The notes below the pieces were generated by a model. That model saw only the letters and a program-made list of their open reading frames with translations, was not told the origin of the DNA and did no database searches. From Halomonas sp. 7T (lineage in GTDB: Bacteria; Pseudomonadota; Gammaproteobacteria; Pseudomonadales; Halomonadaceae), in NCBI RefSeq assembly GCF_025643255.1, contig NZ_CP087112.1, positions 558,001 through 622,000 on the forward strand: a stretch of 64,000 bases of DNA, in the 5' to 3' direction. The translations under genes and the position numbers were made by a program. Below are positions 1 to 64,000 of this stretch, one piece after another (position 1 is the stretch's first letter; the number at the start of each line of letters is the position of its first letter).

Positions 1-165
1 GGCCGGGTATCTCAAAAGAAACGAAGCTTCAGTTTAGGAGCCGAGACCCGGTTACGTCCAACGGCGATTGCAGGGCACGGCCGTTGATGAGACGCGTAGA
101 GCAGTCGCCAAGGCCGCCCAGGCTCAGTATCATCACCTGCTCATTCATTATAGAAGCCACTGCTT

Positions 166-501
166 ATGTCTTGCCCGCCATGCCCCCGCTGCCAGTCCGA
201 ATTCGTTTACCAGGATCAACGCCTGTTCATCTGCCCCGAATGCGCCCACGAATGGAACCCTGAAGAAGCCGCCGCCGAAGAGGCCGTGAACGTGGCAGAT
301 GCCAACGGCTCCACGCTGGCCGAAGGCGACAAGGTCACGCTGATCAAAGACCTCAAGGTCAAAGGCAGCTCCCAAGTGCTCAAGATCGGCACCAAAGCCG
401 TCATCAAACGGCTAAAAGAGGGCAAAGACCACCAGCTAGACTGCAAAGTAGACGGCGCAGGCGACATGATGGTGACTGCGCAGTTCGTGAAAAAGGCTTG
501 A
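166..501 (+). CDS. yjdM: PhnA/YjdM-like zinc-ribbon protein
   Basis: This 111-residue protein is a member of the PhnA (YjdM) family. The N-terminus carries two CxxC pairs (CPRC near residue 7 and CPEC near residue 25) that form a zinc ribbon, followed by AHEWN. The C-terminal half has the family signature [15 protein letters not shown] and the ending [20 protein letters not shown]. The length equals that of the E. coli protein. Despite the historical name, the family is not a proven phosphonate enzyme, so no reaction is assigned. The ATG at 166 places the CxxC motif at the expected distance from the N-terminus; no good ribosome-binding site is visible. It stands alone, upstream of a toxin-antitoxin operon. 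The 165 bases before it show no gene that can be supported. Confidence 0.9.
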
Positions 502-524
502 AGCAATCGTTCTGTCTTATTAGC

Positions 525-571
525 TGTACAGGTTTGCTAGCAACGGCTAGACTTGTACCCTAAATAGTACA
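525..571 (+). promoter_or_regulatory. Putative YefM-YoeB operator (TGTACA-type repeats)
   Basis: A perfect TGTACA lies at 525-530. A second pair of half-sites, TGTAC at 554-558 and GTACA at 567-571, forms an inverted repeat 13-30 bases before the yefM start. The E. coli YefM-YoeB complex is known to bind palindromes with a TGTACA core, so autoregulation by this site is the natural reading. A further small inverted repeat, CTAGC/GCTAG, lies at 537-550. Confidence 0.55.
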
Positions 572-583
572 TGTGAGGCGTGT

Positions 584-838
584 ATGAAAATCGTGTCTTT
601 TACAGAAGCGAGGAATGGCTTGAAAGCTGTGCTGGATGGCGTCGTTAATGATGCGGATACCACCGTGATCACGCGCAGGGATGCTGAAGATGCCGTGGTG
701 ATGTCGCTGGATTATTACAATAGCCTAATGGAAACAGTGCACCTGCTTCGTTCGCCTAATAATGCTGAACACCTTAACCGCTCAATAGCGCAATATCGTG
801 CTGGCCAAACAAGCGCACGCGAGTTAATGGATGAGTAG
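584..838 (+). CDS. yefM: YefM-type antitoxin (Phd/YefM family)
   Basis: This 84-residue protein is the antitoxin of a type II toxin-antitoxin pair. The N-terminal part (KIVSFTEARNGLKAVLDGV) is the Phd/YefM DNA-binding fold. The segment VVMSLDYYNSLMETVHLLRS is the conserved YefM core, and the polar C-terminal tail is the usual toxin-binding part. It overlaps the downstream toxin gene by 8 bases, as is normal for translationally coupled pairs. In known systems YefM neutralises YoeB and, with it, represses its own promoter; TGTACA-like half-sites upstream of the start support this here. Start at 584 follows a GAGG-like ribosome-binding sequence. Confidence 0.93.
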   Translation: MKIVSFTEARNGLKAVLDGVVNDADTTVITRRDAEDAVVMSLDYYNSLMETVHLLRSPNNAEHLNRSIAQYRAGQTSARELMDE

Positions 839-1097
839 TCAGCGACTGTTGTGTTGGACAGATGAATCTTGGAACGACTACGTCTACTGGCAAGCGCAGG
901 ATAAGAAAACCCTTAAGCGCATTAATAAGCTGATAAACGATGTAAAGCGCTCCCCCTTTGAGGGAATCGGCAAGCCAGAGCCCTTAAAAGAAAACCTAGC
1001 GGGCTTTTGGTCTCGACGTATAGACGATACTCATCGGCTTGTTTATGCAGTCGATCACCACGCGATCACTGTCATTTCTTGCCGCTATCACTATTAG
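831..1097 (+). CDS. yoeB: YoeB-type mRNA interferase toxin
   Basis: This 88-residue protein is a YoeB/Txe toxin, a ribosome-dependent mRNA interferase of the RelE fold. Recognisable blocks are the N-terminal CWTDESWNDYVYWQ, the central LINDVKRSPFEGIGKPEPLK, and the C-terminal SRRIDDTHRLVYAVD followed by ISCRYHY. The last holds the catalytic His-Tyr end known from E. coli YoeB (HYH region). Length matches the family (84-88 residues). It sits directly behind yefM with an 8-base overlap, so the two form one operon. No truncation or frameshift is seen, so the pair is probably functional. Confidence 0.93.
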   Translation: MSSQRLLCWTDESWNDYVYWQAQDKKTLKRINKLINDVKRSPFEGIGKPEPLKENLAGFWSRRIDDTHRLVYAVDHHAITVISCRYHY

Positions 1098-1189
1098 CCC
1101 GCAACTGAATCGCCCCTGAGAGTGAGCCAGCAGTGGGAGGTGGCTTTAGCCCGCGACTGTGCCTGCACCCAGCCAGCTAAGTGGAAAAA

Positions 1190-1984
1190 ATGACAGCTAC
1201 CACACCAGCTCCCATCACCACTGCACTGGCCCAACTGCCCGTCAGCAAAGCAGCGGTAGACGACAACCTACAAACCCACTTGGCCTACATAGAACGCGCC
1301 GCCGCGCTGGGGGCCAACGTGGTGGCCTTTCCCGAACTCTCGCTCACCGGCTACGAGCTGGCGCTACTCGGCCAACTGGCCATGCCCCGCGACGATGCCA
1401 CCTTTGCCGCCCTCACCGCCGCTGCCGTCGCCAATAACACGGTGGTAATGGCAGGCTGCCCACTGCACAACCCCCACGGCAAACCCCACATCGCAGCGGT
1501 GATCTGCTACCCCAACGGTGAACATACCTTCTACTTAAAACAGCACCTTCACGAAGGGGAGGAGGTTTACTGTGCCCCCGGCCATGAAAGTGGCCTGATC
1601 AACGTGAACGGCACACGCATCGCCCTGGCCGTATGCGCCGACTTCACCCAGCCAAGCCACGCCGCTACCGCCGCCAAACAACAGGCGGATGTATATCTTG
1701 CCAGCGCGCTCATCTCCCTAGGCGGCTATGCAAAAGATGCCGAGCTGCTCGCCACCATCGCAAAACGCCACCAACTGCCGGTACTGCTCGCCAACCACAT
1801 TTTCACCACGGGCGGCTGGCAAACCTGTGGCAATAGCGGCGGCTGGAATACAGCAGGGGAGCTAACCGTGAAAGCCAACGGCACCCAGCCCAGCTTAGTG
1901 CTGTGCCACATTAATCACGGTGTATTAAGCGGTAGCGTAGAAGTGATGACTCACCTACCTTCCAAAGCATTCATTACCGACTAA
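1190..1984 (+). CDS. Carbon-nitrogen hydrolase (nitrilase family)
   Basis: This protein of about 264 residues belongs to the nitrilase/amidase superfamily. The catalytic triad can be read off: Glu in VAFPELSLTGYEL, Lys in YLKQHLHEGEE, and Cys in LAVCADF. Such enzymes hydrolyse amides or nitriles of small molecules; the substrate cannot be told from sequence. The ATG at 1190 is chosen over a GTG three codons upstream; neither has a clear ribosome-binding site. The Cys motif is followed by TQ rather than the common FPE. The gene is flanked by the YoeB toxin and a DUF427 gene and has no evident operon partner. Confidence 0.85.
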   Translation: MTATTPAPITTALAQLPVSKAAVDDNLQTHLAYIERAAALGANVVAFPELSLTGYELALLGQLAMPRDDATFAALTAAAVANNTVVMAGCPLHNPHGKPHIAAVICYPNGEHTFYLKQHLHEGEEVYCAPGHESGLINVNGTRIALAVCADFTQPSHAATAAKQQADVYLASALISLGGYAKDAELLATIAKRHQLPVLLANHIFTTGGWQTCGNSGGWNTAGELTVKANGTQPSLVLCHINHGVLSGSVEVMTHLPSKAFITD

Positions 1985-2068
1985 AAGTTAAGCTCCCAAG
2001 GTAGGCTTAACTTATGTTTGCTGCTAGTCTCAAAGTATTAGAGCGAACAACGCCGCAGGGAATTTACG

Positions 2069-2353
2069 ATGCAGAATGCCCGCATAACGCTTCACCCTAC
2101 CAACAAACGCATGCAAGTGCGGGTGGATGGTGTTCTGCTAGCCGACTCTAGCAATACGCTTGAACTCCGCGAACACGGCTACCCGCCACGCCACTACTTC
2201 CCATGTGAAGACATGCGGATGGACTTACTCACTGTTTCAGAAAAGACCACTTATTGCCCGTTTAAAGGGCATACGGTGTACTTTTCGCTGGGTGAACGGC
2301 GGGATATTGCTTGGAGTTATGAGGAGCCGGTTGAGCTGTCGCGGGTAGGGTGA
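2069..2353 (+). CDS. DUF427 family protein
   Basis: This 94-residue protein matches the DUF427 family: an all-beta domain with the typical start RITLHPTNKRMQVRVDG, the conserved block ADSSNTLELREHGYPPRHYFP, and the motif TYCPFKGHTVYFSLG followed by IAWSYEEP. The biochemical role of the family is not established. The gene appears complete. It is the last backbone-like gene before the AT-rich island; a diverged repeat and a cassette core site begin within 35-240 bases of its stop codon, so the insertion boundary lies just downstream. Confidence 0.88.
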   Translation: MQNARITLHPTNKRMQVRVDGVLLADSSNTLELREHGYPPRHYFPCEDMRMDLLTVSEKTTYCPFKGHTVYFSLGERRDIAWSYEEPVELSRVG

Positions 2354-2385
2354 CTTTTTATGAAGAAACGTGCGAATGACTTTTT

Positions 2386-2594
2386 CGACCCAAAGCAGCC
2401 CTTCCGACGAAATTGGCATGCTGATTTGGCCGTGTTATGCAGCCGGCACTATAATCCATGTCATTCAGCCTATTTATATTTAATTAATTTTGATTTCAAC
2501 GAGTTAGTTCGTGAATAAAGGGCTGTATACCCTGAATGAACGCGCCGTCGGGTTCATTCAGGTTATGTAGTGGGGTGTGTATTCACTGTTAGGC
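2386..2594 (+). repeat. 209-bp island repeat, copy A
   Basis: This non-coding stretch is paired with an equally long relative at 7653-7861; roughly three quarters of positions agree by eye. It contains a hairpin with arms CCTGAATGAAC (2531-2541) and GTTCATTCAGG (2552-2562). It ends with CACTGTTAGGC, whose GTTAGGC (2588-2594) fits the integron core-site consensus GTTRRRY. The stem differs from copy B by a compensating base-pair change. It may be an attachment-site relative, a leader carried with cassettes, or the end of a mobile element; the sequence does not settle which. Confidence 0.75.
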
Positions 2595-2628
2595 AATTCG
2601 TAGCTCGCCACGGGCAAGTGATTTAAAT

Positions 2629-3513
2629 ATGAATTATTCCAATGAAGTTGATGTGAGAATCGGAACATGCGCGCTCTGCGATCAAGAGGAAGCCAAGTTA
2701 AAGGAATCGCACAGCATTCCTAAGTTTGTTTACCAATGGATCAAAGAAACAAGTCCAACGCCTTATTTGCGAAGCAGTGATAATGTGAATAAGCGTGAAC
2801 AGGATGGGCCTAAAGAATATCTTTTGTGCGAAAAGTGTGAAGGCAATCTTTCGCTAATGGAGGATGAGTTCGCTGAGAAAGCATTCAAAAAAATTGCGAA
2901 CTACCGGGGGCAGGCGCCAGAAATTTTAGTCACAGAACCAATGCGCGTATGCGTCCTATCGATATTTTGGAGAACTCTGCTAACGTCACTGAGCCGAGAA
3001 AACAATCGCACCGATGAAGACAAGAAGGTAATGAACGAGTTTTTGGCATCCGCCAAGCATCAAATTAATAAGAATGTTGCCACAACACCTATCTTTTGGG
3101 CACCGATTTATGGTGACCCTCCGTTCTATGATTTGCCTCTATCTATGACCTATCAACTGGATAGAATGGTTGGCGCACCCGACATACGTTTTTTTGATGA
3201 CCCGCATCGATATTTTGCAGTATTTAAGCTGCCATTTATTTTTTTCTTTATTTTTAGCGAAGGGTGGTCGGATGACAAGGATGACAAAAACAAGTTCGCA
3301 GGCGCCGTTAGTCTGAGTGACATTAAAGTAATTCCGGACTTTCTTCGGGACTATATTAAATTTCTGAACGATCAGTTTGAAGCGTCGAAGCTGGCCATGA
3401 GTAGTTACAATTTAGTGAAAATTGAACAGGAAATTTCTGAAAGTGAAAGAACTACTGGCGCTCACAAATCTCTCGCAAGATCGCAGCGACCCAATAAATC
3501 TGGATATGCCTAA
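2629..3513 (+). CDS. Zinc-cluster (HNH-like) protein of unknown function
   Basis: I do not recognise this 294-residue protein as a named family. Near the N-terminus there is a CxxC (C14, C17), then SHSIPK (His28), and a second CxxC (C67, C70, LLCEKC). This spacing resembles treble-clef zinc folds of HNH-type nucleases, but a complete HNH motif cannot be shown. The rest is mixed alpha/beta with a hydrophobic run FKLPFIFFFIFSEGW near residue 205 that is too short and polar-flanked to call a membrane anchor. Its stop codon lies inside the R'' box of an attC-like site, as in integron cassettes. It precedes a Gabija-like operon, so a role in phage defence is plausible but unproven. Confidence 0.65.
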   Translation: MNYSNEVDVRIGTCALCDQEEAKLKESHSIPKFVYQWIKETSPTPYLRSSDNVNKREQDGPKEYLLCEKCEGNLSLMEDEFAEKAFKKIANYRGQAPEILVTEPMRVCVLSIFWRTLLTSLSRENNRTDEDKKVMNEFLASAKHQINKNVATTPIFWAPIYGDPPFYDLPLSMTYQLDRMVGAPDIRFFDDPHRYFAVFKLPFIFFFIFSEGWSDDKDDKNKFAGAVSLSDIKVIPDFLRDYIKFLNDQFEASKLAMSSYNLVKIEQEISESERTTGAHKSLARSQRPNKSGYA

Positions 3514-3584
3514 CCCCAGCGCTCAACCCTGTTCGCTTCGCTCTCTGGACGCTGCGTGATAAAGCCGCGCAGCGCCGGTTAGCT
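3508..3584 (+). other. Probable attC recombination site (cassette 1)
   Basis: R'' GCCTAAC (3508-3514, exact RYYYAAC) overlaps the stop codon of the preceding gene. It is followed by CCCAGCGCTCAAC, a form familiar from attC sites of pseudomonads and xanthomonads. The right end is GTTAGCT (3578-3584), one mismatch from GTTRRRY. GCGCT (3519-3523) can pair with AGCGC (3571-3575). The length of 77 bases is in the normal attC range. The inner pairing is less regular than at 8787-8841, so this is less certain. Confidence 0.5.
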
Positions 3585-3672
3585 CTACGATATGTCGATA
3601 GCGAAGTGCAACGAAGATATTGATTTTAATTGTTGACAGGTTTGTCTATTTGCATATTAGCAAGGAGGAAGA

Positions 3673-5679
3673 ATGAAAATAAAAAGTGCCCGCATCAAAA
3701 ATTATCGCTTGTTGAAAGACGTATGTCTGAGCCTAGATGACAGAACGACACTGATTGTTGGGCGAAACAATTCTGGTAAAACTTCGTTTGCTGAAATATT
3801 CCGGAGCTTCCTAAGTTCAACGGGGCCGAAGGTTCGTTATGAGGACTTTAATCAGTCTTGTTTAGCAGAGTTTGAAAAAGCCTTAGAGGCTTTCAAAAAA
3901 GGTAAAGAAGAAGAAGTCATTCGTCTCTTGATGCCAGCGATTGAGCTACAGCTACTTATCCACTATAAAGACGATGAGAACGATTTTGGAGTCTTGGGTG
4001 ACTTTATTATTGATCTCGACGATGCATTGTTTGAAACCTATATATTGGTTTCTTACCAGTTAAAAGACGGAAAGATTAAGGATTTCTTTCAGGCACTGGA
4101 TGCAGCTAATCGCAAAAAATATTTTGCTGATCTTAAAGTTTTGATCAACCAGCATTACGAGCCCGCGATCTATGCGATCGAACCGACCAATTTGAATAAT
4201 AAGGTCAGGCTCGAATTCTCTTCCTTCAAACGGTTGATATTGTCAGGATTAATTAATGCTCAGCGCGGCCTCGATGATGAAACTCACAATGAGCGCGATG
4301 TGCTGGGGAAGTCACTAGGAAACATTTTTAAAAGTGCAAACAGTGCCGGTGCGCCTGAAGCATTTAAAGCCAAGTCCGATGAAGTCAATACAGTAGTAGA
4401 AGCACTCCAAGAGAAAGTCGATACGGACTTTCAGGAGAAAGTAAAAGCGCTTTTGCCAACGCTTAACATCTTTGGGTATCCCGGTCTGCAAGATCCAAAT
4501 TTGAGTGCTGCTACTGAGCTAAATGTAACGTCATTGTTGGAGAGCAATACTAGGGTATTCTATGCAGGCGATGATCATTTTACTCTGCCAGAAACCTACA
4601 ATGGCTTGGGTATTCGTAATTTGATTTTTATTCTCTTTCGAATCTATGAGTACTTTAGAGAGTTCCAGTCACAGCCTACCCCACCGAAAGGCCATTTAAT
4701 TTTTATCGAAGAGCCCGAAGCCCATCTGCATCCGCAAATGCAGGAAGTTTTCATTCGTCAGCTTGAGGAAATAGTCAGTGAGTTCCAAAAGCAGCTTAAT
4801 GATGGGAATATTTGGCCAGTGCAGTTTGTGGTCAGTACGCATTCCTCACATATAGCCAACGAAGCAGATTTTAGCAAAGTCCGTTATTTTTTATCCAAGG
4901 GGAGAAAGGGAACCAAGGTGAAAGACCTGGGCGAAGCATTTGGCAGCGATGAGGTGAAGGAAGACAAAGAATTTTTGCATAAGTATTTAACCCTGACCAA
5001 GAGCGACCTCTATTTTGCAGATAGAGCAATTCTTATCGAAGGGGCCACTGAAAGAATTCTACTGCCTGAGATGATTAAAAAAGTGGATGAGACGCGGCAG
5101 TGTGGTTTACGCAGAAAGTATATGTCTGTAGTCGAGGTTGGTGGAGCCTATGCTCATCATTTTTATAAGTTCATCGACTTTCTTGAGCTACAGACCCTGT
5201 TCATTACTGATTTGGATTCGGTAAAGAAAACCGAAGGTGGGAAGAAGGCAACATATCCTGCTTCAATGGTAAGTGATGGTTCACATTCAAGTAACGTAGG
5301 CCTGTCTAAATGGTTTGGGATAGATGGGTATTCTGAATTGAAGGATATACGTTTAAAAGACGATAATACTAAAATTTCTGGATGTCGTCGATTAGCGTTT
5401 CAGGTGGATGAAGGTGAAAGTGGTCTGTGTGGCCGTAGCTTTGAGGATGCGTTTATTCTGGCGAATACAACCCTTTTTGAATTAAAGGATAAAAAGGGTG
5501 TGGAGCTGGAAAATTCTGTTTTTGCACTGTCTAAAAAAATTGGAAGTAAAAGTAAAGCTAACTTTGCTATTAAATATGCTATTGAAACAACAGATTGGTG
5601 TGTTCCTGAGTATATTTTAGAAGGGCTCGAATGGCTGGCTAAAGACGTTGCGTTTAATGCTGAGGAGGTTCAGCCATGA
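3673..5679 (+). CDS. gajA: Gabija-like GajA: OLD-family ATPase with TOPRIM nuclease
   Basis: This 668-residue protein has an N-terminal ABC/SMC-type ATPase: Walker A GRNNSGKTS at residues 30-38 and the Walker B/signature region FIEEPEAHLHP near residue 345. The C-terminal part is a TOPRIM nuclease: ILIEGATERILLPE near 453 supplies the conserved Glu, and ITDLDS near 513 the DxD motif. This is the layout of OLD-family nucleases. The neighbouring UvrD-type helicase, overlapping by 4 bases, places the pair in OLD class 2, the Gabija phage-defence system. The protein is longer than the characterised GajA (about 580 residues). An AGGAGG ribosome-binding site lies just before the ATG at 3673. The gene is AT-rich compared with recBCD nearby, consistent with transfer. 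Confidence 0.75.
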   Translation: MKIKSARIKNYRLLKDVCLSLDDRTTLIVGRNNSGKTSFAEIFRSFLSSTGPKVRYEDFNQSCLAEFEKALEAFKKGKEEEVIRLLMPAIELQLLIHYKDDENDFGVLGDFIIDLDDALFETYILVSYQLKDGKIKDFFQALDAANRKKYFADLKVLINQHYEPAIYAIEPTNLNNKVRLEFSSFKRLILSGLINAQRGLDDETHNERDVLGKSLGNIFKSANSAGAPEAFKAKSDEVNTVVEALQEKVDTDFQEKVKALLPTLNIFGYPGLQDPNLSAATELNVTSLLESNTRVFYAGDDHFTLPETYNGLGIRNLIFILFRIYEYFREFQSQPTPPKGHLIFIEEPEAHLHPQMQEVFIRQLEEIVSEFQKQLNDGNIWPVQFVVSTHSSHIANEADFSKVRYFLSKGRKGTKVKDLGEAFGSDEVKEDKEFLHKYLTLTKSDLYFADRAILIEGATERILLPEMIKKVDETRQCGLRRKYMSVVEVGGAYAHHFYKFIDFLELQTLFITDLDSVKKTEGGKKATYPASMVSDGSHSSNVGLSKWFGIDGYSELKDIRLKDDNTKISGCRRLAFQVDEGESGLCGRSFEDAFILANTTLFELKDKKGVELENSVFALSKKIGSKSKANFAIKYAIETTDWCVPEYILEGLEWLAKDVAFNAEEVQP

Positions 5680-7442
5680 CCAACATAAACCCTGCCGAGC
5701 AGGCTTCTATAGAAGCGCTAGAGAAGCTAAGGAGCTGTATTGATAAAGGTCAGTGTTTTCGTTTAGAAGCAGGTGCTGGTGCAGGCAAAACCTATTCCTT
5801 GATCGAATCAATTAGGTATTTGATATCGAATCGCGCAGCTGATTTACTAGGTAGTCAGCAGCAGATAGCATGTATTACATACACAAACGTAGCAAAGGAT
5901 GAAATAAAGGATAGAACGGATCATCATCCAGTTATATTTGCCGATACAATTCATGCGTTCTGCTGGAGCATACTGCAACATTACCAGATTAAGCTTCGAG
6001 AACATCTTCCAGAACTTGGTGAAAAATGGAAAAATCGAATAGATGATTCGGTAGGTGTCACGAACCAGAAGGTTAAGTACGAGTTAGGGTTTCCCGCTGT
6101 CAATGAGCGCGAAATTACTTTGCATCATGATGACGTAGTCGGGTTGATGGCGCGCATGCTTATGTATCCAAAGTTTCAGAAGCGACTTAAAAGCAAGTTC
6201 CCTATTGTTTTAATCGATGAGTACCAGGATACCAATAGCAAGCTGGCTGATAGCATTGTCACTAATCTTATCGATAATGACTCCGGTGTAATGGTTGGCC
6301 TTTTCGGCGATCATTGGCAGAAAATCTACGGCGCTACAGCATGCGGCTTAATTTCGAGCGAAAAAGGAAAAATCGTAGAGATCGGAAAAAAAGCAAACTT
6401 CCGGTCGGATCGAAATATAGTTCAGTGTTTTAACAGAATGCGTCCAGATCTGCCTCAAGCAGAATCAGACCCTAACTCAAATGGAGTGATAAAAGTTTTC
6501 CACTCCAATAATTGGGTGGGTGCCAGGAGAGATGGTAAAGGCGGCGGCCACTGGAAGGGTGATCTTCCAGAATGCAATGTGAAGGAATATATTGAGAAAA
6601 CGAAAGAGTTGATGGTTGCAGATGAATGGGATATGTCTCCCAAGAAAACTAAAATCTTGTTTTTAACAAACAACCTTATAGCAAGTGAGCAAAACTTTAA
6701 GAATCTTACTGATTGCTTTCGATATACAGACGACTATCTCAAAAAAAATGACAAATATGTCCAGTTTTTTCTTGAGGTGATAGAGCCAACTGTATTCGCT
6801 TATGAAAAACAGCAATATGGTGGATTGTTGCAGATTAAAAAGAAAAACCATCCACCATTGAAGTGTCAGGCTGATAAAACAGAATGGTTAAATATTCTTG
6901 ATAGAATAATGCACGCAAGAAAAAATTCTAACGTTGGCGATATGCTAGACATTTTGATGGAAACCAAAGTGCTTAGAGTTTTATCAAAAATTGAAGAATC
7001 AGAAAATCGATATAAGCGTCTGATATTAAAGTCGATTGACGAGCTGGATGAGGATGAGGCGAAATTTGTGGAAAAGCTTAGAAAGTTGCGCTCCGTCGAT
7101 TATCTTGAGGTTGCTAACCTGGGTGAGTACATCGATGCAAAGACGCCTTTCTCGACGAAGCACGGCGTGAAAGGAGCGCAATTTGATAATGTTCTTGTCG
7201 TTTGTGGTCGCGGATGGAATCAGTACAACTGGAATCAGATGTTGGAGTGGATGGACGGTAGCTGTCCCGAAGACAAAAAGGATACGTTTGAGCGAAATCG
7301 AAACTTGTTCTACGTGAGCTGCTCGAGAGCTAAACACAATCTCACTTTGCTGTTTACGCAAGAGTTATCCGATAAGTCAATAACGGTACTTGATAGGATA
7401 TTTGGCAAAGATAATGTATTAGGTAGCCCACTTGATGCTTAG
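5676..7442 (+). CDS. gajB: Gabija-like GajB: UvrD/Rep-type helicase
   Basis: This 588-residue protein is a superfamily 1 helicase. Walker A is EAGAGAGKTY (residues 31-40), motif II is IDEYQDTNS near residue 180, the motif V region is KGAQFDNVLVV near 498, and motif VI is FYVSCSRAKHN near 546. The ATG overlaps the GajA stop codon (ATGA) and has a GAGGAGG ribosome-binding site inside the GajA gene, so the two are translationally coupled. In Gabija systems GajB is thought to sense or process nucleic acid and to activate the GajA nuclease. It is somewhat longer than the characterised GajB (about 490 residues). No frameshift is visible. Other OLD-helicase arrangements remain possible. Confidence 0.75.
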   Translation: MTNINPAEQASIEALEKLRSCIDKGQCFRLEAGAGAGKTYSLIESIRYLISNRAADLLGSQQQIACITYTNVAKDEIKDRTDHHPVIFADTIHAFCWSILQHYQIKLREHLPELGEKWKNRIDDSVGVTNQKVKYELGFPAVNEREITLHHDDVVGLMARMLMYPKFQKRLKSKFPIVLIDEYQDTNSKLADSIVTNLIDNDSGVMVGLFGDHWQKIYGATACGLISSEKGKIVEIGKKANFRSDRNIVQCFNRMRPDLPQAESDPNSNGVIKVFHSNNWVGARRDGKGGGHWKGDLPECNVKEYIEKTKELMVADEWDMSPKKTKILFLTNNLIASEQNFKNLTDCFRYTDDYLKKNDKYVQFFLEVIEPTVFAYEKQQYGGLLQIKKKNHPPLKCQADKTEWLNILDRIMHARKNSNVGDMLDILMETKVLRVLSKIEESENRYKRLILKSIDELDEDEAKFVEKLRKLRSVDYLEVANLGEYIDAKTPFSTKHGVKGAQFDNVLVVCGRGWNQYNWNQMLEWMDGSCPEDKKDTFERNRNLFYVSCSRAKHNLTLLFTQELSDKSITVLDRIFGKDNVLGSPLDA

Positions 7443-7652
7443 GCTCTGCTTGTATTTAATCAGTGTGATGAAAGGGTATAACAATAAGTGTCAGTCGTAA
7501 AATTTGTTCCTTGGCTCTTTTTATTCTGGCCGCTACGCTAGCAAAAACTGCCGCTTCTCTCAGCGTTATATTAGATTTCCTCAACATCCGCTCTTGGCCG
7601 GATGCAGAACTTCGGGTTACGCTGATGGAGATGGATCTGGAGCGGCAACTGA

Positions 7653-7861
7653 CGACCCAAAGCGGCCCTTCCGGCGAAAGCGGCATGCTGATTCAGATGT
7701 GTTATGCAGCCCGCGCGATAATCTATGTTATACTGCCTATCTATACTTAATATATATTAATTTCAATGTGATAGATCGTGAATTATTGGCTGTATAACCT
7801 CAATGAACGCGTCGGTGAGTTCATTGAGGTTATGTAGAAGAGAGTATAATCACTGTTAGGT
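7653..7861 (+). repeat. 209-bp island repeat, copy B
   Basis: This is the partner of the repeat at 2386-2594, of identical length. It contains a perfect 15-bp hairpin: arms ATAACCTCAATGAAC (7794-7808) and GTTCATTGAGGTTAT (7819-7833). It ends with CACTGTTAGGT; GTTAGGT (7855-7861) is an exact GTTRRRY core. The DUF6602 gene starts 13 bases later. The rest of the 7443-7874 gap holds no gene that can be supported: a TTG-initiated frame at 7511-7750 crosses the repeat and has no recognisable features. Confidence 0.75.
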
Positions 7862-7874
7862 TTAAAAGGTAGTT

Positions 7875-8786
7875 ATGAGTGTAAATAGGTTTTATAAAAT
7901 TGAACAAGAGATGCTTTTGCTAGAAGCGGAGAAAGTGTCACTTTTTACAAAGCACAATCCATCTATAGGCAGTTATCGTGAGGCTGTTTTAAGGGATTAT
8001 ATAAGAAAATTTCTACCTAGTACGATAGAGGTGAAATCAGGCTTTATTGCCAAAAATGACAATCAGGATGAAATTTCTAACAGTCAGAGCAGGCAGGTTG
8101 ATTTACTTATATATAGCAATGAGAAATTCATCCCGTTATTAGAGACTGATGATTTTTCTGTAGTTCGTCCTGAATCTTTTCTAGGTTGTATTGAAGTAAA
8201 GTCAACGCTTACTTTCTATAAAGAAAAAAGGCCTAATGGCTCAAAGGAAACCAATAAAGACTACCCGTTCGGCGGCGGTTATACTGAAGCTTATCGATGG
8301 AGTGGTACTTTAGTTGATGCTCTAAAAAACATCCAAGCTGCCGCACATGTCTGCAGGGATAAAGAACGAACTTACTATAGCGGGATTATCGCATACTCTT
8401 CAACCTTCGACCCCCATAAGGTCTATGAGGCTCTAGATAATGGTGATCTTCAAGAACAGCTTGGATTAAATCATTTAAAAGAATTGCCAATGAATATCTG
8501 TGTGATTGGAAATTTTATTACTTTGTTTTCACATGTCGAATTAATACAAGAACATGGTAAGTGTTATGAAGACTCCCACTACGAGTACGAATCTTACTAC
8601 AATGAAATCTCCGTTAGCGGTGAAGATTTTCAATACCCTCTTCAATTCTTTTCTGTTAATGCCCACAATCAAATATGCTATCTTCATTCTGGGAAAGCGC
8701 CCGATGACGTAGGGCTATTTTCTGCTATGACTGCGAGAATGAAGTTTAGGATGATGCATTTTGATTTAATGTCAGATGGAATATAA
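7875..8786 (+). CDS. DUF6602 family, nuclease-like protein
   Basis: This 303-residue protein looks like the DUF6602 group found in defence contexts. GSYREAVLRDYIRKFLP (residues 32-48) followed by a conserved EVKSGF, then RQVDLLIY (Asp76) and GCIEVKS (Glu107, Lys109), can be read as a PD-(D/E)xK nuclease core (E37, D76, ExK 107-109). The C-terminal part is without recognisable motifs. A role in cleaving foreign DNA is inferred from the motif and location and is not demonstrated. The gene starts 13 bases after a cassette core site and ends directly before a canonical attC, so it forms a clean single-gene cassette. No toxin or methylase partner is next to it. Confidence 0.7.
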   Translation: MSVNRFYKIEQEMLLLEAEKVSLFTKHNPSIGSYREAVLRDYIRKFLPSTIEVKSGFIAKNDNQDEISNSQSRQVDLLIYSNEKFIPLLETDDFSVVRPESFLGCIEVKSTLTFYKEKRPNGSKETNKDYPFGGGYTEAYRWSGTLVDALKNIQAAAHVCRDKERTYYSGIIAYSSTFDPHKVYEALDNGDLQEQLGLNHLKELPMNICVIGNFITLFSHVELIQEHGKCYEDSHYEYESYYNEISVSGEDFQYPLQFFSVNAHNQICYLHSGKAPDDVGLFSAMTARMKFRMMHFDLMSDGI

Positions 8787-8841
8787 ACCTAACAAGTAAA
8801 TCCAGCTGACGCCTACAGCGCACCTGATTTAGGCGTTATAT
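8787..8841 (+). other. attC recombination site (canonical fold)
   Basis: This 55-base site follows the DUF6602 stop codon directly. R'' is ACCTAAC (8787-8793), pairing through TAAC with GTTA of R' (8835-8841, GTTATAT). Three unpaired bases on each side (AAG/GGC) follow. L'' TAAATCCAG (8797-8805) pairs with L' CTGATTTA (8824-8831), leaving one extra C bulged. Then TG-A-CGC (8807-8812) pairs with GCGCA (8818-8822), leaving one A bulged, with a 5-base loop. On the bottom strand the two bulges are G and T, exactly the extrahelical bases that integron integrase recognises. Confidence 0.85.
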
Positions 8842-8871
8842 CAGAGACTCCTAAAAGGCGGCTCCTGGCCG

Positions 8872-8898
8872 AAAACTGACACCATCAACGATGATGTC
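8872..8898 (-). terminator. Possible terminator of recBD
   Basis: Just downstream of the recD stop, GACA-C-CATC and GATG-A-TGTC (8878-8898) form a short stem with one mismatch and a 3-base loop. It is followed on the minus strand by TTTT (8872-8875). The stem is short, so termination may be weak. Confidence 0.4.
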
Positions 8899-8906
8899 GG
8901 CTTTGA

Positions 8907-11114
8907 TTACAACTTCTCCATTCCACTAACCCTCATAACCTCCCTAGTGACCGCATCATTCAATATTCCGCGCTTGGCTTCCACCACCGTGAGCCATTCG
9001 CGGGCGCGGGTAATGCCGGTATAGACCAGCCCGCGGGTCAGGATGGGGCTTAGCGTGGGTGGCAACAGCAGGGCGGTGTGCAAGAACTCCGAGCCTTGGG
9101 ACTTGTGAACCGTCATCGCAAACACGGTTTCTACCGCGTGCAGGCGGGAGGGCAGCACCCAGCGGATGGGCTTTTCGGTGTCGCTGCTGGGGAACGCGAC
9201 TCTTAATAGCGTTTGCTGCGGGTGGCGCGGGTCGGGCACGGCCAGGGTAATGCCGATATCGCCGTTCATTAGTTTCAGGCCGTAGTCGTTTTGAGTAACC
9301 AGTACCGGGCGGCCTTCGTACCAGCCTTTCTCCAACGTGTAGTCACTGCCGTACAGCAGCTTTTCGCGGCGCAATGTGCTGGCGATACGCTGGTTTAATC
9401 CTTCTACCCCCCAGGGGCCTTTGCGCAGCGCGCACAGCAGTTGGAAGTGGCTGTAGGCGCTGAGTACCTCACTGGCCCAGGTGTTGTAGGCGGTTTGGTT
9501 CTCCTCGAATGACTCCCCCCGTGGGCGCTGTGCGTGCAGCACGTTGAGATAGTGGCGGTAGCCCGTGGGCGGGGTGATGGGCTGGCCTTCGCGGTCGGTG
9601 CGGCCTTCGCCGTTGCCCGCAAAACCGTTTGGGTTGCCGTGAATCACCAGCTTATCCAATGCGGCGTCGTCACTCATTACCAAGTGGTGAATATCCGGGT
9701 AGCCGTGGCGCAGCACGGCCGTTACCGCCTGCTGTTTTTCCCGTTCGCTTTGGGTATGGCCCGGCTGGTTAATGGCTTTTGCCAACTGGCCGATGCCGCT
9801 GTGTTCATTGAAGCGGTGGCTAACCCGCAGCATGGTAATGGCTTGGTCGAGTGGTTGGCCTGCGGGGTCGGTGAAATCTGCGGGCAGCGGTTGCCCGGTG
9901 GCCTGGGCTAGCCAGTCGGCGGTGGCCGGGGTGTAGTGGGCGTCGTCGGCGCGGCGGCATAGGTCGCCGAGTACCGAGCCTGCCTCTACCGAGGCGAGCT
10001 GGTCTTTATCCCCCAGCAGAATGCACTGGGCGTGGGCGGGCAGGGCACTGAGGGTGGCGGCCATCATTTCGATATCCACCATCGAGGCTTCGTCGATCAC
10101 CAGCACATCCAGCGCCAGCGGATTGGCGGCGCTGTGGCGGAAGTGGCGGGTGTCGGGGCGTGCGCCGAGTAGGCGGTGCAGTGTTGTCACTTCCGTAGGA
10201 ATCGCGACCTCGCTGTCTGCCGCAGAAGGTGAGTGTTCACTTAACAGCGTTGCCAGCTCAGCGAGCGGTAACGCATTCACCTGTCCGGCAATGGATTCGT
10301 TCAAGCGGGCGGCGGCTTTGCCGGTGGGGGCGGCTAGGCGAATGCGCAGCGGCTGGCTGGGGTGCTGGGCCAGTTGCAGGGTTTGCAGCAGGGCGAGCAG
10401 GCGCACCACGGTGGTGGTTTTGCCGGTGCCTGGGCCACCGGTAATAATGCCGAAGCGGCTGCGGGCGGCCAGGGCGCAGGCGGTTTTTTGCCAGTCTAGG
10501 CCGTTGCTTTGTTTGAACAGGATGTTGAGCGCTTGGGGGAGTAACCCCGAGGCGCTGGCGTCATTCGTTTCTTCCAGGCGGGCGGCGATGTGTTGGTGCA
10601 GGCTTTGCTCGTACTGCCAGTAGCGGCGCAGGTAGAGCCGCGTGCTGGGGGTGCCGCTGGCTGAGTGAGTGGTCACTACTACCAGCGGCGTGTTGCCGGG
10701 GCCTTCGCTAATGAGCAGCGGGTGGTGCAGGGCGGCTTGCCATTCGCTGAGCGTGAGCGTGGCCAGCACGTCGCTGGGCAGCGGCGGCGGGTCGGTGAGG
10801 TCGTCGCCTTCGGGCGGAAGTGAAAGGGCGAAATCCGGCGCGTTCAGCGTGGCGTTAATATCCAGGCATACGTGGCCGCGGCCTAGCTGGTGGCTGGCAA
10901 GTGCTGCCGCCAGTAGCAGCAGCGTGGGGGCATCTGGGGCTTCGCTGGCTAAAAAGCGCACCAGTGCGCGGTCTAAATCCCGCAGCCAGCCGCGTGCTAC
11001 CCAGCGTTCGCACAGAGCCAGCAGTTCCGGGGTGCTGCTGAGTGCCGGGTGGGCGCTGGCGGTGGGCGCGTCGCTAAACATATCGAAAGTGTGGCTATCG
11101 TGCTGGCGGCTCAT
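8907..11114 (-). CDS. recD: RecBCD enzyme subunit RecD (exodeoxyribonuclease V alpha)
   Basis: This 735-residue protein is the 5'-3' helicase of RecBCD, which processes double-strand breaks and degrades linear foreign DNA. Walker A is GGPGTGKTTTV near residue 228, motif II is VLVIDEASMVD, and the C-terminal motif is FAMTVHKSQGSEF followed by YTGITRAREWL. It overlaps the end of recB by 4 bases, so the two are translationally coupled. The length is slightly above E. coli RecD (608) because of insertions between the N-terminal domain and the helicase and around the segment before LNVLHAQRPRG. It is the last gene of the leftward pair, with a small stem-loop downstream. The AT-rich defence island lies immediately beyond. 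Confidence 0.96.
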   Translation of the reverse strand: MSRQHDSHTFDMFSDAPTASAHPALSSTPELLALCERWVARGWLRDLDRALVRFLASEAPDAPTLLLLAAALASHQLGRGHVCLDINATLNAPDFALSLPPEGDDLTDPPPLPSDVLATLTLSEWQAALHHPLLISEGPGNTPLVVVTTHSASGTPSTRLYLRRYWQYEQSLHQHIAARLEETNDASASGLLPQALNILFKQSNGLDWQKTACALAARSRFGIITGGPGTGKTTTVVRLLALLQTLQLAQHPSQPLRIRLAAPTGKAAARLNESIAGQVNALPLAELATLLSEHSPSAADSEVAIPTEVTTLHRLLGARPDTRHFRHSAANPLALDVLVIDEASMVDIEMMAATLSALPAHAQCILLGDKDQLASVEAGSVLGDLCRRADDAHYTPATADWLAQATGQPLPADFTDPAGQPLDQAITMLRVSHRFNEHSGIGQLAKAINQPGHTQSEREKQQAVTAVLRHGYPDIHHLVMSDDAALDKLVIHGNPNGFAGNGEGRTDREGQPITPPTGYRHYLNVLHAQRPRGESFEENQTAYNTWASEVLSAYSHFQLLCALRKGPWGVEGLNQRIASTLRREKLLYGSDYTLEKGWYEGRPVLVTQNDYGLKLMNGDIGITLAVPDPRHPQQTLLRVAFPSSDTEKPIRWVLPSRLHAVETVFAMTVHKSQGSEFLHTALLLPPTLSPILTRGLVYTGITRAREWLTVVEAKRGILNDAVTREVMRVSGMEKL

Positions 11115-14100
11115 GCCGTGGCCTCCTGCTGGGTGGCGTGTGGCTCGCCTGCAAACAGGCTATCCAGGGCTTCGATGAGTTCAACTGGGGCGGGTTCGCC
11201 CACCACGCCGCGCCCAGGGCTGCGGCTGCCGCGTAGAAATACCGTCATTGAACCGCCCAGATGCTGGTGCGGGTCGTAATCCGGCAGGCGCGCTTTTAAC
11301 AGCCGGTGCATGGCGAGTAAGTAGAGCGCGGCCTGAAGGTCGTAGCGTTTAGCCAGCAGCGCGTGGCGCAGGGCCTCGGGTTCGTAGGCGCTGTCGTTGG
11401 GGCCTAGGTAGTTCGATTTCCAGTCCAGCACGTAAAAGCGCCCTTGGTGCTCGAAGGCCAGGTCAATAAAGCCTTTCAGCATGCCGTTTAGCGTGTCGGC
11501 ATCCAGCGCGGGGCGCTCTACCCCTGGCAGTAAGTGCTTGCTTACCAGCGCATCAATGGCTTGTGTGTTCACCCGCTTGGCGGCAAACCAGAACTCCAAC
11601 TCTACCTGGTAGCTTGCCAGCTCATTCAGCGCCACGCTTTGCAGGGTGGGCGCGGCCAGCGGTAGCGGCGTGGTGAGCAGGGCGTTTAGCCAACCCGCCA
11701 GCGGTTCTTGCCACGCTTGCCAGCCGCGTAGCTGCACCCGCCGCCACAGCATATCGTTAAGGGCTTCCCTATCGTTGGCGGCGGTATTAAAACCTTGCTT
11801 GCCGGCCCACTCCAGCAGCCCGTGCAGAAAGGTGCCGGGGCCGGGGCCACGGGGGAATTTGTGCAGGTGATACGCTTCCGGCTCAGAAAGATCCCGAGGT
11901 TCATCCAGCACTTCAAAGGCGGTGGCTTCTTGGGCGGTGGTGGGTTCCAGCGGCTGCAACACCGGGGCGGTAAGCGTGCCGGAAAGCCGCAGCGCGGAGT
12001 AGCTGGCAATCCACCAGTGCTCTTTGGCGGGGCGCGTGGGCGTGCGGGCGTGGCCAAGCTCACTGCTTTGCTCCACTTGGGCAACGCGCTCTGCGGTGGG
12101 CGCGGGTGGTTGATGAATCTGTATCTCGCTGCCTTTCACCAGTTCATCAAGCGCGTTATTGAGCGTTTCCGGTGACAGGGCGCTGCCGCCTTTCAGCAGG
12201 TAGCCCAGCGCGCTGTTTTCCAGCTCTTTCAGCGGGGCCAGCCCCAGCCAGGTGGCGTGGCGGGCGCGGGTGAGCGCTACGTAGAGTTTGCGCAGGTCTT
12301 CTCCCAGCCGTTCCCGGTCGGCGGTGGCCAGTGTTGCTTCATCGGCGTCTAAGCTGAGCTTTAAGTTGCCTTCGCTGTCGTGCCAGCGCAGCGGTACGTC
12401 TTCGGCTTTCACCGGGCGGTGGTTGGCGATAAACGGCAGGAACACCAGCGGGTACTCCAGCCCTTTGGATTTGTGGATAGTCACCACCTTCACCAAATCC
12501 GCGTCGCTCTCTAATCGCAGCTTGTGGCTGTCGCCGTGGCTTTCCGGGTCGGCAATGGCATCAAACAGAAAGCGAATCAGCGCGTGTTCGCCGTCCAGCT
12601 CGGCACTGGCCTGTTGCAGCAGTTCGCCCAAGTGCAGCAGGTCGGTGAGCAAGCGCTCACCCTCTTCAAACTCCGCCAGCAGGCGGGCGGGAATATCGAA
12701 ATCCACCATCATGCGGCGCACCAGCGGCAGCACGCCTTGGCGCTGCCATAGGCGGTGATAGCGGCTGAACTGCTCTACTCGCTCTTCCCAGGCCAGCTCG
12801 TTTTGCTGCAGGTGGTCTAGGTCCGCCAAGCTTAGTCCCAGCACCGGCGTGGCCAGTGCAGCGCGCAGGTGCGCTTCGGCTTGGCGTGAGCTGGCCAGCG
12901 GCTCGGCGCAGGCGCGTAGCCAGCGCTCTACCTGGGCGGCCATAGGCGAGCTGAACACCTTGTCGTGGTCAGAGAGATACACGCTCTTCACCCCACGGCT
13001 GGCCAGCGCTAGGCGAATGGCGCGGGCTTCCTGCAGGCCGTTCACCAGTACCGCCATATCGGAAGGTTTGAGCGGGGTGAGCGCGTCCTCGGTTTGAAAT
13101 CCGCTCTTGCCTTGTTGGCCTGCGCTGAGCAGTTCCGCCATGTACGAGGCGCAGCGTTCGGCCATCTCGGTTTGGTAGGCGGTTTTAGAGAGCGGCTCGT
13201 CGGCGGTGAGCGGCCAGAGCGTCATAGCGGGCAGCGGCTGGCCCTGGTGAACAAGCTGTTCACTTCGGCCTTTGGCCTCTACCGGCAGAAACGGCAGCGG
13301 GTTGTCGCCGCCTTCTTCGCGGAACAGGAAGGCCCCTGCCGGGTGCTCATCGGCGTAGCGGAAACAGTGGTTCACCGCCTCTACCATGGCGCGGCTGGAG
13401 CGGAAGTTGGTGCCCAGCGTGACGTGGCGGCCTGCGGTGTCTTCGCGGGCGGTCAGGTAGGTGAAGATATCCGCGCCGCGAAAGGCGTAAATGGCCTGCT
13501 TGGGATCGCCGATCAGCAGCATGGCGGCGTCGCGGCGGGGCTTGGCGACCTCGTACACCGCGTTAAAGATGCGGTACTGGATGGGGTCGGTGTCCTGGAA
13601 TTCGTCGATCAACGCTACGGGGAACTGGCGCAGTATTTGCGCGGCCAGCGCCTCTCTGTTGGGGCCTTGCAGGGCGCGGTCTAAATGGGTGAGCAGGTCG
13701 TTGGGGCCCATTTCAGCGCGGCGCTCTTGCTCCCGTTCCAGGCGCACTTTGCACCACTGCACGGCGTGAATCAGCAGGTCGTTACGCGGCTCGGGCAGCG
13801 TGTTGAGCGCGGCGGGCAGTTCGCCCAGCGCTTCCCAGGCCTTCGGGCAGGGTGGCGCGCCTTCTTTCCATATTTCCGCCATGCCGTCTGGGGTCAGGCG
13901 TTTCCAGGCGGCGGGGGTGAGCGCGGGGCGCTCTAGGTCGGTGTCGCTCCACTCCCGCAGCGCGCCTAGCCAGTTGGCGCGGCTTTTGGCGTTAAAGCTT
14001 TGGCCTTTGAAGGCTTTGCGCGTGGCGGCGTCTTCCAGTGCGGGCACTAGGTCGTCTAGCCACGCGGGCCAGGGGGCTTTTAGCGTGCTGAGCAGGGCGC

Positions 14101-14899
14101 TGCGTTCGGCGGCGGCGGTGCTTAAGGTGTGCGTGGGCTCGGGGCGTGGGGCACCCAGCGCGCCGCTTTCGTGCAGCAGTTTGCGCACGTCTTGATGCAA
14201 CTGGTCGGGTGATTTCCAGTAACTGGTGATGCTGCCCAGCGCCTCGGCGTCTAGCGGGTAGTAGAAGGTGCGCCAGTAGTCGCGTACCACTTCTTGCTCC
14301 AGCTCTTGCTGGTCGTTTTCTAAATTGAGCGAGAACAGGCTGCCGCTATCGAAGGCGTGCTCCCGCAGCATGCGGTAGCACCAGCTGTGGATGGTGGAAA
14401 CGGCGGCTTCGTCCATCCACTCGGCGGCTAACTCCAAGCGGCGGGCGCAGGCGGGCCAGGTGGTCGGGTCGTATTGGTCGCGGAGCTTCAGGAGCAGCGG
14501 GTCATCAGCAGGAGGCTCGGCAGCAGGCCGACGCGAGGGCGCCGTGGAACCTTCCCTGGGGGCTACTTTTGCCATCCCTGGCAAAAGACCCTCGCTTTGG
14601 CCTGCTCCCTCCGCCTGGTCTGGCTCTTTACGAAACACCCCTGAGGCCTCCACCAGCCGGTGGCGAATACGTTCGCGCAGTTCCTGGGTGGCGGCGTTGG
14701 TGAACGTGACCACTAGAATTTCCGGCGGGGTGAGCGGGCGTACAAAGGCGGTGTCGTCTTCGCTGTGCTGCCCGCCCAGCACTAGGCGCACGTAGAGCAG
14801 CGCGATGGTGAAGGTTTTCCCCGTGCCCGCGCTGGCTTCAATCAAACGGCTGCCGTGAAGCGGCAGCGTCAGCGGGTTCAGCGGGGCGGGCTGGCTCAT
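11111..14899 (-). CDS. recB: RecBCD enzyme subunit RecB (exodeoxyribonuclease V beta)
   Basis: This 1262-residue protein is the 3'-5' helicase and nuclease of RecBCD. The N-terminal Walker A is ASAGTGKTFTIALL (near residue 24), the DExQD-type motif is LIDEFQDTDPIQYRIF, motif V is VTIHKSKGLEYPLVF, and motif VI is LYVALTRARHA. The C-terminal nuclease has DLAFEHQGRFYVLDWKSNYLG, with the catalytic Asp and DxK. About 50 extra residues around positions 90-135, rich in Pro, Ala and Glu, split the helicase domain between RHRLVEASG and LLLKLRDQY. This extra segment includes a palindromic DNA repeat read in frame. Start at 14899 gives the family N-terminus. recC is separated from it by an oppositely oriented gene. 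Confidence 0.96.
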   Translation of the reverse strand: MSQPAPLNPLTLPLHGSRLIEASAGTGKTFTIALLYVRLVLGGQHSEDDTAFVRPLTPPEILVVTFTNAATQELRERIRHRLVEASGVFRKEPDQAEGAGQSEGLLPGMAKVAPREGSTAPSRRPAAEPPADDPLLLKLRDQYDPTTWPACARRLELAAEWMDEAAVSTIHSWCYRMLREHAFDSGSLFSLNLENDQQELEQEVVRDYWRTFYYPLDAEALGSITSYWKSPDQLHQDVRKLLHESGALGAPRPEPTHTLSTAAAERSALLSTLKAPWPAWLDDLVPALEDAATRKAFKGQSFNAKSRANWLGALREWSDTDLERPALTPAAWKRLTPDGMAEIWKEGAPPCPKAWEALGELPAALNTLPEPRNDLLIHAVQWCKVRLEREQERRAEMGPNDLLTHLDRALQGPNREALAAQILRQFPVALIDEFQDTDPIQYRIFNAVYEVAKPRRDAAMLLIGDPKQAIYAFRGADIFTYLTAREDTAGRHVTLGTNFRSSRAMVEAVNHCFRYADEHPAGAFLFREEGGDNPLPFLPVEAKGRSEQLVHQGQPLPAMTLWPLTADEPLSKTAYQTEMAERCASYMAELLSAGQQGKSGFQTEDALTPLKPSDMAVLVNGLQEARAIRLALASRGVKSVYLSDHDKVFSSPMAAQVERWLRACAEPLASSRQAEAHLRAALATPVLGLSLADLDHLQQNELAWEERVEQFSRYHRLWQRQGVLPLVRRMMVDFDIPARLLAEFEEGERLLTDLLHLGELLQQASAELDGEHALIRFLFDAIADPESHGDSHKLRLESDADLVKVVTIHKSKGLEYPLVFLPFIANHRPVKAEDVPLRWHDSEGNLKLSLDADEATLATADRERLGEDLRKLYVALTRARHATWLGLAPLKELENSALGYLLKGGSALSPETLNNALDELVKGSEIQIHQPPAPTAERVAQVEQSSELGHARTPTRPAKEHWWIASYSALRLSGTLTAPVLQPLEPTTAQEATAFEVLDEPRDLSEPEAYHLHKFPRGPGPGTFLHGLLEWAGKQGFNTAANDREALNDMLWRRVQLRGWQAWQEPLAGWLNALLTTPLPLAAPTLQSVALNELASYQVELEFWFAAKRVNTQAIDALVSKHLLPGVERPALDADTLNGMLKGFIDLAFEHQGRFYVLDWKSNYLGPNDSAYEPEALRHALLAKRYDLQAALYLLAMHRLLKARLPDYDPHQHLGGSMTVFLRGSRSPGRGVVGEPAPVELIEALDSLFAGEPHATQQEATA
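14524..14604. repeat. Palindromic element inserted in frame in recB
   Basis: The ends CAGGCC-GAC-GCGAGGG (14524-14539) and CCCTCGC-TTT-GGCCTG (14589-14604) are inverted repeats with only the central three bases mismatched. Inside lies a second hairpin, TTTTGCCA/TGGCAAAA (14567-14585). The 81 bases equal 27 codons, so the recB frame is kept (about residues 99-126). The look is that of an interspersed palindromic element such as those known in gammaproteobacterial intergenic regions. Confidence 0.7.
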
Positions 14900-15145
14900 T
14901 ATTCAGGCTCCAACAATAACGCGCCCCTGCTTGGGGCCTAGACTGTATGAGTGCTTCGCCACCTGCTAATCTAGCCGCCAAGCCACTCTTAGGATGCTCA
15001 GTTTACGCTACCAGCGGCTTCGGTTCACTCACACGAAGGGATCTCATGCTGACCTCGCTTCTGGATAACGTCTTCTGTGACGCTGCCAGAATCAACCGCA
15101 TGCTAAACTGTTTTTTGTATCGCACTTTTTGTTCTGGAGGCCGCC

Positions 15146-16717
15146 GTGCAGGATGCCCATCGCCGTAAGCTCCCCATCGGGATTCAGACGTTCTCGGATA
15201 TCCGCGAGGGCGGCTATTATTACGTCGATAAAACTCCGCATATCGAGCGCTTGGTCAACCAAAATAAATACTACTTTCTCTCGCGGCCGCGCCGCTTTGG
15301 TAAAAGCCTGTTGCTGGATACCCTGCGCTGCTTGTTCGAGGGCCGCCAAGCGCTGTTTGAAGGGCTCTATATTCACGATCAGTGGGACTGGCAACAGCGT
15401 TACCCGGTCATTCGTATCAGCTTTGCCGATGGCGTCATGCAGAGCCGTGAAGAGCTCGATGAGCGTATTCGTGATCAGCTCCGAGTGCAGCGTGAGCAGC
15501 TGGGCATTACCCAACACCACAAGACGGATATTCCCGGCGAATTTTCAACTCTGATTCGCAGCGCCCACCAGCAATATGGTCAGCGGGTGGTGGTGCTGAT
15601 CGACGAATACGACAAGCCGATTCTGGATAACATTCTGGCGCCTGAGCGTGCTCGGGAGGTGCGCGAAGGGCTGAAGAACCTCTACAGCGTGCTGAAAGAT
15701 GCCGACCCCCATTTGCACTTCGTGCTGCTCACCGGGGTTTCCAAGTTCAGTAAGGTGAGCTTATTTTCGGGGTTGAACAACCTCAACGATATCACCCTGG
15801 ATGCTCACTTAAGCACAATCTGCGGTTACACCGACGAAGACATCGATACGGTGTTCGCGCCGGAGCTACCCGGCTTGGATCGTGAAGCCATTCGTCAGTG
15901 GTACAACGGCTACCGCTGGGGCGGGCGCGAGGTGGTGTCCGTCTACAACCCCTTTGATGCGCTGCTACTGTTTCAAAAGCGCGAGTTCGCGCCGTACTGG
16001 TTCGAGTCTGCCACGCCAACGTTTCTGGTCGATATTCTCAAGCAGCGGGGGGTATTTACGCCCTCAATGGATCACTGGGAAACCGAGTATGAGCTGCTTA
16101 GCCAGTTTGATGTAGATCAGATCAGCACCGAAGGCCTGCTGTTTCAAACCGGCTACCTGACCATTCAGCAGGTGGAAGAGCCCTTGCTGGGGTATCGCCA
16201 GTACACGCTGGGCTTCCCTAACCGTGAGGTGGAAACCAGCCTCAACCACGCCTTGCTGCCATCGCTGGGGGTTGAAAATGCCCCACGTGAACGCAGGACG
16301 CTGTTCCGCCATTTAAGCCAGCATGATCTTGTCGGCCTAGAAGCGCACCTTAAGGCGCTGTATGCCGGGCTTCCTCACGACTGGTACCGCAACAACCCGA
16401 TTGCTCGCTATGAAGGGCATTACGCCAGCGTATTCTACAGCCACTTCGCGGCCCTGGGCCTGGATGTGACGGTGGAAGATGCCAGCCACCACGGTAAGGT
16501 GGATATGAGCGTGGACTTTGGCGGGCATATCTACCTGTTCGAGTTCAAAGTGGTGGAGCAACTGCCGGAAGGTAACGCGCTGGCGCAAATCAAGCACAAA
16601 GGGTACGCGGACAAGTACCGCGCCTCTGGCAAGCCCATACACCAGATTGGCGTCGAATTTTCCAGCGTCAAACGCCAGATTGTGGCGTTTGACGTTGAGA
16701 CGCTAGGCGCTGTTTAA
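15146..16717 (+). CDS. AAA-ATPase-like/PD-(D/E)XK nuclease protein
   Basis: This 523-residue protein combines an N-terminal AAA-ATPase_like domain with a C-terminal PD-(D/E)XK (PDDEXK_9, DUF1703) domain. The opening IGIQTFSDIREGGYYYVDKT is typical. Walker A is SRPRRFGKSLLL (residues 46-57), and VVVLIDEYDKPI near residue 150 is Walker B. The nuclease motif is KVDMSVDFGGHIYLFEFK near residue 450 (Asp and ExK). The family is widespread and usually multi-copy; its role is not established. The GTG start at 15146 follows GGAGG and begins MQDAHRRKLPIG. It lies between recC and recBD but on the opposite strand, interrupting the usual neighbourhood of the three genes. Confidence 0.88.
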   Translation: MQDAHRRKLPIGIQTFSDIREGGYYYVDKTPHIERLVNQNKYYFLSRPRRFGKSLLLDTLRCLFEGRQALFEGLYIHDQWDWQQRYPVIRISFADGVMQSREELDERIRDQLRVQREQLGITQHHKTDIPGEFSTLIRSAHQQYGQRVVVLIDEYDKPILDNILAPERAREVREGLKNLYSVLKDADPHLHFVLLTGVSKFSKVSLFSGLNNLNDITLDAHLSTICGYTDEDIDTVFAPELPGLDREAIRQWYNGYRWGGREVVSVYNPFDALLLFQKREFAPYWFESATPTFLVDILKQRGVFTPSMDHWETEYELLSQFDVDQISTEGLLFQTGYLTIQQVEEPLLGYRQYTLGFPNREVETSLNHALLPSLGVENAPRERRTLFRHLSQHDLVGLEAHLKALYAGLPHDWYRNNPIARYEGHYASVFYSHFAALGLDVTVEDASHHGKVDMSVDFGGHIYLFEFKVVEQLPEGNALAQIKHKGYADKYRASGKPIHQIGVEFSSVKRQIVAFDVETLGAV

Positions 16718-16728
16718 CATCAAGCGCC

Positions 16729-16755
16729 GGGGCTGACGGGCCAGCCTTTATTTTT
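16729..16755 (+). terminator. Terminator after the AAA-ATPase/nuclease gene
   Basis: GGCTG (16731-16735) pairs with CAGCC (16742-16746) and is followed by TTTATTTTT. It lies 14 bases after the stop codon and overlaps the 3' end of the convergent recC gene. Confidence 0.5.
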
Positions 16756-19700
16756 CACGCTTACTTTTCACTGCTTTGAACAGCGGTGCGTACAGCGCTT
16801 CAGCCAGCGTGGCAAAGGTGTGCCCGTTGGCCTGCTCGAAAAATAGCCGCTCGAAGCGGGGCCATTGGTGGCCTAGATAGGCGCTTTGCGCTACTTCCCC
16901 AGTCACTTTGTAGCCGCCTTCGTAGGCGGCTTCGGCGGCAGCAAAGGCGTCGCTTTCGCGGCCTTTCTCTTGGGCCACTTCCGGCGTGCCTTGTTTGGTT
17001 AACCAGGCAAACGCGGCGTGGGGAGCCAGCGGCAGTGGGGTTGCTAACCCGGTTTTCCAGGCGGCTAGCTGGGTTTCCAGGTGCTGGCGGGCGGTGTCGG
17101 CGGCCACGGATTCAAAAGTGACATGCCCCGCTTTGGAGAGCAGCTGTGTGGTCATCGGGCCGCTCAAATTGCCTGCCAAGTGCGCTACCCAGGGTCGCAG
17201 CAGCAGGTGCCACTGGTACTTGCTGTTCTTGATCAAACTGCTGCTGAGCAGCAGTAGGCGGCAGCGGTGGCCCGCCTCATCCTGGCGTAGTTCGCTCAGC
17301 CAATCTTCCAATACGCTGCCCTCAAGGCCCTCCAGGTAAATCGCTTCGGGCTCGTTAAGGGCGATGGGCCACGCGGCTAGCGCTTCTTCGTAGTCGTTAA
17401 ACAGGGCTTCCATGGGTTCGGCGAGGGCATTGCGCATGCGCTCGCCGAATGCGCCCATGGCCAGCACGCCCTGGCCCTGAAAGCGCTCTAAAGCGTCGTG
17501 CAGTGCTTCCATACGCGGCTGGCCGTTATCCACCGCGTGGCGCTGGGCGGCAATCAGTTGGTCTTGTAGCTGCCAGTTTTGCAGGCCATCCAGGGCGAAG
17601 GGCTCGGCGTCTAATTCTGCAATCGCCTCCTGCTCGAAATAGACGCCCAGGCGGGTATTGAAGAAGCTGCGCACCGGCTCGCGCAGAAAGCCGCCCAGTT
17701 GCCCAAGGGAAAGCGTGGTGGGTGCGTTTTCCGGTGGCGGCAGCGTGCGGCTCGCGGCGGTGGGCGTGCGCGGGGCGTGTACTTCGCGCCATTCGTGGGC
17801 ATAGGTGAACAGTCGGCTTGTGGAGGGGGTGAAGTAGGCGCGACTGAATGGCTGCAGCGGGTGCTCGGTGGTGAGGCTTTCCAGCAGCGCCGCGCCGTTT
17901 TCCGTTTGCCAGCCGGCTTCTAAGTGGTCGCGCAGTTGGCCCACCAGCACCGAAGGCGCAAGCGGCGTGTTGTCGATTTGGCTGCGGCCAACCCAGCTCA
18001 CGTAGAGCTGGTCGCGGGCAGAGAGCAGCGCTTCCAAAAACAGGTAGCGGTCGTCTTCCCGGCGGGAGCGGTCGCCGGGGCGGTAGTCGCTGCCCATTAG
18101 GTCGAAATCCAGCGGCGGCTGGGAGCGGGGGTACTCGCCGTCGTTCATGCCCAGCAGGCACACCCGCTTAAAGGGAATGGCGCGCATGGGCATCAGCGTG
18201 GCGAAGTTGACCGCCCCGGCCAGGAATCGCTGGGAAAGGCTGTGTTCATCAACCTGTGCCAGCCAGTGCTCGCGCACCATGGAAAGCGGCAGCGGGTCGT
18301 TGAGTTCGGCCTCTTGGCTACTTTCTAGCATCTGCTGCAAGCCGCTTTCCAGCTTGGTGAGCATGATGCTCTCTTGGGCATCGTCGGTAAGAAAGAAGGT
18401 TTCCAGCAGCGCCCGCAGCCGCGCGACCCAGGTGGCCGCATCGGTGGGTTGGCAGAAGGTCTCCCAGGTGGCTTCGAGCTTTTCTAGCAGCGTGGCCAGC
18501 GGCCCCGCCAGGCCCGCTTCCAGCCCGCCGATATCATCAAACGGCTCGATGCCTTGCCACGCGTGGCCGTCGCCCACGGTGTAACCCAGCAGCAGGCGGC
18601 GCAGGCCGAAGGCCCAGGTGTTTTGGCTCAGCCCGCCGGGTAGCTCCAGCTTTTGACGCTGCTTGGCGTTGAGCCCCCAGCGGATGCCTGCGCCTTCCAT
18701 CCAGCGCTCTAGTACCGGCAGGTCGCGCTCTTCTAGTCCAAAGCGCTGACGCAGGGCGGGTACCTCTAGCAGGTCGAGCAGGTCGCTCACCGATAGGCGC
18801 AGCTCCGGCAGGCGCAGCAGCTTTTCCAGGGCAATCATCAGCGGCAGGCGGTGGCGGCTGGCTTGGTCCGAGAGCGTGTAGGGAATGTGCCGCGGGTCGT
18901 CGGTGGGCAGCTGGCCAAATACCGCTTCAATGTGCGGCGCGTAGCGGTCGATATCCGGCACCATAACGATGATATCTCGCGGGCGCAGCTCTGGGTCGGC
19001 GCTGAAGGCGGCCAGCAGCTGGTCGTGGAGAATCTCTACTTCCCGCTGGGGACCGTGGGCGATATGAAATACGATGGAGTCATCGTCTGCGGGCAGTGCG
19101 GGCCAGTGGTCGTGGGTTTCTGCTACCGGGCGCAGCTCGCGGATATCGTCTTGCAGCTGGCTGAGCAAGCAGTGGCGCTCATCGCCACTAAACGGCTCGA
19201 ACATATCGATGCGCAGCGCCTGCTGCTCAAACAGGGTTTGGTAGTTGCCAGAGTCGTCGTGCTCATCGAGCAGGCGCAGGTAGTCGCGACCCTGCTTGCC
19301 CCAAGCGGCCAGCAGCGGTTGGGCATGCAGGTGCAGGGCGTCGTCGGCATCGCCGGTGCCCAGTACATCCAGCGCTTCGGGCATGCCGGTTTTGCGCCGC
19401 TGGCGGTAGCGCTGGGCGCGCAGCAGGTCTTTGTGCTCGATGATATCCGCCCAGTAGAACTGGCAGGGGTTGTGAACGCACAGCACGATTTGGCAGCAGC
19501 GGGAGAGCGCCGCCAGTGCTTCCAGGGTTTGTTGCGGCAGCGATGAAATACCGAAAATAATCAGCCGACGGGGCAGCCCCGGCGGGCAGGCTTGCCCCTC
19601 TAGCTGTTCGGTGGCTTTCAAGAAGCGCTGGTGTACCTGGGCGCGGCTGCTGTTTAGCCCAGCATCGCCTTGGGTGGCAGCCACATCGTCACGCAGGATG

Positions 19701-20308
19701 CGCCACAGCGCAGGCTGCCAGCGCTGGTGCTCTTCCAACGGGCGGTGCTCGCCTTTTGCGGTAATCAGCACATCGTGGCCGTTGGCCCAAGCGTCTAGCC
19801 AGTCGGCGCGGTAGACCTGGTACTGGTCAAACAGATCCGCCAGCCGCTCGGCCAGCTGGTAATGCTTGCGCTGGTCGCGGTCGATGTCTAAAAACTGCGC
19901 CAGTGGCTCAAACACCGGCTGCCCGGCCAGGGTAGGCAGCAGGCGCAGCAGCCGCCATACCAAACGCGATTTATCGAAGGGTGAGGTTTCCGGCACGGCA
20001 TCGGCGTCTTGGGAAACGTGGGTGAGCACCTTGCGGTAGGCCTGCCATAAATACCGCGCGGGCAGCATCACGTCCAGCGCTGCCGCAATGCCCGCTCCGC
20101 CGTTTTTAGGATCTTCCGCCAACGCCAGCTTCAGCCACTGCCCAATACCGTTGCTCTGCACCAGAATGGTTTCGTTCTCCAGCGGCCCCAACGGCTGGCG
20201 GCGCATCCACTCCACCGCCAACCCGCGTAAATCTTCCAAGCGGTTAGCATGCACCACCATAAAGCCAGGAGGGAGCGGAGTAGGGGAGAACAAGGCATTA
20301 GCAGGCAT
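16748..20308 (-). CDS. recC: RecBCD enzyme subunit RecC (exodeoxyribonuclease V gamma)
   Basis: This protein of about 1186 residues is the Chi-recognising subunit of RecBCD. Recognisable stretches are MVVHANRLEDLRGLAVEW at the N-terminus, NETILVQSNGIGQWLKLALAE, VFGISSLP-like IIFGISSLPQQTLEALAALS, and the region CLLGMNDGEYPRSQPPLDFDLM. The start is placed at 20308 because AAGGA lies about 11 bases upstream and the protein then begins just before the conserved helicase-like domain; an open frame continues to 20413, but its extra residues are not family-like. The gene is transcribed leftward, convergent with the AAA-ATPase gene and divergent from a toxin-antitoxin operon. RecB and RecD are encoded 1.8 kb further left. 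Confidence 0.95.
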   Translation of the reverse strand: MPANALFSPTPLPPGFMVVHANRLEDLRGLAVEWMRRQPLGPLENETILVQSNGIGQWLKLALAEDPKNGGAGIAAALDVMLPARYLWQAYRKVLTHVSQDADAVPETSPFDKSRLVWRLLRLLPTLAGQPVFEPLAQFLDIDRDQRKHYQLAERLADLFDQYQVYRADWLDAWANGHDVLITAKGEHRPLEEHQRWQPALWRILRDDVAATQGDAGLNSSRAQVHQRFLKATEQLEGQACPPGLPRRLIIFGISSLPQQTLEALAALSRCCQIVLCVHNPCQFYWADIIEHKDLLRAQRYRQRRKTGMPEALDVLGTGDADDALHLHAQPLLAAWGKQGRDYLRLLDEHDDSGNYQTLFEQQALRIDMFEPFSGDERHCLLSQLQDDIRELRPVAETHDHWPALPADDDSIVFHIAHGPQREVEILHDQLLAAFSADPELRPRDIIVMVPDIDRYAPHIEAVFGQLPTDDPRHIPYTLSDQASRHRLPLMIALEKLLRLPELRLSVSDLLDLLEVPALRQRFGLEERDLPVLERWMEGAGIRWGLNAKQRQKLELPGGLSQNTWAFGLRRLLLGYTVGDGHAWQGIEPFDDIGGLEAGLAGPLATLLEKLEATWETFCQPTDAATWVARLRALLETFFLTDDAQESIMLTKLESGLQQMLESSQEAELNDPLPLSMVREHWLAQVDEHSLSQRFLAGAVNFATLMPMRAIPFKRVCLLGMNDGEYPRSQPPLDFDLMGSDYRPGDRSRREDDRYLFLEALLSARDQLYVSWVGRSQIDNTPLAPSVLVGQLRDHLEAGWQTENGAALLESLTTEHPLQPFSRAYFTPSTSRLFTYAHEWREVHAPRTPTAASRTLPPPENAPTTLSLGQLGGFLREPVRSFFNTRLGVYFEQEAIAELDAEPFALDGLQNWQLQDQLIAAQRHAVDNGQPRMEALHDALERFQGQGVLAMGAFGERMRNALAEPMEALFNDYEEALAAWPIALNEPEAIYLEGLEGSVLEDWLSELRQDEAGHRCRLLLLSSSLIKNSKYQWHLLLRPWVAHLAGNLSGPMTTQLLSKAGHVTFESVAADTARQHLETQLAAWKTGLATPLPLAPHAAFAWLTKQGTPEVAQEKGRESDAFAAAEAAYEGGYKVTGEVAQSAYLGHQWPRFERLFFEQANGHTFATLAEALYAPLFKAVKSKREK

Positions 20309-20417
20309 ACGGCGGCGTTCCTTCACGGCAATCAGCGTCACGGGGTGCGGTGAGGCTATGGTGCCATAAGTTGGGGGTACTCGCGTGTATATGAAGTAGG
20401 AACTTTTATACACTCTG

Positions 20418-20437
20418 AGTTATCATAAAAGATAACT
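20418..20437. promoter_or_regulatory. Palindromic operator before the HigBA-like pair
   Basis: AGTTATC (20418-20424) and GATAACT (20431-20437) form a perfect inverted repeat separated by ATAAAA. It lies 16 bases before the toxin start. An XRE-family antitoxin normally binds such a site to repress its own operon; this assignment is by position only. Confidence 0.55.
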
Positions 20438-20453
20438 TTAGTGGGGTTGGGCA

Positions 20454-20774
20454 ATGGATTGGCAGGTTGAGTTTTACCCAGGGGTGGAAAAAGAAATTTT
20501 AAGTATGCCGCCTAAAATACAGGCCAGAATGCTCCGTTTGCTGGAGATGGTAGAGGCTCATGGCGCTCACCTAGGGCCACCTCACACGGAGTCTATTGGG
20601 GACGGCTTGTTTGAAATTCGAGCAAAGGCACAAGAGGGAATTGGCCGTTCTTTGTTCTGTTACGTGCATGGGAAACACATTGTCATTCTTCATGCATTCG
20701 TCAAAAAAAGCCAAAAAACGCCGCGTCAGGCGTTAACGTTAGCGCGGACAAGACAGCGCGAGGTGCAGTCATGA
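20454..20774 (+). CDS. RelE/HigB-like toxin (phage Gp49-like family)
   Basis: This 106-residue protein has the RelE/ParE-type toxin pattern of the phage-derived Gp49-like/HigB group. WQVEFYPGVEKEILSMPPKIQARMLRLLEMVEAHG is followed by GDGLFEIRAKAQEGIGRSLFCYVHGKHIVILHAFVKKSQKTP. The segment ending FVKKSQKTP is characteristic. Family members are ribosome-dependent mRNA interferases inhibited by the cognate antitoxin. Its stop codon overlaps the start of the XRE-type antitoxin gene by 4 bases (ATGA), and a 20-base palindrome lies upstream. Toxin-first order is usual for HigBA. The pair is separate from the YefM-YoeB system at the left of the window. Confidence 0.88.
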   Translation: MDWQVEFYPGVEKEILSMPPKIQARMLRLLEMVEAHGAHLGPPHTESIGDGLFEIRAKAQEGIGRSLFCYVHGKHIVILHAFVKKSQKTPRQALTLARTRQREVQS

Positions 20775-21064
20775 TGAACTTAAAGGCACTAAAAGAGCAG
20801 GCGCTTCAGAATCCTGAAGTAAAGGAAGAGTATGAGCGTTTGGCAACGGAGTTTGAGCTTGCCTCCACGCTCATTTCTATGCGACAGCGTGCTGGGTTGA
20901 CCCAAGAAGAGCTGGCCAAACGCTTGGATACACAAAAAAGTAATATTAGCCGCTTGGAGCGGGGAAGCAGTAACCCCGGCTGGAAAACATTACAGCGCTA
21001 TGCACATGCTTGTGGCTTCGAGCTAACGGTACATGTCGAGCAGCAGAAACAGCCAGCCCATTAA
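20771..21064 (+). CDS. XRE-family antitoxin (HigA-like)
   Basis: This 97-residue protein is the partner of the preceding RelE/HigB-like toxin. The helix-turn-helix is clear in LISMRQRAGLTQEELAKRLDTQKSNISRLERG (about residues 35-66), followed by NPGWKTLQRYAHACGFELTVHV. This layout is typical of antitoxins that repress their own promoter; a perfect inverted repeat before the toxin gene is the likely operator. Start at 20771 overlaps the toxin stop codon. A second ATG directly follows the first, and either may be used. Confidence 0.9.
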   Translation: MMNLKALKEQALQNPEVKEEYERLATEFELASTLISMRQRAGLTQEELAKRLDTQKSNISRLERGSSNPGWKTLQRYAHACGFELTVHVEQQKQPAH

Positions 21065-21159
21065 GCAGCCAGAGCGCCTCAATAGTGGAACTCTTCTTGC
21101 GTCATTGACCCACCGCCGCCAAGCTGTGCCCTTTGTTATGCAATCTAGAGGAGTCCGTG

Positions 21160-22845
21160 ATGACCGAGCCGACCAATCATAATACCCGCCGCCATTCTGC
21201 CACCGTTGTAGATGGCCCCGGTAAAGCGGCTAGCCGCGCCATGCTGCGCGCCGTGGGCTTCAACGATGACGATTTTCAAAAGCCCCAGGTGGGCGTTGCC
21301 TCTACCTGGAGCATGGTGACGCCGTGTAACAGCCATATCGGTGAGCTGGCGGAGTTTGCCCGGGATGGGGCCGATGCCGCAGGCGGCAAAGGGGTGATTT
21401 TTAATACCATCACTATTTCCGACGGCATTGCCAACGGCACCGAAGGTATGAAGTACTCGCTGGTCTCGCGGGAAGTGATCGCGGATTCGATTGAAACCGT
21501 GGCGGGCTGCGAAGGGTTCGATGGCTTGGTCGCGATTGGCGGCTGCGATAAAAACATGCCGGGATGCGTGATGGGCTTAGCGCGGCTCGACCGCCCCAGC
21601 GTGTTCGTTTACGGCGGCACCATTATGCCCGGCAAAGGGCACACCGATATTGTCTCGGTGTTTGAAGCGATGGGCGCCCATTCCCGTGGCGACATCGATC
21701 TGATCGAGCTGAAAAACATCGAAGAGACCGCGATTCCTGGCCCTGGCTCCTGCGGGGGCATGTACACCGCCAACACCATGGCCTCGGCCATTGAGGCGCT
21801 GGGGATGAGCCTGCCGGGTAGCTCGGCACAGAACGCGATTTCCCAAGAGAAACGCGACGACTGCAAAGCTGCTGGTGAAGCCGTGCTGGCGCTGCTGGCT
21901 CAAGACATCAAACCTTCCGATATCATGACCCGCGAGGCGTTCGAGAACGCGATTACGGTGGTGATTGCGCTGGGTGGTTCCACCAACGCCGTACTGCACT
22001 TGATAGGCATGGCGCGCACCATCGGAGTTGAGCTGACGCTTGCCGATTTCACCGAGATTGGTAAGCGCGTGCCGGTGCTGGCCGACCTGCGCCCCAGCGG
22101 CCACTACATGATGAGCGAGCTGGTGGCGATTGGCGGTATTCAGCCGCTGATGAAAATCCTGCTGGACGCTGGGCTGCTCAACGGCAACTGCTTAACCGTG
22201 ACCGGTAAAACGCTGGCAGAAAACCTCGCTGACGTTGAACCGTATCCCATGGATCAGCAGATCATCGCGCCGCTGGGTAACCCGATTAAAGCTGAAAGCC
22301 ACCTGCGTATTCTGTTCGGTAACTTAGCGCCGGAAGGGGCCGTGGCGAAAATCACCGGTAAAGAGGGCACGCGCTTTAGCGGCTCGGCGCGGGTGTTTGG
22401 CTCGGAAGAAGAGGCCCAGGCACGCATCAACGATGGCACCGTGGTGGCGGGTGATGTGGTAGTGATTCGCTATGAAGGCCCGAAAGGCGGCCCTGGTATG
22501 CGCGAAATGCTCACGCCTACTTCCGCGATTATGGGGCGTGGCTTGGGTAACGATGTGGCGCTGATTACCGATGGCCGCTTCTCCGGCGGCAGCCACGGTT
22601 TTGTAGTCGGGCACGTCTCACCGGAAGCGTTTGATGGTGGCCCGCTGGCGCTGGTAGAAGATGGCGATGCCATCACCATCGATGCCGAAGCGGACACCAT
22701 TGATGTGCATATCAGTGACGAGGAGATGATGCGCCGCCGCGCGGCTTGGCAGCAGCCAGCACCTCGCTATACGCGCGGTGTACTGGCGAAGTACGCCAAG
22801 TTGGTCAGCTCTGCTAGCACGGGTGCAGTGACCGATCAGGAGTAG
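21160..22845 (+). CDS. ilvD: Dihydroxy-acid dehydratase
   Basis: This protein of about 561 residues catalyses dehydration of dihydroxy acids to 2-keto acids in isoleucine and valine synthesis. The iron-sulfur ligands sit in [20 protein letters not shown] and [11 protein letters not shown]. The blocks [17 protein letters not shown] and [20 protein letters not shown] are conserved. The size (about 560 instead of 616 residues) and these three Cys motifs point to the shorter [2Fe-2S]-type branch; related sugar-acid dehydratases are less likely given the motif match. The start at 21160 has an AGAGGAG ribosome-binding site 7 bases upstream; an earlier in-frame codon at 21133 lacks one. A strong terminator follows. 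Confidence 0.93.
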
Positions 22846-22875
22846 CCCTCTCGGCTGTTCTGTCATGAAATTGTC

Positions 22876-22912
22876 AAACGCAAAGCGTATATTTAACGTT
22901 TTGCGTTTTTTT
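22876..22912 (+). terminator. Rho-independent terminator after ilvD
   Basis: AAACGCAAAGCG (22876-22887) pairs with CGTTTTGCGTTT across a short AT-rich loop, and a run of seven T follows. It lies 31 bases after the ilvD stop and separates it from chrA. Confidence 0.8.
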
Positions 22913-22932
22913 ATGGGTAAACGGGGGCACAG

Positions 22933-24126
22933 ATGTCGGTAGAGAGTCAGACTCAAGGGCGAGCCAGTGAAGTGTTTTGGGCGTTTTTAGCACTGGGGCT
23001 AACCTCCTTTGGCGGGCCGGTGGCGCACCTTGGCTACTTTCGCACGGCGTTTGTAGAGCGCCGAAAGTGGCTCAGCGAGCAGGCCTACGCGGATTTAGTC
23101 GCGTTGTGCCAGTTTTTGCCGGGGCCAGCGAGTAGCCAAGTAGGCTTTGCGTTGGGCTTAATGCGCGCAGGCCCTTGGGGGGCGGCCATGGCGTGGCTGG
23201 CATTCACGCTGCCTTCTGCCCTGGTATTGGCGCTGTTTGCCATGGGCGCGGCAGTGCTGGAGGGTCCGATTGCCAGTGGCATTATTCATGGCTTGAAGAT
23301 TGTTGCTGTGGCCATTGTGGCCCATGCGGTGTGGGGCATGGCGCGAAACCTTTGCCCAGATAAAACCCGTGCAGGTATTGCGCTTGCGGCGGTGTTTGCG
23401 GTGGTTATCGTGAGCGGGCCGTTGGGACAGGTGAGTGCGATTGTGCTGGGTGGTTTGGTGGGGCTGCTGCTTTGCCGTGAAAGCGCTCAAGGGGAGCTGG
23501 CGGACTCGTTACATTTTGCGGTGTCCCGTAAAGTAGGCATGATTTCCCTAGGGCTTTTTGTTGCGCTGCTGGTGCTATTGCCGCTACTGGCCGGTGGCGC
23601 TATGTGGCTCGCCGTGTCGGATGCCTTCTACCGTTCGGGCGCGCTGGTGTTTGGCGGTGGACATGTCGTCTTGCCGCTGCTGGAAGCCGAAGTGGTTCAG
23701 TCAGGCTGGGTGACTGCGGATGAGTTCTTGGCTGGCTATGGGGCTGCGCAGGCAGTGCCGGGGCCACTGTTCACCTTTGCTACCTACCTGGGGGCGTTGC
23801 TGCCGGGGTTGCCCAGCGTGATTGGCGCACTGTTGGCGCTGCTGGCGATTTTTGTACCGGGCTTTTTGCTGTTGGTCGGCGTGCTGCCGTTTTGGAACCA
23901 TTTTCGCCGGTGGGGCAGCGCTCAAGCACTCATGCGCGGTGCCAATGCGGCGGTAGTGGGTATTTTAGCGGCAGCGCTGTTCAACCCCGTGTGGACTAGC
24001 GCCATTGTAGGGCCTTACGAGTTTGCGCTAGCACTCACTGGATTCTTACTGTTAACCATCTGGAAGCTGCCTGCCTGGGTCGTTGTGATCGTCGTCGCAT
24101 TGGGCGGGGTAGTGATCACGATTTAG
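22933..24126 (+). CDS. chrA: Chromate transporter ChrA
   Basis: This 397-residue membrane protein is a long-chain CHR-family transporter, which exports chromate. Two homologous halves are visible. The first has FLALGLTSFGGPVAHLGYFR and QFLPGPASSQVGFALG. The second has FYRSGALVFGGGHVVLPLLEAEVV and AAQAVPGPLFTFATYLGA. The paired FGGP/FGGGH and LPGP/VPGP motifs are diagnostic. About ten hydrophobic segments can be counted. Start at 22933 is an ATG about 20 bases after the ilvD terminator. It has no regulator (ChrB) next to it, and the following gene is convergent. Confidence 0.93.
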   Translation: MSVESQTQGRASEVFWAFLALGLTSFGGPVAHLGYFRTAFVERRKWLSEQAYADLVALCQFLPGPASSQVGFALGLMRAGPWGAAMAWLAFTLPSALVLALFAMGAAVLEGPIASGIIHGLKIVAVAIVAHAVWGMARNLCPDKTRAGIALAAVFAVVIVSGPLGQVSAIVLGGLVGLLLCRESAQGELADSLHFAVSRKVGMISLGLFVALLVLLPLLAGGAMWLAVSDAFYRSGALVFGGGHVVLPLLEAEVVQSGWVTADEFLAGYGAAQAVPGPLFTFATYLGALLPGLPSVIGALLALLAIFVPGFLLLVGVLPFWNHFRRWGSAQALMRGANAAVVGILAAALFNPVWTSAIVGPYEFALALTGFLLLTIWKLPAWVVVIVVALGGVVITI

Positions 24127-24145
24127 CGCCACTACCCCAACCGGC

Positions 24146-27100
24146 TTACACGCGGCTCACTTTAACCGGCAAGCCTTGGCGCACGCTGGCGCCGCTAATC
24201 GGTTCTAGCCAAGTGCCATCCACGTTGCGCGTGGGGTCTTTGAAGCCCAGGTCGTTGATGTTGATGCCTGCGCGCATCCAGGGCATATCGGGCTGGGATT
24301 GCCCGTCAATGATGTGCGGCGTGGCGCCTAAATCTTTATGCCCGTAGCCGTGTTCAATACCCAGGGCGCCGGGCACAACGCTTTCGCTTACCAGGGCTAG
24401 CCCCACCACGCTGCCGCCGGGGCTTTCAATGCGAATGGTGTCGCCATGCTGAATACCAAAGCGCTCGGCGTCTTGGCGGTGCATTTGCACGGGGTTATAG
24501 GGCTTGATCATCCGCAGCCGCTCGTTACCAATGGCGTAGGAGTTCATCAGGTTAGACTTGAATGAGAACGCCAACAGCGGCCACTCTTGCTCTGAGAACA
24601 CCTCACGCATGGGCTGCTTATTCGCCATTTGAGGCAGCGAGTGACACGGTACTCCACGGTTTGGTAACCCATTGGTGGTATCAATACTGGTGCCTACCGC
24701 TTCGTTATAGACACACAGGGTTTCTTTTCACTGGCGTTTTAAATGCTGGCCTACGAAGTGTTCACTGGCATCTTCAAAACGCCCACCTCGTGCGTACAGG
24801 TAGGCCACACGATTGCGCTCGTCGGCTTTCAGCGTGCGCTCAAGCTTAGGCAGCAGTGGTGCAATGCCACTATGGGCAACGTCAGTTTCGTTCGCTTCTG
24901 GCAGCGGTTCATCTTGGAACGCGATGTTGGCGGCTGCCCTGAGATAGTAATCTTCGGCGCGGTTGAGCGGGTGCAGGTTGCCTTCAGCATCGGGGATTGC
25001 GTTATCACCGAAGCCCGGCAGCCCCAGCCGTTTAGCTACGGCGATAAAGAAGCTGTCCATGGAAACTGGTTCACCTTCGGCGGTTTTCTGTTGGCGCGGT
25101 TCCACGACGGGCCAGCAGGCGTAGTGAGCTTGCCCAGCGTGCCTTTCCAGGAGCCTGCAAAGCCCCATACTTCGTACATCACTGAGTCCGGTACGATGTA
25201 ATCGGCGTAGCGGTTGGTCTCGTTGATAAAGCCATCAACCGCGACAAACAGCCCCAAGCGCTTGGGATCTTTCAACTTATCAACAACCACGCCTTTTAAG
25301 CCCGCTTGGCCATAAATCGGGTTAGCCATGCAGCCAATCACCGCCTTAATGGGGTAAGGGTAGCCATCCAGCGCGGAAGGTAAATGTTCGGTGAGTGTTG
25401 GCGGTGCGAGCGAGCGCCAAGGAGCTTTGGCTGGGTAAGGGTTTTCGCCAGCCGCTACCTTGCGTTGATACTCCGACGATTTTTCATAAGGAAAACGTGA
25501 GCGCGAGAGAAACACGCCTTGAGGCCCACGCTTTCCGGGGAAGCTGGCTAAATCGTAGCGCGGACCTGCTCCCGTACCGCTGTAAGTGCCACCGCCCACC
25601 GCGCTGCCACCTTTCATGTTGTAGTTGGCTGCCAATAGGTTGAGCATTTGAACGCCAAAGGCAGCGTAGAAGCCGTTGCCCGACATCATGCCGCCGTGGC
25701 AATTAACGGCTGCCTTACGCCCGTGGCTGGCGTACTTTTTGGCTAAATCGATAATCGTTGCTTTGGGAATACCACAGTGTTCCGCGTAGGTGTCCATGTC
25801 GTATTCATGGGCCGATTCACGCAGCAACGTTAGGCTGGTTTTAACGGTGACGGTGCTGCCATCGGCCAGCTCTACCGCGCGCTCGGCAAATAGCTCGGCG
25901 GCCATGACATCTTCGCTTAGGGCGAGTTCTCCGTCTGAAACAACGACAGGAATATCCGCATCGCTACCGGCCTCAGCAAGACCCAAATCGCTGGCGCGCA
26001 AAAAGTAGCCACGGCGCGGATGTTCAAACGTATCAATGACCAAGTGCGTCGCGTTGGAGTGGGTGGTCTCGCCTGCAGCATCCGCAGCGGTCTGGCCCGG
26101 CAGGGCGAGGAAGTCGCTGGCGTAGCCTTGGTTATCGAGTAGCCACTGAATCATCGCCATGGCAAAGGCGCTATCGGTGCCGGGGCGAATGGGCACCCAG
26201 CGGTTATTATCCGCTGCGTGGGAAGTGGCGGCATTTAGCGCAGGGTCGACGACCACGTATTCAAGCGTTTCTGCGGCGCGTGCCTGAGCAATCAAGCGGC
26301 CCTGCCGCTTGAACGGGTTGCCTGCTTGGCTGGGCGCGCAGCCAATATACATGATGAACTGTGCGTTCTGAATATCGGGCTTTACGTGGGCATTGGTGAC
26401 GATGTTGTTCATGACTGCCCCGGAGCCCATGCGGAAGGCCAAGCCGCAGTAAGCACCATGGTGGCCGTAGTTGCGCGTGGCAAAGGCGTTGAGGGTGAAG
26501 CGTTTAAGCAGGTCTGAACGTCCGTAGTCGGTGGCTTCCATCACCATCAACTGGTTCGCCTTGGGACCGTACTCTGGATTGGCAGGGTCGATAGGTGTGT
26601 CGTGGTCGTGAATAGCGCGCAGCCCATCCACATGGCCTTCACCAAATAAGTCACCGCCTTCGCAGACTTCCTCAATCAGTTGCTCGAAAGAAATTTTCTG
26701 CCACTCGCGATTGCCACGTTCACCTACCCGTTTAAGGCAGTGGTCGATACGGAATGGGTTGGTAATTTGGCTCATCATGGCGTTGCCCCGGGCACAGGCG
26801 GTAGAGCGGTTGACCTGCCCCTGTTCGCCGTAGGCGCTGACGCTGCGAAGCGCATCGACCACTGGGGTGCGCATGGGTAAATGATCATCTGCCGAGAGCG
26901 GATGGTAAGGGTTGCCAGATATGCGCAGCACTTCGCCTTGGGTGTCATCGACTCGCACACGCACGCCGCACTGGGTGGTGCAGCCGTAGCAAATGGTAAA
27001 GGCGGTGCGTTGGTCGGGGGTGAGGGTTAGCTCGCCAGTGGCTAAGTCAACGCGGTACTCCGGCGTGAGCGAGTTGCCGTGAATGTTGTGCTTGGGTTTT

Positions 27101-27240
27101 TCCCCTGCGCTGCCACTGATTCCTTTGGCCATTTTGGCCAGCGGGTCAGCGTAGCCTACTGCAAAGGTGGCGGCGCCGCCTGCGGCAGCAGCGCCTTTTA
27201 GAAACCGGCGGCGTGAGGGGTCTTGAGCAGACTTAGCCAT
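24146..27240 (-). pseudogene. ttrA: Tetrathionate reductase subunit A, frameshifted and with in-frame TGA
   Basis: Read through, this would be about 1030 residues, the size of TtrA, a periplasmic molybdopterin oxidoreductase that reduces tetrathionate. A Tat signal (SRRRFLKGAAAAGG), a [4Fe-4S] site (CYGCTTQCGV with a later ACARGNAM) and GAYCGLAFRMGSG, which could supply the Mo-ligand Cys, are present. The frame shifts at the GGG run at 25109-25111: LTTPAGP continues as VVEPRQQKTAEG only if one base is added. A second lesion is an in-frame TGA at 24728-24730 between HLKRQ and KETLCVYNEAVGT. The last part (YNPVQMHRQDAERFG to the end) is intact. The start at 27240 has AAGGAG upstream and overlaps the ttrC stop by 8 bases. 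Sequencing error could explain one lesion; two lesions favour real decay. Confidence 0.85.
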
Positions 27241-28408
27241 GGTTAGGCGCTCCTTGTTTGGCGTTAAGCGAGTCACTGGGTGCATGGGTATCGAAAGAGG
27301 AGGGCGGGTTAACGCCACCTTGCTGTGCTTGACGCCATGGGATAAGCAGTTCAATCAGTAAGATAGCGGCGAGCCAAAGCCCAAACGTACCGACGATGCC
27401 TAACATGCCGGAAGAGCCAGCGGGAATGCCATAGTGGTGAAAGCCTGCGCTGTTACGGGCGACGTGTTGAACATCCATCAGCACCACCCAGCGGAACATC
27501 CAGCCCATATGAATGGCTACCAGACCGAGTAGCCAAGCCCAGGCAAGCAGTGCGGGTTGGCGTTGGGCAGGGCGCGAGAGTAACCACGCCACTGCTATAA
27601 AGAGCGCTATGCCAGTAATGCCGCCCCACAGCGCTGTGCTACGCCAGGAAGGGCTATGACGAACAGACTTCAGCGCTGCGGCTACCGAGCCAACATGTGC
27701 GTTAACGCCATCCAAGAACCAGCTCGCCGCGATTAAGCCCGCCACGCCACAGAAGGCGAGTAGGACATACAGCATTTGCCGAGCGGTGGCGTGTGAACGC
27801 AGCCCGCTTACCCGGTTGAGTACCAGCACCAGCCCGGCTGCTGCGATGAAGCCTGTGGCGACCAGCATGGGTGGAAGCCATACGGTGTTCCATAGCGGGC
27901 GTGCTTTCACAATGGCAAGCTCCGCACCGGTATAAAGCATAATGCCGCTGGAAAGCAGGAGCGCGGCTAACCCCACAATGGCTACTAGCGCTCTGGGAGT
28001 GGCGCTATCGCCCAGACTTAGCCATTTAGCTACCAATCCGCTCAGCCCTGGCGTATTGCGCTGGGCCTGCAGTGCTGGGCGCCAAGCCAGCCAGGCAAGG
28101 CCCAGTACGCTGACGAGATAGAGCGGCAGCACCACGCTACCAATCGACATCCAGGAGTGGGTGTTGGCGTAAGCATAAAAGTGCCAAAAGCGCAGCGGTT
28201 GGTGTAGATCTGCTAATAGTGCAACGGGCGCCACCAGCGTGGTGCTGACGCAAGCGATGAGTGCGAGACGTGCGGTGGGCAGCCACGCTTTTTTACCGAA
28301 GATTAACGCGGGGGCTGCCAGCCAGAGACTCGCGTAGGAGACGGCGATCATGAAAAAGTACTGCACTGCCCACGGGTTCAGCCACGGGGCGTGTGGTGAA
28401 TCGTTCAT
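27233..28408 (-). CDS. ttrC: Tetrathionate reductase subunit C, NrfD-type membrane anchor
   Basis: This 391-residue integral membrane protein is of the NrfD/PsrC type, which oxidises quinol and passes electrons to the iron-sulfur subunit. About nine to ten hydrophobic segments are seen. Typical stretches are WAVQYFFMIAVSYASLWLAAPAL, LADLHQPLRFWHFYAYANTHSWMSIGS and, near the end, FHHYGIPAGSSGMLGI. It lies between ttrB and ttrA in the usual ttrBCA order. Its ATG lies 116 bases inside the annotated 3' end of ttrB, an unusually long overlap. With ttrA broken, this subunit may have no working partner. Confidence 0.9.
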   Translation of the reverse strand: MNDSPHAPWLNPWAVQYFFMIAVSYASLWLAAPALIFGKKAWLPTARLALIACVSTTLVAPVALLADLHQPLRFWHFYAYANTHSWMSIGSVVLPLYLVSVLGLAWLAWRPALQAQRNTPGLSGLVAKWLSLGDSATPRALVAIVGLAALLLSSGIMLYTGAELAIVKARPLWNTVWLPPMLVATGFIAAAGLVLVLNRVSGLRSHATARQMLYVLLAFCGVAGLIAASWFLDGVNAHVGSVAAALKSVRHSPSWRSTALWGGITGIALFIAVAWLLSRPAQRQPALLAWAWLLGLVAIHMGWMFRWVVLMDVQHVARNSAGFHHYGIPAGSSGMLGIVGTFGLWLAAILLIELLIPWRQAQQGGVNPPSSFDTHAPSDSLNAKQGAPNHG

Positions 28409-29090
28409 CCATCCCGAGGTAGAACACTTGGGGAAGTGTGTTTTTTTCTGGCTGAAGCACCATCAGTGCATCACGGTGCTCCTGAATCATGCGGCTGATT
28501 TGGCTGTCCGGATTGCGCATATCACCAATAATCCGCGCCCCTCCAACACAGCTTTCGACACAGGCGGGCAGTAGTCCCGCCTCTAAACGATGCGCACAGA
28601 ACGTGCACTTGTCGGCGGTTTGGGTGCGCTCGTTAATAAAGCGGGCATCGTAAGGGCAGGCGTTAACACAATAAGCGCAGCCCACGCAGCGGTCACTGTC
28701 CACCACGACGATGCCATCTTGCTGTTGATAGGTGGCTTCAACGGGGCAAACGGGCACGCAGGGCGGGTTTTCGCAGTGATTGCACAGCCTCGGCAGCATA
28801 AACGTGGCGAGTTCACCACTCTCCTGGTGCTGCACTTCGTACTGGGAGACCGTGGTGCGAAATTGTCCAAGCGGAGCAGCGTTCTCAATATGGCACGACA
28901 CTGTGCAGGCTTGGCAGCCGATGCACTGGCGAAGATCAATCAGCATGCCGTAGCGTTTAGTGGGGTCACCTTCGCGGCGGGTCGGCTGTTGATTAATGCC
29001 AGCTTGAGCAAGGCTGGAAAGCGGGACTAGCGCAGCGCCTGCGCTTAAGCGGGCCAGCTGGCCGAGTAGCGAACGGCGTATGGCGTCCAT
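28293..29090 (-). CDS. ttrB: Tetrathionate reductase subunit B, iron-sulfur protein
   Basis: This 265-residue protein carries four [4Fe-4S] cluster motifs, starting with CIGCQACTVSC near residue 56, then CNHCENPPCVPVC, CVGCAYCVNACPYDA, and CTFCAHRL with CVESC. The N-terminus has an RRSLLGQLARLSAGAALVPL stretch that resembles a Tat signal. It transfers electrons from TtrC to TtrA. The protein likely ends functionally near YLGMDERF; the last 35 or so residues overlap the ttrC start in another frame and are not family-like. It is the first gene of the ttrBCA operon; an ANR/FNR-type site and a long inverted repeat lie upstream. No ttrRS two-component genes are nearby. Confidence 0.92.
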   Translation of the reverse strand: MDAIRRSLLGQLARLSAGAALVPLSSLAQAGINQQPTRREGDPTKRYGMLIDLRQCIGCQACTVSCHIENAAPLGQFRTTVSQYEVQHQESGELATFMLPRLCNHCENPPCVPVCPVEATYQQQDGIVVVDSDRCVGCAYCVNACPYDARFINERTQTADKCTFCAHRLEAGLLPACVESCVGGARIIGDMRNPDSQISRMIQEHRDALMVLQPEKNTLPQVFYLGMDERFTTRPVAEPVGSAVLFHDRRLLRESLAGSPRVNLR

Positions 29091-29176
29091 AGCGCCTCCT
29101 TAGCGGGTAAAGCGTCATTCGCAGGGGGCGAATGGTCGGGGTACGCTAAGGTTACGCCTTTAGTTGGAGGAGAAAG

Positions 29177-29190
29177 TTGATTCTCGTCAA
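29177..29190. promoter_or_regulatory. ANR/FNR-type binding site upstream of ttrB
   Basis: TTGATTCTCGTCAA fits the FNR/ANR consensus (TTGAT, four bases, ATCAA) with one change. It is centred about 93 bases before the ttrB start. Oxygen-controlled activation of an anaerobic respiratory operon is the expected function. Confidence 0.6.
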
Positions 29191-29244
29191 TTAGTTAGCG
29201 CGCTTTTCTTAATGCCCCCTTAATCTTAAAGCGCTAACTAATTG
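29188..29244. promoter_or_regulatory. Long inverted repeat upstream of ttrB
   Basis: Perfect 14-base arms CAATTAGTTAGCGC (29188-29201) and GCGCTAACTAATTG (29231-29244) are separated by 29 bases. The left arm overlaps the ANR/FNR-type box. It may be a dimer-binding regulatory site or a remnant of a small element. Confidence 0.5.
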
Positions 29245-29271
29245 TTTTCATAAAAGACCCACTATTAAGCA

Positions 29272-29310
29272 GTACAAATAAAAACAGGCTGACCCAATGG
29301 GCCAGCCTGT
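29272..29310 (-). terminator. Terminator after the XRE regulator gene
   Basis: ACAGGCTG and CAGCCTGT arms (29284-29310), with inner GCCC/GGGT pairing, form a strong stem. On the minus strand they are followed by TTTTATTTGT. It lies 37 bases after the stop of the leftward XRE gene. Confidence 0.75.
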
Positions 29311-29347
29311 ATCGAAAAGGGGGGAGATTCTGATGTAGTAAATGTTG

Positions 29348-29620
29348 CTATGGCGCCTCCAGCTCTAAGGTGCGACGCAGTACATTGAGTTCGTCAATGT
29401 TGAGGTGCTCGAGCCTTCCGGCGAGCAGGTCGCTGACCTTTTGCACTGGAAGACCCGCCCGGCGGGCAATATCACGGCTTCCTAAGTCTGAGATAGCAAT
29501 CAGACGAGTAATAATACGCATTAAGCGCGTACGTTTTTCTAAATCCCTGACGTCGAGGTCAGGGCTGCTTCGCGGAGGATCCAGCGTTTCTGCGTAAGCG
29601 GTTGAGTATGCCGTACTCAT
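29348..29620 (-). CDS. Small XRE-type helix-turn-helix protein
   Basis: This 90-residue protein has a helix-turn-helix in IAISDLGSRDIARRAGLPVQKVSDLLAGRLEHLNIDELNVLRRTL (about residues 42-86). This resembles the XRE/HTH_37 domain of antitoxin-like regulators. The first 25 residues (STAYSTAYAETLDPPRSSPD) look disordered. No toxin gene is next to it, so it may be an orphan regulator; it could act on the adjacent ttr region, but nothing shows this. A clear terminator follows it. Confidence 0.75.
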   Translation of the reverse strand: MSTAYSTAYAETLDPPRSSPDLDVRDLEKRTRLMRIITRLIAISDLGSRDIARRAGLPVQKVSDLLAGRLEHLNIDELNVLRRTLELEAP

Positions 29621-29839
29621 GGGACTCCATCAGTCTGAAATGACAATCACACAATGCCGCCAAGTCGCGCTGTTTTCAATGCCTAATTTGATGAAAATTT
29701 CACGATCACGCAAACGCCCGCAAACGGCTACGGCTCTGGTAAACTACGCGCCTTCCTATTTCTGAGTGAGCTGCGCACTGTGTGCGGCTTTTTCCACTGC
29801 TTTTTTGCTTAACGAGGCCGTTGGCCGAGGAGTTTTTGC

Positions 29840-30358
29840 ATGTCGAACAGCGCACCTAAAGTGGGCGTGATCATGGGGTCAAAATCTGATTGGCCGGTCA
29901 TGGAGCACGCGGTGGCGATGTTAGAGCGGTTGGGCGTTGCCTATGAAACCCGTGTGGTGTCAGCGCATCGGACCCCAGACCTGCTGTTCGAATACGCGAA
30001 AAGTGCCGCTGAGCGTGGCCTCCAAGTAATTGTGGCGGGTGCAGGCGGTGCCGCCCATTTGCCAGGTATGGTGGCCTCGCAAACGGTGTTACCGGTCTTA
30101 GGTGTGCCGGTTGAATCGAAAGCGTTGAAAGGTTTGGACTCGCTGCTCTCTATTGCGCAAATGCCGGGCGGTATTGCGGTAGGCACGCTGGCCATTGGCA
30201 AAGCGGGTGCTACCAATGCAGGCTTGCTGGCAGCACAAATTGTGGGTTTGCAAGACGCCGCTATTCGTGACGCTGTGGAAGCTTTCCGAGCTGAGCAAAC
30301 CCAACTTGTTCTAGATAACCCCGACCCGCGGCCCGATACAGATGCGCAAGCACAATAG
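29840..30358 (+). CDS. purE: N5-carboxyaminoimidazole ribonucleotide mutase
   Basis: This 172-residue protein is class I PurE, which converts N5-CAIR to CAIR in purine synthesis. Conserved blocks are [16 protein letters not shown] (residues 9-24), VVSAHRTPD (active-site His), [17 protein letters not shown], and [30 protein letters not shown]. The last 15 residues are a polar tail. It is followed by purK after 12 bases, so the pair forms the usual purEK operon. An upstream ACGCAAACG (29708-29716) matches only half of a PurR box and is not annotated. Confidence 0.96.
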
Positions 30359-30370
30359 GAGTTCTCATTG

Positions 30371-31510
30371 ATGAACACGGGCATTGCAAAAAATATCGGT
30401 ATTTTAGGGGCCGGTCAGTTAGGTCGCATGCTAGCGCTGGCGGGCTATCCGTTGGGCAACACGTTTACGTTTTTGGATACGACGGGCAACCCTAGTGCGG
30501 GCATTGGCGAGGTGATCGTCGATCCCGATAACCAGCGTTTGGCAGAATTCCTTGATAAGGTCGATGTGGTGACCTACGAGTTCGAGCACCTACCGGTCGA
30601 GTTAGTAAAGCAGATTGAGCAGCACAAACCGGTATACCCAAGCAGCCGTGCTATCGCCGTTTGCCAAAACCGAGTGGAAGAGAAAACGCTGTTTGACCGC
30701 TTGGGTATTCCAACCCCTGCTTACCATGTTGTCGAAAGCGCGGCACAGCTTGAAGCCGCAGCGGCTGAACTAGGTTGCCCAGTGGTGGCTAAATCGGTCA
30801 CTGAAGGCTACGACGGCAAAGGCCAAGCGGTGCTGAAAGCGCCGGAGCAGGCTCAAGAGGCGTGGGAGTCGATTGGTCATGCTCAGCTGATTGTCGAGGC
30901 GTTTGTCGACTTCGTTCGCGAAGTCTCGCTGATTGCCGTGCGCGGCCGCGATGGGGAGGTAGTGTTTTACCCCATGGCGGAAAACCAGCACGTTGAGGGT
31001 ATTTTGCGCTACTCCGTTGCACCACTACCGGATGTAGACGCTAGCGTTCAGCAAACTGCCGACAGTTACATACGTGCGTTGTTAGATGAGCTGGACTACG
31101 TGGGTGTGCTGGCGCTGGAGCTTTTCCAGACCCGTGACGGTAGCCTGCTGGCGAACGAAATGGCGCCTCGCGTGCATAACTCAGGCCACTGGACCATGGA
31201 CGGCGCGGTCACCAGCCAGTTTGAAAACCACCTACGCGCGGTGCAGGGGCTACCGTTGGGCAGCACTGCCGCCATTGCCCCGACCTGTATGGTCAACGTG
31301 ATCGGCCGCGAAGGCGATAACGCTGCGCTGCTGGCGCTTAGTCACACACACCTACACCGCTACGACAAAGCCGAGCGCGCTGGGCGCAAGCTAGCCCACG
31401 TTAACGTGGTAGCCGAGAATCATGCGGAATTAATTGAAAAAGTGCGCGCTTGCCAGGCGTTGATACCGGACGCCCCGCCCGTTGCGTGGAGTTTTAATAT
31501 TTCTCAGTAA
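30371..31510 (+). CDS. purK: N5-carboxyaminoimidazole ribonucleotide synthase
   Basis: This 379-residue ATP-grasp enzyme makes N5-CAIR from AIR, ATP and bicarbonate, the step before PurE. Visible motifs are IGILGAGQLGRMLALAGYPLG at the N-terminus (N-terminal Rossmann part), KSVTEGYDGKGQAVL (ATP-binding loop), and LANEMAPRVHNSGHWT (metal-binding region). The ATG at 30371 is preferred over a TTG directly before it; AGGAG lies about 10 bases upstream. It follows purE with a 12-base gap and ends before a strong terminator. Confidence 0.96.
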   Translation: MNTGIAKNIGILGAGQLGRMLALAGYPLGNTFTFLDTTGNPSAGIGEVIVDPDNQRLAEFLDKVDVVTYEFEHLPVELVKQIEQHKPVYPSSRAIAVCQNRVEEKTLFDRLGIPTPAYHVVESAAQLEAAAAELGCPVVAKSVTEGYDGKGQAVLKAPEQAQEAWESIGHAQLIVEAFVDFVREVSLIAVRGRDGEVVFYPMAENQHVEGILRYSVAPLPDVDASVQQTADSYIRALLDELDYVGVLALELFQTRDGSLLANEMAPRVHNSGHWTMDGAVTSQFENHLRAVQGLPLGSTAAIAPTCMVNVIGREGDNAALLALSHTHLHRYDKAERAGRKLAHVNVVAENHAELIEKVRACQALIPDAPPVAWSFNISQ

Positions 31511-31527
31511 AGAAGCTTCTTTTTATG

Positions 31528-31555
31528 AGCCGCCTACCTCGGGCGGCTTTTTTTA
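31528..31555 (+). terminator. Rho-independent terminator after purEK
   Basis: AGCCGCC (31528-31534) pairs with GGGCGGCT (31541-31548), followed by seven T. It lies 18 bases after the purK stop and overlaps the open frame upstream of the GGDEF gene, which argues that the latter starts later. Confidence 0.85.
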
Positions 31556-31668
31556 TTAGCGCAATAGGCTACTTTTATTTCGTAAACGTGCTAAAACAAA
31601 CGTACGAATATTATTCGTATGAGCAAATAAGATTGGTTGATAAGCCGACATCTATACAGGGAGTTTGT

Positions 31669-33294
31669 ATGCCGCCCCCCAGCTTTATAGCCACAACGGC
31701 TACGGCGTCTGGGCTGCGCAGTGGTTATCTGCGCGACCATCATATTACCCAGCAGCGTCTGCGCTGTGAAAAAGTGCGTTTACTCTACGATAATCTGTGG
31801 CAGCCGGTGTTAAGCAGCGTGTTAGCAGGCGGGTTATTGGTGGCTGCCATGTGGCCCGTAGTGAACGCAACGCTGCTGCTCTGCTGGTTTGTGACACTGA
31901 CGGTCATTTCAGGCCTGCGGCTTCTGTTGGCGTACCGTTTTAAGCAGATGCCTATTATGCAGCAGCATCGGCGCCGCTGGCTGCGCTGGTTTGCTATCGG
32001 GGCGATTGCCGCAGGCTGTGTGTGGGGGGCATCAGGGCTGCTGTTGTTCAGCGCAGAACACCCCGGCCAAGTGGCGGCACTTTCGATCGTATTAGCAGGC
32101 ATTGCGGCAGGCGGCGTTACCACGCTCTCTTCAGTGTGGTGGGTGGCGCTTGGCTTTGTGCTGCCCATTTTATTACCGTTGAAAATTCAGTTCATGCTGA
32201 TGGGCACGTCTTTGTCAATTTTGATTGGCCTGATGCTTGTGCTGTTTTTAGCCCTGATTCTGATTGCCAGCCGCCGCTTTAGCTACACGATTCACGACAA
32301 CATCGCCCTGCGGGTAAGCATGGCCGCCCGTGAAGCACAGTTGCAGGAGAGCGAGAATCGCTATCGCTCTATTTTTCACCACTCGCCATTAGGGGTGCTG
32401 CACTTTGATGCCCAGGGAGTGATCACTGACTGTAACAACAAGCTTCTCGACATCCTCGGCGTTGGCCGTGCTCAGCTTATTGGGTACCGGATGCTGGCGC
32501 GTTCAGCGGATAGTGAGGTCGCGCAGGCGGTCAGGGATGCCCTGGGAAATGGCTCAGGCTACTACGAAGGCACCTATCGGTTGCCTCAAGCGAGCGAAGG
32601 CACGCCGCTGCGTGCTTTTTTCAATGGTGTGAATAGTGCTAATGATGAGCGTGTCGGTGGGGTGGCGATTATCGAAGATTTCACTGAACGTAAGCACAAC
32701 GAGGCGATTATTTACCGTCAGGCTTACTATGACGCGCTCACTGACCTGCCGAATCGCCGGCGATTTATTGAGCGTTTAAAAGCGCTGTGCCATGAGCACG
32801 ATAGTAAAACGCGCACCGGATTAGTGATGTTTATGGACATGGATCGCTTTAAGCTGATCAACGATACCTTGGGCCACGCAGCAGGGGATGAGCTGCTCGT
32901 TCACGTTGCGCGCCGACTTGAACAGTGCTTAAAAGAGAACGACATGGCGGCCCGCTTAAGTGGCGATGAGTTTGTGCTGCTGGCGCTGTTTGATGAGGTG
33001 GCCCCTGACGCGTTGGAAGCCCAGGCTGAGCGCTACATGCAGAACGTACAGCAGCGTTTATCCGGCTATTATCCGTTAGAGAATCGTATAGTCGAGGTAA
33101 CGCCCAGTATGGGGTATACCTGCTTTAAAGCTGCAGAGTGTGACCATGCTGAGGTATTAAAAGAGGCCGATATCGCGATGTATCAAGCAAAGACCGAGGG
33201 CCGGGCGCGGTTGCGGCGCTACCAGCCCTGGATGCGCGATGAAGTGAATAAACGCATGGCTGAAGAAGCATCTAGCCTGCCAGCTGGCCGCTGA
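31669..33294 (+). CDS. Membrane PAS-GGDEF protein (probable diguanylate cyclase)
   Basis: This 541-residue protein has five to six hydrophobic N-terminal segments, roughly residues 45-210, then a PAS domain (ENRYRSIFHHSPLGVLHFDAQG to VAIIEDFTERKH), and a C-terminal GGDEF domain starting YDALTDLPNRRRFIERL. The catalytic motif reads SGDEF (RLSGDEFVLL) in place of GGDEF, with the metal/substrate region MDMDRFKLINDTLGHAAGD intact. Synthesis of cyclic di-GMP is likely but the Ser needs testing. The ATG at 31669 has GGGAG 6 bases upstream; an upstream frame to 31525 overlaps the purK terminator and is rejected. The 3' end overlaps the convergent TraX-like gene by 23 bases. Confidence 0.87.
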   Translation: MPPPSFIATTATASGLRSGYLRDHHITQQRLRCEKVRLLYDNLWQPVLSSVLAGGLLVAAMWPVVNATLLLCWFVTLTVISGLRLLLAYRFKQMPIMQQHRRRWLRWFAIGAIAAGCVWGASGLLLFSAEHPGQVAALSIVLAGIAAGGVTTLSSVWWVALGFVLPILLPLKIQFMLMGTSLSILIGLMLVLFLALILIASRRFSYTIHDNIALRVSMAAREAQLQESENRYRSIFHHSPLGVLHFDAQGVITDCNNKLLDILGVGRAQLIGYRMLARSADSEVAQAVRDALGNGSGYYEGTYRLPQASEGTPLRAFFNGVNSANDERVGGVAIIEDFTERKHNEAIIYRQAYYDALTDLPNRRRFIERLKALCHEHDSKTRTGLVMFMDMDRFKLINDTLGHAAGDELLVHVARRLEQCLKENDMAARLSGDEFVLLALFDEVAPDALEAQAERYMQNVQQRLSGYYPLENRIVEVTPSMGYTCFKAAECDHAEVLKEADIAMYQAKTEGRARLRRYQPWMRDEVNKRMAEEASSLPAGR

Positions 33295-34090
33295 GTAGTA
33301 ACCACAGGGCGATAAGGGCAAAGTGACCTGGGTACCACGCTAACCAGAGGCGGCGTGGCATGGCCAGCACCACCGGCGGTACTCGCTGTGCAGCGCCTGT
33401 GGCGAGCATGAGCACGATCACGCAGGTCGCCACGGTGAAGGACTTTGCCATGTCGGAGGCATTCATTTGTCCTGCAATCCATAGCACCGGAAATGCGGCT
33501 AAGCCCGCCCAAAGGCGCGATACGAATGCATCGCGGGTTTCACTCAGCGCCTGCATCGCAAACATGAACAGTGGGATTAACAGTAGCCCGTTATGCCCAT
33601 ACTCCACCCAAAAACCCAGCAAGTACCATACGGTTACGCCAACCCCAGCGCCGAACATCAGCCAGCCTAATCCTAAGGTTTGCTGCTGATAGTGCTGCCA
33701 GCCTTGGCGTACCAACGCTCCCAGCGCCAAGCCGCTCGCCAGGGTGAAGCAGACATTAAGAATAAACGCATCAGAGGCGCGGGGCATCAGCATATAGGGC
33801 ACTTGTGCGGCAATGCCGATAATGAGAATTCGCCAGGCGTAACGCAGTGGATTGCGCGTGTTAAACAGCCCGTGCCACGCTACCATGGCTGCAAATAGCG
33901 GAAACGCAATACGCCCAATAGAAGACCCCGCCCAGTCGAGTTGCCACGTGCCAGGCAGTACATAGCGGGTCAGGTGGTCGACCGTCATGGTGAAAAGTGC
34001 GAGCCACTGGCCCCATGCCGTCCAGTGGGACGAGGGACGAAGTGTCTCAACGGGACGGGATGGCAAGTGCAGAGCCGTTTGTTCAGCCAT
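33272..34090 (-). CDS. TraX family membrane protein
   Basis: This protein of about 272 residues is a member of the TraX family (PF05857), named for the F-plasmid pilin acetylase. It contains FTMTVDHLTRYV near residue 33, then SIGRIAFPLFAAMVAW, and about eight hydrophobic segments. Chromosomal TraX-like proteins are probably membrane acyltransferases; no substrate is known. No conjugation genes are nearby. The start at 34090 is supported by AAGGAGG 5 bases upstream and excludes a short unrelated extension. It lies between the GGDEF gene (convergent) and the IadA-like gene (same strand). Confidence 0.8.
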   Translation of the reverse strand: MAEQTALHLPSRPVETLRPSSHWTAWGQWLALFTMTVDHLTRYVLPGTWQLDWAGSSIGRIAFPLFAAMVAWHGLFNTRNPLRYAWRILIIGIAAQVPYMLMPRASDAFILNVCFTLASGLALGALVRQGWQHYQQQTLGLGWLMFGAGVGVTVWYLLGFWVEYGHNGLLLIPLFMFAMQALSETRDAFVSRLWAGLAAFPVLWIAGQMNASDMAKSFTVATCVIVLMLATGAAQRVPPVVLAMPRRLWLAWYPGHFALIALWLLLSGQLAG

Positions 34091-34171
34091 GGTACCTCCT
34101 TGTAAATGGCCACGCAGGAGTAAAGACCCGATTTTACGAAGCAAGTTCGGCGCTTAACACGGCGACGTCTG

Positions 34172-35335
34172 TCATATCACTTTATTGCCGGATTCACGAT
34201 CGTAAATGGGCTTACCCAATGCCCATACTTGTTCAATTTCCCAGCGCCCCTCGGAGAGCACGAGAAAGTCGGCGTCCGTTCCTTTTGCAAGCCTTCCTTT
34301 ACGAGGCAGCTTTAGAATATCGGCCGCGGTTGTTGAAGCGCATCTTAACGCATGCTCGATATCAACGCGGTGCTCATTGATACACTCACCTAGCACGTCA
34401 AACAGGCTGCCTAGTCGACCTGGCTTTAAGCCAACAAAGCGGCGCTGTTCGTCAAACTCTGGCAGCGAGGCATTAGCATCTGAAGAGAGGCTTATCTGAG
34501 CGGGGGCGATACGTGCTTTCAGCGCTCTGGCAACGGCTTCTGAGGCCGGCACTTCGCCGCCTGCTAACAACTCTGGTGTCGTACTGGTAGTGAAGTCGAT
34601 GAAGCCGCCTTCACGCGCAAAGCGTAAGCCATCCTCAAATAATTCAGCGGTACGATTAATGTGGGTAGGGTAGAACTGCGAAAGCGGAATCGCGCTATGT
34701 TTAGCAACGTTACGCAGTGGTTCCAGGTGAGTGTCGGCATCACCAGTGTGAATGAAGACAATCCCTGATTTTCCTGCCAGCAAGCCAGCAGTGCGTGCAT
34801 CCGAGGCAAGTCGCGTCAGCTCCTGGTTGGTTGGTTGTGAGCCTCGGTGGTCGCTAATAGCGACTTCCCCTACACCGATAAACTCTGGAATATAGAGAAT
34901 ATCGCTGGCGATGGACCCGGTAAGGGTTACCGGGGGAAGTTGATAAGAGCCGGTGTAGGCATAGGTGCTGAGCCCACCGGCGGCAAGCTCCCGCGCTTTG
35001 CCAATCAGGTTAGCGGGGGTGCGGGTTAGGGCATCGGTGCCTAGAGCGCCAATCAGCGTGGTCACGCCTGAGGCGCAAGCATCTCCTAAGCTGAGCTCCG
35101 CCGTACGATTGCCAAAGCCGCCTTCACCACCACCGCCAATGTAGTGCACCAGCGGGTCGACTAAACCAGGAACCACACGGCGCCCTTCAAGATCGACGGT
35201 GGTAATGAATGGCCCTAAATTCACCGCTTCGGAGGCATCTATTACCGCTGCAATACGCTGGTCAGCGATAAGTAGGTGGCACAGGCCGCGGGGTTCTGGC
35301 GAGAAAAGCTGGGCATTTTTTACTAGTGTCAGCAT
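34172..35335 (-). CDS. IadA-like amidohydrolase with altered metal-site residues
   Basis: This 387-residue protein is related over its length to beta-aspartyl (isoaspartyl) dipeptidase IadA: GGGGEGGFGNRTAELSL, LIGALGTDALTRTP, AYTGSYQLPPVTLTGS, YPTHINRTAELFEDGL and LSSDANASLPEFD are all matched. The HxH that binds zinc in E. coli IadA (DQHVH) reads DPLVH, so the first His is Leu. The carbamylated Lys region (GVKCAISDHR) reads GVGEVAISDHR. This suggests a subfamily with a different metal centre or substrate. It lies 90 bases after a binding-protein gene on the same strand, so it may belong with basic amino-acid use. A perfect 10-base hairpin sits between the two genes. Confidence 0.82.
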   Translation of the reverse strand: MLTLVKNAQLFSPEPRGLCHLLIADQRIAAVIDASEAVNLGPFITTVDLEGRRVVPGLVDPLVHYIGGGGEGGFGNRTAELSLGDACASGVTTLIGALGTDALTRTPANLIGKARELAAGGLSTYAYTGSYQLPPVTLTGSIASDILYIPEFIGVGEVAISDHRGSQPTNQELTRLASDARTAGLLAGKSGIVFIHTGDADTHLEPLRNVAKHSAIPLSQFYPTHINRTAELFEDGLRFAREGGFIDFTTSTTPELLAGGEVPASEAVARALKARIAPAQISLSSDANASLPEFDEQRRFVGLKPGRLGSLFDVLGECINEHRVDIEHALRCASTTAADILKLPRKGRLAKGTDADFLVLSEGRWEIEQVWALGKPIYDRESGNKVI

Positions 35336-35367
35336 AGGGTTCCCAGGAGAGTTATCAGCAAACGATA

Positions 35368-35390
35368 AGCGCCGACCTGGGGTCGGCGCT
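35368..35390 (-). terminator. Intercistronic hairpin between the binding protein and IadA-like gene
   Basis: AGCGCCGACC (35368-35377) and GGTCGGCGCT (35381-35390) are a perfect 10-base stem with a 3-base loop. On the minus strand TTATCGTTT follows, so the T-run is imperfect and termination is probably partial. Confidence 0.6.
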
Positions 35391-35425
35391 CGTATTGCCG
35401 TCGTAACGCTGTTTAAGCGGATCTT

Positions 35426-36223
35426 TTATAACCGCACATCGTAGTTAAAGTAGCGGTTCATAATTTCATCATAAGTGCCGTCTTCCTTGAGTGCGCTCAG
35501 TGCTTCGTTGAAACGCTCTGCCAAGGCTTCGTCACGTGGGCGAAATGCTACTCCAACCCCTTTGCCGAAGATATGCTCAGGCTGTTTGATAAAGCCGCTA
35601 ATACGCTGGAAATCACTCTCAGGCGTATCAATTTCAATCGCAGCTTCCGCGATTGGGTAATCCATAAAGGTGAGGTCTAATCGTCCGGCCATGAGGTCGG
35701 TCACGACATCATCGACGCCGGTATAACGACGGATTTCTAGTACGTCGCCGTAGAGCTCAGTGACGTAGTTATCTTGCAGTGTTGCCCGCTGAACACCCAC
35801 GGTGAGCCCTTCGAGGCTGTCGCGGTCTTCAATGTCGATATCTCGCTCTTGCGTGGTGATCCAGGCGCTGGGCGTTGTGTAGTAGGCGTCTGAAAACAGC
35901 ACACGCTGTGCACGTTCATCGGTAATGGCCATAGAGGACATGATGGCGTCGTAGTTACGAGCGAGAAGGCCGGGAATAATACCGTCCCAGTCCTGCTCGA
36001 CCCAAGTGCAGTTGGCTTCTAGATACGCACAAACCGCGTTGCCCAGCTCAATTTCAAAACCGGTGAGGGTGCCGTCTGCTTCACGGTACATAAAGGGTTC
36101 GTAGGGGATATCAACGCCAAGGCGAATGTCATCGTAGTCCCTGGCTTCGGCATGAGAGGGAACAACAGCCGTCGAAAAACCAACCGCTAAAATAGCGGCA
36201 AGGGGTAGCGTTGCATAACGCAT
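35426..36223 (-). CDS. ABC-type basic amino-acid binding protein (paralogue 2)
   Basis: This protein of about 265 residues is a periplasmic binding protein of the family 3 amino-acid type (HisJ/ArtJ/AotJ-like). The N-terminus RYATLPLAAILAVGFSTAVVPSHAEA is a signal peptide. The mature part shares the block DIRLGVDIPYEPFMYREADG and the pattern QDWDGIIPGLLARNYDAIMSSMAITDER with the neighbouring gene. The ligand is likely arginine, ornithine, lysine or histidine; this cannot be fixed. The start at 36223 has AGGAG 8 bases upstream. It lies 329 bases from the first binding-protein gene and has no transporter of its own. Confidence 0.88.
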   Translation of the reverse strand: MRYATLPLAAILAVGFSTAVVPSHAEARDYDDIRLGVDIPYEPFMYREADGTLTGFEIELGNAVCAYLEANCTWVEQDWDGIIPGLLARNYDAIMSSMAITDERAQRVLFSDAYYTTPSAWITTQERDIDIEDRDSLEGLTVGVQRATLQDNYVTELYGDVLEIRRYTGVDDVVTDLMAGRLDLTFMDYPIAEAAIEIDTPESDFQRISGFIKQPEHIFGKGVGVAFRPRDEALAERFNEALSALKEDGTYDEIMNRYFNYDVRL

Positions 36224-36392
36224 AGGTAGTCTCCTGAAGCGATTTTTAGGTATTGATAACATGCCCAGCGGCGATTTTTTATGGGCTAAAGCATGTGGTA
36301 TGCGCTAAGCGCAGGGGCGTAATGCGTTTTTTCTGCATTACCAAGATCACGCACAGAGCGTGGAATGGCACGGGCGTGCCAAGAGGGGAAGG

Positions 36393-36494
36393 CTATTCGT
36401 CGAACCATTCGCTCAGGTAAAAACGGGCGATGGTGCCACGGATACCTGGGCGAAGCGCATGCAGCGCGGGGGATAACACATGGTGTATAGGCAT
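36393..36494 (-). other. Possible 33-codon small reading frame
   Basis: In the 329-base gap between the two binding-protein genes, an ATG frame on the minus strand encodes MPIHHVLSPALHALRPG, continuing to RFYLSEWFDE. It has no clear ribosome-binding site and no known match. The composition looks protein-like, but evidence for expression is lacking. The rest of the gap holds a hairpin and nothing else that I can support. Confidence 0.2.
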
Positions 36495-36512
36495 GATGGC
36501 GTCTCGCTTTCA

Positions 36513-36534
36513 TGCCTCCCCGGGCGGGGAGGCA
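36513..36534 (-). other. Stem-loop after the first binding-protein gene
   Basis: TGCCTCCCC (36513-36521) and GGGGAGGCA (36526-36534) form a perfect 9-base stem with a 4-base loop. It lies 19 bases after the stop of the 36553-37323 gene. No T-run follows, so it is more likely an mRNA-stabilising 3' hairpin than a terminator. Confidence 0.6.
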
Positions 36535-36552
36535 ATCTTAGGCAGCTAGCGC

Positions 36553-37323
36553 TTACTCTTCGCCGAAGTAACGGGCGAAGATTTCATCGTAAGTGCCGTC
36601 TTCTTTAAGCTCAGCAAGGGCTTCATTGAATTTCTCAGCCAGTGCTTCATCACGCTGACGGAAGGCGATGCCAAAGCCGTCGCCGAAGTACTCTTTTGGC
36701 TCGCTGATGCGCTCACCGACGACAACGTACTCGGCTTCTTCGCTCTCTAGCAGCGTGGACTGGCCGATCGGGAAGTCGAGGAACACGATATCCAGACGCT
36801 GGGCTTCCATATCCAGCACCATGTCATCGGCAGTGGAGTAGCGGCTAATGCTAGCAACGCTTGAGAAGTTGTCGGTCACGAAGTTGTCTTGAAGTGTACC
36901 ACGCTGAACGCCAATTGTTTTGCCGGCGAGCGTCTCTTGATTCGCTTCATTGATGTCCAGGCTGCTCGGTGCAAACCAGGCTGAAGGCATGGTGATGTAG
37001 GGGTTGGAGAACAGCACCTGCTGGCGACGCTCGTCGTTGATGGTCATTGAGGACATGATGGCGTCGTAGTTACGCGACATCAGGCCAGGAATAATGCCAT
37101 CCCACTCCTGCTCAATCCACTCACAGGTAACCCCCATTTGTTCGCACAGGGCATTCCCTAAATCGATATCAAAGCCGGTCAACTCACCATCAGCGGTGCG
37201 ATACTCCATCGGCTCGTAAGGTACGTCAACGCCAATACGCACGTTGTCGTAGTCGCGCGCTTGGGCAGAGGAGGCCGCCGCAATCGCTAAGCCAAGCACC
37301 GAAACAGTTAAGAGTTTTTTCAT
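36553..37323 (-). CDS. ABC-type basic amino-acid binding protein (paralogue 1)
   Basis: This 256-residue periplasmic binding protein has a signal peptide, KKLLTVSVLGLAIAAASSAQA, and the family 3 pattern: VRIGVDVPYEPMEYRTADGELTGFDIDLGNALCEQMGV, EQEWDGIIPGLMSRNYDAIMSSM, and GVQRGTLQDNFV. It belongs to the HisJ/ArtJ/AotJ group for cationic amino acids. It follows two permease genes and an ATPase gene on the same strand, so it is the cognate binding protein of that transporter. Hairpins on both sides (37362-37404 and 36513-36534) fit the common arrangement in which the binding protein is made in excess over the membrane subunits. Confidence 0.9.
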   Translation of the reverse strand: MKKLLTVSVLGLAIAAASSAQARDYDNVRIGVDVPYEPMEYRTADGELTGFDIDLGNALCEQMGVTCEWIEQEWDGIIPGLMSRNYDAIMSSMTINDERRQQVLFSNPYITMPSAWFAPSSLDINEANQETLAGKTIGVQRGTLQDNFVTDNFSSVASISRYSTADDMVLDMEAQRLDIVFLDFPIGQSTLLESEEAEYVVVGERISEPKEYFGDGFGIAFRQRDEALAEKFNEALAELKEDGTYDEIFARYFGEE

Positions 37324-37361
37324 TTTTTATACTCCATAGGTAGCAGGTTCACGTGTAGTGA

Positions 37362-37404
37362 TCCCTCTTAACGTAACCCAGGTTGGCGCTAACGGGAAGA
37401 GGGA
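37362..37404 (-). other. Stem-loop between permease and binding-protein genes
   Basis: TCCCTCTT (37362-37369) and AAGAGGGA (37397-37404) are perfect 8-base arms enclosing a smaller AACC/GGTT hairpin. It lies 40 bases before the start of the first binding protein. It could set processing or relative expression; a role is inferred only. Confidence 0.5.
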
Positions 37405-37460
37405 GTTTTCAACAGAACCAACGTTTGTTTGACGGTTGTTTTATTTTTATTTTTGGTGAC

Positions 37461-38192
37461 TCAATTCGTTTGGGGCCTTAAGTGAGCCAGCAGCTTTTTC
37501 TCCAGGAAGCGGAAAAAATACAAAATTGCAAAGGTGAGGCAGAGATAGATAGCGGCCACGAACAAAAAGGCCTCGAAGGGAGCATAAAAGCGTGCGTAGA
37601 CGAAGCGTGCGGCACCGGTGAGATCCATCAGCGTGACAACGCTGGCAATAGCGCTGGCGTGGAGCATAAAGATCACCTCGTTGCCGTAGGCGGGTAGCGC
37701 CCGTCGAAACGCGCTAGGCATAATAATGCGCCGCATCATCAGGCTTTGCGACATGCCGTAGGCCCGTGCTGCCTCGATTTCACCTTGCGCGGTGGCTTTA
37801 ATCGCCCCACGGAAAATCTCGGTGGTGTAGGCGGCGGTGTTCAGCGTAAAGGCGATGAGCGCCGGATAGAACGCTTCGCGGAGGACAGGCCACAAAAATG
37901 TTTCTTGAATGCCGTCAATAAAGACAACGCCGTAGTAAATGATATAGAGCTGAATAAGTAGCGGCGTTCCGCGAAACACATAGGTATAGAGATAAACCGG
38001 CAGGCTGATCCATTTGCGCTTGGAACTGCGCATGATGGCTAGCGGTATCGCGAGCACCAATCCCGCCACCAGCGATAAGAAGACAAGCTGCGTCGTAGTG
38101 ACCAGCCCCTCCCAGTAGTAGCCCAACGTGGTGGGCGTGAAAATCAGATTGCCAGCGAGCAGGTCGTTGAACCACGCAGAAATATCTAGCAT
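37461..38192 (-). CDS. ABC amino-acid transporter permease (HisM/ArtM-like)
   Basis: This permease of about 243 residues has five hydrophobic segments and the HisM/ArtM-type pattern. TTTQLVFLSLVAGLVLAIPLA is followed by YTYVFRGTPLLIQLYIIYYG. The ATPase-contact loop is EIEAARAYGMSQSLMMRRIIMPSAFRRALPAYGNE. The start is placed at the ATG 38192, one base after the stop of the preceding permease, which makes the two translationally coupled; a TTG further upstream would overlap that gene. It pairs with the second permease to form the membrane channel for cationic amino acids. Confidence 0.9.
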   Translation of the reverse strand: MLDISAWFNDLLAGNLIFTPTTLGYYWEGLVTTTQLVFLSLVAGLVLAIPLAIMRSSKRKWISLPVYLYTYVFRGTPLLIQLYIIYYGVVFIDGIQETFLWPVLREAFYPALIAFTLNTAAYTTEIFRGAIKATAQGEIEAARAYGMSQSLMMRRIIMPSAFRRALPAYGNEVIFMLHASAIASVVTLMDLTGAARFVYARFYAPFEAFLFVAAIYLCLTFAILYFFRFLEKKLLAHLRPQTN

Positions 38193-38193
38193 C

Positions 38194-38895
38194 TCACTGC
38201 CCCCCAAAGCCAATGTCGTAACGTTTTTGTAGCCTCACGAAAATCCATTCGGATACGCTTGCGATAAGCAGATACACTGCCGCGACAGGAAGTAGGAAGG
38301 CAAAGGGTTCATGGGTGGCCCGCGATGCCTCAGCGGCGACACGCACCATATCGGTTAAACCGATAACAGAGACCAGCGCGGTAGTTTTGAGCAGTACCAT
38401 CCAGTTGTTAGATAAGCCGGGCAGCGCGTGGCGCATCATTTGTGGGAAGCGGATGCGTCGAAAGACCAAGGCATTGCTCATGCCGTAGGCTTTTCCTGCC
38501 TCTATTTGGCCATTATCGACCGCCATGAACGCGCCTCGAAAGGTCTCACCCATGTAGGCACCAAAGATAAAGCCAATGGTAATGACACCCGCAGCAAAAG
38601 CATTGAAATTGATATAGATATCAATGTCATAGTTGTAGTAAAGCACATCGCTGATGGCATTAACGCCGATTTGGCCGCCAAAGAACAGCAGCATCATCAG
38701 CACTAAATCCGGAACGCCACGAATCACCGTGGTATAGACGGTGGCTGTGCGGCGTAACAGCCAATTACGTGACATTTTGGCGGTAGCGGTAAACAGGCCA
38801 AGCACAATGGCGAGTATTAGCGATAGCACCGCTAGCTGAATGGTGACGCCCGCCCCTTCGATCAGGCGGGGGCCGTAACCTTGCAAATCAAGCAT
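38194..38895 (-). CDS. ABC amino-acid transporter permease (HisQ/ArtQ-like)
   Basis: This 233-residue permease is the partner of the one encoded just downstream. It has the family start LQGYGPRLIEGAGVTIQLAVLSL, then TVYTTVIRGVPDLVLMMLLFFGG, and the ATPase-contact loop QIEAGKAYGMSNALVFRRIRFPQMMRHALPGLSNN. Its stop and the next ATG are one base apart. The ATPase gene lies 19 bases upstream. Together with the ATPase and a binding protein it forms a type I importer in the inner membrane; the ligand is probably arginine or another basic amino acid. Confidence 0.9.
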   Translation of the reverse strand: MLDLQGYGPRLIEGAGVTIQLAVLSLILAIVLGLFTATAKMSRNWLLRRTATVYTTVIRGVPDLVLMMLLFFGGQIGVNAISDVLYYNYDIDIYINFNAFAAGVITIGFIFGAYMGETFRGAFMAVDNGQIEAGKAYGMSNALVFRRIRFPQMMRHALPGLSNNWMVLLKTTALVSVIGLTDMVRVAAEASRATHEPFAFLLPVAAVYLLIASVSEWIFVRLQKRYDIGFGGQ

Positions 38896-38914
38896 AGTGT
38901 ACGTGCCTCGCAGA

Positions 38915-39685
38915 TCAATATTTGGGGGCCAGGAACTGCTTTAAGCGCGGCGACTGTGGGTTGCCGAGCACTTCCGCTGGTGGGCCAGCCTCTTCTACCA
39001 AGCCTTGGTGAAGATAAATCACCTGGCTGGATACATCCCGTGCAAAGCTCATCTCATGGGTGACCACCACCATGGTGCGTCCTTCCTCGGCCAAGCCGTG
39101 CATGACTTTCAAAACGTCGCCTACTAGCTCTGGATCGAGGGCAGAGGTGGGTTCATCAAACAGCATCACTTCTGGGTCCATGGCCAGCGCTCGGGCAATG
39201 GCGCCGCGCTGCTGCTGGCCGCCGGACATTTGTGCCGGGTAGGCATTGGCGCGTGCGCTTAACCCAACGCGATCCAGCAGAGCGTGGGCGTGTTCGATGG
39301 CCTCTTTTTTCGGCTTGCCAAGCACGTGAATCGGCGCTTCGATGATGTTTTCAAGCAGCGTCATGTGTGCCCACAGATTGAAGCTCTGAAACACCATGGA
39401 GAGCTTGGCGCGCATCTGCACTACTTGTTTCCAATCCGCGGGTTCGCGACCGTGCTTGGTGGTCTTGAAACGGATTTGCTCGCCGTGAACATACAGCTCG
39501 CCATCGTCGGGCTGTTCCAACAAGTTCATACAGCGCAAGAAGGTACTTTTGCCTGACCCTGAGGCACCAATGAGGGTGATGACGTCACCTTTTTGGGCTT
39601 CAAGGGAGAGGCCTTTCAAGACTTCTGTATCGCCAAAGCGCTTTTTAATATTACGCACTTCAAGGGGAGTAGGCGTATCAGCCAT
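38915..39685 (-). CDS. ABC amino-acid transporter ATPase (HisP/ArtP-like)
   Basis: This 256-residue ATPase has Walker A GASGSGKSTFLRCMN (about residues 39-53), a Q-loop in MVFQSFNLWAHMT, the signature MSGGQQQRGAIARAL, Walker B VMLFDEPTSALD, and the switch His in VVVTHEMSFARDV. The motif pattern is that of amino-acid importers of the HisP/GlnQ group. It is the first gene of the leftward transporter operon. The 233 bases between it and AstE hold no gene; a promoter for the operon is presumably there but I could not define it. Confidence 0.93.
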   Translation of the reverse strand: MADTPTPLEVRNIKKRFGDTEVLKGLSLEAQKGDVITLIGASGSGKSTFLRCMNLLEQPDDGELYVHGEQIRFKTTKHGREPADWKQVVQMRAKLSMVFQSFNLWAHMTLLENIIEAPIHVLGKPKKEAIEHAHALLDRVGLSARANAYPAQMSGGQQQRGAIARALAMDPEVMLFDEPTSALDPELVGDVLKVMHGLAEEGRTMVVVTHEMSFARDVSSQVIYLHQGLVEEAGPPAEVLGNPQSPRLKQFLAPKY

Positions 39686-39918
39686 AACTTAGGCTCCAGT
39701 ACAGGGTTGCCGCAACAGCAACGAGTTTAAAACGTGTGCTTGATTGGCGGCTGGCGCGAAAAAGGGGCGATTCTATCAGGACTCTGCATGATGCGCGTGT
39801 TTTATAAGAACGGCTTTTATCGTAACACCTATCTAGCAGCCTGAAATCACCTCTACGTTGTTGTTATCAAAGCTTTTTAAAGATGCTGATATGGGTAATG
39901 TGGGTAGCATCAAAGCAG

Positions 39919-40902
39919 CTACGCCGGTTGATAGGGCACCACCAGCAGCGCTGCCCGTGCGCCGATTTCTACGTGGGCATTAGGAAACACTACGTGCAGC
40001 GGCGTTTCTTGTACTACAAAGTCACCCGCCACGCCGTCTTTGGCTAGGCAGGTGCCGGGTTCGAAGCGGCTGAAGTTGGGCACGTCGTCGTCAAAGCAGA
40101 GGCTAAAGGCTTCCGCTTGGCGCATCAGTTCATGCTGCACTTTGAAGAAAGCCATGGTCTCTGACGGCTTTTTCGGCGGTTCTTCGCCTGCGCTGAGCGC
40201 ACTTAGCAGGGTTAACATCGGTGCCAGAGCGTCCATATCGTTCTCGCCAAACGGGGCGACGCGGCCAAGCTCAAAGGTAAACGCCTGGGCGTGATGGTAG
40301 TACTTGCTGTAGTGGGAGAACGTCCAGCTGTGTTGGTGCTGATGCAACACAGCCTGCATGTCGGCCGCGGCGAACCATGCCCACTGCTGTGCGTTGGTGA
40401 CAGTTTCTGCATATGGCTCGACCACAAAGCGCGTGTATAAACTGCCGCGTATGGCGGTGTGCAGGTCGTAGTGTAGTTTGGGTAACGCGTGGTAGCGGGC
40501 GAAGAACGCATCCACCGCTTCCATTAGTTCCCGCGCCCGATCCGGCTCGCTGCCCTGTTCGTCAAGCTCTCGCTTGAACAGCCGGTTGAGGTTGGTGGTG
40601 ATAAAACGTTTCTGTGCTTTTAACGCGGGAATGTTGCCCAAAATCACTAGTACGGGTGCACCTAATGACAGCGTGTTGGCTTCCAGAGCGCTGAGCCATT
40701 CACCCACAAGCTCCACCGGCGCGGTTTCATTGCCGTGGATGGCCGCAGAAAAAACGCAGGCATGGGCGCCAGGGTGGGCAGTATTGGGCGTTAGCTCCAG
40801 AATACCTGGCCCGTGAAGATGGTAAGTGCCGCTGGGAAAGCGGCCGATGCGCGGAGAAGGGGATTCCTCGTCGAGCGTCCAGTCGAGCCATTGGCCTAGC
40901 AT
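39919..40902 (-). CDS. astE: Succinylglutamate desuccinylase
   Basis: This protein of about 327 residues catalyses the last step of arginine succinyltransferase catabolism, releasing glutamate and succinate. It is a zinc-dependent M14-like enzyme: FSAAIHGNETAPVELVGEW holds the His and Glu ligands, YDLHTAIRGSLYTRF the second His, and FTFELGRVAPFGEND the catalytic Glu region. The start at 40902 is chosen because AAGGA lies 8 bases upstream and the length then matches E. coli AstE; the frame opens earlier without support. It points toward the amino-acid ABC operon, consistent with arginine use. Other ast genes are not in the window. Confidence 0.92.
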   Translation of the reverse strand: MLGQWLDWTLDEESPSPRIGRFPSGTYHLHGPGILELTPNTAHPGAHACVFSAAIHGNETAPVELVGEWLSALEANTLSLGAPVLVILGNIPALKAQKRFITTNLNRLFKRELDEQGSEPDRARELMEAVDAFFARYHALPKLHYDLHTAIRGSLYTRFVVEPYAETVTNAQQWAWFAAADMQAVLHQHQHSWTFSHYSKYYHHAQAFTFELGRVAPFGENDMDALAPMLTLLSALSAGEEPPKKPSETMAFFKVQHELMRQAEAFSLCFDDDVPNFSRFEPGTCLAKDGVAGDFVVQETPLHVVFPNAHVEIGARAALLVVPYQPA

Positions 40903-41105
40903 GAAAGTGTCCTTAAGCATGGGCATTTGCTTTTTTATAACGTCTACCATTAACCATGCTTGCGGCTGTTCACAAGGGTAGGCGTCGTTCGCGTGAAAAT
41001 GGCCGGTGGGATGATGAAAGTTGTCGGCACAAAAAAAGCGCTTATGGCCCATCGCCACAAGCGCTTTGATGACTGGCGCTCTTAAATCTATCGCACTAGA
41101 AGCTT

Positions 41106-41546
41106 CTAGCCTGCCCGCTGTCGCTTCATCTCTTGTTGATACTCTTTGGCTAGGGAGGATTTTTGATTCTCCTGAAGGCCCCGTCCTGCCAGCTGAAATA
41201 CCTCTTGCTCCTCTTCATCCAGGTGGTGGGTCACTAAATGTTGCAGCTGTTTGGCATGGGTGAGCCAGTGAGTGGCGCTATATTCAGTCTCGTCCAACAG
41301 CTCAATTAGTTCATCGATTTCGTGGTGCTCGGCCACGCTATGGCGCGCTTTTTCCTGAGTCAGGTCAATATCCATCATAGGGATATACAGTGCGCGCTCT
41401 TCCGCGTTGGCGTGGTACTTCAGCTCGGCGCGCACCTGCTGGTACAGCACGTCGCGCTCTTCACTATCGCCATGGGTTTCTACCAAGCGTGCCAGCAGCT
41501 CCCGCTGAATATCGTGATCTTTGCGCAGCGCTTCGAAAATCGTCAT
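41106..41546 (-). CDS. Hemerythrin HHE domain protein
   Basis: This 146-residue protein is an all-helical HHE cation-binding protein. Iron ligands expected in the fold are seen: HD near residue 11, YHANAEERALY near 45-53, AEHHEIDEL near 73, and THHLDEEEQEVF near 107. Bacterial members bind oxygen or sense nitric oxide or redox state; the exact role here is not shown. The last 20 residues are a Lys/Gln/Arg-rich tail. The start at 41546 has AAGGAG 7 bases upstream; a frame continuing to 41672 is AT-rich and not family-like. The gene lies divergently from wrbA. Confidence 0.9.
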   Translation of the reverse strand: MTIFEALRKDHDIQRELLARLVETHGDSEERDVLYQQVRAELKYHANAEERALYIPMMDIDLTQEKARHSVAEHHEIDELIELLDETEYSATHWLTHAKQLQHLVTHHLDEEEQEVFQLAGRGLQENQKSSLAKEYQQEMKRQRAG

Positions 41547-41773
41547 GCCGGACTCCTTGGCGGTATATATGAATAAAACATCTGGTAAGAACAGTACAAA
41601 AAAATTAGTGGTGAAATAGCAAAAGCGCAAGGTCGGTACATCGAGAAAATCGAAGCTCGGCGTCGAAAACATTCGCTTTTATCTACACTTAACTACGCTA
41701 TGTTTTAGTGAGTTTTCACTGCCCGCTGTGGCAACTTGCTTGATACTTAAATGCAGATGCAAAGGAGTGAGTA

Positions 41774-42373
41774 ATGACGAAGGTACTGGTGCTTTATTAT
41801 TCCATGTATGGCCATATCGATACCTTAGCAGCCGCTGTGGCGGAAGGAGCAAAGGGTGTTGATGGCGTAGAGGTCACGGTGAAACGCGTGCCCGAAACCA
41901 TGCCAGATGAGGCGTTCAAAAACGCGGGCGGCAAGCAAGATTTCACCACGCCAGAAGCCACCCCCCAGGAGTTGGCCGATTACGATGCCGTTATATTTGG
42001 CACGCCGACGCGCTTTGGCAACATGGCTGGCCAGATGCGTACCTTCCTCGACCAAACCGGTGGCCTATGGGCGAACGGCGCGCTGCGTGGCAAGGTAGCC
42101 AGCGTGTTCACATCAACCGGCACCGGCGGTGGCGATGAGATGACCATTACCTCTACCTGGACCACGCTGGCCCACCACGGCATGGTGATTGTGCCGATTG
42201 GCTACGGTATTGAGGAGCAGTTTGATATTTCGAAAGTGAGCGGTGGCACGCCTTACGGCGCCGCCACGCTGGCTGGTGGCGATGGCTCTCGCCAGCCGGA
42301 TGAGCGCGAGCTAAAAATCGCCCGTTTCCAGGGCAAACACGTCGCTGAGATTGCCGCTAAATTGGCAAGCTAA
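41774..42373 (+). CDS. wrbA: NAD(P)H:quinone oxidoreductase WrbA
   Basis: This 199-residue flavodoxin-like protein is a type IV NAD(P)H:quinone oxidoreductase that reduces quinones by two electrons, protecting against redox stress. It has the FMN-binding [15 protein letters not shown] at the N-terminus, [25 protein letters not shown] in the centre, and [14 protein letters not shown] plus [11 protein letters not shown] after it. AAAGGAG lies directly before the ATG. It is monocistronic, followed by a strong terminator. Confidence 0.95.
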
Positions 42374-42392
42374 TCGACGCTTAAAACGCGTA

Positions 42393-42425
42393 ACGCCTCG
42401 CTGCTGATGCAGCGAGGCGTTTTTC
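42393..42425 (+). terminator. Rho-independent terminator after wrbA
   Basis: ACGCCTCGCTGC and GCAGCGAGGCGT form a perfect 12-base stem with a TGAT loop (42393-42420), followed by TTTTTC. It lies 19 bases after the wrbA stop. Confidence 0.9.
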
Positions 42426-42452
42426 GTTATAGGCCGCTTTGATCAGGGGGTG

Positions 42453-43526
42453 TCAGCCGAGAATCCGCGCGGCAATGGCGCTGCCTAGGCTTTCGGTGGT
42501 GCCCTGGCCGCCCACGTCGCGGGTCAGTACTTGGCTGTCGCCTTCGCTCAGCACGGCTTCAATAGCATCGACCATCGCATCGCCCGCTTCTTTATACCCC
42601 AGGTGTTCTAGCATCATCGCACCCGACCAAATCTGGCCGATGGGGTTGGCAATGCCTTTACCCGCGATATCCGGCGCACTGCCGTGAACCGGCTCGAACA
42701 GGCTGGGGAATTTGCCTTCTGGGTTGATGTTAGCCGAAGGCGCAATGCCAATGGTGCCGGTGCAAGCCGGGCCTAAGTCGGAAAGAATATCGCCAAACAG
42801 GTTGCTGCCTACGACCACGTCAAACCAATCCGGATGCAGGACAAAGTTAGCGGTCAAAATATCGATGTGGAACTTATCCACAGCTATCTCTGGGTACTGC
42901 TTGGCCATCTCGGCTACGCGCTCGTCCCAGTAGGGCATGGTGATGGAGATGCCGTTGGACTTCGTGGCCGAGGTGAGCTTTTTGCGCGGGCGGGTTTGCG
43001 CTAAGTCGAAGGCATACTTCAGTACGCGATCAACGCCGGTACGGCTCATGACCGTTTCCTGAATAACGATTTCACGCTCGGTGCCTTCATACATCTTGCC
43101 GCCGACGCTGGAGTACTCGCCCTCGGTATTTTCACGCACCACGTAAAAATCGATATCGCCGGGCTTGCGGCCCGCCAGCGGGCTTTTAATGCCGGGCATT
43201 AATCGGCAGGGGCGCAGGTTGATGTATTGATCAAACTGGCGACGGAACTGCAGCAGCGAGCCCCACAGCGAAATGTGGTCGGGCACTTTGTCCGGCCAGC
43301 CTACCGCTCCATAAAACAGCGCATCAAAGCCTTTTAGCTGCTCGAACCAGTCGTCGGGCAGCATTTTGCCGTGTTCCAGGTAGTAGTCGCAGCTACCAAA
43401 CTCGAACGTGGTGAACTCCAGGTCGATATTGAAACGCTTGGCGGTGGCTTCCAGGGCGCGAATACCTTCCGGCATCACTTCGGTACCGATACCGTCACCA
43501 GCGATGACTGCAATACGATGGGCCAT
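42453..43526 (-). CDS. Tartrate/D-malate dehydrogenase (TtuC/DmlA-like)
   Basis: This 357-residue protein belongs to the isocitrate/isopropylmalate dehydrogenase family, in the tartrate dehydrogenase/D-malate dehydrogenase branch. Key stretches are IAVIAGDGIGTEVMPEG, YGAVGWPDKVPDHISLWG, FYVVRENTEGEYSSVGGKMYEG, SATKSNGISITMPYWDE and VVGSNLFGDILSDLGPACTG. It oxidises a 2-hydroxy acid with NAD and decarboxylates it. LeuB is less likely, because the DHISLWG stretch fits DmlA/TtuC. The start at 43526 has AAGGAG upstream. A LysR-type gene is divergent from it, the same arrangement as dmlA-dmlR in E. coli. Confidence 0.88.
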   Translation of the reverse strand: MAHRIAVIAGDGIGTEVMPEGIRALEATAKRFNIDLEFTTFEFGSCDYYLEHGKMLPDDWFEQLKGFDALFYGAVGWPDKVPDHISLWGSLLQFRRQFDQYINLRPCRLMPGIKSPLAGRKPGDIDFYVVRENTEGEYSSVGGKMYEGTEREIVIQETVMSRTGVDRVLKYAFDLAQTRPRKKLTSATKSNGISITMPYWDERVAEMAKQYPEIAVDKFHIDILTANFVLHPDWFDVVVGSNLFGDILSDLGPACTGTIGIAPSANINPEGKFPSLFEPVHGSAPDIAGKGIANPIGQIWSGAMMLEHLGYKEAGDAMVDAIEAVLSEGDSQVLTRDVGGQGTTESLGSAIAARILG

Positions 43527-43656
43527 GGGGGCTCCTTGTTGTATGAGGTATGACACATGCGATGGGCGTGTTCCTGTTCTAGGAGTGTAGCGCCTGTTGG
43601 CGGCGAGATAATCAGGCTACTATGCAAGCTATTGTTGCCTAAAAGTGAAGAATCCT

Positions 43657-44574
43657 ATGATGCTGGATGATCTCGCCTTTTTTCAGCAGCTTGCTAGGGC
43701 AGGGAGCTTAACCGCCACGGCTCGTGAGCTTGGGCTGTCGCTCTCGGCCGTCAGCAAGCGCTTAAAGCAGCTTGAAGCCCGGCTGGGCGTCACGCTGGCG
43801 GCACGCACCACCCGCCGCCTGACGCTGACCGCTGAAGGAGAGCGCTATCTCACCCAGGGCGGGTTGATTTTAGAAGAGCTGCAAACGCTGGAAAGCGCGC
43901 TCAGCGATACCGCCAGCCACGGGCTAAACGGACGGCTGCGGACGAACGCTACCTTTGGCTTTGGCCGGCGGCATATTGCGCCGCTGCTGTCGCGCTTTTG
44001 TGCCCAGCACCCGGCCATAGAGAGCTGGCTGGAGCTAACCAATTTCCCGCTGAATTTAAGCGACCACGGTTTTGATGTGGGTATTCGCATTGGCGAACCC
44101 CCCGATTCTCGCCTGGTGGCACGGCGTATTCTGCCCAACCGGCGGGTACTGTGTGCCGCGCCGCGTTATATCGCCACGATGCCTGCATTGAACGGGCCAA
44201 ATGATCTTGCCCAGCACAGCTGCCTGGTGATTCGTGAAAACGACAGCGATTTCCCGCTGTGGCGTTTTGAGCACCGCCACCTGCCGCAGCGCCAAGCGGT
44301 GAAAGTGAGCGGGCAACTGGCCAGTAACGATGGCGAGGTGATTACTCGGCTTGCGCTGGATGGCCACGGGGTGATGCTGCGCTCCTGGTGGGATGTGAAC
44401 GAGCACTTGGCCAGCGGGGCGTTGCAGCCTTTATTACCCGATTGGCAGGGGGTGCGGGCCGACTTTTATGCGGTGTTTGCACACCGCCGCCATATTCCGG
44501 CGCGCATCAGCGCGTTGATTGATTTTTTACAGCGGGAAATGGCGGGCCGGGTGCCCGCCTTGCCAGATGGCTAA
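43657..44574 (+). CDS. LysR-family transcriptional regulator
   Basis: This protein of about 305 residues is a LysR-type regulator. The winged helix-turn-helix is DDLAFFQQLARAGSLTATARELGLSLSAVSKRLKQLEARLGVTL (residues 3-46). The effector-binding domain follows from about residue 88, with FPLNLSDHGFDVGIRIGEPPDSRL and LPNRRVLCAAPRYI typical of the group. It lies 130 bases from, and divergent to, the tartrate/D-malate dehydrogenase gene, so it probably controls that gene in response to its substrate. The start may be the ATG at 43657 or the next one at 43660; a GTG lies four codons upstream. Confidence 0.9.
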   Translation: MMLDDLAFFQQLARAGSLTATARELGLSLSAVSKRLKQLEARLGVTLAARTTRRLTLTAEGERYLTQGGLILEELQTLESALSDTASHGLNGRLRTNATFGFGRRHIAPLLSRFCAQHPAIESWLELTNFPLNLSDHGFDVGIRIGEPPDSRLVARRILPNRRVLCAAPRYIATMPALNGPNDLAQHSCLVIRENDSDFPLWRFEHRHLPQRQAVKVSGQLASNDGEVITRLALDGHGVMLRSWWDVNEHLASGALQPLLPDWQGVRADFYAVFAHRRHIPARISALIDFLQREMAGRVPALPDG

Positions 44575-44583
44575 CGTGGGGTG

Positions 44584-45147
44584 TTAACGGCCTGGGCAGG
44601 TTTGATCCTGCACGACCTCAATCAGCTCATCGGTGGGGAAGTCTAGCTCGGCGGCGCGCTGGCGCAGGCGCTGCTCAACGTCGCCCTCTAGCGTGGGTGT
44701 GCGGGCTAACAACCACAGGTAGTCGCGGTTGGGGCCTGCCACCAGTGCCCACTGATAGTCGTCATCGAGTTCAAGAACGTTGTAACCGCCGTAGAACGGG
44801 CCAAAAAAGCTGACCTTCAACCGCCCAACGTTCTCGTCATCGATGAAGTAGGCGCGCCCTTCAGCTGCATCCCAGGCTTGCTCTTCCAGATTGTAGCCTC
44901 GGTTAATCACCTTGACGCCGCCATCGTCACGCAGGCTGTAGGTGGCGGTCACGCAGTCCAGCCCCTCTTCAAAAGAGTGATCCAGGCGGGCGATTTCGTA
45001 CCATTCGCCCAAATAGCGCTCTAGCTCAAAACCAGTGACGGGTTCGGTGCCCTCGGGAATGCCGGTGCAGCCCATCAGCAGCGTGCCGGTGGTGGCTACC
45101 GCTGCTAGGGTGGCCATGCTCCTTGGCCGCCATGCGGATTTCATCAT
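44584..45147 (-). CDS. blc: Outer-membrane lipocalin Blc
   Basis: This 187-residue protein is a bacterial lipocalin. A signal peptide ends in the lipobox LMGC (about residues 24-27), so it is lipid-modified and probably in the outer membrane. The lipocalin signature LERYLGEWYEIARLDHSFEEGL follows, and the strands VTATYSLRDDGGVKVINRGYN and ALVAGPNRDYLWLLARTP are conserved. Blc proteins bind lysophospholipids and are induced in stationary phase or membrane stress. It is convergent with the LysR gene (10-base gap) and its 5' end faces yjbQ. Confidence 0.93.
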   Translation of the reverse strand: MMKSAWRPRSMATLAAVATTGTLLMGCTGIPEGTEPVTGFELERYLGEWYEIARLDHSFEEGLDCVTATYSLRDDGGVKVINRGYNLEEQAWDAAEGRAYFIDDENVGRLKVSFFGPFYGGYNVLELDDDYQWALVAGPNRDYLWLLARTPTLEGDVEQRLRQRAAELDFPTDELIEVVQDQTCPGR

Positions 45148-45309
45148 CTCGCTCCTTGGTGAGTGCTTGAATAAACAGCGTTAAATCTATCAGTGCAAGA
45201 CTTCAAGCGCCACGGCTCCCCTCTAGGGGCTGCCAGGCAGGCCGAGGAAATAGGCTATGGTATGTCTGTCACCGTCTTCGTTTACCACGCTGATAACAAA
45301 GGAGAGAAT

Positions 45310-45729
45310 ATGTGGCATCAACAAGAGATTCACCTGCCGGAAATGCCTAGGGGCTTTCACCTGATTACCGATGAGATTGCTAGAGCGCTGCCCTGTTTGG
45401 CGGAGTGCCGTCAGGGTTTGCTGCATGTGCAGCTCATGCACACATCAGCATCGTTAACGCTGAATGAGAACACCGACCCGGATGTTCGTCACGATTTGGA
45501 CGCCTTTATACGCCGACTGGTGCCCGAAGGGCTGAACTACTTTCAACACACGTTAGAAGGCCCCGATGATATGCCCGCACACGTAGCGGCTAGCCTGCTG
45601 GGTACGCAAATAACGTTAGCGATACGCGATGGGCGTTTAGCGTTGGGCACATGGCAGGGGGTGTGGTTAGGCGAGCACCGTGAGCAGGGTGGGTCGCGGC
45701 GTTTATTGGTGACATTGACTGGTTGCTAA
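45310..45729 (+). CDS. yjbQ: YjbQ family protein (secondary thiamine-phosphate synthase-like)
   Basis: This 139-residue protein belongs to the YjbQ/UPF0047 family. Conserved blocks are GLLHVQLMHTSASLTLNENTDPDVRHDL, GPDDMPAHVAASLLG and LGTWQGVWLGEHREQGGSRRLLV. Some members have weak thiamine-phosphate synthase activity in vitro; the physiological role is uncertain. The start at 45310 has AAAGGAG directly upstream; the frame opens 39 codons earlier without supporting features. Confidence 0.9.
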   Translation: MWHQQEIHLPEMPRGFHLITDEIARALPCLAECRQGLLHVQLMHTSASLTLNENTDPDVRHDLDAFIRRLVPEGLNYFQHTLEGPDDMPAHVAASLLGTQITLAIRDGRLALGTWQGVWLGEHREQGGSRRLLVTLTGC

Positions 45730-45841
45730 GGTTAATAAGGGAATTCTTGCTGTTTTTAGATTATTTTTCCAATTTTCTTGCCATTTTCATGCAGCCGTGA
45801 AGAATGATGCGCCTTAACTTTTAATACAAGGCATTTACAGT

Positions 45842-47293
45842 ATGGATTTTACTCTTCCTCCCCTGTTGACTGCGATGGTTGATCGCGGCAATGGACTGCT
45901 GTGGGGCAGCGTGCTGATTTATCTTTTAATCGGTGCGGGTCTCTATTTCACTGTGATGACGCGTGGCATTCAGGTGCGCTATTTCGGCCATATGTTCAAA
46001 CTGCTGCGCTCTTCTCGCCAATCTAATGGTGGCATTTCTTCGTTCCAAGCACTCTCCACCAGCCTGGCGGCGCGGGTAGGCACCGGTAATTTGGCTGGGG
46101 TCGCGGTGGCGATCTACTTTGGTGGCCCCGGCGCGATTTTCTGGATGTGGATGACCGCCATGGTGGGCATGGCAACCAGCTTTGTGGAGTCAACCCTTGC
46201 CCAGGCGTATAAAACCGACCACGGCGATAACACTTTCCGAGGTGGCCCGGCTCGGTATATTGAACGTGGCCTGGGCCTTCGCTGGCTGGCGGTGCTGTTC
46301 TCGATCTGTCTAATTATTGCCTTTGGGCTAGCCTTTAACAGCGTGCAGGCCAATTCCATTGCCCAGGCGATGGAACAGGCGTTCGCGGTGCCTACCTGGG
46401 TGATGGGGCTGGTGTTAATGGTTGTGGTAGCGCCGATTATCTTTGGCGGCTTGAAGTCAATTGCCAAAGTTGCTGAGTTGGTGGTGCCGCTGATGGCGCT
46501 GTTGTACTTGGTGCTTGCGCTGATCGTTGTAGCGTTGAACATTAGCGATTTACCCGCTGCCTTCATGACCATTATACAAAGCGCATTCGGCTTAGAGCAG
46601 GCGGCTGGCGGTGCGATGGGCTACGCAATTTCTCAAGCGATTATGAACGGCATTCAGCGGGGGCTGTTTTCTAATGAGGCGGGTATGGGCTCTGCGCCCA
46701 ACGCAGCGGCAACAGCGACCACCCGCCCCGATCATCCTGCCGCTCAGGGTTTTATCCAAATGCTGGGTGTCTTCTTGGATACGCTGGTGATTTGTACCGC
46801 AACGGCGGCCATTATCATTATGGCGGGCCCTGAACTGTTAACCAGTGAAGAGAGTAACGGTATTCAGTTAACTCAGATGGCGCTTTCCAGCCACGTGGGC
46901 GACTGGGGCGGCATGTTTATTGCTGTGGCTATTTTGTTGTTTGCATTTACCTCCGTCATTGCGAATTACTCTTATGGCGAATCAAATATCGAGTACCTAG
47001 CCGGTCGCCGGGCACCAATTGCAGTGTTGATCTATCGCTTAGCCGTGCTGGGTATGATCATGGTGGGCTCTGTCGCGAGCCTTGGCGCTATCTGGAACTT
47101 TGCCGATCTTTCCATGGGGATGATGGCCATCATCAACCTGGTGGCCATTTTGCTGCTGTCGCCGATTGCGTTTGCGCTGTTTAAGGATTACGACACTCAG
47201 CTGAAAGCGGGCAAAGAGCCGGTCTTCGACCCCAGCCAGTTCCCAAAACTGGCTAATAAGGTAGACCCTAATGCATGGCCTGCTAAGAAGTAA
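45842..47293 (+). CDS. Alanine/glycine:sodium symporter (AGCS family)
   Basis: This 483-residue integral membrane protein is of the AGCS family, which takes up alanine or glycine with sodium. Characteristic stretches are GGISSFQALSTSLAARVGTGNLAGVAVAIYFGGPGAIFWMW near residue 60 and AFNSVQANSIAQAMEQAF near 165. Others are NGIQRGLFSNEAGMGSAPNAAA near 275 and ANYSYGESN near 380. About eleven hydrophobic segments are present. In a salt-adapted organism sodium-driven uptake fits well. It is monocistronic, with a strong terminator 27 bases after the stop. Confidence 0.93.
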   Translation: MDFTLPPLLTAMVDRGNGLLWGSVLIYLLIGAGLYFTVMTRGIQVRYFGHMFKLLRSSRQSNGGISSFQALSTSLAARVGTGNLAGVAVAIYFGGPGAIFWMWMTAMVGMATSFVESTLAQAYKTDHGDNTFRGGPARYIERGLGLRWLAVLFSICLIIAFGLAFNSVQANSIAQAMEQAFAVPTWVMGLVLMVVVAPIIFGGLKSIAKVAELVVPLMALLYLVLALIVVALNISDLPAAFMTIIQSAFGLEQAAGGAMGYAISQAIMNGIQRGLFSNEAGMGSAPNAAATATTRPDHPAAQGFIQMLGVFLDTLVICTATAAIIIMAGPELLTSEESNGIQLTQMALSSHVGDWGGMFIAVAILLFAFTSVIANYSYGESNIEYLAGRRAPIAVLIYRLAVLGMIMVGSVASLGAIWNFADLSMGMMAIINLVAILLLSPIAFALFKDYDTQLKAGKEPVFDPSQFPKLANKVDPNAWPAKK

Positions 47294-47320
47294 CCATGCG
47301 TTAGCCTGTTAGGCGTTACC

Positions 47321-47366
47321 AGCCCCACGTGATGCGCGGTGAAAGCAGCGTCACGTGGGGCTTTTT
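47321..47366 (+). terminator. Rho-independent terminator after the AGCS symporter
   Basis: AGCCCCACGTGA (47321-47332) pairs perfectly with TCACGTGGGGCT (47351-47362), followed by TTTTTC. The loop is 18 bases. Confidence 0.85.
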
Positions 47367-47481
47367 CGTGGGTAGATAATTCGATTTTGTCGAATGAAAC
47401 TCGGAAAACGTTGCGCTTTTGCTTAATCAAAAGCGCCGTAGAATAGCGAGCAGCTTCTTCATTGAATGATAAGGAATTTTT

Positions 47482-48090
47482 ATGACTACCCGTGCCCTGC
47501 TCGTGACCTCTTCCATCCTAGGTGATAACGGCCAATCCAATGCTTTGGCCGCACGTTTTCAACAGCAAGCTGCTGCACGCGATGGCGTCGCCGTGACCCA
47601 CCGCGATGTAGTGGCCAACACACTGCCGCACCTTGCCATTGAAGAGCTGGGTGCTTGGCAAACGCCTGTCGAGGAGCGTACCGCTGAGCAGCAGGCGCTG
47701 GCCGCCCACTCAGATGAGCTGCTGGCCGAACTGCGTACGAACGATGTGCTGGTGCTGGCGGTGCCGATGTACAATCTGGGTATTCCGTCGCAGCTAAAGG
47801 CGTGGTTCGATCGCGTGCTGCGTGCCGGTGAGACCTTCCGCTACACTGAAAATGGCCCACAGGGTTTGATTGAAGGCAAGCGGGCGATTATTCTCGCTGC
47901 TCGTGGCGGCCGGTACGCGGGCACCGAGCTTGATAGCCAAACGCCACATCTAAAAACCATGCTGGGCCTGATGGGTATTAGCGATGTAGAGGTGGTATTT
48001 GCCGAAGGCTTGAACATGGGAGATGCTCACCGTGATGCCGCGCTGAAAGAAGCCTTCCAAGCCATTGACCAGCTTGTCGCTGCGCTCTAA
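47482..48090 (+). CDS. azoR: FMN-dependent NADH-azoreductase
   Basis: This 202-residue protein is a flavodoxin-fold NADH-azoreductase/quinone reductase. It has the FMN-binding LVTSSILGDNGQSNALAARF at the N-terminus, VLVLAVPMYNLGIPSQLKAWFDRVLRAGETFRYTENGPQGL in the centre, and AIILAARGGRYAGTELDSQTPHLKTMLGLMG after it. It acts by two-electron reduction of quinones or azo compounds, so the function overlaps with WrbA nearby. It is followed after 29 bases by the alkyltransferase-like gene, which may be co-transcribed. Confidence 0.93.
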   Translation: MTTRALLVTSSILGDNGQSNALAARFQQQAAARDGVAVTHRDVVANTLPHLAIEELGAWQTPVEERTAEQQALAAHSDELLAELRTNDVLVLAVPMYNLGIPSQLKAWFDRVLRAGETFRYTENGPQGLIEGKRAIILAARGGRYAGTELDSQTPHLKTMLGLMGISDVEVVFAEGLNMGDAHRDAALKEAFQAIDQLVAAL

Positions 48091-48119
48091 ACCAACATTA
48101 CCAACCCAACGAGGTCATC

Positions 48120-48419
48120 ATGCCACGCCCGGAATTGCTTGAGCAGATTTACACTATTGTGGATCAGATTCCGGCAGGGCGGGTCACCACCTATGGGCGC
48201 GTTGCAGCAATGACAGAGGGCGCGACTCCGCGCATGGTGGGTTCGGCCATGCGTCACTTGCCTGATGGGCATCAGTTGCCCTGGCACCGGGTAATCGCCG
48301 CTTCGCGGAAGCTAGCTGATCATGGTGGCGCTGAGCGCCAGTATCAAAAGCTGCGTAATGAAGGCGTGGTGTTTGATAGCAAAGGGCGGGTGCCTACTCA
48401 TCTTGTCTGGCCTGATTGA
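48120..48419 (+). CDS. Alkyltransferase-like protein (MGMT fold, no active-site Cys)
   Basis: This 99-residue protein has the MGMT DNA-binding fold: IPAGRVTTYGRVAAMTEGATPRMVGSAMRHLPDGHQLPWHRVIAASRKL. The motif at the methyl-acceptor site reads PWHR instead of PCHR, so it cannot accept alkyl groups. This is the hallmark of ATL proteins (YbaZ/Atl1), which bind O6-alkylguanine and channel damage to nucleotide excision repair. The length (about 100 residues) agrees. The start at 48120 is an ATG. A stem-loop shared with the convergent gene follows the stop. Confidence 0.9.
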   Translation: MPRPELLEQIYTIVDQIPAGRVTTYGRVAAMTEGATPRMVGSAMRHLPDGHQLPWHRVIAASRKLADHGGAERQYQKLRNEGVVFDSKGRVPTHLVWPD

Positions 48420-48439
48420 ACTAAGTGACGCGCTTTAAA

Positions 48440-48470
48440 AATAACGCCGCTCGAATTGAGCGGCGTTATT
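48440..48470 (-). terminator. Stem-loop terminator between convergent genes
   Basis: AATAACGCCGCTC and GAGCGGCGTTATT arms make a perfect 13-base stem. On the minus strand TTTTTAAAG follows, so it best ends the GNAT-nitrilase gene. On the plus strand the T-run is short. Confidence 0.75.
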
Positions 48471-48473
48471 GGC

Positions 48474-50042
48474 TTACTCCTCCAGATTAGCCCCAGATTT
48501 CCATGACCAATCGCGCCAGCGAAGGTCAAATAGATCCTTGCGGCGGTCTTTCAGGTTGGTCACCGAGCCTTCGGCACGCACCACCGTCAGGCGCGTTAAA
48601 TCAAGATCCGAGAAGAAGATCATTTCGGTGTTAGGCGTCGTTTCTGCCAGTACTGCATCATGGGGGAAGGCAAAGTCAGACGGCGTAAACACAGCTGATT
48701 GCGCGTACTGGATATCCAAGTTTTCAATAGAGGGTAAGTTACCCACACTGCCGCATATCACCACGTAGCACTCGTTTTCGATGGCACGTGCCTGTGCGCA
48801 GTGGCGTACACGCAGGTAGCCGTTTTTGGTGTCGACCCAAAATGGCACGAACAGAATATCCATATCCTGGTCAGCCAGTAGGCGGCCAAGTTCCGGGAAT
48901 TCCACGTCGTAACAGATTAAAATGCCCACGCGCCCTGCGTCTGTGTCGAATACTTGCAGTTCGTCGCCACCCTCAATCACCCAATCGCGGCGCTCTTGTG
49001 GGGTGATATGCAGTTTAAATTGCTTCTCTACTTCGCCGTCTCGGTGGAAGAGATAAGCGACATTATAGAGTCGATCATCTTCACCCACCTCAATCATAGA
49101 GCCGCCAACAATGTTGATGTTGTATGAGACTGCCATTCTCGACAGTTCGCTCTTGAATCGGTCGGTAAAGCTTGCAAGGAAGCGTATAGCGGCCGTCTGG
49201 TCTTTTTGGGCGGCGCGATCTTGCAAGCCCATCAGTGGCGTTGTGAAGAGCTCGGGAAAAACGGCAAAGTCGCTTTGGTAATCTGATAACGCATCTACAA
49301 AGTATTCAATCTGCTGTAGTGCTGCTTCAGCAGAATCGAACTCACGCATCTGCCACTGCACGGCACCGACGCGAACTTGCGTGGGGCGGGTATCGAGCAC
49401 GCTTTCAGCGGGTTCAAACAGGATGTTATTCCACTCAAGTAGAGTGGCGTAGCCACGCGACTGTTCATCTTCTGGCAGGTACTTACGCAGTAGTCGCTTT
49501 ACCTGGAAATCATTTGCCAGTTGAAACGATAAAATGGGGTCGTAAATTTCTTTACGAGAGACTTTTTCAATATATTGGGCTGGCGTAAGTTCTACTGCGT
49601 GTTGATGATATTCAGGTATACGCCCGCCAGCTAAAATAGCGCGCAAGTTGTGTGACCGGCACAGTTCTTTGCGTGCTTCATATAAACGCCGCCCCAGACG
49701 ATAGCCACGGTAGTCGGGGTGGATCAGCACATCCAGCCCGTACATGGCATCGCCATCCTCATTGTTGAGGATCGTTTCACGATGGCCGATGAGGTCGTCA
49801 TATTTATGCGGATTAGAAAACTCGTCGTAATCGACCTGGACGGTTAGCGCTACCCCTACCAATATTCCATCATCCTCAATGGCAATTTGGCCATCGGGAA
49901 ATTCCTTGATGAGCTTGTCAATGGTGTGCTTTGGCCACGCACCGCCGATGTCGTGATACACCGCGTCCATCAGCGTTTTGAGCTGTTCGTAGTCATCGCT
50001 GTTGAGATTGCGAAGATTAAGATGCAGGTCTTCTAGGGACAT
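48474..50042 (-). CDS. GNAT acetyltransferase-nitrilase fusion protein
   Basis: This 522-residue protein joins an N-terminal GNAT acetyltransferase (DVLIHPDYRGYRLGRRLYEARKELC near residue 105, with the acetyl-CoA loop) to a C-terminal carbon-nitrogen hydrolase. The nitrilase triad is Glu in FAVFPELFTTPLM, Lys in FKLHITPQERRDW, and Cys in VGILICYDVEFPELGR. The linked architecture is found in many bacteria; substrates are unknown, but the fusion suggests one metabolite is acetylated and then deamidated, or the reverse. The ATG at 50042 begins MSLEDLHLNL. It ends just before the shared terminator. Confidence 0.92.
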   Translation of the reverse strand: MSLEDLHLNLRNLNSDDYEQLKTLMDAVYHDIGGAWPKHTIDKLIKEFPDGQIAIEDDGILVGVALTVQVDYDEFSNPHKYDDLIGHRETILNNEDGDAMYGLDVLIHPDYRGYRLGRRLYEARKELCRSHNLRAILAGGRIPEYHQHAVELTPAQYIEKVSRKEIYDPILSFQLANDFQVKRLLRKYLPEDEQSRGYATLLEWNNILFEPAESVLDTRPTQVRVGAVQWQMREFDSAEAALQQIEYFVDALSDYQSDFAVFPELFTTPLMGLQDRAAQKDQTAAIRFLASFTDRFKSELSRMAVSYNINIVGGSMIEVGEDDRLYNVAYLFHRDGEVEKQFKLHITPQERRDWVIEGGDELQVFDTDAGRVGILICYDVEFPELGRLLADQDMDILFVPFWVDTKNGYLRVRHCAQARAIENECYVVICGSVGNLPSIENLDIQYAQSAVFTPSDFAFPHDAVLAETTPNTEMIFFSDLDLTRLTVVRAEGSVTNLKDRRKDLFDLRWRDWSWKSGANLEE

Positions 50043-50083
50043 GTATAAGGTTCCCGGCCGTCGAATGAAGTTAGCCTATTGTA

Positions 50084-51001
50084 TCATTGCTGAGCGCTGC
50101 TCGTTTTATCGGCTGCCACCGAACGGACCAGCGGCCGCGTAAGTGTCTGCGCCATTATCACGCCAGCGAGAATTAACAGCCCCCCTATAAAGTGGAAGCC
50201 AGCCACGCGTTCGCCTAAAAAAGCCATCGCGATCAGCGCACTAAAGAGCGGCATTAGATTGATAAAAATGCTCGACTGGTTGGCGCCGATTTGGCGAACT
50301 GCGCGCATCCACAAAAAGGTGGTGATAATGGAGGCAGGAATACCCGCATAGAGAATCAACCAAATATTGTGGTTATCGACCGGCGTCATTGGCCCCATTA
50401 AGTAGGGGGGCAACAAGAACAGCACCGCAAAGCATACCTGGGCATAGAGCATTACCCAGGGGGGTAAGTTCATTGCCCAGCGTTTAAGCATTACGCCATA
50501 AAGCGCGTAGCAGGTCGCTGCAACAACCATTAGCGCGTCACCATAAGCGACCTGGAGTTGCAGCAGAGAAAGGGGGTTACCCCGGCCAAGCAGTACGGTA
50601 ACGCCCACAAAAGCGAGCACGCCGCCAACGACACCGCCCAACGTAGGCGGCTCACGTAGAATGAGGGCGCTTAATAGCACGGTTAAGAGGGGCACCATGG
50701 CGGCGAGTATGCCCATATTAGTTGCGGTGGTCGTTTCTGCCGCTACATAGGCAAGACCTTGCCATAACCCCATGCCTAATAGCCCCAACAACGCGAGTTT
50801 GGGCCAGTTGCGATATATCTCTTCGCGGTAGCGCAGCACCGCCGGTAATACAAACGGGGTCATGACTACCAAGGCTAGTAGCCAGCGTAAAAAAGCGATG
50901 CTGCTAGGCGCAATCGCACCGACGGTTAATTGGTTAATGGTCATATTGCCTGACCAGATCAATACCGTGGCCAGGGGCGGTAAAAAATAAATCAATGGCA
51001 T
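50084..51001 (-). CDS. EamA/DMT family transporter
   Basis: This 305-residue protein has ten hydrophobic segments in two homologous halves. It carries the EamA motifs ATVLIWSGNMTINQLTVGAIAPSSIAFLRWLLAL and, in the second half, QIGANQSSIFINLMPLFSALIAMAFLGERV. It is an inner-membrane permease, likely an exporter of small metabolites; the substrate is not predictable. It lies 42 bases upstream of the start of the GNAT-nitrilase gene on the same strand and could be co-transcribed with it. Confidence 0.88.
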   Translation of the reverse strand: MPLIYFLPPLATVLIWSGNMTINQLTVGAIAPSSIAFLRWLLALVVMTPFVLPAVLRYREEIYRNWPKLALLGLLGMGLWQGLAYVAAETTTATNMGILAAMVPLLTVLLSALILREPPTLGGVVGGVLAFVGVTVLLGRGNPLSLLQLQVAYGDALMVVAATCYALYGVMLKRWAMNLPPWVMLYAQVCFAVLFLLPPYLMGPMTPVDNHNIWLILYAGIPASIITTFLWMRAVRQIGANQSSIFINLMPLFSALIAMAFLGERVAGFHFIGGLLILAGVIMAQTLTRPLVRSVAADKTSSAQQ

Positions 51002-51139
51002 AGCACGTTCCCTTATCGTTAGCCGGTTAATGTGACTTGCTTTGTTGTGAGGAGCAAGTGCTTTGCCATAATGGATGATGGTTTCGCAAGACGCCTAAAA
51101 GGTGACAGATTAAGGAGGGTAAAGGACTGTACCTCAGGG

Positions 51140-51156
51140 AGCGTATGTCATACGCT
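51140..51156. promoter_or_regulatory. Palindrome upstream of fadH
   Basis: AGCGTATG and CATACGCT (51140-51147 and 51149-51156) form a 17-base palindrome with a single central base, about 40 bases before the fadH start. It is a plausible repressor site; it does not match the known FadR or PsrA consensus in an obvious way. Confidence 0.4.
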
Positions 51157-51193
51157 TGTTTGAATATTCTTAACAATATAATGGAGTGCCGTG

Positions 51194-53215
51194 ATGAACC
51201 ATACGCCCGCTTACCCTCATCTTTTTCGCCCACTGACTCTCGGCCATTTAACGCTTCCCAATCGTGTGCTAATGGGGTCTATGCATACCAATTTGGAAGA
51301 AGCGCCCAATGGCTTTGAACGCTTGGCCGCCTTTTATGCTGAGCGTGCACGTGCGGGCGTTAGCTTGATCGTTACGGGGGGGATTGCGCCGAATGCCGAA
51401 GGTGCGGTGTTTCAAGGCGCTAATGCGCTAACCGAAGAGTCCCAGCTGCCTGAGCATCGGCAGGTGGTAGACGCGGTGCATGAGGCGGGCGGTCATCTCT
51501 GTATGCAGATTCTTCACGCTGGCCGTTACGCTTACTCCCCGGAGCTAGTCGCGCCGTCCGCGATACAGGCGCCCATCAACCCGTTTACTCCGCGGGCGCT
51601 TTCAAGTGACGAAGTGGAGCAGCAAATCGCTGACTACGTGCGCTGCGCACAGCTTGCCCGGCAGGCGGGTTATGACGGTGTTGAGGTGATGGGGTCCGAA
51701 GGCTATCTGATCAATCAGTTCATCTGTCAGCGTACTAATCAGCGGGATGACGAGTGGGGCGGGAGTTTCGAACAGCGTATCCGCTTTCCTGTGGAAATTG
51801 TTAAGCGTATTCGTGCCGCCGTTGGGGAACGCTTTTTGCTGATTTTTCGCCTCTCGATGATTGATCTGGTCGAAGAGGGCAGCACCTGGGAAGAGGTGGT
51901 GCAGCTAGGGCAAGCGATAGAAGCTGCCGACGCGGACGTGATAAACACTGGCATTGGCTGGCATGAAGCGCGTGTCCCCACTATTGTTACCAGCGTTCCG
52001 CGCGCCGCTTTTACCGAAGTCACTAAGCGCATTAAAGCAGCGCTTTCCATTCCGTTAATTACTACCAACCGAATCAATATGCCAGAGGTTGCCGAGCGCG
52101 TGCTGGCTGAAGGGCACGCCGATATGGTGTCCATGGCGCGTCCTTTTCTGGCCGACCCCGCGTGGGTACGCAAAGCCGAAGCCGGCTTGGCGGAAGAAAT
52201 TAATACCTGCATCGCCTGTAATCAGGCGTGCTTGGATCATACCTTTATGGGCAAGCTGACCTCTTGTCTGGTGAACCCCCGTGCTTGCCACGAAACGGAG
52301 TTGAGCCTTGACCCCGCGCAAACACCTAAGCGAGTAGCGGTGGTAGGCGGTGGGCCGGCAGGCCTTGCAACCGCTGTCGCAGCGGCGAGCAGGGGGCATC
52401 ATGTGGTGCTGTTTGAGCGTCGCAGCGAGCTAGGTGGGCAGTTTAACTATGCGCGCAAAATTCCCGGCAAAGAGGAGTTCAATGAAACCCTGCGCTACTT
52501 CCGCGTGATGTTGGAAAAGCATGCGGTCGAGGTACGCTTAAACACGGCAGCCACCCCCGATAACCTAGCGGAGTTTGACGAGGTGGTGATTGCCACCGGC
52601 GTGATGCCCAGAGAGCTGGCGCTTCCAGGGGCTGATCACCCCAGCGTGCTTAGCTACGCAGAAGCGATAGAGCAACCTGAACGGGTAGGCAAGCGTGTCG
52701 CGGTCATTGGCGCAGGTGGCATTGGATTTGATGTGTCGGAGTTATTAGCCCACCAAGGGCATCCTTCACTGGACATCGCTGACTGGTGCGATGAGTGGGG
52801 CGTCGACCTTGCCATGGGTGATCGCGGGGGGCTGAAGGCGCCCATGCCGCCAGCCTCGCCGCGGGAAATCGTCATGCTGCAGCGCAAACGTTCGAAGCCG
52901 GGTAAAAATCTGGGTAAAACCACGGGCTGGGTGCACCGCGCATCATTAAAACAGCGGGGTGTTAAAACGTTGACCGGCTGCGAATATCTTAAAATCGATG
53001 ATGCAGGCTTACATATTCGTCGTGATGACGAAGAGCAGGTGCTGGCGGTCGATACCATCGTCGTGTGTGCAGGCCAGGAGTCGGTGCGTGATTTAATCGC
53101 GCCGCTTACCCAAGCAGGCGGTCGTGTCCACGTGATTGGCGGCGCAGATGAAGCCGCCGAACTGGACGCCAAGCGTGCGATTGACCAAGGTACACGTCTT
53201 GCCGCTACGCTCTAG
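51194..53215 (+). CDS. fadH: NADPH-dependent 2,4-dienoyl-CoA reductase
   Basis: This 673-residue protein is the bacterial FadH type: an N-terminal FMN-binding TIM barrel related to old yellow enzyme (LFRPLTLGHLTLPNRVLMGSMHTNLEE; active-site region QILHAGRY), then a [4Fe-4S] binding part (CIACNQACLDHTFMGKLTSCLVNPRAC), and a C-terminal FAD/NADPH domain (VAVVGGGPAGLATAVAA near residue 378, and VAVIGAGGIGFDVSELL). It reduces 2,4-dienoyl-CoA in the breakdown of unsaturated fatty acids. The ATG at 51194 follows GGAG with 7 bases spacing. The structured leader of ltaE begins one base after its stop. Confidence 0.93.
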   Translation: MNHTPAYPHLFRPLTLGHLTLPNRVLMGSMHTNLEEAPNGFERLAAFYAERARAGVSLIVTGGIAPNAEGAVFQGANALTEESQLPEHRQVVDAVHEAGGHLCMQILHAGRYAYSPELVAPSAIQAPINPFTPRALSSDEVEQQIADYVRCAQLARQAGYDGVEVMGSEGYLINQFICQRTNQRDDEWGGSFEQRIRFPVEIVKRIRAAVGERFLLIFRLSMIDLVEEGSTWEEVVQLGQAIEAADADVINTGIGWHEARVPTIVTSVPRAAFTEVTKRIKAALSIPLITTNRINMPEVAERVLAEGHADMVSMARPFLADPAWVRKAEAGLAEEINTCIACNQACLDHTFMGKLTSCLVNPRACHETELSLDPAQTPKRVAVVGGGPAGLATAVAAASRGHHVVLFERRSELGGQFNYARKIPGKEEFNETLRYFRVMLEKHAVEVRLNTAATPDNLAEFDEVVIATGVMPRELALPGADHPSVLSYAEAIEQPERVGKRVAVIGAGGIGFDVSELLAHQGHPSLDIADWCDEWGVDLAMGDRGGLKAPMPPASPREIVMLQRKRSKPGKNLGKTTGWVHRASLKQRGVKTLTGCEYLKIDDAGLHIRRDDEEQVLAVDTIVVCAGQESVRDLIAPLTQAGGRVHVIGGADEAAELDAKRAIDQGTRLAATL

Positions 53216-53216
53216 C

Positions 53217-53359
53217 CTCGCACCTGGTACGGGTGACGTGACCGTTGAAATGGCGATAGACTGGTTAACCCATTTAGCTGTTAACCACGGTTAAATCTCA
53301 GGTGCGGGTGGCACCCAGCCCGCGCCGTACGACCGCGAGATAAAAAGGACTATCGCCAT
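53217..53359 (+). ncRNA. Candidate structured leader RNA of ltaE
   Basis: The gap between fadH and ltaE can fold into several stems: CTCGC (53217-53221) with GCGAG (53335-53339), and GTACGG (53227-53232) with CCGTAC (53325-53330), closing a long element. Inside lie TGGTTAAC/GTTAACCA (53262-53287) and GCGGG-TGG/CCA-CCCGC (53304-53323). Separately, ATGGCGATAG (53250-53259) is perfectly complementary to CTATCGCCAT (53350-53359), which contains the ltaE start codon. This is a candidate riboswitch-like or translational control element; no known family fits. Confidence 0.45.
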
Positions 53360-54401
53360 GCCCTCGGAGTGTACCCCACGATTTTTGGCCAGTGATAATA
53401 CGTCCGGAATTTGTCCGGAGGCCATGCAGTATCTGTTAGAAGCTAATCAAGCCGATGACTTAGCCTACGGAAATGACCGCTGGACCGCCCGTGCCGCTGA
53501 TCGTTTTCGTGAAATGTTCGACTACGATTGCGACGTGTTTTTTGTCTTTAACGGCACTGCCGCCAACTCATTGGCGCTCTCTGCGATGGGGCGTAGCTAC
53601 CACAGCGTAATTTGCCATGAGCTGGCGCATATCGAAACGGACGAGTGCGGTGGGCCCGAGTTTTTTTCCAACGGGGCTAAGCTGCTCACCTCACCAGGGG
53701 CGAATGGTAAGTTAACGCCGCAAGGTATCGAGGCGCTCGTCACTAAGCGTAGCGATATTCACTACCCCAAGCCCAAAGTGGTTTCGCTCACTCAGGCAAC
53801 TGAAGTGGGCACGGTGTATTCGCGGGAAGAGCTGCTCGCCATCCGCGCCATGGCGGATAAACACGATCTGCGCCTACACATGGACGGCGCGCGGTTCGCA
53901 AACGCCTGCGCCAGTCTCAACGCTAGTCCCGCTGAGCTCACCTGGCAGGTAGGTGTCGATGTGCTGTGCTTTTCAGGCACCAAAAATGGCCTTGCGTTTG
54001 GTGAGGCCATTTTATTCTTCAACCGTCATTTAGCGGAAGATTTTGCCTACCGCTGTAAGCAGGCAGGGCAGTTAGCGTCGAAAATGCGCTATGTTTCCGC
54101 GCCCTGGCTGGGGCTGTTGGAAAGCGGTGCCTGGTTAACCAATGCGCAACATGCAAATGCCATGGCACGCTATTTATCGGAAGGATTACAGGCGCTACCT
54201 GGGGTCTCACTGATGTTTCCGACTCAAGCGAACAGTGTCTTCGTTGAATTACCTCCCCATGCTATTGAAGCGTTGAAAGCCAAAGGGTGGACCTTCTACA
54301 CCTTTATTGGCGCCGGTGGTGCGCGTTTTGTGTGTGCTTGGAACACCACTATCGAGTTGTTAGATCAGCTATTAGACGATGTGAAAGCGGTATTAGAGTA
54401 A
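53358..54401 (+). CDS. ltaE: Low-specificity L-threonine aldolase
   Basis: This 347-residue PLP enzyme cleaves threonine or allo-threonine to glycine and acetaldehyde. The opening reads FLASDNTSGICPEAMQYL, with GTAANSLALSAMGRSYHSVICHELAHIETDECGGPEFF in the first half. The PLP-binding Lys lies in LCFSGTKNGLAFGEAILFF near residue 207, preceded by LHMDGARFANA (cofactor Asp). AAAAGGAC is the ribosome-binding site, 7 bases before the ATG. The start codon lies in a 10-base sequence complementary to an upstream leader segment, so translation may be controlled by RNA folding. A terminator follows. Confidence 0.92.
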   Translation: MPSECTPRFLASDNTSGICPEAMQYLLEANQADDLAYGNDRWTARAADRFREMFDYDCDVFFVFNGTAANSLALSAMGRSYHSVICHELAHIETDECGGPEFFSNGAKLLTSPGANGKLTPQGIEALVTKRSDIHYPKPKVVSLTQATEVGTVYSREELLAIRAMADKHDLRLHMDGARFANACASLNASPAELTWQVGVDVLCFSGTKNGLAFGEAILFFNRHLAEDFAYRCKQAGQLASKMRYVSAPWLGLLESGAWLTNAQHANAMARYLSEGLQALPGVSLMFPTQANSVFVELPPHAIEALKAKGWTFYTFIGAGGARFVCAWNTTIELLDQLLDDVKAVLE

Positions 54402-54426
54402 CGCCCACCGTGTTTTTATGCCGTCG

Positions 54427-54448
54427 CGCCGCCTTATGGCGGCGTTTT
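54427..54448 (+). terminator. Rho-independent terminator after ltaE
   Basis: CGCCGCC (54427-54433) and GGCGGCG (54438-54444) form a 7-base stem with a TTAT loop, followed by TTTT. It lies 25 bases after the ltaE stop. Confidence 0.8.
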
Positions 54449-54677
54449 GCGTTCTATGCAGTGCAACTTTTTTATCTAGCGAAGATGGGCGGAAAGCTTT
54501 TCAACGCAACTAAACCTCTTTTGTCGTGCTCATAACTGTAACGCTGCTGCGTTGAAGGATTAGTAATTACTTTTTGCTAATGCTGACTACGCTGATAAAG
54601 CGACACCTCGTTTTGCACGCCGCGATAACGCTGTGTTTGCGCGGTAGATGCCTGGGGATGGGCTACAGGAGAGTTCA

Positions 54678-56600
54678 ATGAGCATTTTTGATCACGTTCA
54701 AGACCGATTCGCCCGTGTGCAGCAGGAAGACATTAGCCTTGAGGAGTATTTGGCGCTTTGTCGCCGCGATCCTAAGGTATATGCCAGTGCTTCTGAGCGC
54801 ATGCTGGAAGCCATAGGCGAACCTGAAGTGATCGACACGGCGAAAGATCCGCGTCTATCACGCATTTTTTCGAATAAGGTGATTCGCCGCTACCCTGCCT
54901 TTGCTGAATTTCATGGAATGGAAGAAGCGATTGAGCAAATTGTGGCCTATTTTCGCCATGCCGCCCAAGGGCTAGAAGAGCGCAAGCAGATCCTCTATCT
55001 ATTAGGGCCGGTGGGTGGCGGTAAGTCATCATTGGCTGAGCGTTTGAAGCTGCTGATGGAGCGCATCCCCTTTTATGCCATCAAAGGGTCGCCAGTATAT
55101 GAGTCGCCGCTAGGGCTTTTTTCTCCCGAGGAGGACGGCGAGCTGCTGGAAAAAGAGTACGGCATTCCCCAGCGCTACCTGCGAAGCGTGATGTCGCCTT
55201 GGGCGGCTAAACGCCTTAAGGAAGCCGGCGGTGATATTTCCCAATTTCGGGTAGTGCGGCTTTACCCCTCGCGCCTCAATCAAATTGCCATTTCCAAAAC
55301 CGAGCCGGGTGATGAGAACAACCAGGATATTTCGTCGCTGGTCGGTAAAGTAGATATTCGCCAATTAGAGCTTTACTCCCAAGACGACCCCGATGCCTAC
55401 AGCTTCTCAGGTGGTTTATGTCGCGCCAATCAGGGGCTGATGGAGTTTGTGGAGATGTTTAAAGCACCCATTAAGGTGCTGCATCCACTGTTAACCGCGA
55501 CCCAAGAGGGGAACTACAACCCCACTGAAGGTATGGGGGCGATTCCCTTTGATGGGGTGATCTTAGCCCACTCGAATGAATCGGAATGGCAGGCGTTTCG
55601 TAATAACCGTAACAACGAGGCATTCCTGGACCGGGTTTATATCGTCAAGGTGCCCTACTGCTTGCGGGTTTCCGAAGAGATCAAAATTTATCAAAAGCTG
55701 TTGGAGGACTCTTCGCTCAACGCAGCGCCTTGCGCGCCTGATACGCTACGTATGTTGGCACAGTTCTCGGTGCTTTCACGGCTTAAGGTGCCAGAAAACT
55801 CCAGCATCTACTCGAAGATGCGCGTTTATGACGGCGAAAATCTGAAGGATACCGACCCTCGGGCTAAGTCAATCCAGGAGTATCGCGATGCGGCCGGTGT
55901 AGACGAGGGCATGCAGGGGCTATCGACCCGTTTTGCGTTCAAGATTCTCTCTAAAGTGTTTAACTTCGATAGTACCGAAGTCGCCGCTAACCCGGTGCAT
56001 CTCCTCTATGTGTTGGAGCAGGCACTGGAGCGTGAGCAACTACCTTCAGAAGTGTTCGAACGCTATATCGGTTTTATTAAGGAATTTTTGGCGCCCCGCT
56101 ACGTTGATTTCATTGGCAAGGAGATTCAAACCGCCTATCTGGAATCCTATAGCGAGTACGGCCAAAATATTTTCGACCGCTATGTGACCTACGCTGATTT
56201 TTGGATTCAGGATCAGGAGTATCGCGACCCCGAAACGGGCGAGCTGCTTAATCGTCAGTCGCTTAACGAAGAGCTTGAAAAAATCGAGAAGCCGGCGGGT
56301 ATATCTAATCCGAAAGATTTCCGCCACGAAGTGGTTAATTTCGTGTTGCGTGCCCGGGCGCAAAATAACGGCATGAACCCCAGCTGGCAGTCTTATGAAA
56401 AACTAAAAGGTGTTATCGAACACAAGATGTTTGCCAACACTGAAGAGCTGTTACCGGTTATTTCGTTTAATGCTAAAGCGTCAAAGTCGGATCAGAAGAA
56501 ACACGAGGACTTTGTGGCACGTATGGTAGATCGTGGCTATACCGAGAAACAGGTTCGGCTGCTTTCCGAGTGGTACCTACGCGTGCGCAAGTCCCAGTAG
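54678..56600 (+). CDS. prkA: PrkA AAA/serine kinase-like protein
   Basis: This 640-residue protein is PrkA (YeaG), an AAA-type ATPase with a C-terminal kinase-like domain. The start SIFDHVQDRFARVQQEDISLEEYL is typical, and Walker A is LLGPVGGGKSSLAERL near residue 110. SFSGGLCRANQGLMEFVEMFKAPIKVLHPLL and AILAHSNESEW-like VILAHSNESEWQAFRNN are conserved. The C-terminal region from about residue 410 (RDAAGVDEGMQGLSTRFAFKILSKVFNFD) is characteristic. Start at 54678 has AGGAG upstream. It is the first gene of a three-gene operon with yeaH and a SpoVR-type gene, which act in stationary-phase or nitrogen-starvation stress in E. coli. Confidence 0.95.
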   Translation: MSIFDHVQDRFARVQQEDISLEEYLALCRRDPKVYASASERMLEAIGEPEVIDTAKDPRLSRIFSNKVIRRYPAFAEFHGMEEAIEQIVAYFRHAAQGLEERKQILYLLGPVGGGKSSLAERLKLLMERIPFYAIKGSPVYESPLGLFSPEEDGELLEKEYGIPQRYLRSVMSPWAAKRLKEAGGDISQFRVVRLYPSRLNQIAISKTEPGDENNQDISSLVGKVDIRQLELYSQDDPDAYSFSGGLCRANQGLMEFVEMFKAPIKVLHPLLTATQEGNYNPTEGMGAIPFDGVILAHSNESEWQAFRNNRNNEAFLDRVYIVKVPYCLRVSEEIKIYQKLLEDSSLNAAPCAPDTLRMLAQFSVLSRLKVPENSSIYSKMRVYDGENLKDTDPRAKSIQEYRDAAGVDEGMQGLSTRFAFKILSKVFNFDSTEVAANPVHLLYVLEQALEREQLPSEVFERYIGFIKEFLAPRYVDFIGKEIQTAYLESYSEYGQNIFDRYVTYADFWIQDQEYRDPETGELLNRQSLNEELEKIEKPAGISNPKDFRHEVVNFVLRARAQNNGMNPSWQSYEKLKGVIEHKMFANTEELLPVISFNAKASKSDQKKHEDFVARMVDRGYTEKQVRLLSEWYLRVRKSQ

Positions 56601-56619
56601 CGGATAATCGGGAGGTCGT

Positions 56620-57909
56620 ATGACCTACTTTATTGATCGCAGACCTAACGCGAAGCATAAAAGCGCGGTCAATCGACAGCGCTTCTTAGAACGTTACCGT
56701 AAGCACATTAAGCGTTCGGTGGAGGAGGCGGTGAACCGCCGCTCCATTACCGATATGGAGCGGGGGGAGAAAATATCCATACCCACTAAAGATATTTCTG
56801 AGCCGGTTTTTCAGCACGGCCCTGGCGGTGCGCGCCATATCGTATCGCCGGGAAATAAGGAGTTCTTAGAGGGCGATAAAATCCGCCGCCCTAGCGGTCA
56901 GGGCGGTGGGGGTGGCGCAGGAGAGGGCGGTGCGTCTAATCAGGGCGAGGGCGATGATGAGTTCGCCTTTACGCTGAGCCGGGAGGAGTTTTTAGAATTT
57001 GTCTTCGACGGTTTGGAGTTGCCGCACTTGCAACGTAAGCCGTTGAAGTCACTCGAAGAGATAAAAATGGTGCGTGCAGGGCTGGCGCGTGATGGCGTAC
57101 CGTCGAGAATTAGTATTACTCGATCAATGCGCGAAGCGTACGCACGTCGTATTGCTATGCGTGCGCCCATCAAGCGTGCGTTGAAAGAGGCGCAGGAGGC
57201 GCTTGCCGCAGAAGAGCGTAAGGATCCTGTATTGCGCAACCCGGCGCGGATCACGGAACTCAAAGCAGAAGTAGAGCGGTTGGAAAAGCGTATTGAAAAG
57301 GTGCCGTTTATCGATACCTATGATTTGCGCTACCACCAACTGGCCGCACAGCCCCAACCTTCAAGTCAGGCGGTGATGTTCTGTGTCATGGATGTCTCGG
57401 GCTCCATGACCCAGAACCATAAAGACATCGCTAAACGGTTTTTTTTGTTGCTCTATCTATTTTTAGAGAAACATTACGAAAAGGTTGAGCTGGTGTTTGT
57501 GCGTCACCATACCGCCGCCAGGGAAGTTAATGAGGAGGAGTTTTTCTACTCCCGAGAAACCGGTGGCACTATCGTCTCAAGCGCACTGAATCTGGTTAAT
57601 AAAATCATCGAGCAACGCTATCCCGTTGGGCAGTGGAACCTCTATGTGGCCCAGGCTTCTGATGGAGACAACTGGGATGATGACTCAAATATTTGCCGGG
57701 ACTTACTGGTCAAGCAGCTCATGCCACAGCTGCAGTACTTCGCCTATGTCGAAATCACCCCTCACGACCATCAGTCACTTTGGCACGAGTATGAAGCGGT
57801 GGCTGAGCAGTTTTCAGAAAGGTTCGCCATGCAACAGATTGTTGATGCGGGGGATATCTACCCGGTCTTCCGTGAGCTGTTTAAGCGCCGCTTAAGCCAG
57901 GAGCGGTAA
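56620..57909 (+). CDS. yeaH: YeaH family (DUF444) VWA-like protein
   Basis: This 429-residue protein is the UPF0229/DUF444 family member. It has the start [44 protein letters not shown], a Gly-rich linker around residues 90-105, and a VWA-like domain with the metal-binding MDVSGSM (near residue 260). The ending VYFxIF-like [13 protein letters not shown] is conserved. It lies 19 bases after prkA and 20 bases before the SpoVR gene. The family partners PrkA in a signalling complex of unknown mechanism. Confidence 0.95.
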
Positions 57910-57929
57910 CGCGAGTTAAGGAGTGCGCT

Positions 57930-59492
57930 ATGAGTGTAACCCGCAAGCCAATAGCGACCGGTTCAGACTGGAACTTTAGCGTGTTAGAGCGCTTTGATGA
58001 GGAGCTTGCCAGGCTCGCTGATGAGTATCGTCTGGATACCTACCCCAATCAAATAGAGGTGATCACCACTGAGCAGATGATGGATGCCTACGCCAGCGTT
58101 GGCATGCCGGTAGGCTACCATCACTGGTCGTTTGGTAAGCAGTTTCTTGCCGTTGAGCAGGCTTACAAGCGTGGTCAGATGGGACTCGCTTACGAGCTGG
58201 TGATTAATTCTAACCCCTGTATCGCGTATTTAATGGAAGAGAATACCTTGATGATGCAGGTATTGGTTATTGCCCATGCCTGCTATGGGCATAACTCTTT
58301 CTTTAAAGGTAATTACCTGTTTCGTGCCTGGACCGATGCGGACTCCATTGTGGATTATCTGGTGTTTGCCCGTAAGTACATTGCGCAGTGCGAGGAGCGC
58401 CACGGGGTTCATGCGGTAGAGCAATTGTTAGATGCCTGCCACGCGCTACAAAATTATGGCGTTGATCGTTATAAGCGACCTTCACCTATTTCTGCTGAAG
58501 AAGAGGCCAAGCGGCAAGAAGAGCGCGAAACGTATCTGCAAACCCAGGTCAATATGCTGTGGCGCACTATCCCTGAGCCGCCCAATGGTGTCGCTCCGCT
58601 GCCGGGTAGTCTGCAAAGCGATGATGACCCGCTGGGATTGCATGAGGGGGGCTGCTACCCGCCTGAGCCGCAGGAGAATCTGCTCTATTTTATCGAGAAA
58701 AATGCACCGTTATTAGCGCCTTGGCAGCGTGAAATTGTGCGTATTGTACGTAAATTGGCGCAATACTTTTATCCACAGCGTCAAACGCAGGTGATGAACG
58801 AAGGCTGGGCCTGCTTCTGGCACTACACGTTAATGAATCGACTCTATGACGAAGGTAAAGTCAATGAGGGGCTGATGCTGGAGTTTTTACAATCCCATGC
58901 AGCGGTTATCAATCAGCCAGGCTTTGATAGCCCTCATTACAGTGGCCTGAATCCCTATGCGCTGGGTTTTGCAATTTTTATGGATATCAAGCGTATCTGC
59001 GAGGCCCCCACCGAGGAAGATAAAGAGTGGTTTCCTGAGATCGCAGGCAGCCAGTGGCGAGACACCCTTGAATTTGCTATGCGCAACTTTAAAGATGAAT
59101 CGTTTATTCAGCAGTTTTTGTCGCCTAAAGTCATGCGGGATCTTAAGCTTTTTTTGATTGTTGACGATGACCAATCAGAAACGATGGAGGTCGCAGCGAT
59201 TCATAATGACCGGGGATACAAGCGGGTGCGTAACGCACTTTCAAGCCAATATGCGCTTTCGCTACGCGAGCCGAATATTCAGGTGGTAGAGGCCGCGATA
59301 CGGGGTGATCGTTCGTTAACGTTGCATCACGTTCAGGATAGTCGCCGTCCTTTAGGTCGCAGCGTTTATCCGGTGATACGCCATTTGCAGCAGCTTTGGG
59401 GATTTCCAGTACAGCTGGTTTCAATAGAAGAGGGGAGAGTTACCCATCGTTTCCGCTGGCCGGTAGAGGAGGAAAGTAAGAACGCGAGTTAG
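57930..59492 (+). CDS. ycgB: SpoVR family protein
   Basis: This 520-residue protein belongs to the SpoVR/YcgB family. Typical stretches are YPNQIEVITTEQMMDAYASVGMPVGYHHWSFGKQF near residue 40 and LMEENTLMMQVLVIAHACYGHNSFFKGN near 95. Others are WQREIVRIVRKLAQYFYPQRQTQVMNEGWACFWHYTLMN near 270 and NPYALGFAIFMDIKRICE near 335. It is the third gene of the prkA operon. The biochemical role is not known; in Bacillus SpoVR affects spore cortex, which cannot be its function here. The region after the stop holds the terminator of the convergent HiPIP gene. Confidence 0.95.
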   Translation: MSVTRKPIATGSDWNFSVLERFDEELARLADEYRLDTYPNQIEVITTEQMMDAYASVGMPVGYHHWSFGKQFLAVEQAYKRGQMGLAYELVINSNPCIAYLMEENTLMMQVLVIAHACYGHNSFFKGNYLFRAWTDADSIVDYLVFARKYIAQCEERHGVHAVEQLLDACHALQNYGVDRYKRPSPISAEEEAKRQEERETYLQTQVNMLWRTIPEPPNGVAPLPGSLQSDDDPLGLHEGGCYPPEPQENLLYFIEKNAPLLAPWQREIVRIVRKLAQYFYPQRQTQVMNEGWACFWHYTLMNRLYDEGKVNEGLMLEFLQSHAAVINQPGFDSPHYSGLNPYALGFAIFMDIKRICEAPTEEDKEWFPEIAGSQWRDTLEFAMRNFKDESFIQQFLSPKVMRDLKLFLIVDDDQSETMEVAAIHNDRGYKRVRNALSSQYALSLREPNIQVVEAAIRGDRSLTLHHVQDSRRPLGRSVYPVIRHLQQLWGFPVQLVSIEEGRVTHRFRWPVEEESKNAS

Positions 59493-59512
59493 CGTGTCAA
59501 ATTTGTTCGCCT

Positions 59513-59552
59513 ATAAAAACCATTACCCCGCAGCAAGCGCGGGGTAATGGTT
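59513..59552 (-). terminator. Terminator of the HiPIP gene
   Basis: AACCATTACCCCGC (59518-59531) and GCGGGGTAATGGTT (59539-59552) form a perfect 14-base stem. On the minus strand TTTTATAG follows the stem. It may also limit read-through from the SpoVR side. Confidence 0.85.
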
Positions 59553-59578
59553 AACGGCGTCAGCTTAGTAGCTGGGTG

Positions 59579-59893
59579 TTATGCTTTGGCAGTCCAGGAC
59601 TGACACCAGCCTTTCGGCTCGACACTGTTTTGTGGGAAAAGCTGGCAACCTTCGTTGCTCTCTGTGTAGAACATGCAGTTATCGCAAACTTCGCCATCCT
59701 CGTAAGCTGGGTGATCGCTTGCCTCGCTTGCGACTTCGACGTAGTTAAGTGCCTGCGCCGTTGGCGAAGAAGGGTCTAAGCGGGGCAGCTCCTGTGCAAA
59801 AGCAGTTTTCGACAGGATGCCGGCACCAAACGGCAGGGCAGCCAGGCCCAGCACGCTGTTACGCATGAACTTACGACGGCTTTGATTAGCCAT
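59579..59893 (-). CDS. High-potential iron-sulfur protein (HiPIP)
   Basis: This 104-residue protein has a Tat signal (NQSRRKFMRNSVLGLAALPFGAGILSKTAFA) that exports it folded. The mature part has four cysteines in the HiPIP pattern: CDNCMFY, then GCQLFPQ and KGWCQSW. HiPIPs carry one [4Fe-4S] cluster cycling between 2+ and 3+ states and act as soluble periplasmic electron carriers, for example between a bc1 complex and terminal oxidases. Length fits mature HiPIPs of about 70 residues. It is monocistronic, with a strong terminator downstream. The gap upstream to 60158 shows no further gene. Confidence 0.94.
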   Translation of the reverse strand: MANQSRRKFMRNSVLGLAALPFGAGILSKTAFAQELPRLDPSSPTAQALNYVEVASEASDHPAYEDGEVCDNCMFYTESNEGCQLFPQNSVEPKGWCQSWTAKA

Positions 59894-60157
59894 GGTGTCT
59901 CCTTATCGTCACGGACTGACGTTTGATCATAGTTAGCGGGTGGTGGTTCCACCTCTTTAACGCTCCAACACATAATACGCATACGTAGTATATGGAGGCA
60001 TCAAAAACATGCTAGCGCATGCTTAAAATTAGTGCGAATAACCTGATAAAAGCGCGACAATTAGTCACGTTTTTTGATCATGCTTTGCCCTGACCAGTTG
60101 GCTGGTATACTCAACAGCCTGTTACTGTGCAATTTTTATACTCTTTGTGAGGGTGCT

Positions 60158-60433
60158 ATGCAAAACGCCGTTATTTTAATTAATACTGAAAAAGGCCAAG
60201 TGAAAGCCGTTGCTGAACGGTTGGCCGATGTAGAAGGCATTAGTGAAGTGTACTCCACCTGTGGCCGCTACGATTTGGTGGCGATTGCTCGAACCCGCGA
60301 TTTTGAAAGCTTAGCAGAGCTGGTAACGGAGCGTCTTAACGCAGTTGAAGGTGTCAGTGATACAGAAACGCTTAATGCGATGCAGGTGCATTCACGCCAT
60401 GATTTAGAGACGATGTTTTCGCTGGGTTGGTAG
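60158..60433 (+). CDS. Stand-alone Lrp/AsnC-type effector domain protein
   Basis: This 91-residue protein is the ligand-binding (RAM) domain of Lrp/AsnC regulators without the helix-turn-helix. It reads AVILINTEKGQVKAVAERLADVEGISEVYSTCGRYDLVAIARTRDFESLAELV and continues with NAVEGVSDTETLNAMQVH. Such stand-alone domains form oligomers and bind amino acids; regulatory or metabolic roles are proposed but not shown. The start at 60158 has a GAGG ribosome-binding site 7 bases upstream; the earlier in-frame ATG at 60074 gives an unrelated extension. Confidence 0.88.
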   Translation: MQNAVILINTEKGQVKAVAERLADVEGISEVYSTCGRYDLVAIARTRDFESLAELVTERLNAVEGVSDTETLNAMQVHSRHDLETMFSLGW

Positions 60434-60512
60434 CGCTCTATATATGGTTAAAACACTCTAATACGCGCTTGCAGGCACGCTGAAAAGATAATTATGCAGG
60501 GGAGAGGGGCTG

Positions 60513-61376
60513 TTGGGAACATCATTTTTGCGCTGGCGCCGGCAGGGACGCCGCCTGGGCATCGCTGTGCTGTTTGTGGTGGTAGGTACCGGCTTATGGG
60601 AGTACCAGGAACGCCAGCATAAAGATGCTTACACATGGATGGGCGTGCCTACTTGGGATGGTTTTCACCCCAAAATGTTTCATCGCGTATTGCGTAATGA
60701 GGGGTTTTTGGTCGGATGGTCAGATGTGCGGGTAAATCCTCTGTGGGTGAGTTACCAAGTGGCTGCGGTGCCAGAGGATACGCGGATTGGTTCAAGGCCT
60801 AACTTTCAAACCGATTGGAGAACGTTGTGGCCAGTTAATACCAACAGCTACGCTGGCAGCGGCTACGATAGAGGTCACTTGGCGCCTAACTATGCCATTG
60901 CCGCTGTGCACGGTCGCAGTGCTCAAGTGGATACGTTCTTAATGAGCAATATGACTCCCCAGCGGCCCAACTTAAATCGTCAGCTTTGGCAGCGCCTTGA
61001 AGAGTCTGTGATGGATCACTTCGCGCCGCGTTTTGACCGCCTGCAGGTTATTACTGGGCCGGTATTTCCCGAGCGCTTCATGGACAACGTATTTAATCGC
61101 GTTGGTTTCGTAGAAGTGCCTGAAGCCTTTTATAAAATTATTGTTGCGCCCCACGATGAGGCGCCGCTTGCACTGGCATTTATTATGCCCCAGAACGTAA
61201 GGGGCAATGAGCCGCTTGAGGATTATCTAGTCACAATAGATGATATTGAAGCGCGGACAGGGCTTAACTTTTTTCCAGACTTAACGGTAGAGCTTGAATC
61301 CGTGCTGGAAGGAGAGCTACGTACTCAAGGCTGGGCCTTAGAGGAAGTTTCTCGTCGGCCAGGTCGTTTTCAGTAA
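60513..61376 (+). CDS. Membrane-anchored NUC1-type DNA/RNA endonuclease
   Basis: This 287-residue protein is a nonspecific endonuclease of the NUC1/Serratia type. The catalytic motif is GSGYDRGHLAPNYAI near residue 118 (DRGH) with the metal-binding Asn in LMSNMTPQRPNLNRQLWQ. The N-terminus has a positively charged start and one hydrophobic segment (LGIAVLFVVVGTGLW), which would anchor it in the inner membrane facing the periplasm or serve as an uncleaved signal. The start is a TTG at 60513 with GGAGAGG before it; an ATG at 60494 is in another frame. Function may be nutrient scavenging or breakdown of extracellular DNA. Confidence 0.88.
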   Translation: MGTSFLRWRRQGRRLGIAVLFVVVGTGLWEYQERQHKDAYTWMGVPTWDGFHPKMFHRVLRNEGFLVGWSDVRVNPLWVSYQVAAVPEDTRIGSRPNFQTDWRTLWPVNTNSYAGSGYDRGHLAPNYAIAAVHGRSAQVDTFLMSNMTPQRPNLNRQLWQRLEESVMDHFAPRFDRLQVITGPVFPERFMDNVFNRVGFVEVPEAFYKIIVAPHDEAPLALAFIMPQNVRGNEPLEDYLVTIDDIEARTGLNFFPDLTVELESVLEGELRTQGWALEEVSRRPGRFQ

Positions 61377-61682
61377 CGCTTGAAAGTTTGAAAAAGCCTA
61401 GCGAATCCCGGGTGCGGGTGGGCAGTGGCGCGAGGAAGATGCTTGAGGTGCCACGCCTGCCTTTGTGAGCGATCTGTTAAGCTCTGCTTATGGCAGGCAA
61501 GCGCCATAGAATCGTTGGCATAAAAATATGCAGGCGTTAGACGCCAGTCACACAGTAAACAGCTAAAAATATAGCGCTTCTCAACAGAGCGCTCACGCAG
61601 TCTGAAGAGACTTAGCTGAGTAAGAAATTTTGGTGAGTAATAGTGTGTAAATTACTACTAATCTGAAGGGTATTACTTGATA
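61377..61682. other. Intergenic stretch without a supported gene
   Basis: Between the NUC1-type nuclease and the tRNA genes I see no reading frame, promoter or terminator that I can support. A short AGCGC/GCGCT inverted repeat lies near 61580-61600. Confidence 0.5.
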
Positions 61683-61769
61683 TGGTGCCCAGGAGAGGAC
61701 TTGAACCTCCACGTCCATACGGACACTAGCACCTGAAGCTAGCGCGTCTACCAATTCCGCCACCTGGGC
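61683..61769 (-). tRNA. tRNA-Leu(CAG), copy 1
   Basis: On the minus strand the sequence starts GCCCAGGTGGCGGAATTGG and ends in TCCTGGGCACCA. It is 87 bases including an encoded CCA, with the long variable arm of tRNA-Leu. The anticodon loop is TTCAGGT, so the anticodon is CAG. It closely follows E. coli tRNA-Leu(CAG). It is the last of three tandem copies, transcribed leftward. Confidence 0.95.
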
Positions 61770-61814
61770 ATATCATTCACAACATATACCAAGCATGGGC
61801 TGCTTATATTCGTA

Positions 61815-61901
61815 TGGTGCCCAGGAGAGGACTTGAACCTCCACGTCCATACGGACACTAGCACCTGAAGCTAGCGCGTCTACCAATTCCGCCACCTGGG
61901 C
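61815..61901 (-). tRNA. tRNA-Leu(CAG), copy 2
   Basis: This is an 87-base minus-strand tRNA with an encoded CCA. It is identical to copy 1 across the full tRNA by eye, with anticodon CAG. It is separated from copy 1 by 45 bases and from copy 3 by 76 bases; the three are probably processed from one transcript. Confidence 0.95.
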
Positions 61902-61977
61902 GAATATAAGCTTAATGCCTATGCCACTTGCGTTTGCACCTAACCATATTATGAAAAGGGGATAACATAATATGATT

Positions 61978-62064
61978 TGGTGCCCAGAAGAGGACTTGAA
62001 CCTCCACGTCCATACGGACACTAGCACCTGAAGCTAGCGCGTCTACCAATTCCGCCATCTGGGC
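61978..62064 (-). tRNA. tRNA-Leu(CAG), copy 3 (promoter-proximal)
   Basis: This 87-base minus-strand tRNA has the same anticodon CAG and encoded CCA. It differs from the other two copies in the acceptor stem: GCCCAGA/TCTGGGC in place of GCCCAGG/CCTGGGC. The change at position 7 is compensated at position 66, so the stem is kept. It is the first of the three in the transcript. Confidence 0.95.
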
Positions 62065-62075
62065 AAGTGGCGCGT

Positions 62076-62103
62076 ATGATACCGGGGTCGCCGTTAAATG
62101 CAA
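62076..62103 (-). promoter_or_regulatory. Sigma70-type promoter of the tRNA-Leu genes
   Basis: On the minus strand, -35 TTGCAT (62098-62103) and -10 TATCAT (62076-62081) are 16 bases apart. The -10 box is followed by a GC-rich ACGCGCC, typical of stringently controlled stable-RNA promoters. The likely start lies about 5 bases before the first tRNA. Confidence 0.6.
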
Positions 62104-62156
62104 GCCCCGCCAGACGTTTTTTATGCCTCAAAACCCACATTTACGATGCCAGGTGG

Positions 62157-62185
62157 TTGGGTGATTGAACATGCAGCGCTATACT
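62157..62185 (+). promoter_or_regulatory. Possible promoter of rnr
   Basis: TTGGGT (62157-62162) and TATACT (62180-62185) are 17 bases apart. They lie about 160 bases before the rnr start. The resulting leader would contain a 52-codon ATG frame (62192-62350) whose stop overlaps the rnr start (ATGA), and a GCAGC/GCTGC hairpin near 62283-62301. Confidence 0.4.
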
Positions 62186-62346
62186 GCATGCATGACCAAA
62201 CAAAACATGAATTTATTCAGCTTTCTGGACATTAAACCAGCCGCTGAACGAGCTAGTAAAAAGCTAGCTAAATGTCCCCGCCCGCAGCATTTTTTTGCTG
62301 CGCTTATTATCCGCCTCCCGCAGCCGCCACTAAGGATGTTGATCGC

Positions 62347-64000
62347 ATGAAGTATTGGACGTTGAGTGATGATCCGCACGCTGAGCGCGAGGCGCAAAAG
62401 TACGATAACCCTGCGCCTAGCCGCGAATACCTGTTAGCTGCTTTGGAAAGCTACGGCAAGCCGATTACCCATGAAAACATGAGTCGGATGCTCGGTATTG
62501 AAGACGAAGACCATTTAGAAGCTGTGCGTCGGCGCATGGCGGCTATGGAACGCGATGGCCAAGTATTGCGCGATCGTCGCGGTGCCTATGCGCTCATCGA
62601 TAAGCTTGATTTAATTAAGGGCAAGGTGCTGGGTCATCGTGATGGCTTTGGCTTTATCCTGCGCGATGATGGTAAAAAGCCTGATCTTGTACTGCCTCCA
62701 CGGCAGATGCGCCGGGTATTCCACGGTGACCACGTGTTGGTTCGTGTGAGCGGACGTGATCGCCGCGGGCGGGATGAAGCGACGATTGCCGATGTCATTG
62801 CACGCAATACTCAAACGATTGTGGGGGTATATCGCAGCAATTCGCCGGAATTTGGTGTGCTAATTCCTGAGAATCCTCGCATCACGCAAGAAGTGATTAT
62901 TCCCCATACGGCCAGCGCGGGCGCTAAAGATGGCCAAGTGATTTCTGCCAAAATTGTCAAGCAGCCGGAAACCCGCGTTCAACCGGTGGGTGAGGTGATT
63001 GAAGTGCTGGGTGAGCGTATGGACCCCGGCATGGAAATTGATATTGCGATTCGCAGCTACGATATTCCCGCTGAGTTTCCGCCTGAAGTGCTAGACCAAA
63101 CGAGCGGCATTTCCGCTGAAGTGTTAGAAGAGGATAAGCAACACCGGGTAGACTTACGCGATATACCGCTGGTCACCATTGACGATGAGTCTGCCAAAGA
63201 TTTTGACGACGCGGTCTGCGCTTGGAAAACCAAATCGGGCAGTTGGAAGCTCTTAGTCGCGATTGCGGATGTTTCTCACTATGTGCGCCCCGGCACTGCG
63301 CTTGATGATGAGGCCCGCACGCGAGGCAACTCGGTCTATTTCCCCGGCCAGGTAGTGCCGATGCTGCCTGAGTTGCTCTCTAATGGGCTGTGTTCGCTCA
63401 ACCCTCATGTAGATCGCTTGGTGATGGTTTGTGAGATGAACATCTCCAAGACTGGTGCGATTAGCCGCTACTCCTTCTATGAAGCGGTCATGAAGTCTCA
63501 CGCTCGCCTTACCTATAACAAGGTAGCGGCAATGCTTGATAATGACAGCGAAGAGGGGGAGACGCTGCGCAATGAACACAAGGCGCTTGTGAAGCCCCTG
63601 CAGAATTTGCATGAGCTGTACGGCCTGCTGCGCGCCGCCCGGGAAGAGCGTGGAGCGATTGATTTCGATACCACTGAAACGGCGATTATCTTTAACGATG
63701 AGCGCAAGATCGAAAAAATTGTGCCGCGTACCCGCAACGATGCCCATAAGCTCATCGAAGAGTGCATGCTGGCCGCTAACGTGGCTACCGCTCGGTTCTT
63801 GGATAAGCACGACTTGCCTGCGCTTTACCGTATTCATGAGCGCCCCACCCCTGAGCGCCTCGACAAGCTGCGCCTTTTCTTAAGCGAGCTGGGGCTTTCA
63901 GTGGGGGGAGGGGATATGCCTACGCCCCAAGATTACCAAGCGCTGCGGGAAGTGATTATTGACCGCCCCGATGCAGACATCATCCAAACGGTGATGCTGC
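62347..64000 (+). CDS. rnr: Ribonuclease R (5' part, runs off window)
   Basis: The frame is open for 551 codons and continues past the window. It encodes RNase R, a 3'-5' processive exoribonuclease for structured RNA. The N-terminus begins KYWTLSDDPHAEREAQKYDNP, followed by a winged-helix region (PITHENMSRMLGIEDEDHLEAVRRRM) and cold-shock domains (GKVLGHRDGFGFILRDDG). The RNB catalytic domain then starts, with TIDDESAKDFDDAVCAW holding the metal-binding aspartates and YFPGQVVPMLPELLSNGLCSL typical. The ATG at 62347 has AGGA about 10 bases upstream. The gene is cut by the window end, so the S1 domain is not seen. Confidence 0.95.
   Translation, partial: MKYWTLSDDPHAEREAQKYDNPAPSREYLLAALESYGKPITHENMSRMLGIEDEDHLEAVRRRMAAMERDGQVLRDRRGAYALIDKLDLIKGKVLGHRDGFGFILRDDGKKPDLVLPPRQMRRVFHGDHVLVRVSGRDRRGRDEATIADVIARNTQTIVGVYRSNSPEFGVLIPENPRITQEVIIPHTASAGAKDGQVISAKIVKQPETRVQPVGEVIEVLGERMDPGMEIDIAIRSYDIPAEFPPEVLDQTSGISAEVLEEDKQHRVDLRDIPLVTIDDESAKDFDDAVCAWKTKSGSWKLLVAIADVSHYVRPGTALDDEARTRGNSVYFPGQVVPMLPELLSNGLCSLNPHVDRLVMVCEMNISKTGAISRYSFYEAVMKSHARLTYNKVAAMLDNDSEEGETLRNEHKALVKPLQNLHELYGLLRAAREERGAIDFDTTETAIIFNDERKIEKIVPRTRNDAHKLIEECMLAANVATARFLDKHDLPALYRIHERPTPERLDKLRLFLSELGLSVGGGDMPTPQDYQALREVIIDRPDADIIQTVML

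Follow-up and report, generated by a model that had tools for sequence, protein, structure and literature searches.

Positions 2386–8871 of the DNA analysed here are best explained as two integrase-less integron platforms in tandem, set between a DUF427 gene and recD, and we put the probability of this reading at about 0.75, a joint figure for the whole explanation that includes loading of the cassettes in trans by an integron integrase (IntI). The DNA, called the window below, is a 64,000-nt stretch of Halomonas sp. 7T (GCF_025643255.1, NZ_CP087112.1, 558,001–622,000 of the forward strand), and positions are relative to it. Platform 1 carries an HNH-like gene and a Gabija pair, platform 2 a DUF6602 nuclease-like gene (Table 1); judged by sequence, this cargo is probably anti-phage. 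A preliminary description had read the region as phage-defence genes packed as cassettes, and its direct observations are largely borne out: the open reading frames of the four genes share one orientation, the region is AT-rich (GC 0.39–0.46 in 1-kb bins of 2001–9000, 0.52–0.65 in the other bins of the first 15 kb), the limits it gave, 2589 and 8835, coincide exactly with the outer crossover points, and stop codons lie in or beside R'' boxes, gene 1 stopping within GCCTAAC (3508–3514) and the DUF6602 gene directly before ACCTAAC (8787–8793). Pfam found no transposase among the four genes. A direct repeat of 208 nt (2386–2593 and 7653–7860, 80% identical), unremarked in that description, proved key to the locus.

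Table 1 Features of the two platforms and their flanks (window positions)
Feature	Position	Strand	Basis
DUF427 gene, flank	2069..2353	+	Pfam PF04248, E 1.7e-23
Platform 1 left block: left inverted repeat and orphan attI/putative Pc, ends CACTG|	2386..2588	+	Repeat, genus copies, divergence edge
Hairpin in attI, platform 1	2527..2566	+	Retained in copy 2 with paired change
Cassette 1, about 1,001 bp	2589..3589	+	attI crossover to start of cassette 2 homology
Gene 1, 294 aa, HNH-like zinc motif protein	2629..3513	+	Motif
Putative degenerate attC of cassette 1	3507..3596	+	R''-like GCCTAAC; fold z -0.78
Cassette 2, Gabija, 3,976 bp	3590..7565	+	G128 homology, attC-bounded there
gajA	3673..5679	+	Pfam, PADLOC
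gajB	5676..7442	+	4-nt overlap with gajA; Pfam, PADLOC
Decayed attC of Gabija cassette	7476..7571	+	8.8 bits, E 0.96; homology to L151:7933-8045(-)
Right-end block of platform 1, divergent variant	7566..7600	+	Similar variants in L099, L114, L120
Linker joining the tandem platforms	7601..7652	+	Similar linkers by eye in L031, L100
Platform 2 left block: left inverted repeat and orphan attI/putative Pc	7653..7855	+	Repeat, divergence edge
Hairpin in attI, platform 2	7794..7833	+	15-bp perfect arms
Cassette 3, 980 bp	7856..8835	+	attI crossover to attC crossover
DUF6602 gene, 303 aa, PD-DExK/NucC-like	7875..8786	+	Pfam, E 3.5e-17
attC of cassette 3	8787..8841	+	20.3 bits, E 0.017; bottom-strand fold z -3.52
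Right-end block of platform 2	8836..8871	+	Right-end pattern
recD, flank	8907..11114	-	Pfam RecD_N, E 2.2e-25

The last 56–75 nt of the repeat are 76–84% identical to the attI beside intI in five of the ten intI loci read, and a similar hairpin and TATAATCACTG|TT are located upstream of intI, likewise in five of ten. By this homology to intI-linked attI, each left block carries an orphan attI with a probable promoter; the candidate reading of the 208 nt as a transposable repeat unrelated to integrons was dropped on the same match. Copies of the repeat are alike through CACTG|TT and divergent beyond it: across 27 unique copies, pairwise identity is 0.79–1.00 over the ten bases preceding the crossover and falls to 0.23–0.34 from the seventh base past it, and only this drop is independent of selection because the copies were gathered by a pattern ending at TT. 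The same holds for the conservation profiles, whose patterns span the blocks, so that identity within a block comes partly from selection. A BLAST-chosen alignment, which took plus-strand matches only and omitted 5 of 20 copies, gives the same divergence edge. Matches to the repeat occur in 51 of 82 genus genomes, a count that takes in partial matches and intI-linked attI. A TATAAT-like box is conserved ahead of the crossover (GTGTAT in copy 1); a consensus promoter scan gave 13 promoter-like sites versus 14.7 in shuffles.

At the other side, a right-end block of 35–36 nt starts within the R' box of the final attC. The right-end pattern misses the window's own first right end (7566–7600); it occurs in 63 genomes of the family out of 275, and its reversed control in none. 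Left and right blocks are co-linear on one strand in 16 of the 16 sources holding both (42 searched; shuffles, 0), and some genomes elsewhere have several platforms, which lie at separate sites and share both ends. These ends form imperfect inverted repeats matching at 14 of 18 inner consensus positions, with a mean identity of 0.69 in register versus 0.11–0.34 in nine other registers. Among 21 elements with paired ends there was no consistent target-site duplication of lengths 2–9; nine fetched attI loci without a recognised right end (L115–L118, L121, L123, L124, L130 and L131) were left out of the extraction, and L120, L129 and the second L127 unit gave no element. No empty platform, with attI joined directly to the right block at ≤3 mismatches, was found in 275 genomes, which is a strict test because right ends vary beyond three mismatches. 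Neither the plasmid nor the phage collection held a match to the platform. Of 56 sources searched, 8 contain a tyrosine recombinase gene (208 aa), which sits between a right and a left end in L127 and L137, themselves 100% identical there, and near one end in most others. Its DNA is repeated in 33 of 82 genus genomes.

The cassette ends were scored with an attC covariance model built on 23 sites from integrase-bearing arrays of the genus, that is, on other loci only; these came from 32 sites chosen by eye for the form RYYYAACMA...GCGTTRRRY, and a simple home-made scorer with many false matches served only to propose them. The statement that attC-like sites separate the genes holds for 8787–8841(+), the better of the two model matches that the 64 kb yield up to E 5 (the second is within recB and scores 13.6 bits), and by homology for 7476–7571, but the model missed 3507–3596, which is absent from its four matches up to E 10 on both strands. 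The homologue of the Gabija attC in another genus, L151:7933-8045(-), is well folded (fold z -5.09 versus +0.24 in the window) and scores 20.3 bits. The last site thus scores above background and the Gabija site does so via its relative, while the window's own Gabija attC and the gene 1 site are at background level. Around the platforms, all 52 model matches up to E 0.5 lie on the attI strand, and an attC ends at one of two fixed offsets from the right end in 14 of 23 right ends, the other nine having no model attC. A second locus set (27 loci, 102 kb) gave nine matches up to E 0.5 and is no clean negative control, because four fall in recD-site loci (L103 twice, L105, L108), one in L107 and the remaining four near other DUF427 genes (L068, L070, L076, L078).

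The pair described as Gabija-like matches GajA (PDLC00063, 897.9 bits) and GajB (PDLC00113, 822.6 bits) in PADLOC; as in known Gabija systems, an ATPase–TOPRIM GajA (PF13175 and PF20469 in Pfam) overlaps an adjacent UvrD-like helicase, GajB, and the window pair differs in being packed as an integron cassette with an attC. In a genome of another genus (G128) the cassette recurs at 89.6% DNA identity over 3,959 aligned bp (window 3588–7543). The alignment begins at GCG|TTATGTC and ends in an attC, in an array with six same-strand attC matches and no similarity to the flanks of the window. Going by these sequence boundaries, Gabija is a single 4-kb cassette with attC-precise limits in two genera, and the claim that integrons can carry large multi-gene defence modules is supported to the extent of this two-gene cassette. 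With an attC that no longer folds and G|AT at its upstream crossover, the cassette looks frozen in Halomonas sp. 7T. In the plasmid collection it matched 26 records with best identities of 60–90%, none spanning 80% of the query.

The CxxC...H...CxxC motif of gene 1, described as a zinc-cluster protein, is shared without exception by the window protein and 21 homologues (22 aligned sequences), but the protein has no match in Pfam, PADLOC or NCBIfam. Since its structure model (pLDDT 85.7) had no fold match in the PDB at E ≤ 0.001 (best E 0.31), the HNH-like label refers to the motif alone. GTTAGCT (3578–3584) as the R' of cassette 1 was weakened by the G128 homology, which begins at the base matching window 3588. 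The DUF6602 protein was named correctly and shows a weaker likeness to NucC/PD-DExK in PADLOC.

A TIGR02249 search agreed that the window holds no integron integrase and found none elsewhere in the complete genome (G000), where the best frame reached 78.7 bits versus a 265-bit cut-off. Because the genome is without intI, the cassettes were most likely loaded in trans. In the mechanism that we propose, each platform opens with a left block, made up of an inverted repeat, attI and a probable cassette promoter, and closes with the right block, with one or two cassettes between them; cassettes would enter at the attI crossover G|TT, their attC then abutting the right block, and the attI promoter would read into the first gene. 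The IntI may have acted from elsewhere in an ancestor's genome or have arrived by transfer. Within genomes, platforms and intI are not correlated: among genus genomes, 11 of the 47 with a right end have intI, as do 13 of the 35 with none (Fisher p 0.22). More tentatively, and at somewhat less than even odds, we suggest a class of ‘satellite integrons’: small units bounded by inverted repeats at many chromosomal sites of Vreelandella/Halomonas relatives, which would retain only attI, promoter and right end. Their cassettes would be loaded and exchanged by an integron integrase supplied in trans, possibly one encoded on incoming DNA, and a different recombinase would disseminate the units themselves, the 208-aa tyrosine recombinase being a conceivable candidate.

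Ten species compared at the DUF427–recD site have shared ends and nearly unrelated interiors (11 genomes were tested of 49 with a DUF427 match; the ten comprise the eight in which one contig spans both flanks, plus G000 and G035). Defence models matched in 8 of the 10 intervals, in a PADLOC scan that covered 2 of 8 ORFs in G070, 1 of 2 in G035 and 4 of 8 in G049. This differing cargo contradicts one gene order conserved across the genus without attC sites, and none of the ten intervals is the empty site expected to join 2386 to 8841, each being occupied. Nor does the suggested deposit at a secondary site find support in that form: the locus is no random target but two adjoining platforms that each have an attI and recurrent ends, and platforms of this kind are scattered across genus and family. 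As a model-detected attC lies at the right end in 4 of 10 intervals and an attI-like left block in 3 of 10, part of the turnover at the site may have another origin. Exchange of the cargo by homologous recombination through the conserved flanks would suit the unrelated interiors, and recD 3' ends are duplicated near the site in G017 and G077. As the sole process it is highly improbable: the attC and attI evidence already counts against it, the strict order of attI, attC and right block at many other sites is left unexplained, and so are the Gabija boundaries in G128, where nothing resembles the window flanks.

Decay of a complete integron in place, with intI deleted and attI and cassettes remaining as an ordinary CALIN, is unlikely, although CALINs are common and are interpreted in PMC9024848 and PMC8618304 as degraded integrons, as insertions at off-target sites or as rearrangements. 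A third, different attI-like remnant without recognised intI (G000:C1:1639118-1639193) fits such a fate. Against decay are the tandem pair here and, in other genomes, several copies each at different sites, all with both ends alike; neither platform end was found in any of the 9 intI-array loci searched (2.3–19.9 kb each, fetched on the attI side), and the first part of the left block has no match in 10 intI loci. Less likely still is a transposon or tyrosine-recombinase island in which a recombinase swaps whole inserts at the inverted repeats and the integron sites are incidental. The repeats with their register control, the 208-aa recombinase and its repeated DNA favour such an island, yet 48 of 56 sources, the window among them, are without the recombinase gene, no target-site duplication is consistent, an attC ends at the right block in 14 of 23 cases, and Gabija has attC-precise limits in two genera. 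Integrons mobilised by MITE-like inverted repeats form units that carry intI1; the window likewise has inverted repeats around an integron and differs in lacking intI and a target duplication.

In the usual view, an integron has one integrase, one landing site and one array, of which the first cassettes are best expressed. Integrons are already known to store defence genes, and integrase-less clusters are known too; what looks new is the dispersal of platforms that have an attI of their own and fixed ends, and the packing of a full-size Gabija in a cassette. CALIN, a term of Cury et al., denotes cassettes with attC and no intI nearby (PMC8618304, PMC9024848); the window platforms share this and, set against CALINs as characterised there, add an attI of their own and a right end that recurs, an order repeated at many sites and often with few cassettes. 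A CALIN comprises at least two attC sites with no integrase close by, and the window has one well-scoring site, one supported by homology and one that the model missed. Standard tools may overlook them, because IntegronFinder misses attI outside class 1 and by default does not report CALINs of a single attC (PMC9024848). The CALINs of Xanthomonas recur at the same chromosomal loci across species, in X. cissicola also near recD, and include some defence genes (20 orthologous genes, 1.8%); in the description of these loci drawn on here (PMC12444791), neither attI nor conserved end blocks appear, unlike at the window platforms. IntI can also use displaced attI pieces in Delta-attI gene cassettes (PMC12901181) and genomic attG sites (Loot 2024, via PMC12444791). 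In these accounts the former replace attC in class 1/2 arrays and the latter are generic targets, whereas here a whole attI heads separate chromosomal platforms.

Sedentary chromosomal and mobile integrons store anti-phage cassettes (Darracq 2025, Kieffer 2025 and Getz 2025, via PMC12409362 and PMC13064858), as the window appears to do. These cassettes are reviewed there as streamlined to small size, with systems of more than two genes absent; in the window, a single 4-kb cassette on a platform without integrase holds both Gabija genes at full length, and the occurrence of this cassette in two genera is at odds with the reported small size. Scattered platforms with attI and a probable promoter would grant every captured cassette a first-position slot, and some ‘degraded’ integrase-less clusters would be explained as outposts relying on a distant integrase. 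If satellite integrons exist, a single integrase would be enough for many landing sites with expression, among them a defence hotspot next to recBCD. That platforms are mainly defence carriers everywhere was unsupported: most platform cargo elsewhere is not recognised as defence by PADLOC, and of the 56 cargo proteins, no more than one or two match any one of the 25 families that PADLOC listed.

In each half of the DUF427-recD interval a 208-nt direct repeat precedes the genes, with copies before gene 1 and before gene 4 that are 80% identical. The preliminary description had given the genes and attC-like sites but overlooked this repeat. Each copy holds a hairpin whose arms differ between the copies by a paired change. 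Of the 82 genus genomes, 51 have a match to the repeat at E ≤ 0.001, with partial copies and sites next to an integrase counted as well. When 15 of 20 fetched copies were aligned (the other five are minus-strand matches), the conserved block stopped at TATAATCACTG|TT, an edge that coincides with the cleavage point of integron integrases, G|TTRRRY. Across 27 unique copies, pairwise identity was 0.79–1.00 over the ten bases before the crossover, 1.00 at both T, then 0.79, 0.36–0.42 over three bases and 0.23–0.34 farther on; because the copies were gathered by a pattern ending at TT, the high identities are partly selected, whereas the drop is independent of the selection.

At E ≤ 1e-40, 24 of the 82 genus genomes had a match to an integron integrase (intI) model, with 19 above the cut-off; Halomonas sp. 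7T was not among the 24. That no integrase lies in the window, as first described, extends to the genome: in all reading frames of the complete chromosome (3,634,557 bp) the best match scored 78.7 bits, below the cut-off of 265, and similarly weak matches are present in 14 of 14 control genomes. A similar hairpin and TATAATCACTG|TT lie directly upstream of a divergent intI in five of ten intI loci read (L044, L046, L048, L049 and L050), with 76–84% identity to the repeat over 56–75 nt; four loci carry another attI type, ending TAATACCTG|TT, and in one no attI was seen. Judged by this likeness, the final part of the 208-nt repeat is the attI of one integron type, with no intI beside it here. 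The first part of the repeat is unmatched in the ten loci. Four shortened left blocks (L028, L029, L033 and L160) end near GATAATCTATG|TT with other sequence directly after, as if an inner G|TT of the left block had been used as a crossover too. The genome also holds a third, different attI-like remnant (locus L003/L039), in whose 10-kb surroundings neither an intI match nor an attC hit (up to E 0.5) was seen.

Beyond the last attC, the sequence is a recurrent right block, so the window holds two tandem platforms, each with a left block, cassettes and a right block; similar tandem units occur in two further genomes (G028 and G077). Of 275 family genomes, 63, spread over 6 of 24 genera, contain the right-block pattern (≤3 mismatches) and none contains its reversed form; exact matches lie in records of Vreelandella and Halomonas. 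With looser patterns, both blocks were present in 16 of 42 sources, co-linear and on one strand in all 16, and 1.47 Mb of shuffled strand gave zero hits; the looser right-end pattern does not recover the first right end of the window, which resembles the variants in L099, L114 and L120. Neither block was found in nine intI-array loci. In a tally made by hand, 47 of 82 genus genomes were right-end positive, with intI in 11 and absent from 36. The order, homology and boundaries of these parts are directly visible. Outside the blocks the sequence becomes random within about ten positions. The left and right ends form inverted repeats: 14 of their 18 inner consensus positions agree, and identity averages 0.69 in register versus 0.11–0.34 in nine other registers. 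Upstream of the left block, alternate bases between −3 and −9 are partly conserved, which fits this. No target-site duplication was consistent across 21 elements. Whole platforms may be mobile; the inverted repeats favour this, and the missing duplication argues against classical transposition.

Features of the window and of related loci
Feature	Position	Strand	Remark
YefM-YoeB toxin-antitoxin pair	584-1097		upstream of site
DUF427 gene	2069-2353		left flank
208-nt repeat, first copy	2386-2593
208-nt repeat, second copy	7653-7860
First right end	7566-7600
attC, top model hit	8787-8841	+
Right block	8836-8871
recD	8907-11114	minus	right flank
tRNA-Leu(CAG)	61683-62064	minus	three in tandem
attI-like remnant	G000:C1:1639118-1639193	-	this genome
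208-aa tyrosine recombinase gene	L127:4859-5482	-	also L096, L100, L113, L114, L125, L129, L137
Additional recD 3' ends	L085:4097-4300 and L154:1932-2345		near site, in G017 and G077
recD-site cargo: Gabija (PADLOC)			G000, G046, G066, G077; best GajA model different in each
recD-site cargo, G066			Gabija with PDC-S71; GajB partial
recD-site cargo, G020			PDC-S53
recD-site cargo, G049			ThsB/TIR proteins and patatin effector
recD-site cargo, G025			TIR proteins and PDC-S60
recD-site cargo, G017			AbiU

An attC covariance model was trained on 23 sites from integrase-bearing arrays, with the tested loci outside the training set. Of the attC sites first proposed, the one after gene 4 was detected as the top hit in the window (20.3 bits, E 0.017; bottom-strand attC-like fold, z −3.52), but the Gabija attC has lost its fold; the sole other hit up to E 5 (13.6 bits) lies within recB. 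In 33 sources (581 kb) there were 52 hits up to E 0.5, all on the same strand as the local attI. The attC ends at a fixed offset in 14 of 23 right ends (+3 in 11, −5 in 3), and a model attC is absent at nine.

GajA relatives at E ≤ 1e-60 occur in 11 of 275 family genomes, including this one; one of them, from G128 of another genus, has 90% identity. Window 2301-9000 has a single match in 19.9 kb of G128, 89.6% over 3,959 bp (window 3588-7543), which starts at an attC end, GCG|TTATGTC, and finishes inside its own attC; all six attC-model hits there are on a single strand, and an integrase match at E ≤ 1e-40 is lacking in G128 too. By sequence, Gabija is thus bounded as a single cassette, which bears out the proposal that a multi-gene defence module can be an integron cassette. 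In the window the crossover upstream of Gabija is G|AT; the Gabija attC is missing some 18 nt as judged by eye, and its fold has z +0.24 versus −5.09 in G128. The cassette is therefore probably immobile in this genome.

We infer that circular cassettes enter at the attI crossover through the action of an integrase in trans; a promoter in the final part of attI would drive the first gene, the right block would be the closure of the array, and the expressed products would presumably act in defence. CALINs (cassette clusters without integrase) have been attributed to insertion at off-target sites, to loss of intI or to rearrangement (PMC8618304) and regarded as degraded integrons (PMC9024848); in Xanthomonas they occupy recurring loci, near recD in one species (PMC12444791). 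Displaced attI pieces are known from class 1 and 2 cassettes (PMC12901181), anti-phage cassettes from integrons (Darracq 2025, Kieffer 2025 and Getz 2025, via PMC12409362 and PMC13064858), and integrons and Gabija have been treated as Tn7-like transposon cargo (PMC8649781). Halophile integrons were mined in PMC7923331, whose main text leaves Halomonas unmentioned. A search of titles and abstract openings, with few subscription journals, returned no report of dispersed attI-bearing platforms without integrase or of Gabija as an integron cassette.

The interval in the window contains four genes in a single orientation (a 294-aa protein, GajA, GajB and a DUF6602 protein), and GC falls to 0.39–0.46 across them, in agreement with the AT-richness first noted. 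The gene 1 protein (2629-3513) is an uncharacterised candidate defence protein. It has no match in Pfam, PADLOC or NCBIfam, its family is wide (91 proteins at E ≤ 0.001; nearest Vreelandella glaciei, 97%) with invariant CxxC, H and CxxC, and its confident predicted structure (pLDDT 85.7) has no match in the PDB. DUF427 and recD share a contig in the ten species tested, 2.6–7.7 kb apart. The empty site anticipated in the preliminary description did not appear, the interval being occupied in 10 of 10 species; nor was gene order conserved, as cargo differs among them. The intervals match each other only at the ends and attI (E ≤ 1e-5, one strand), except for stretches of 48 and 70 nt shared by G046 and G066. 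PADLOC matches make the cargo, by sequence, known or candidate defence in eight of ten species, with none in the scanned ORFs of G070 (2 of 8) and G035 (1 of 2). An attI-like left block is present in G000 (this genome), G020 and G035 and a model-detected right-end attC in G000, G020, G046 and G066; the two were not both seen in the remaining species. The additional recD 3' ends may be a trace of insertion or recombination at the site.

Elsewhere, 18 two-ended units carry 0.8–10.4 kb of cargo with 56 ORFs (≥70 aa), 46 of them in the attI direction. At 1e-10, 25 PADLOC families were listed, each with just one or two of these ORFs as matches, and the Pfam content is mixed, insertion-sequence transposases included; defence therefore predominates at the recD site, not across platforms in general. 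The tyrosine recombinase gene (PF00589, E 2.5e-19), absent from the window, occurs in 8 of 56 sources, and 33 of the 82 genus genomes carry its DNA as a repeat. In L127 and L137 it lies between one platform's right end and the next platform's left end, and in most other sources holding it, beside one end.
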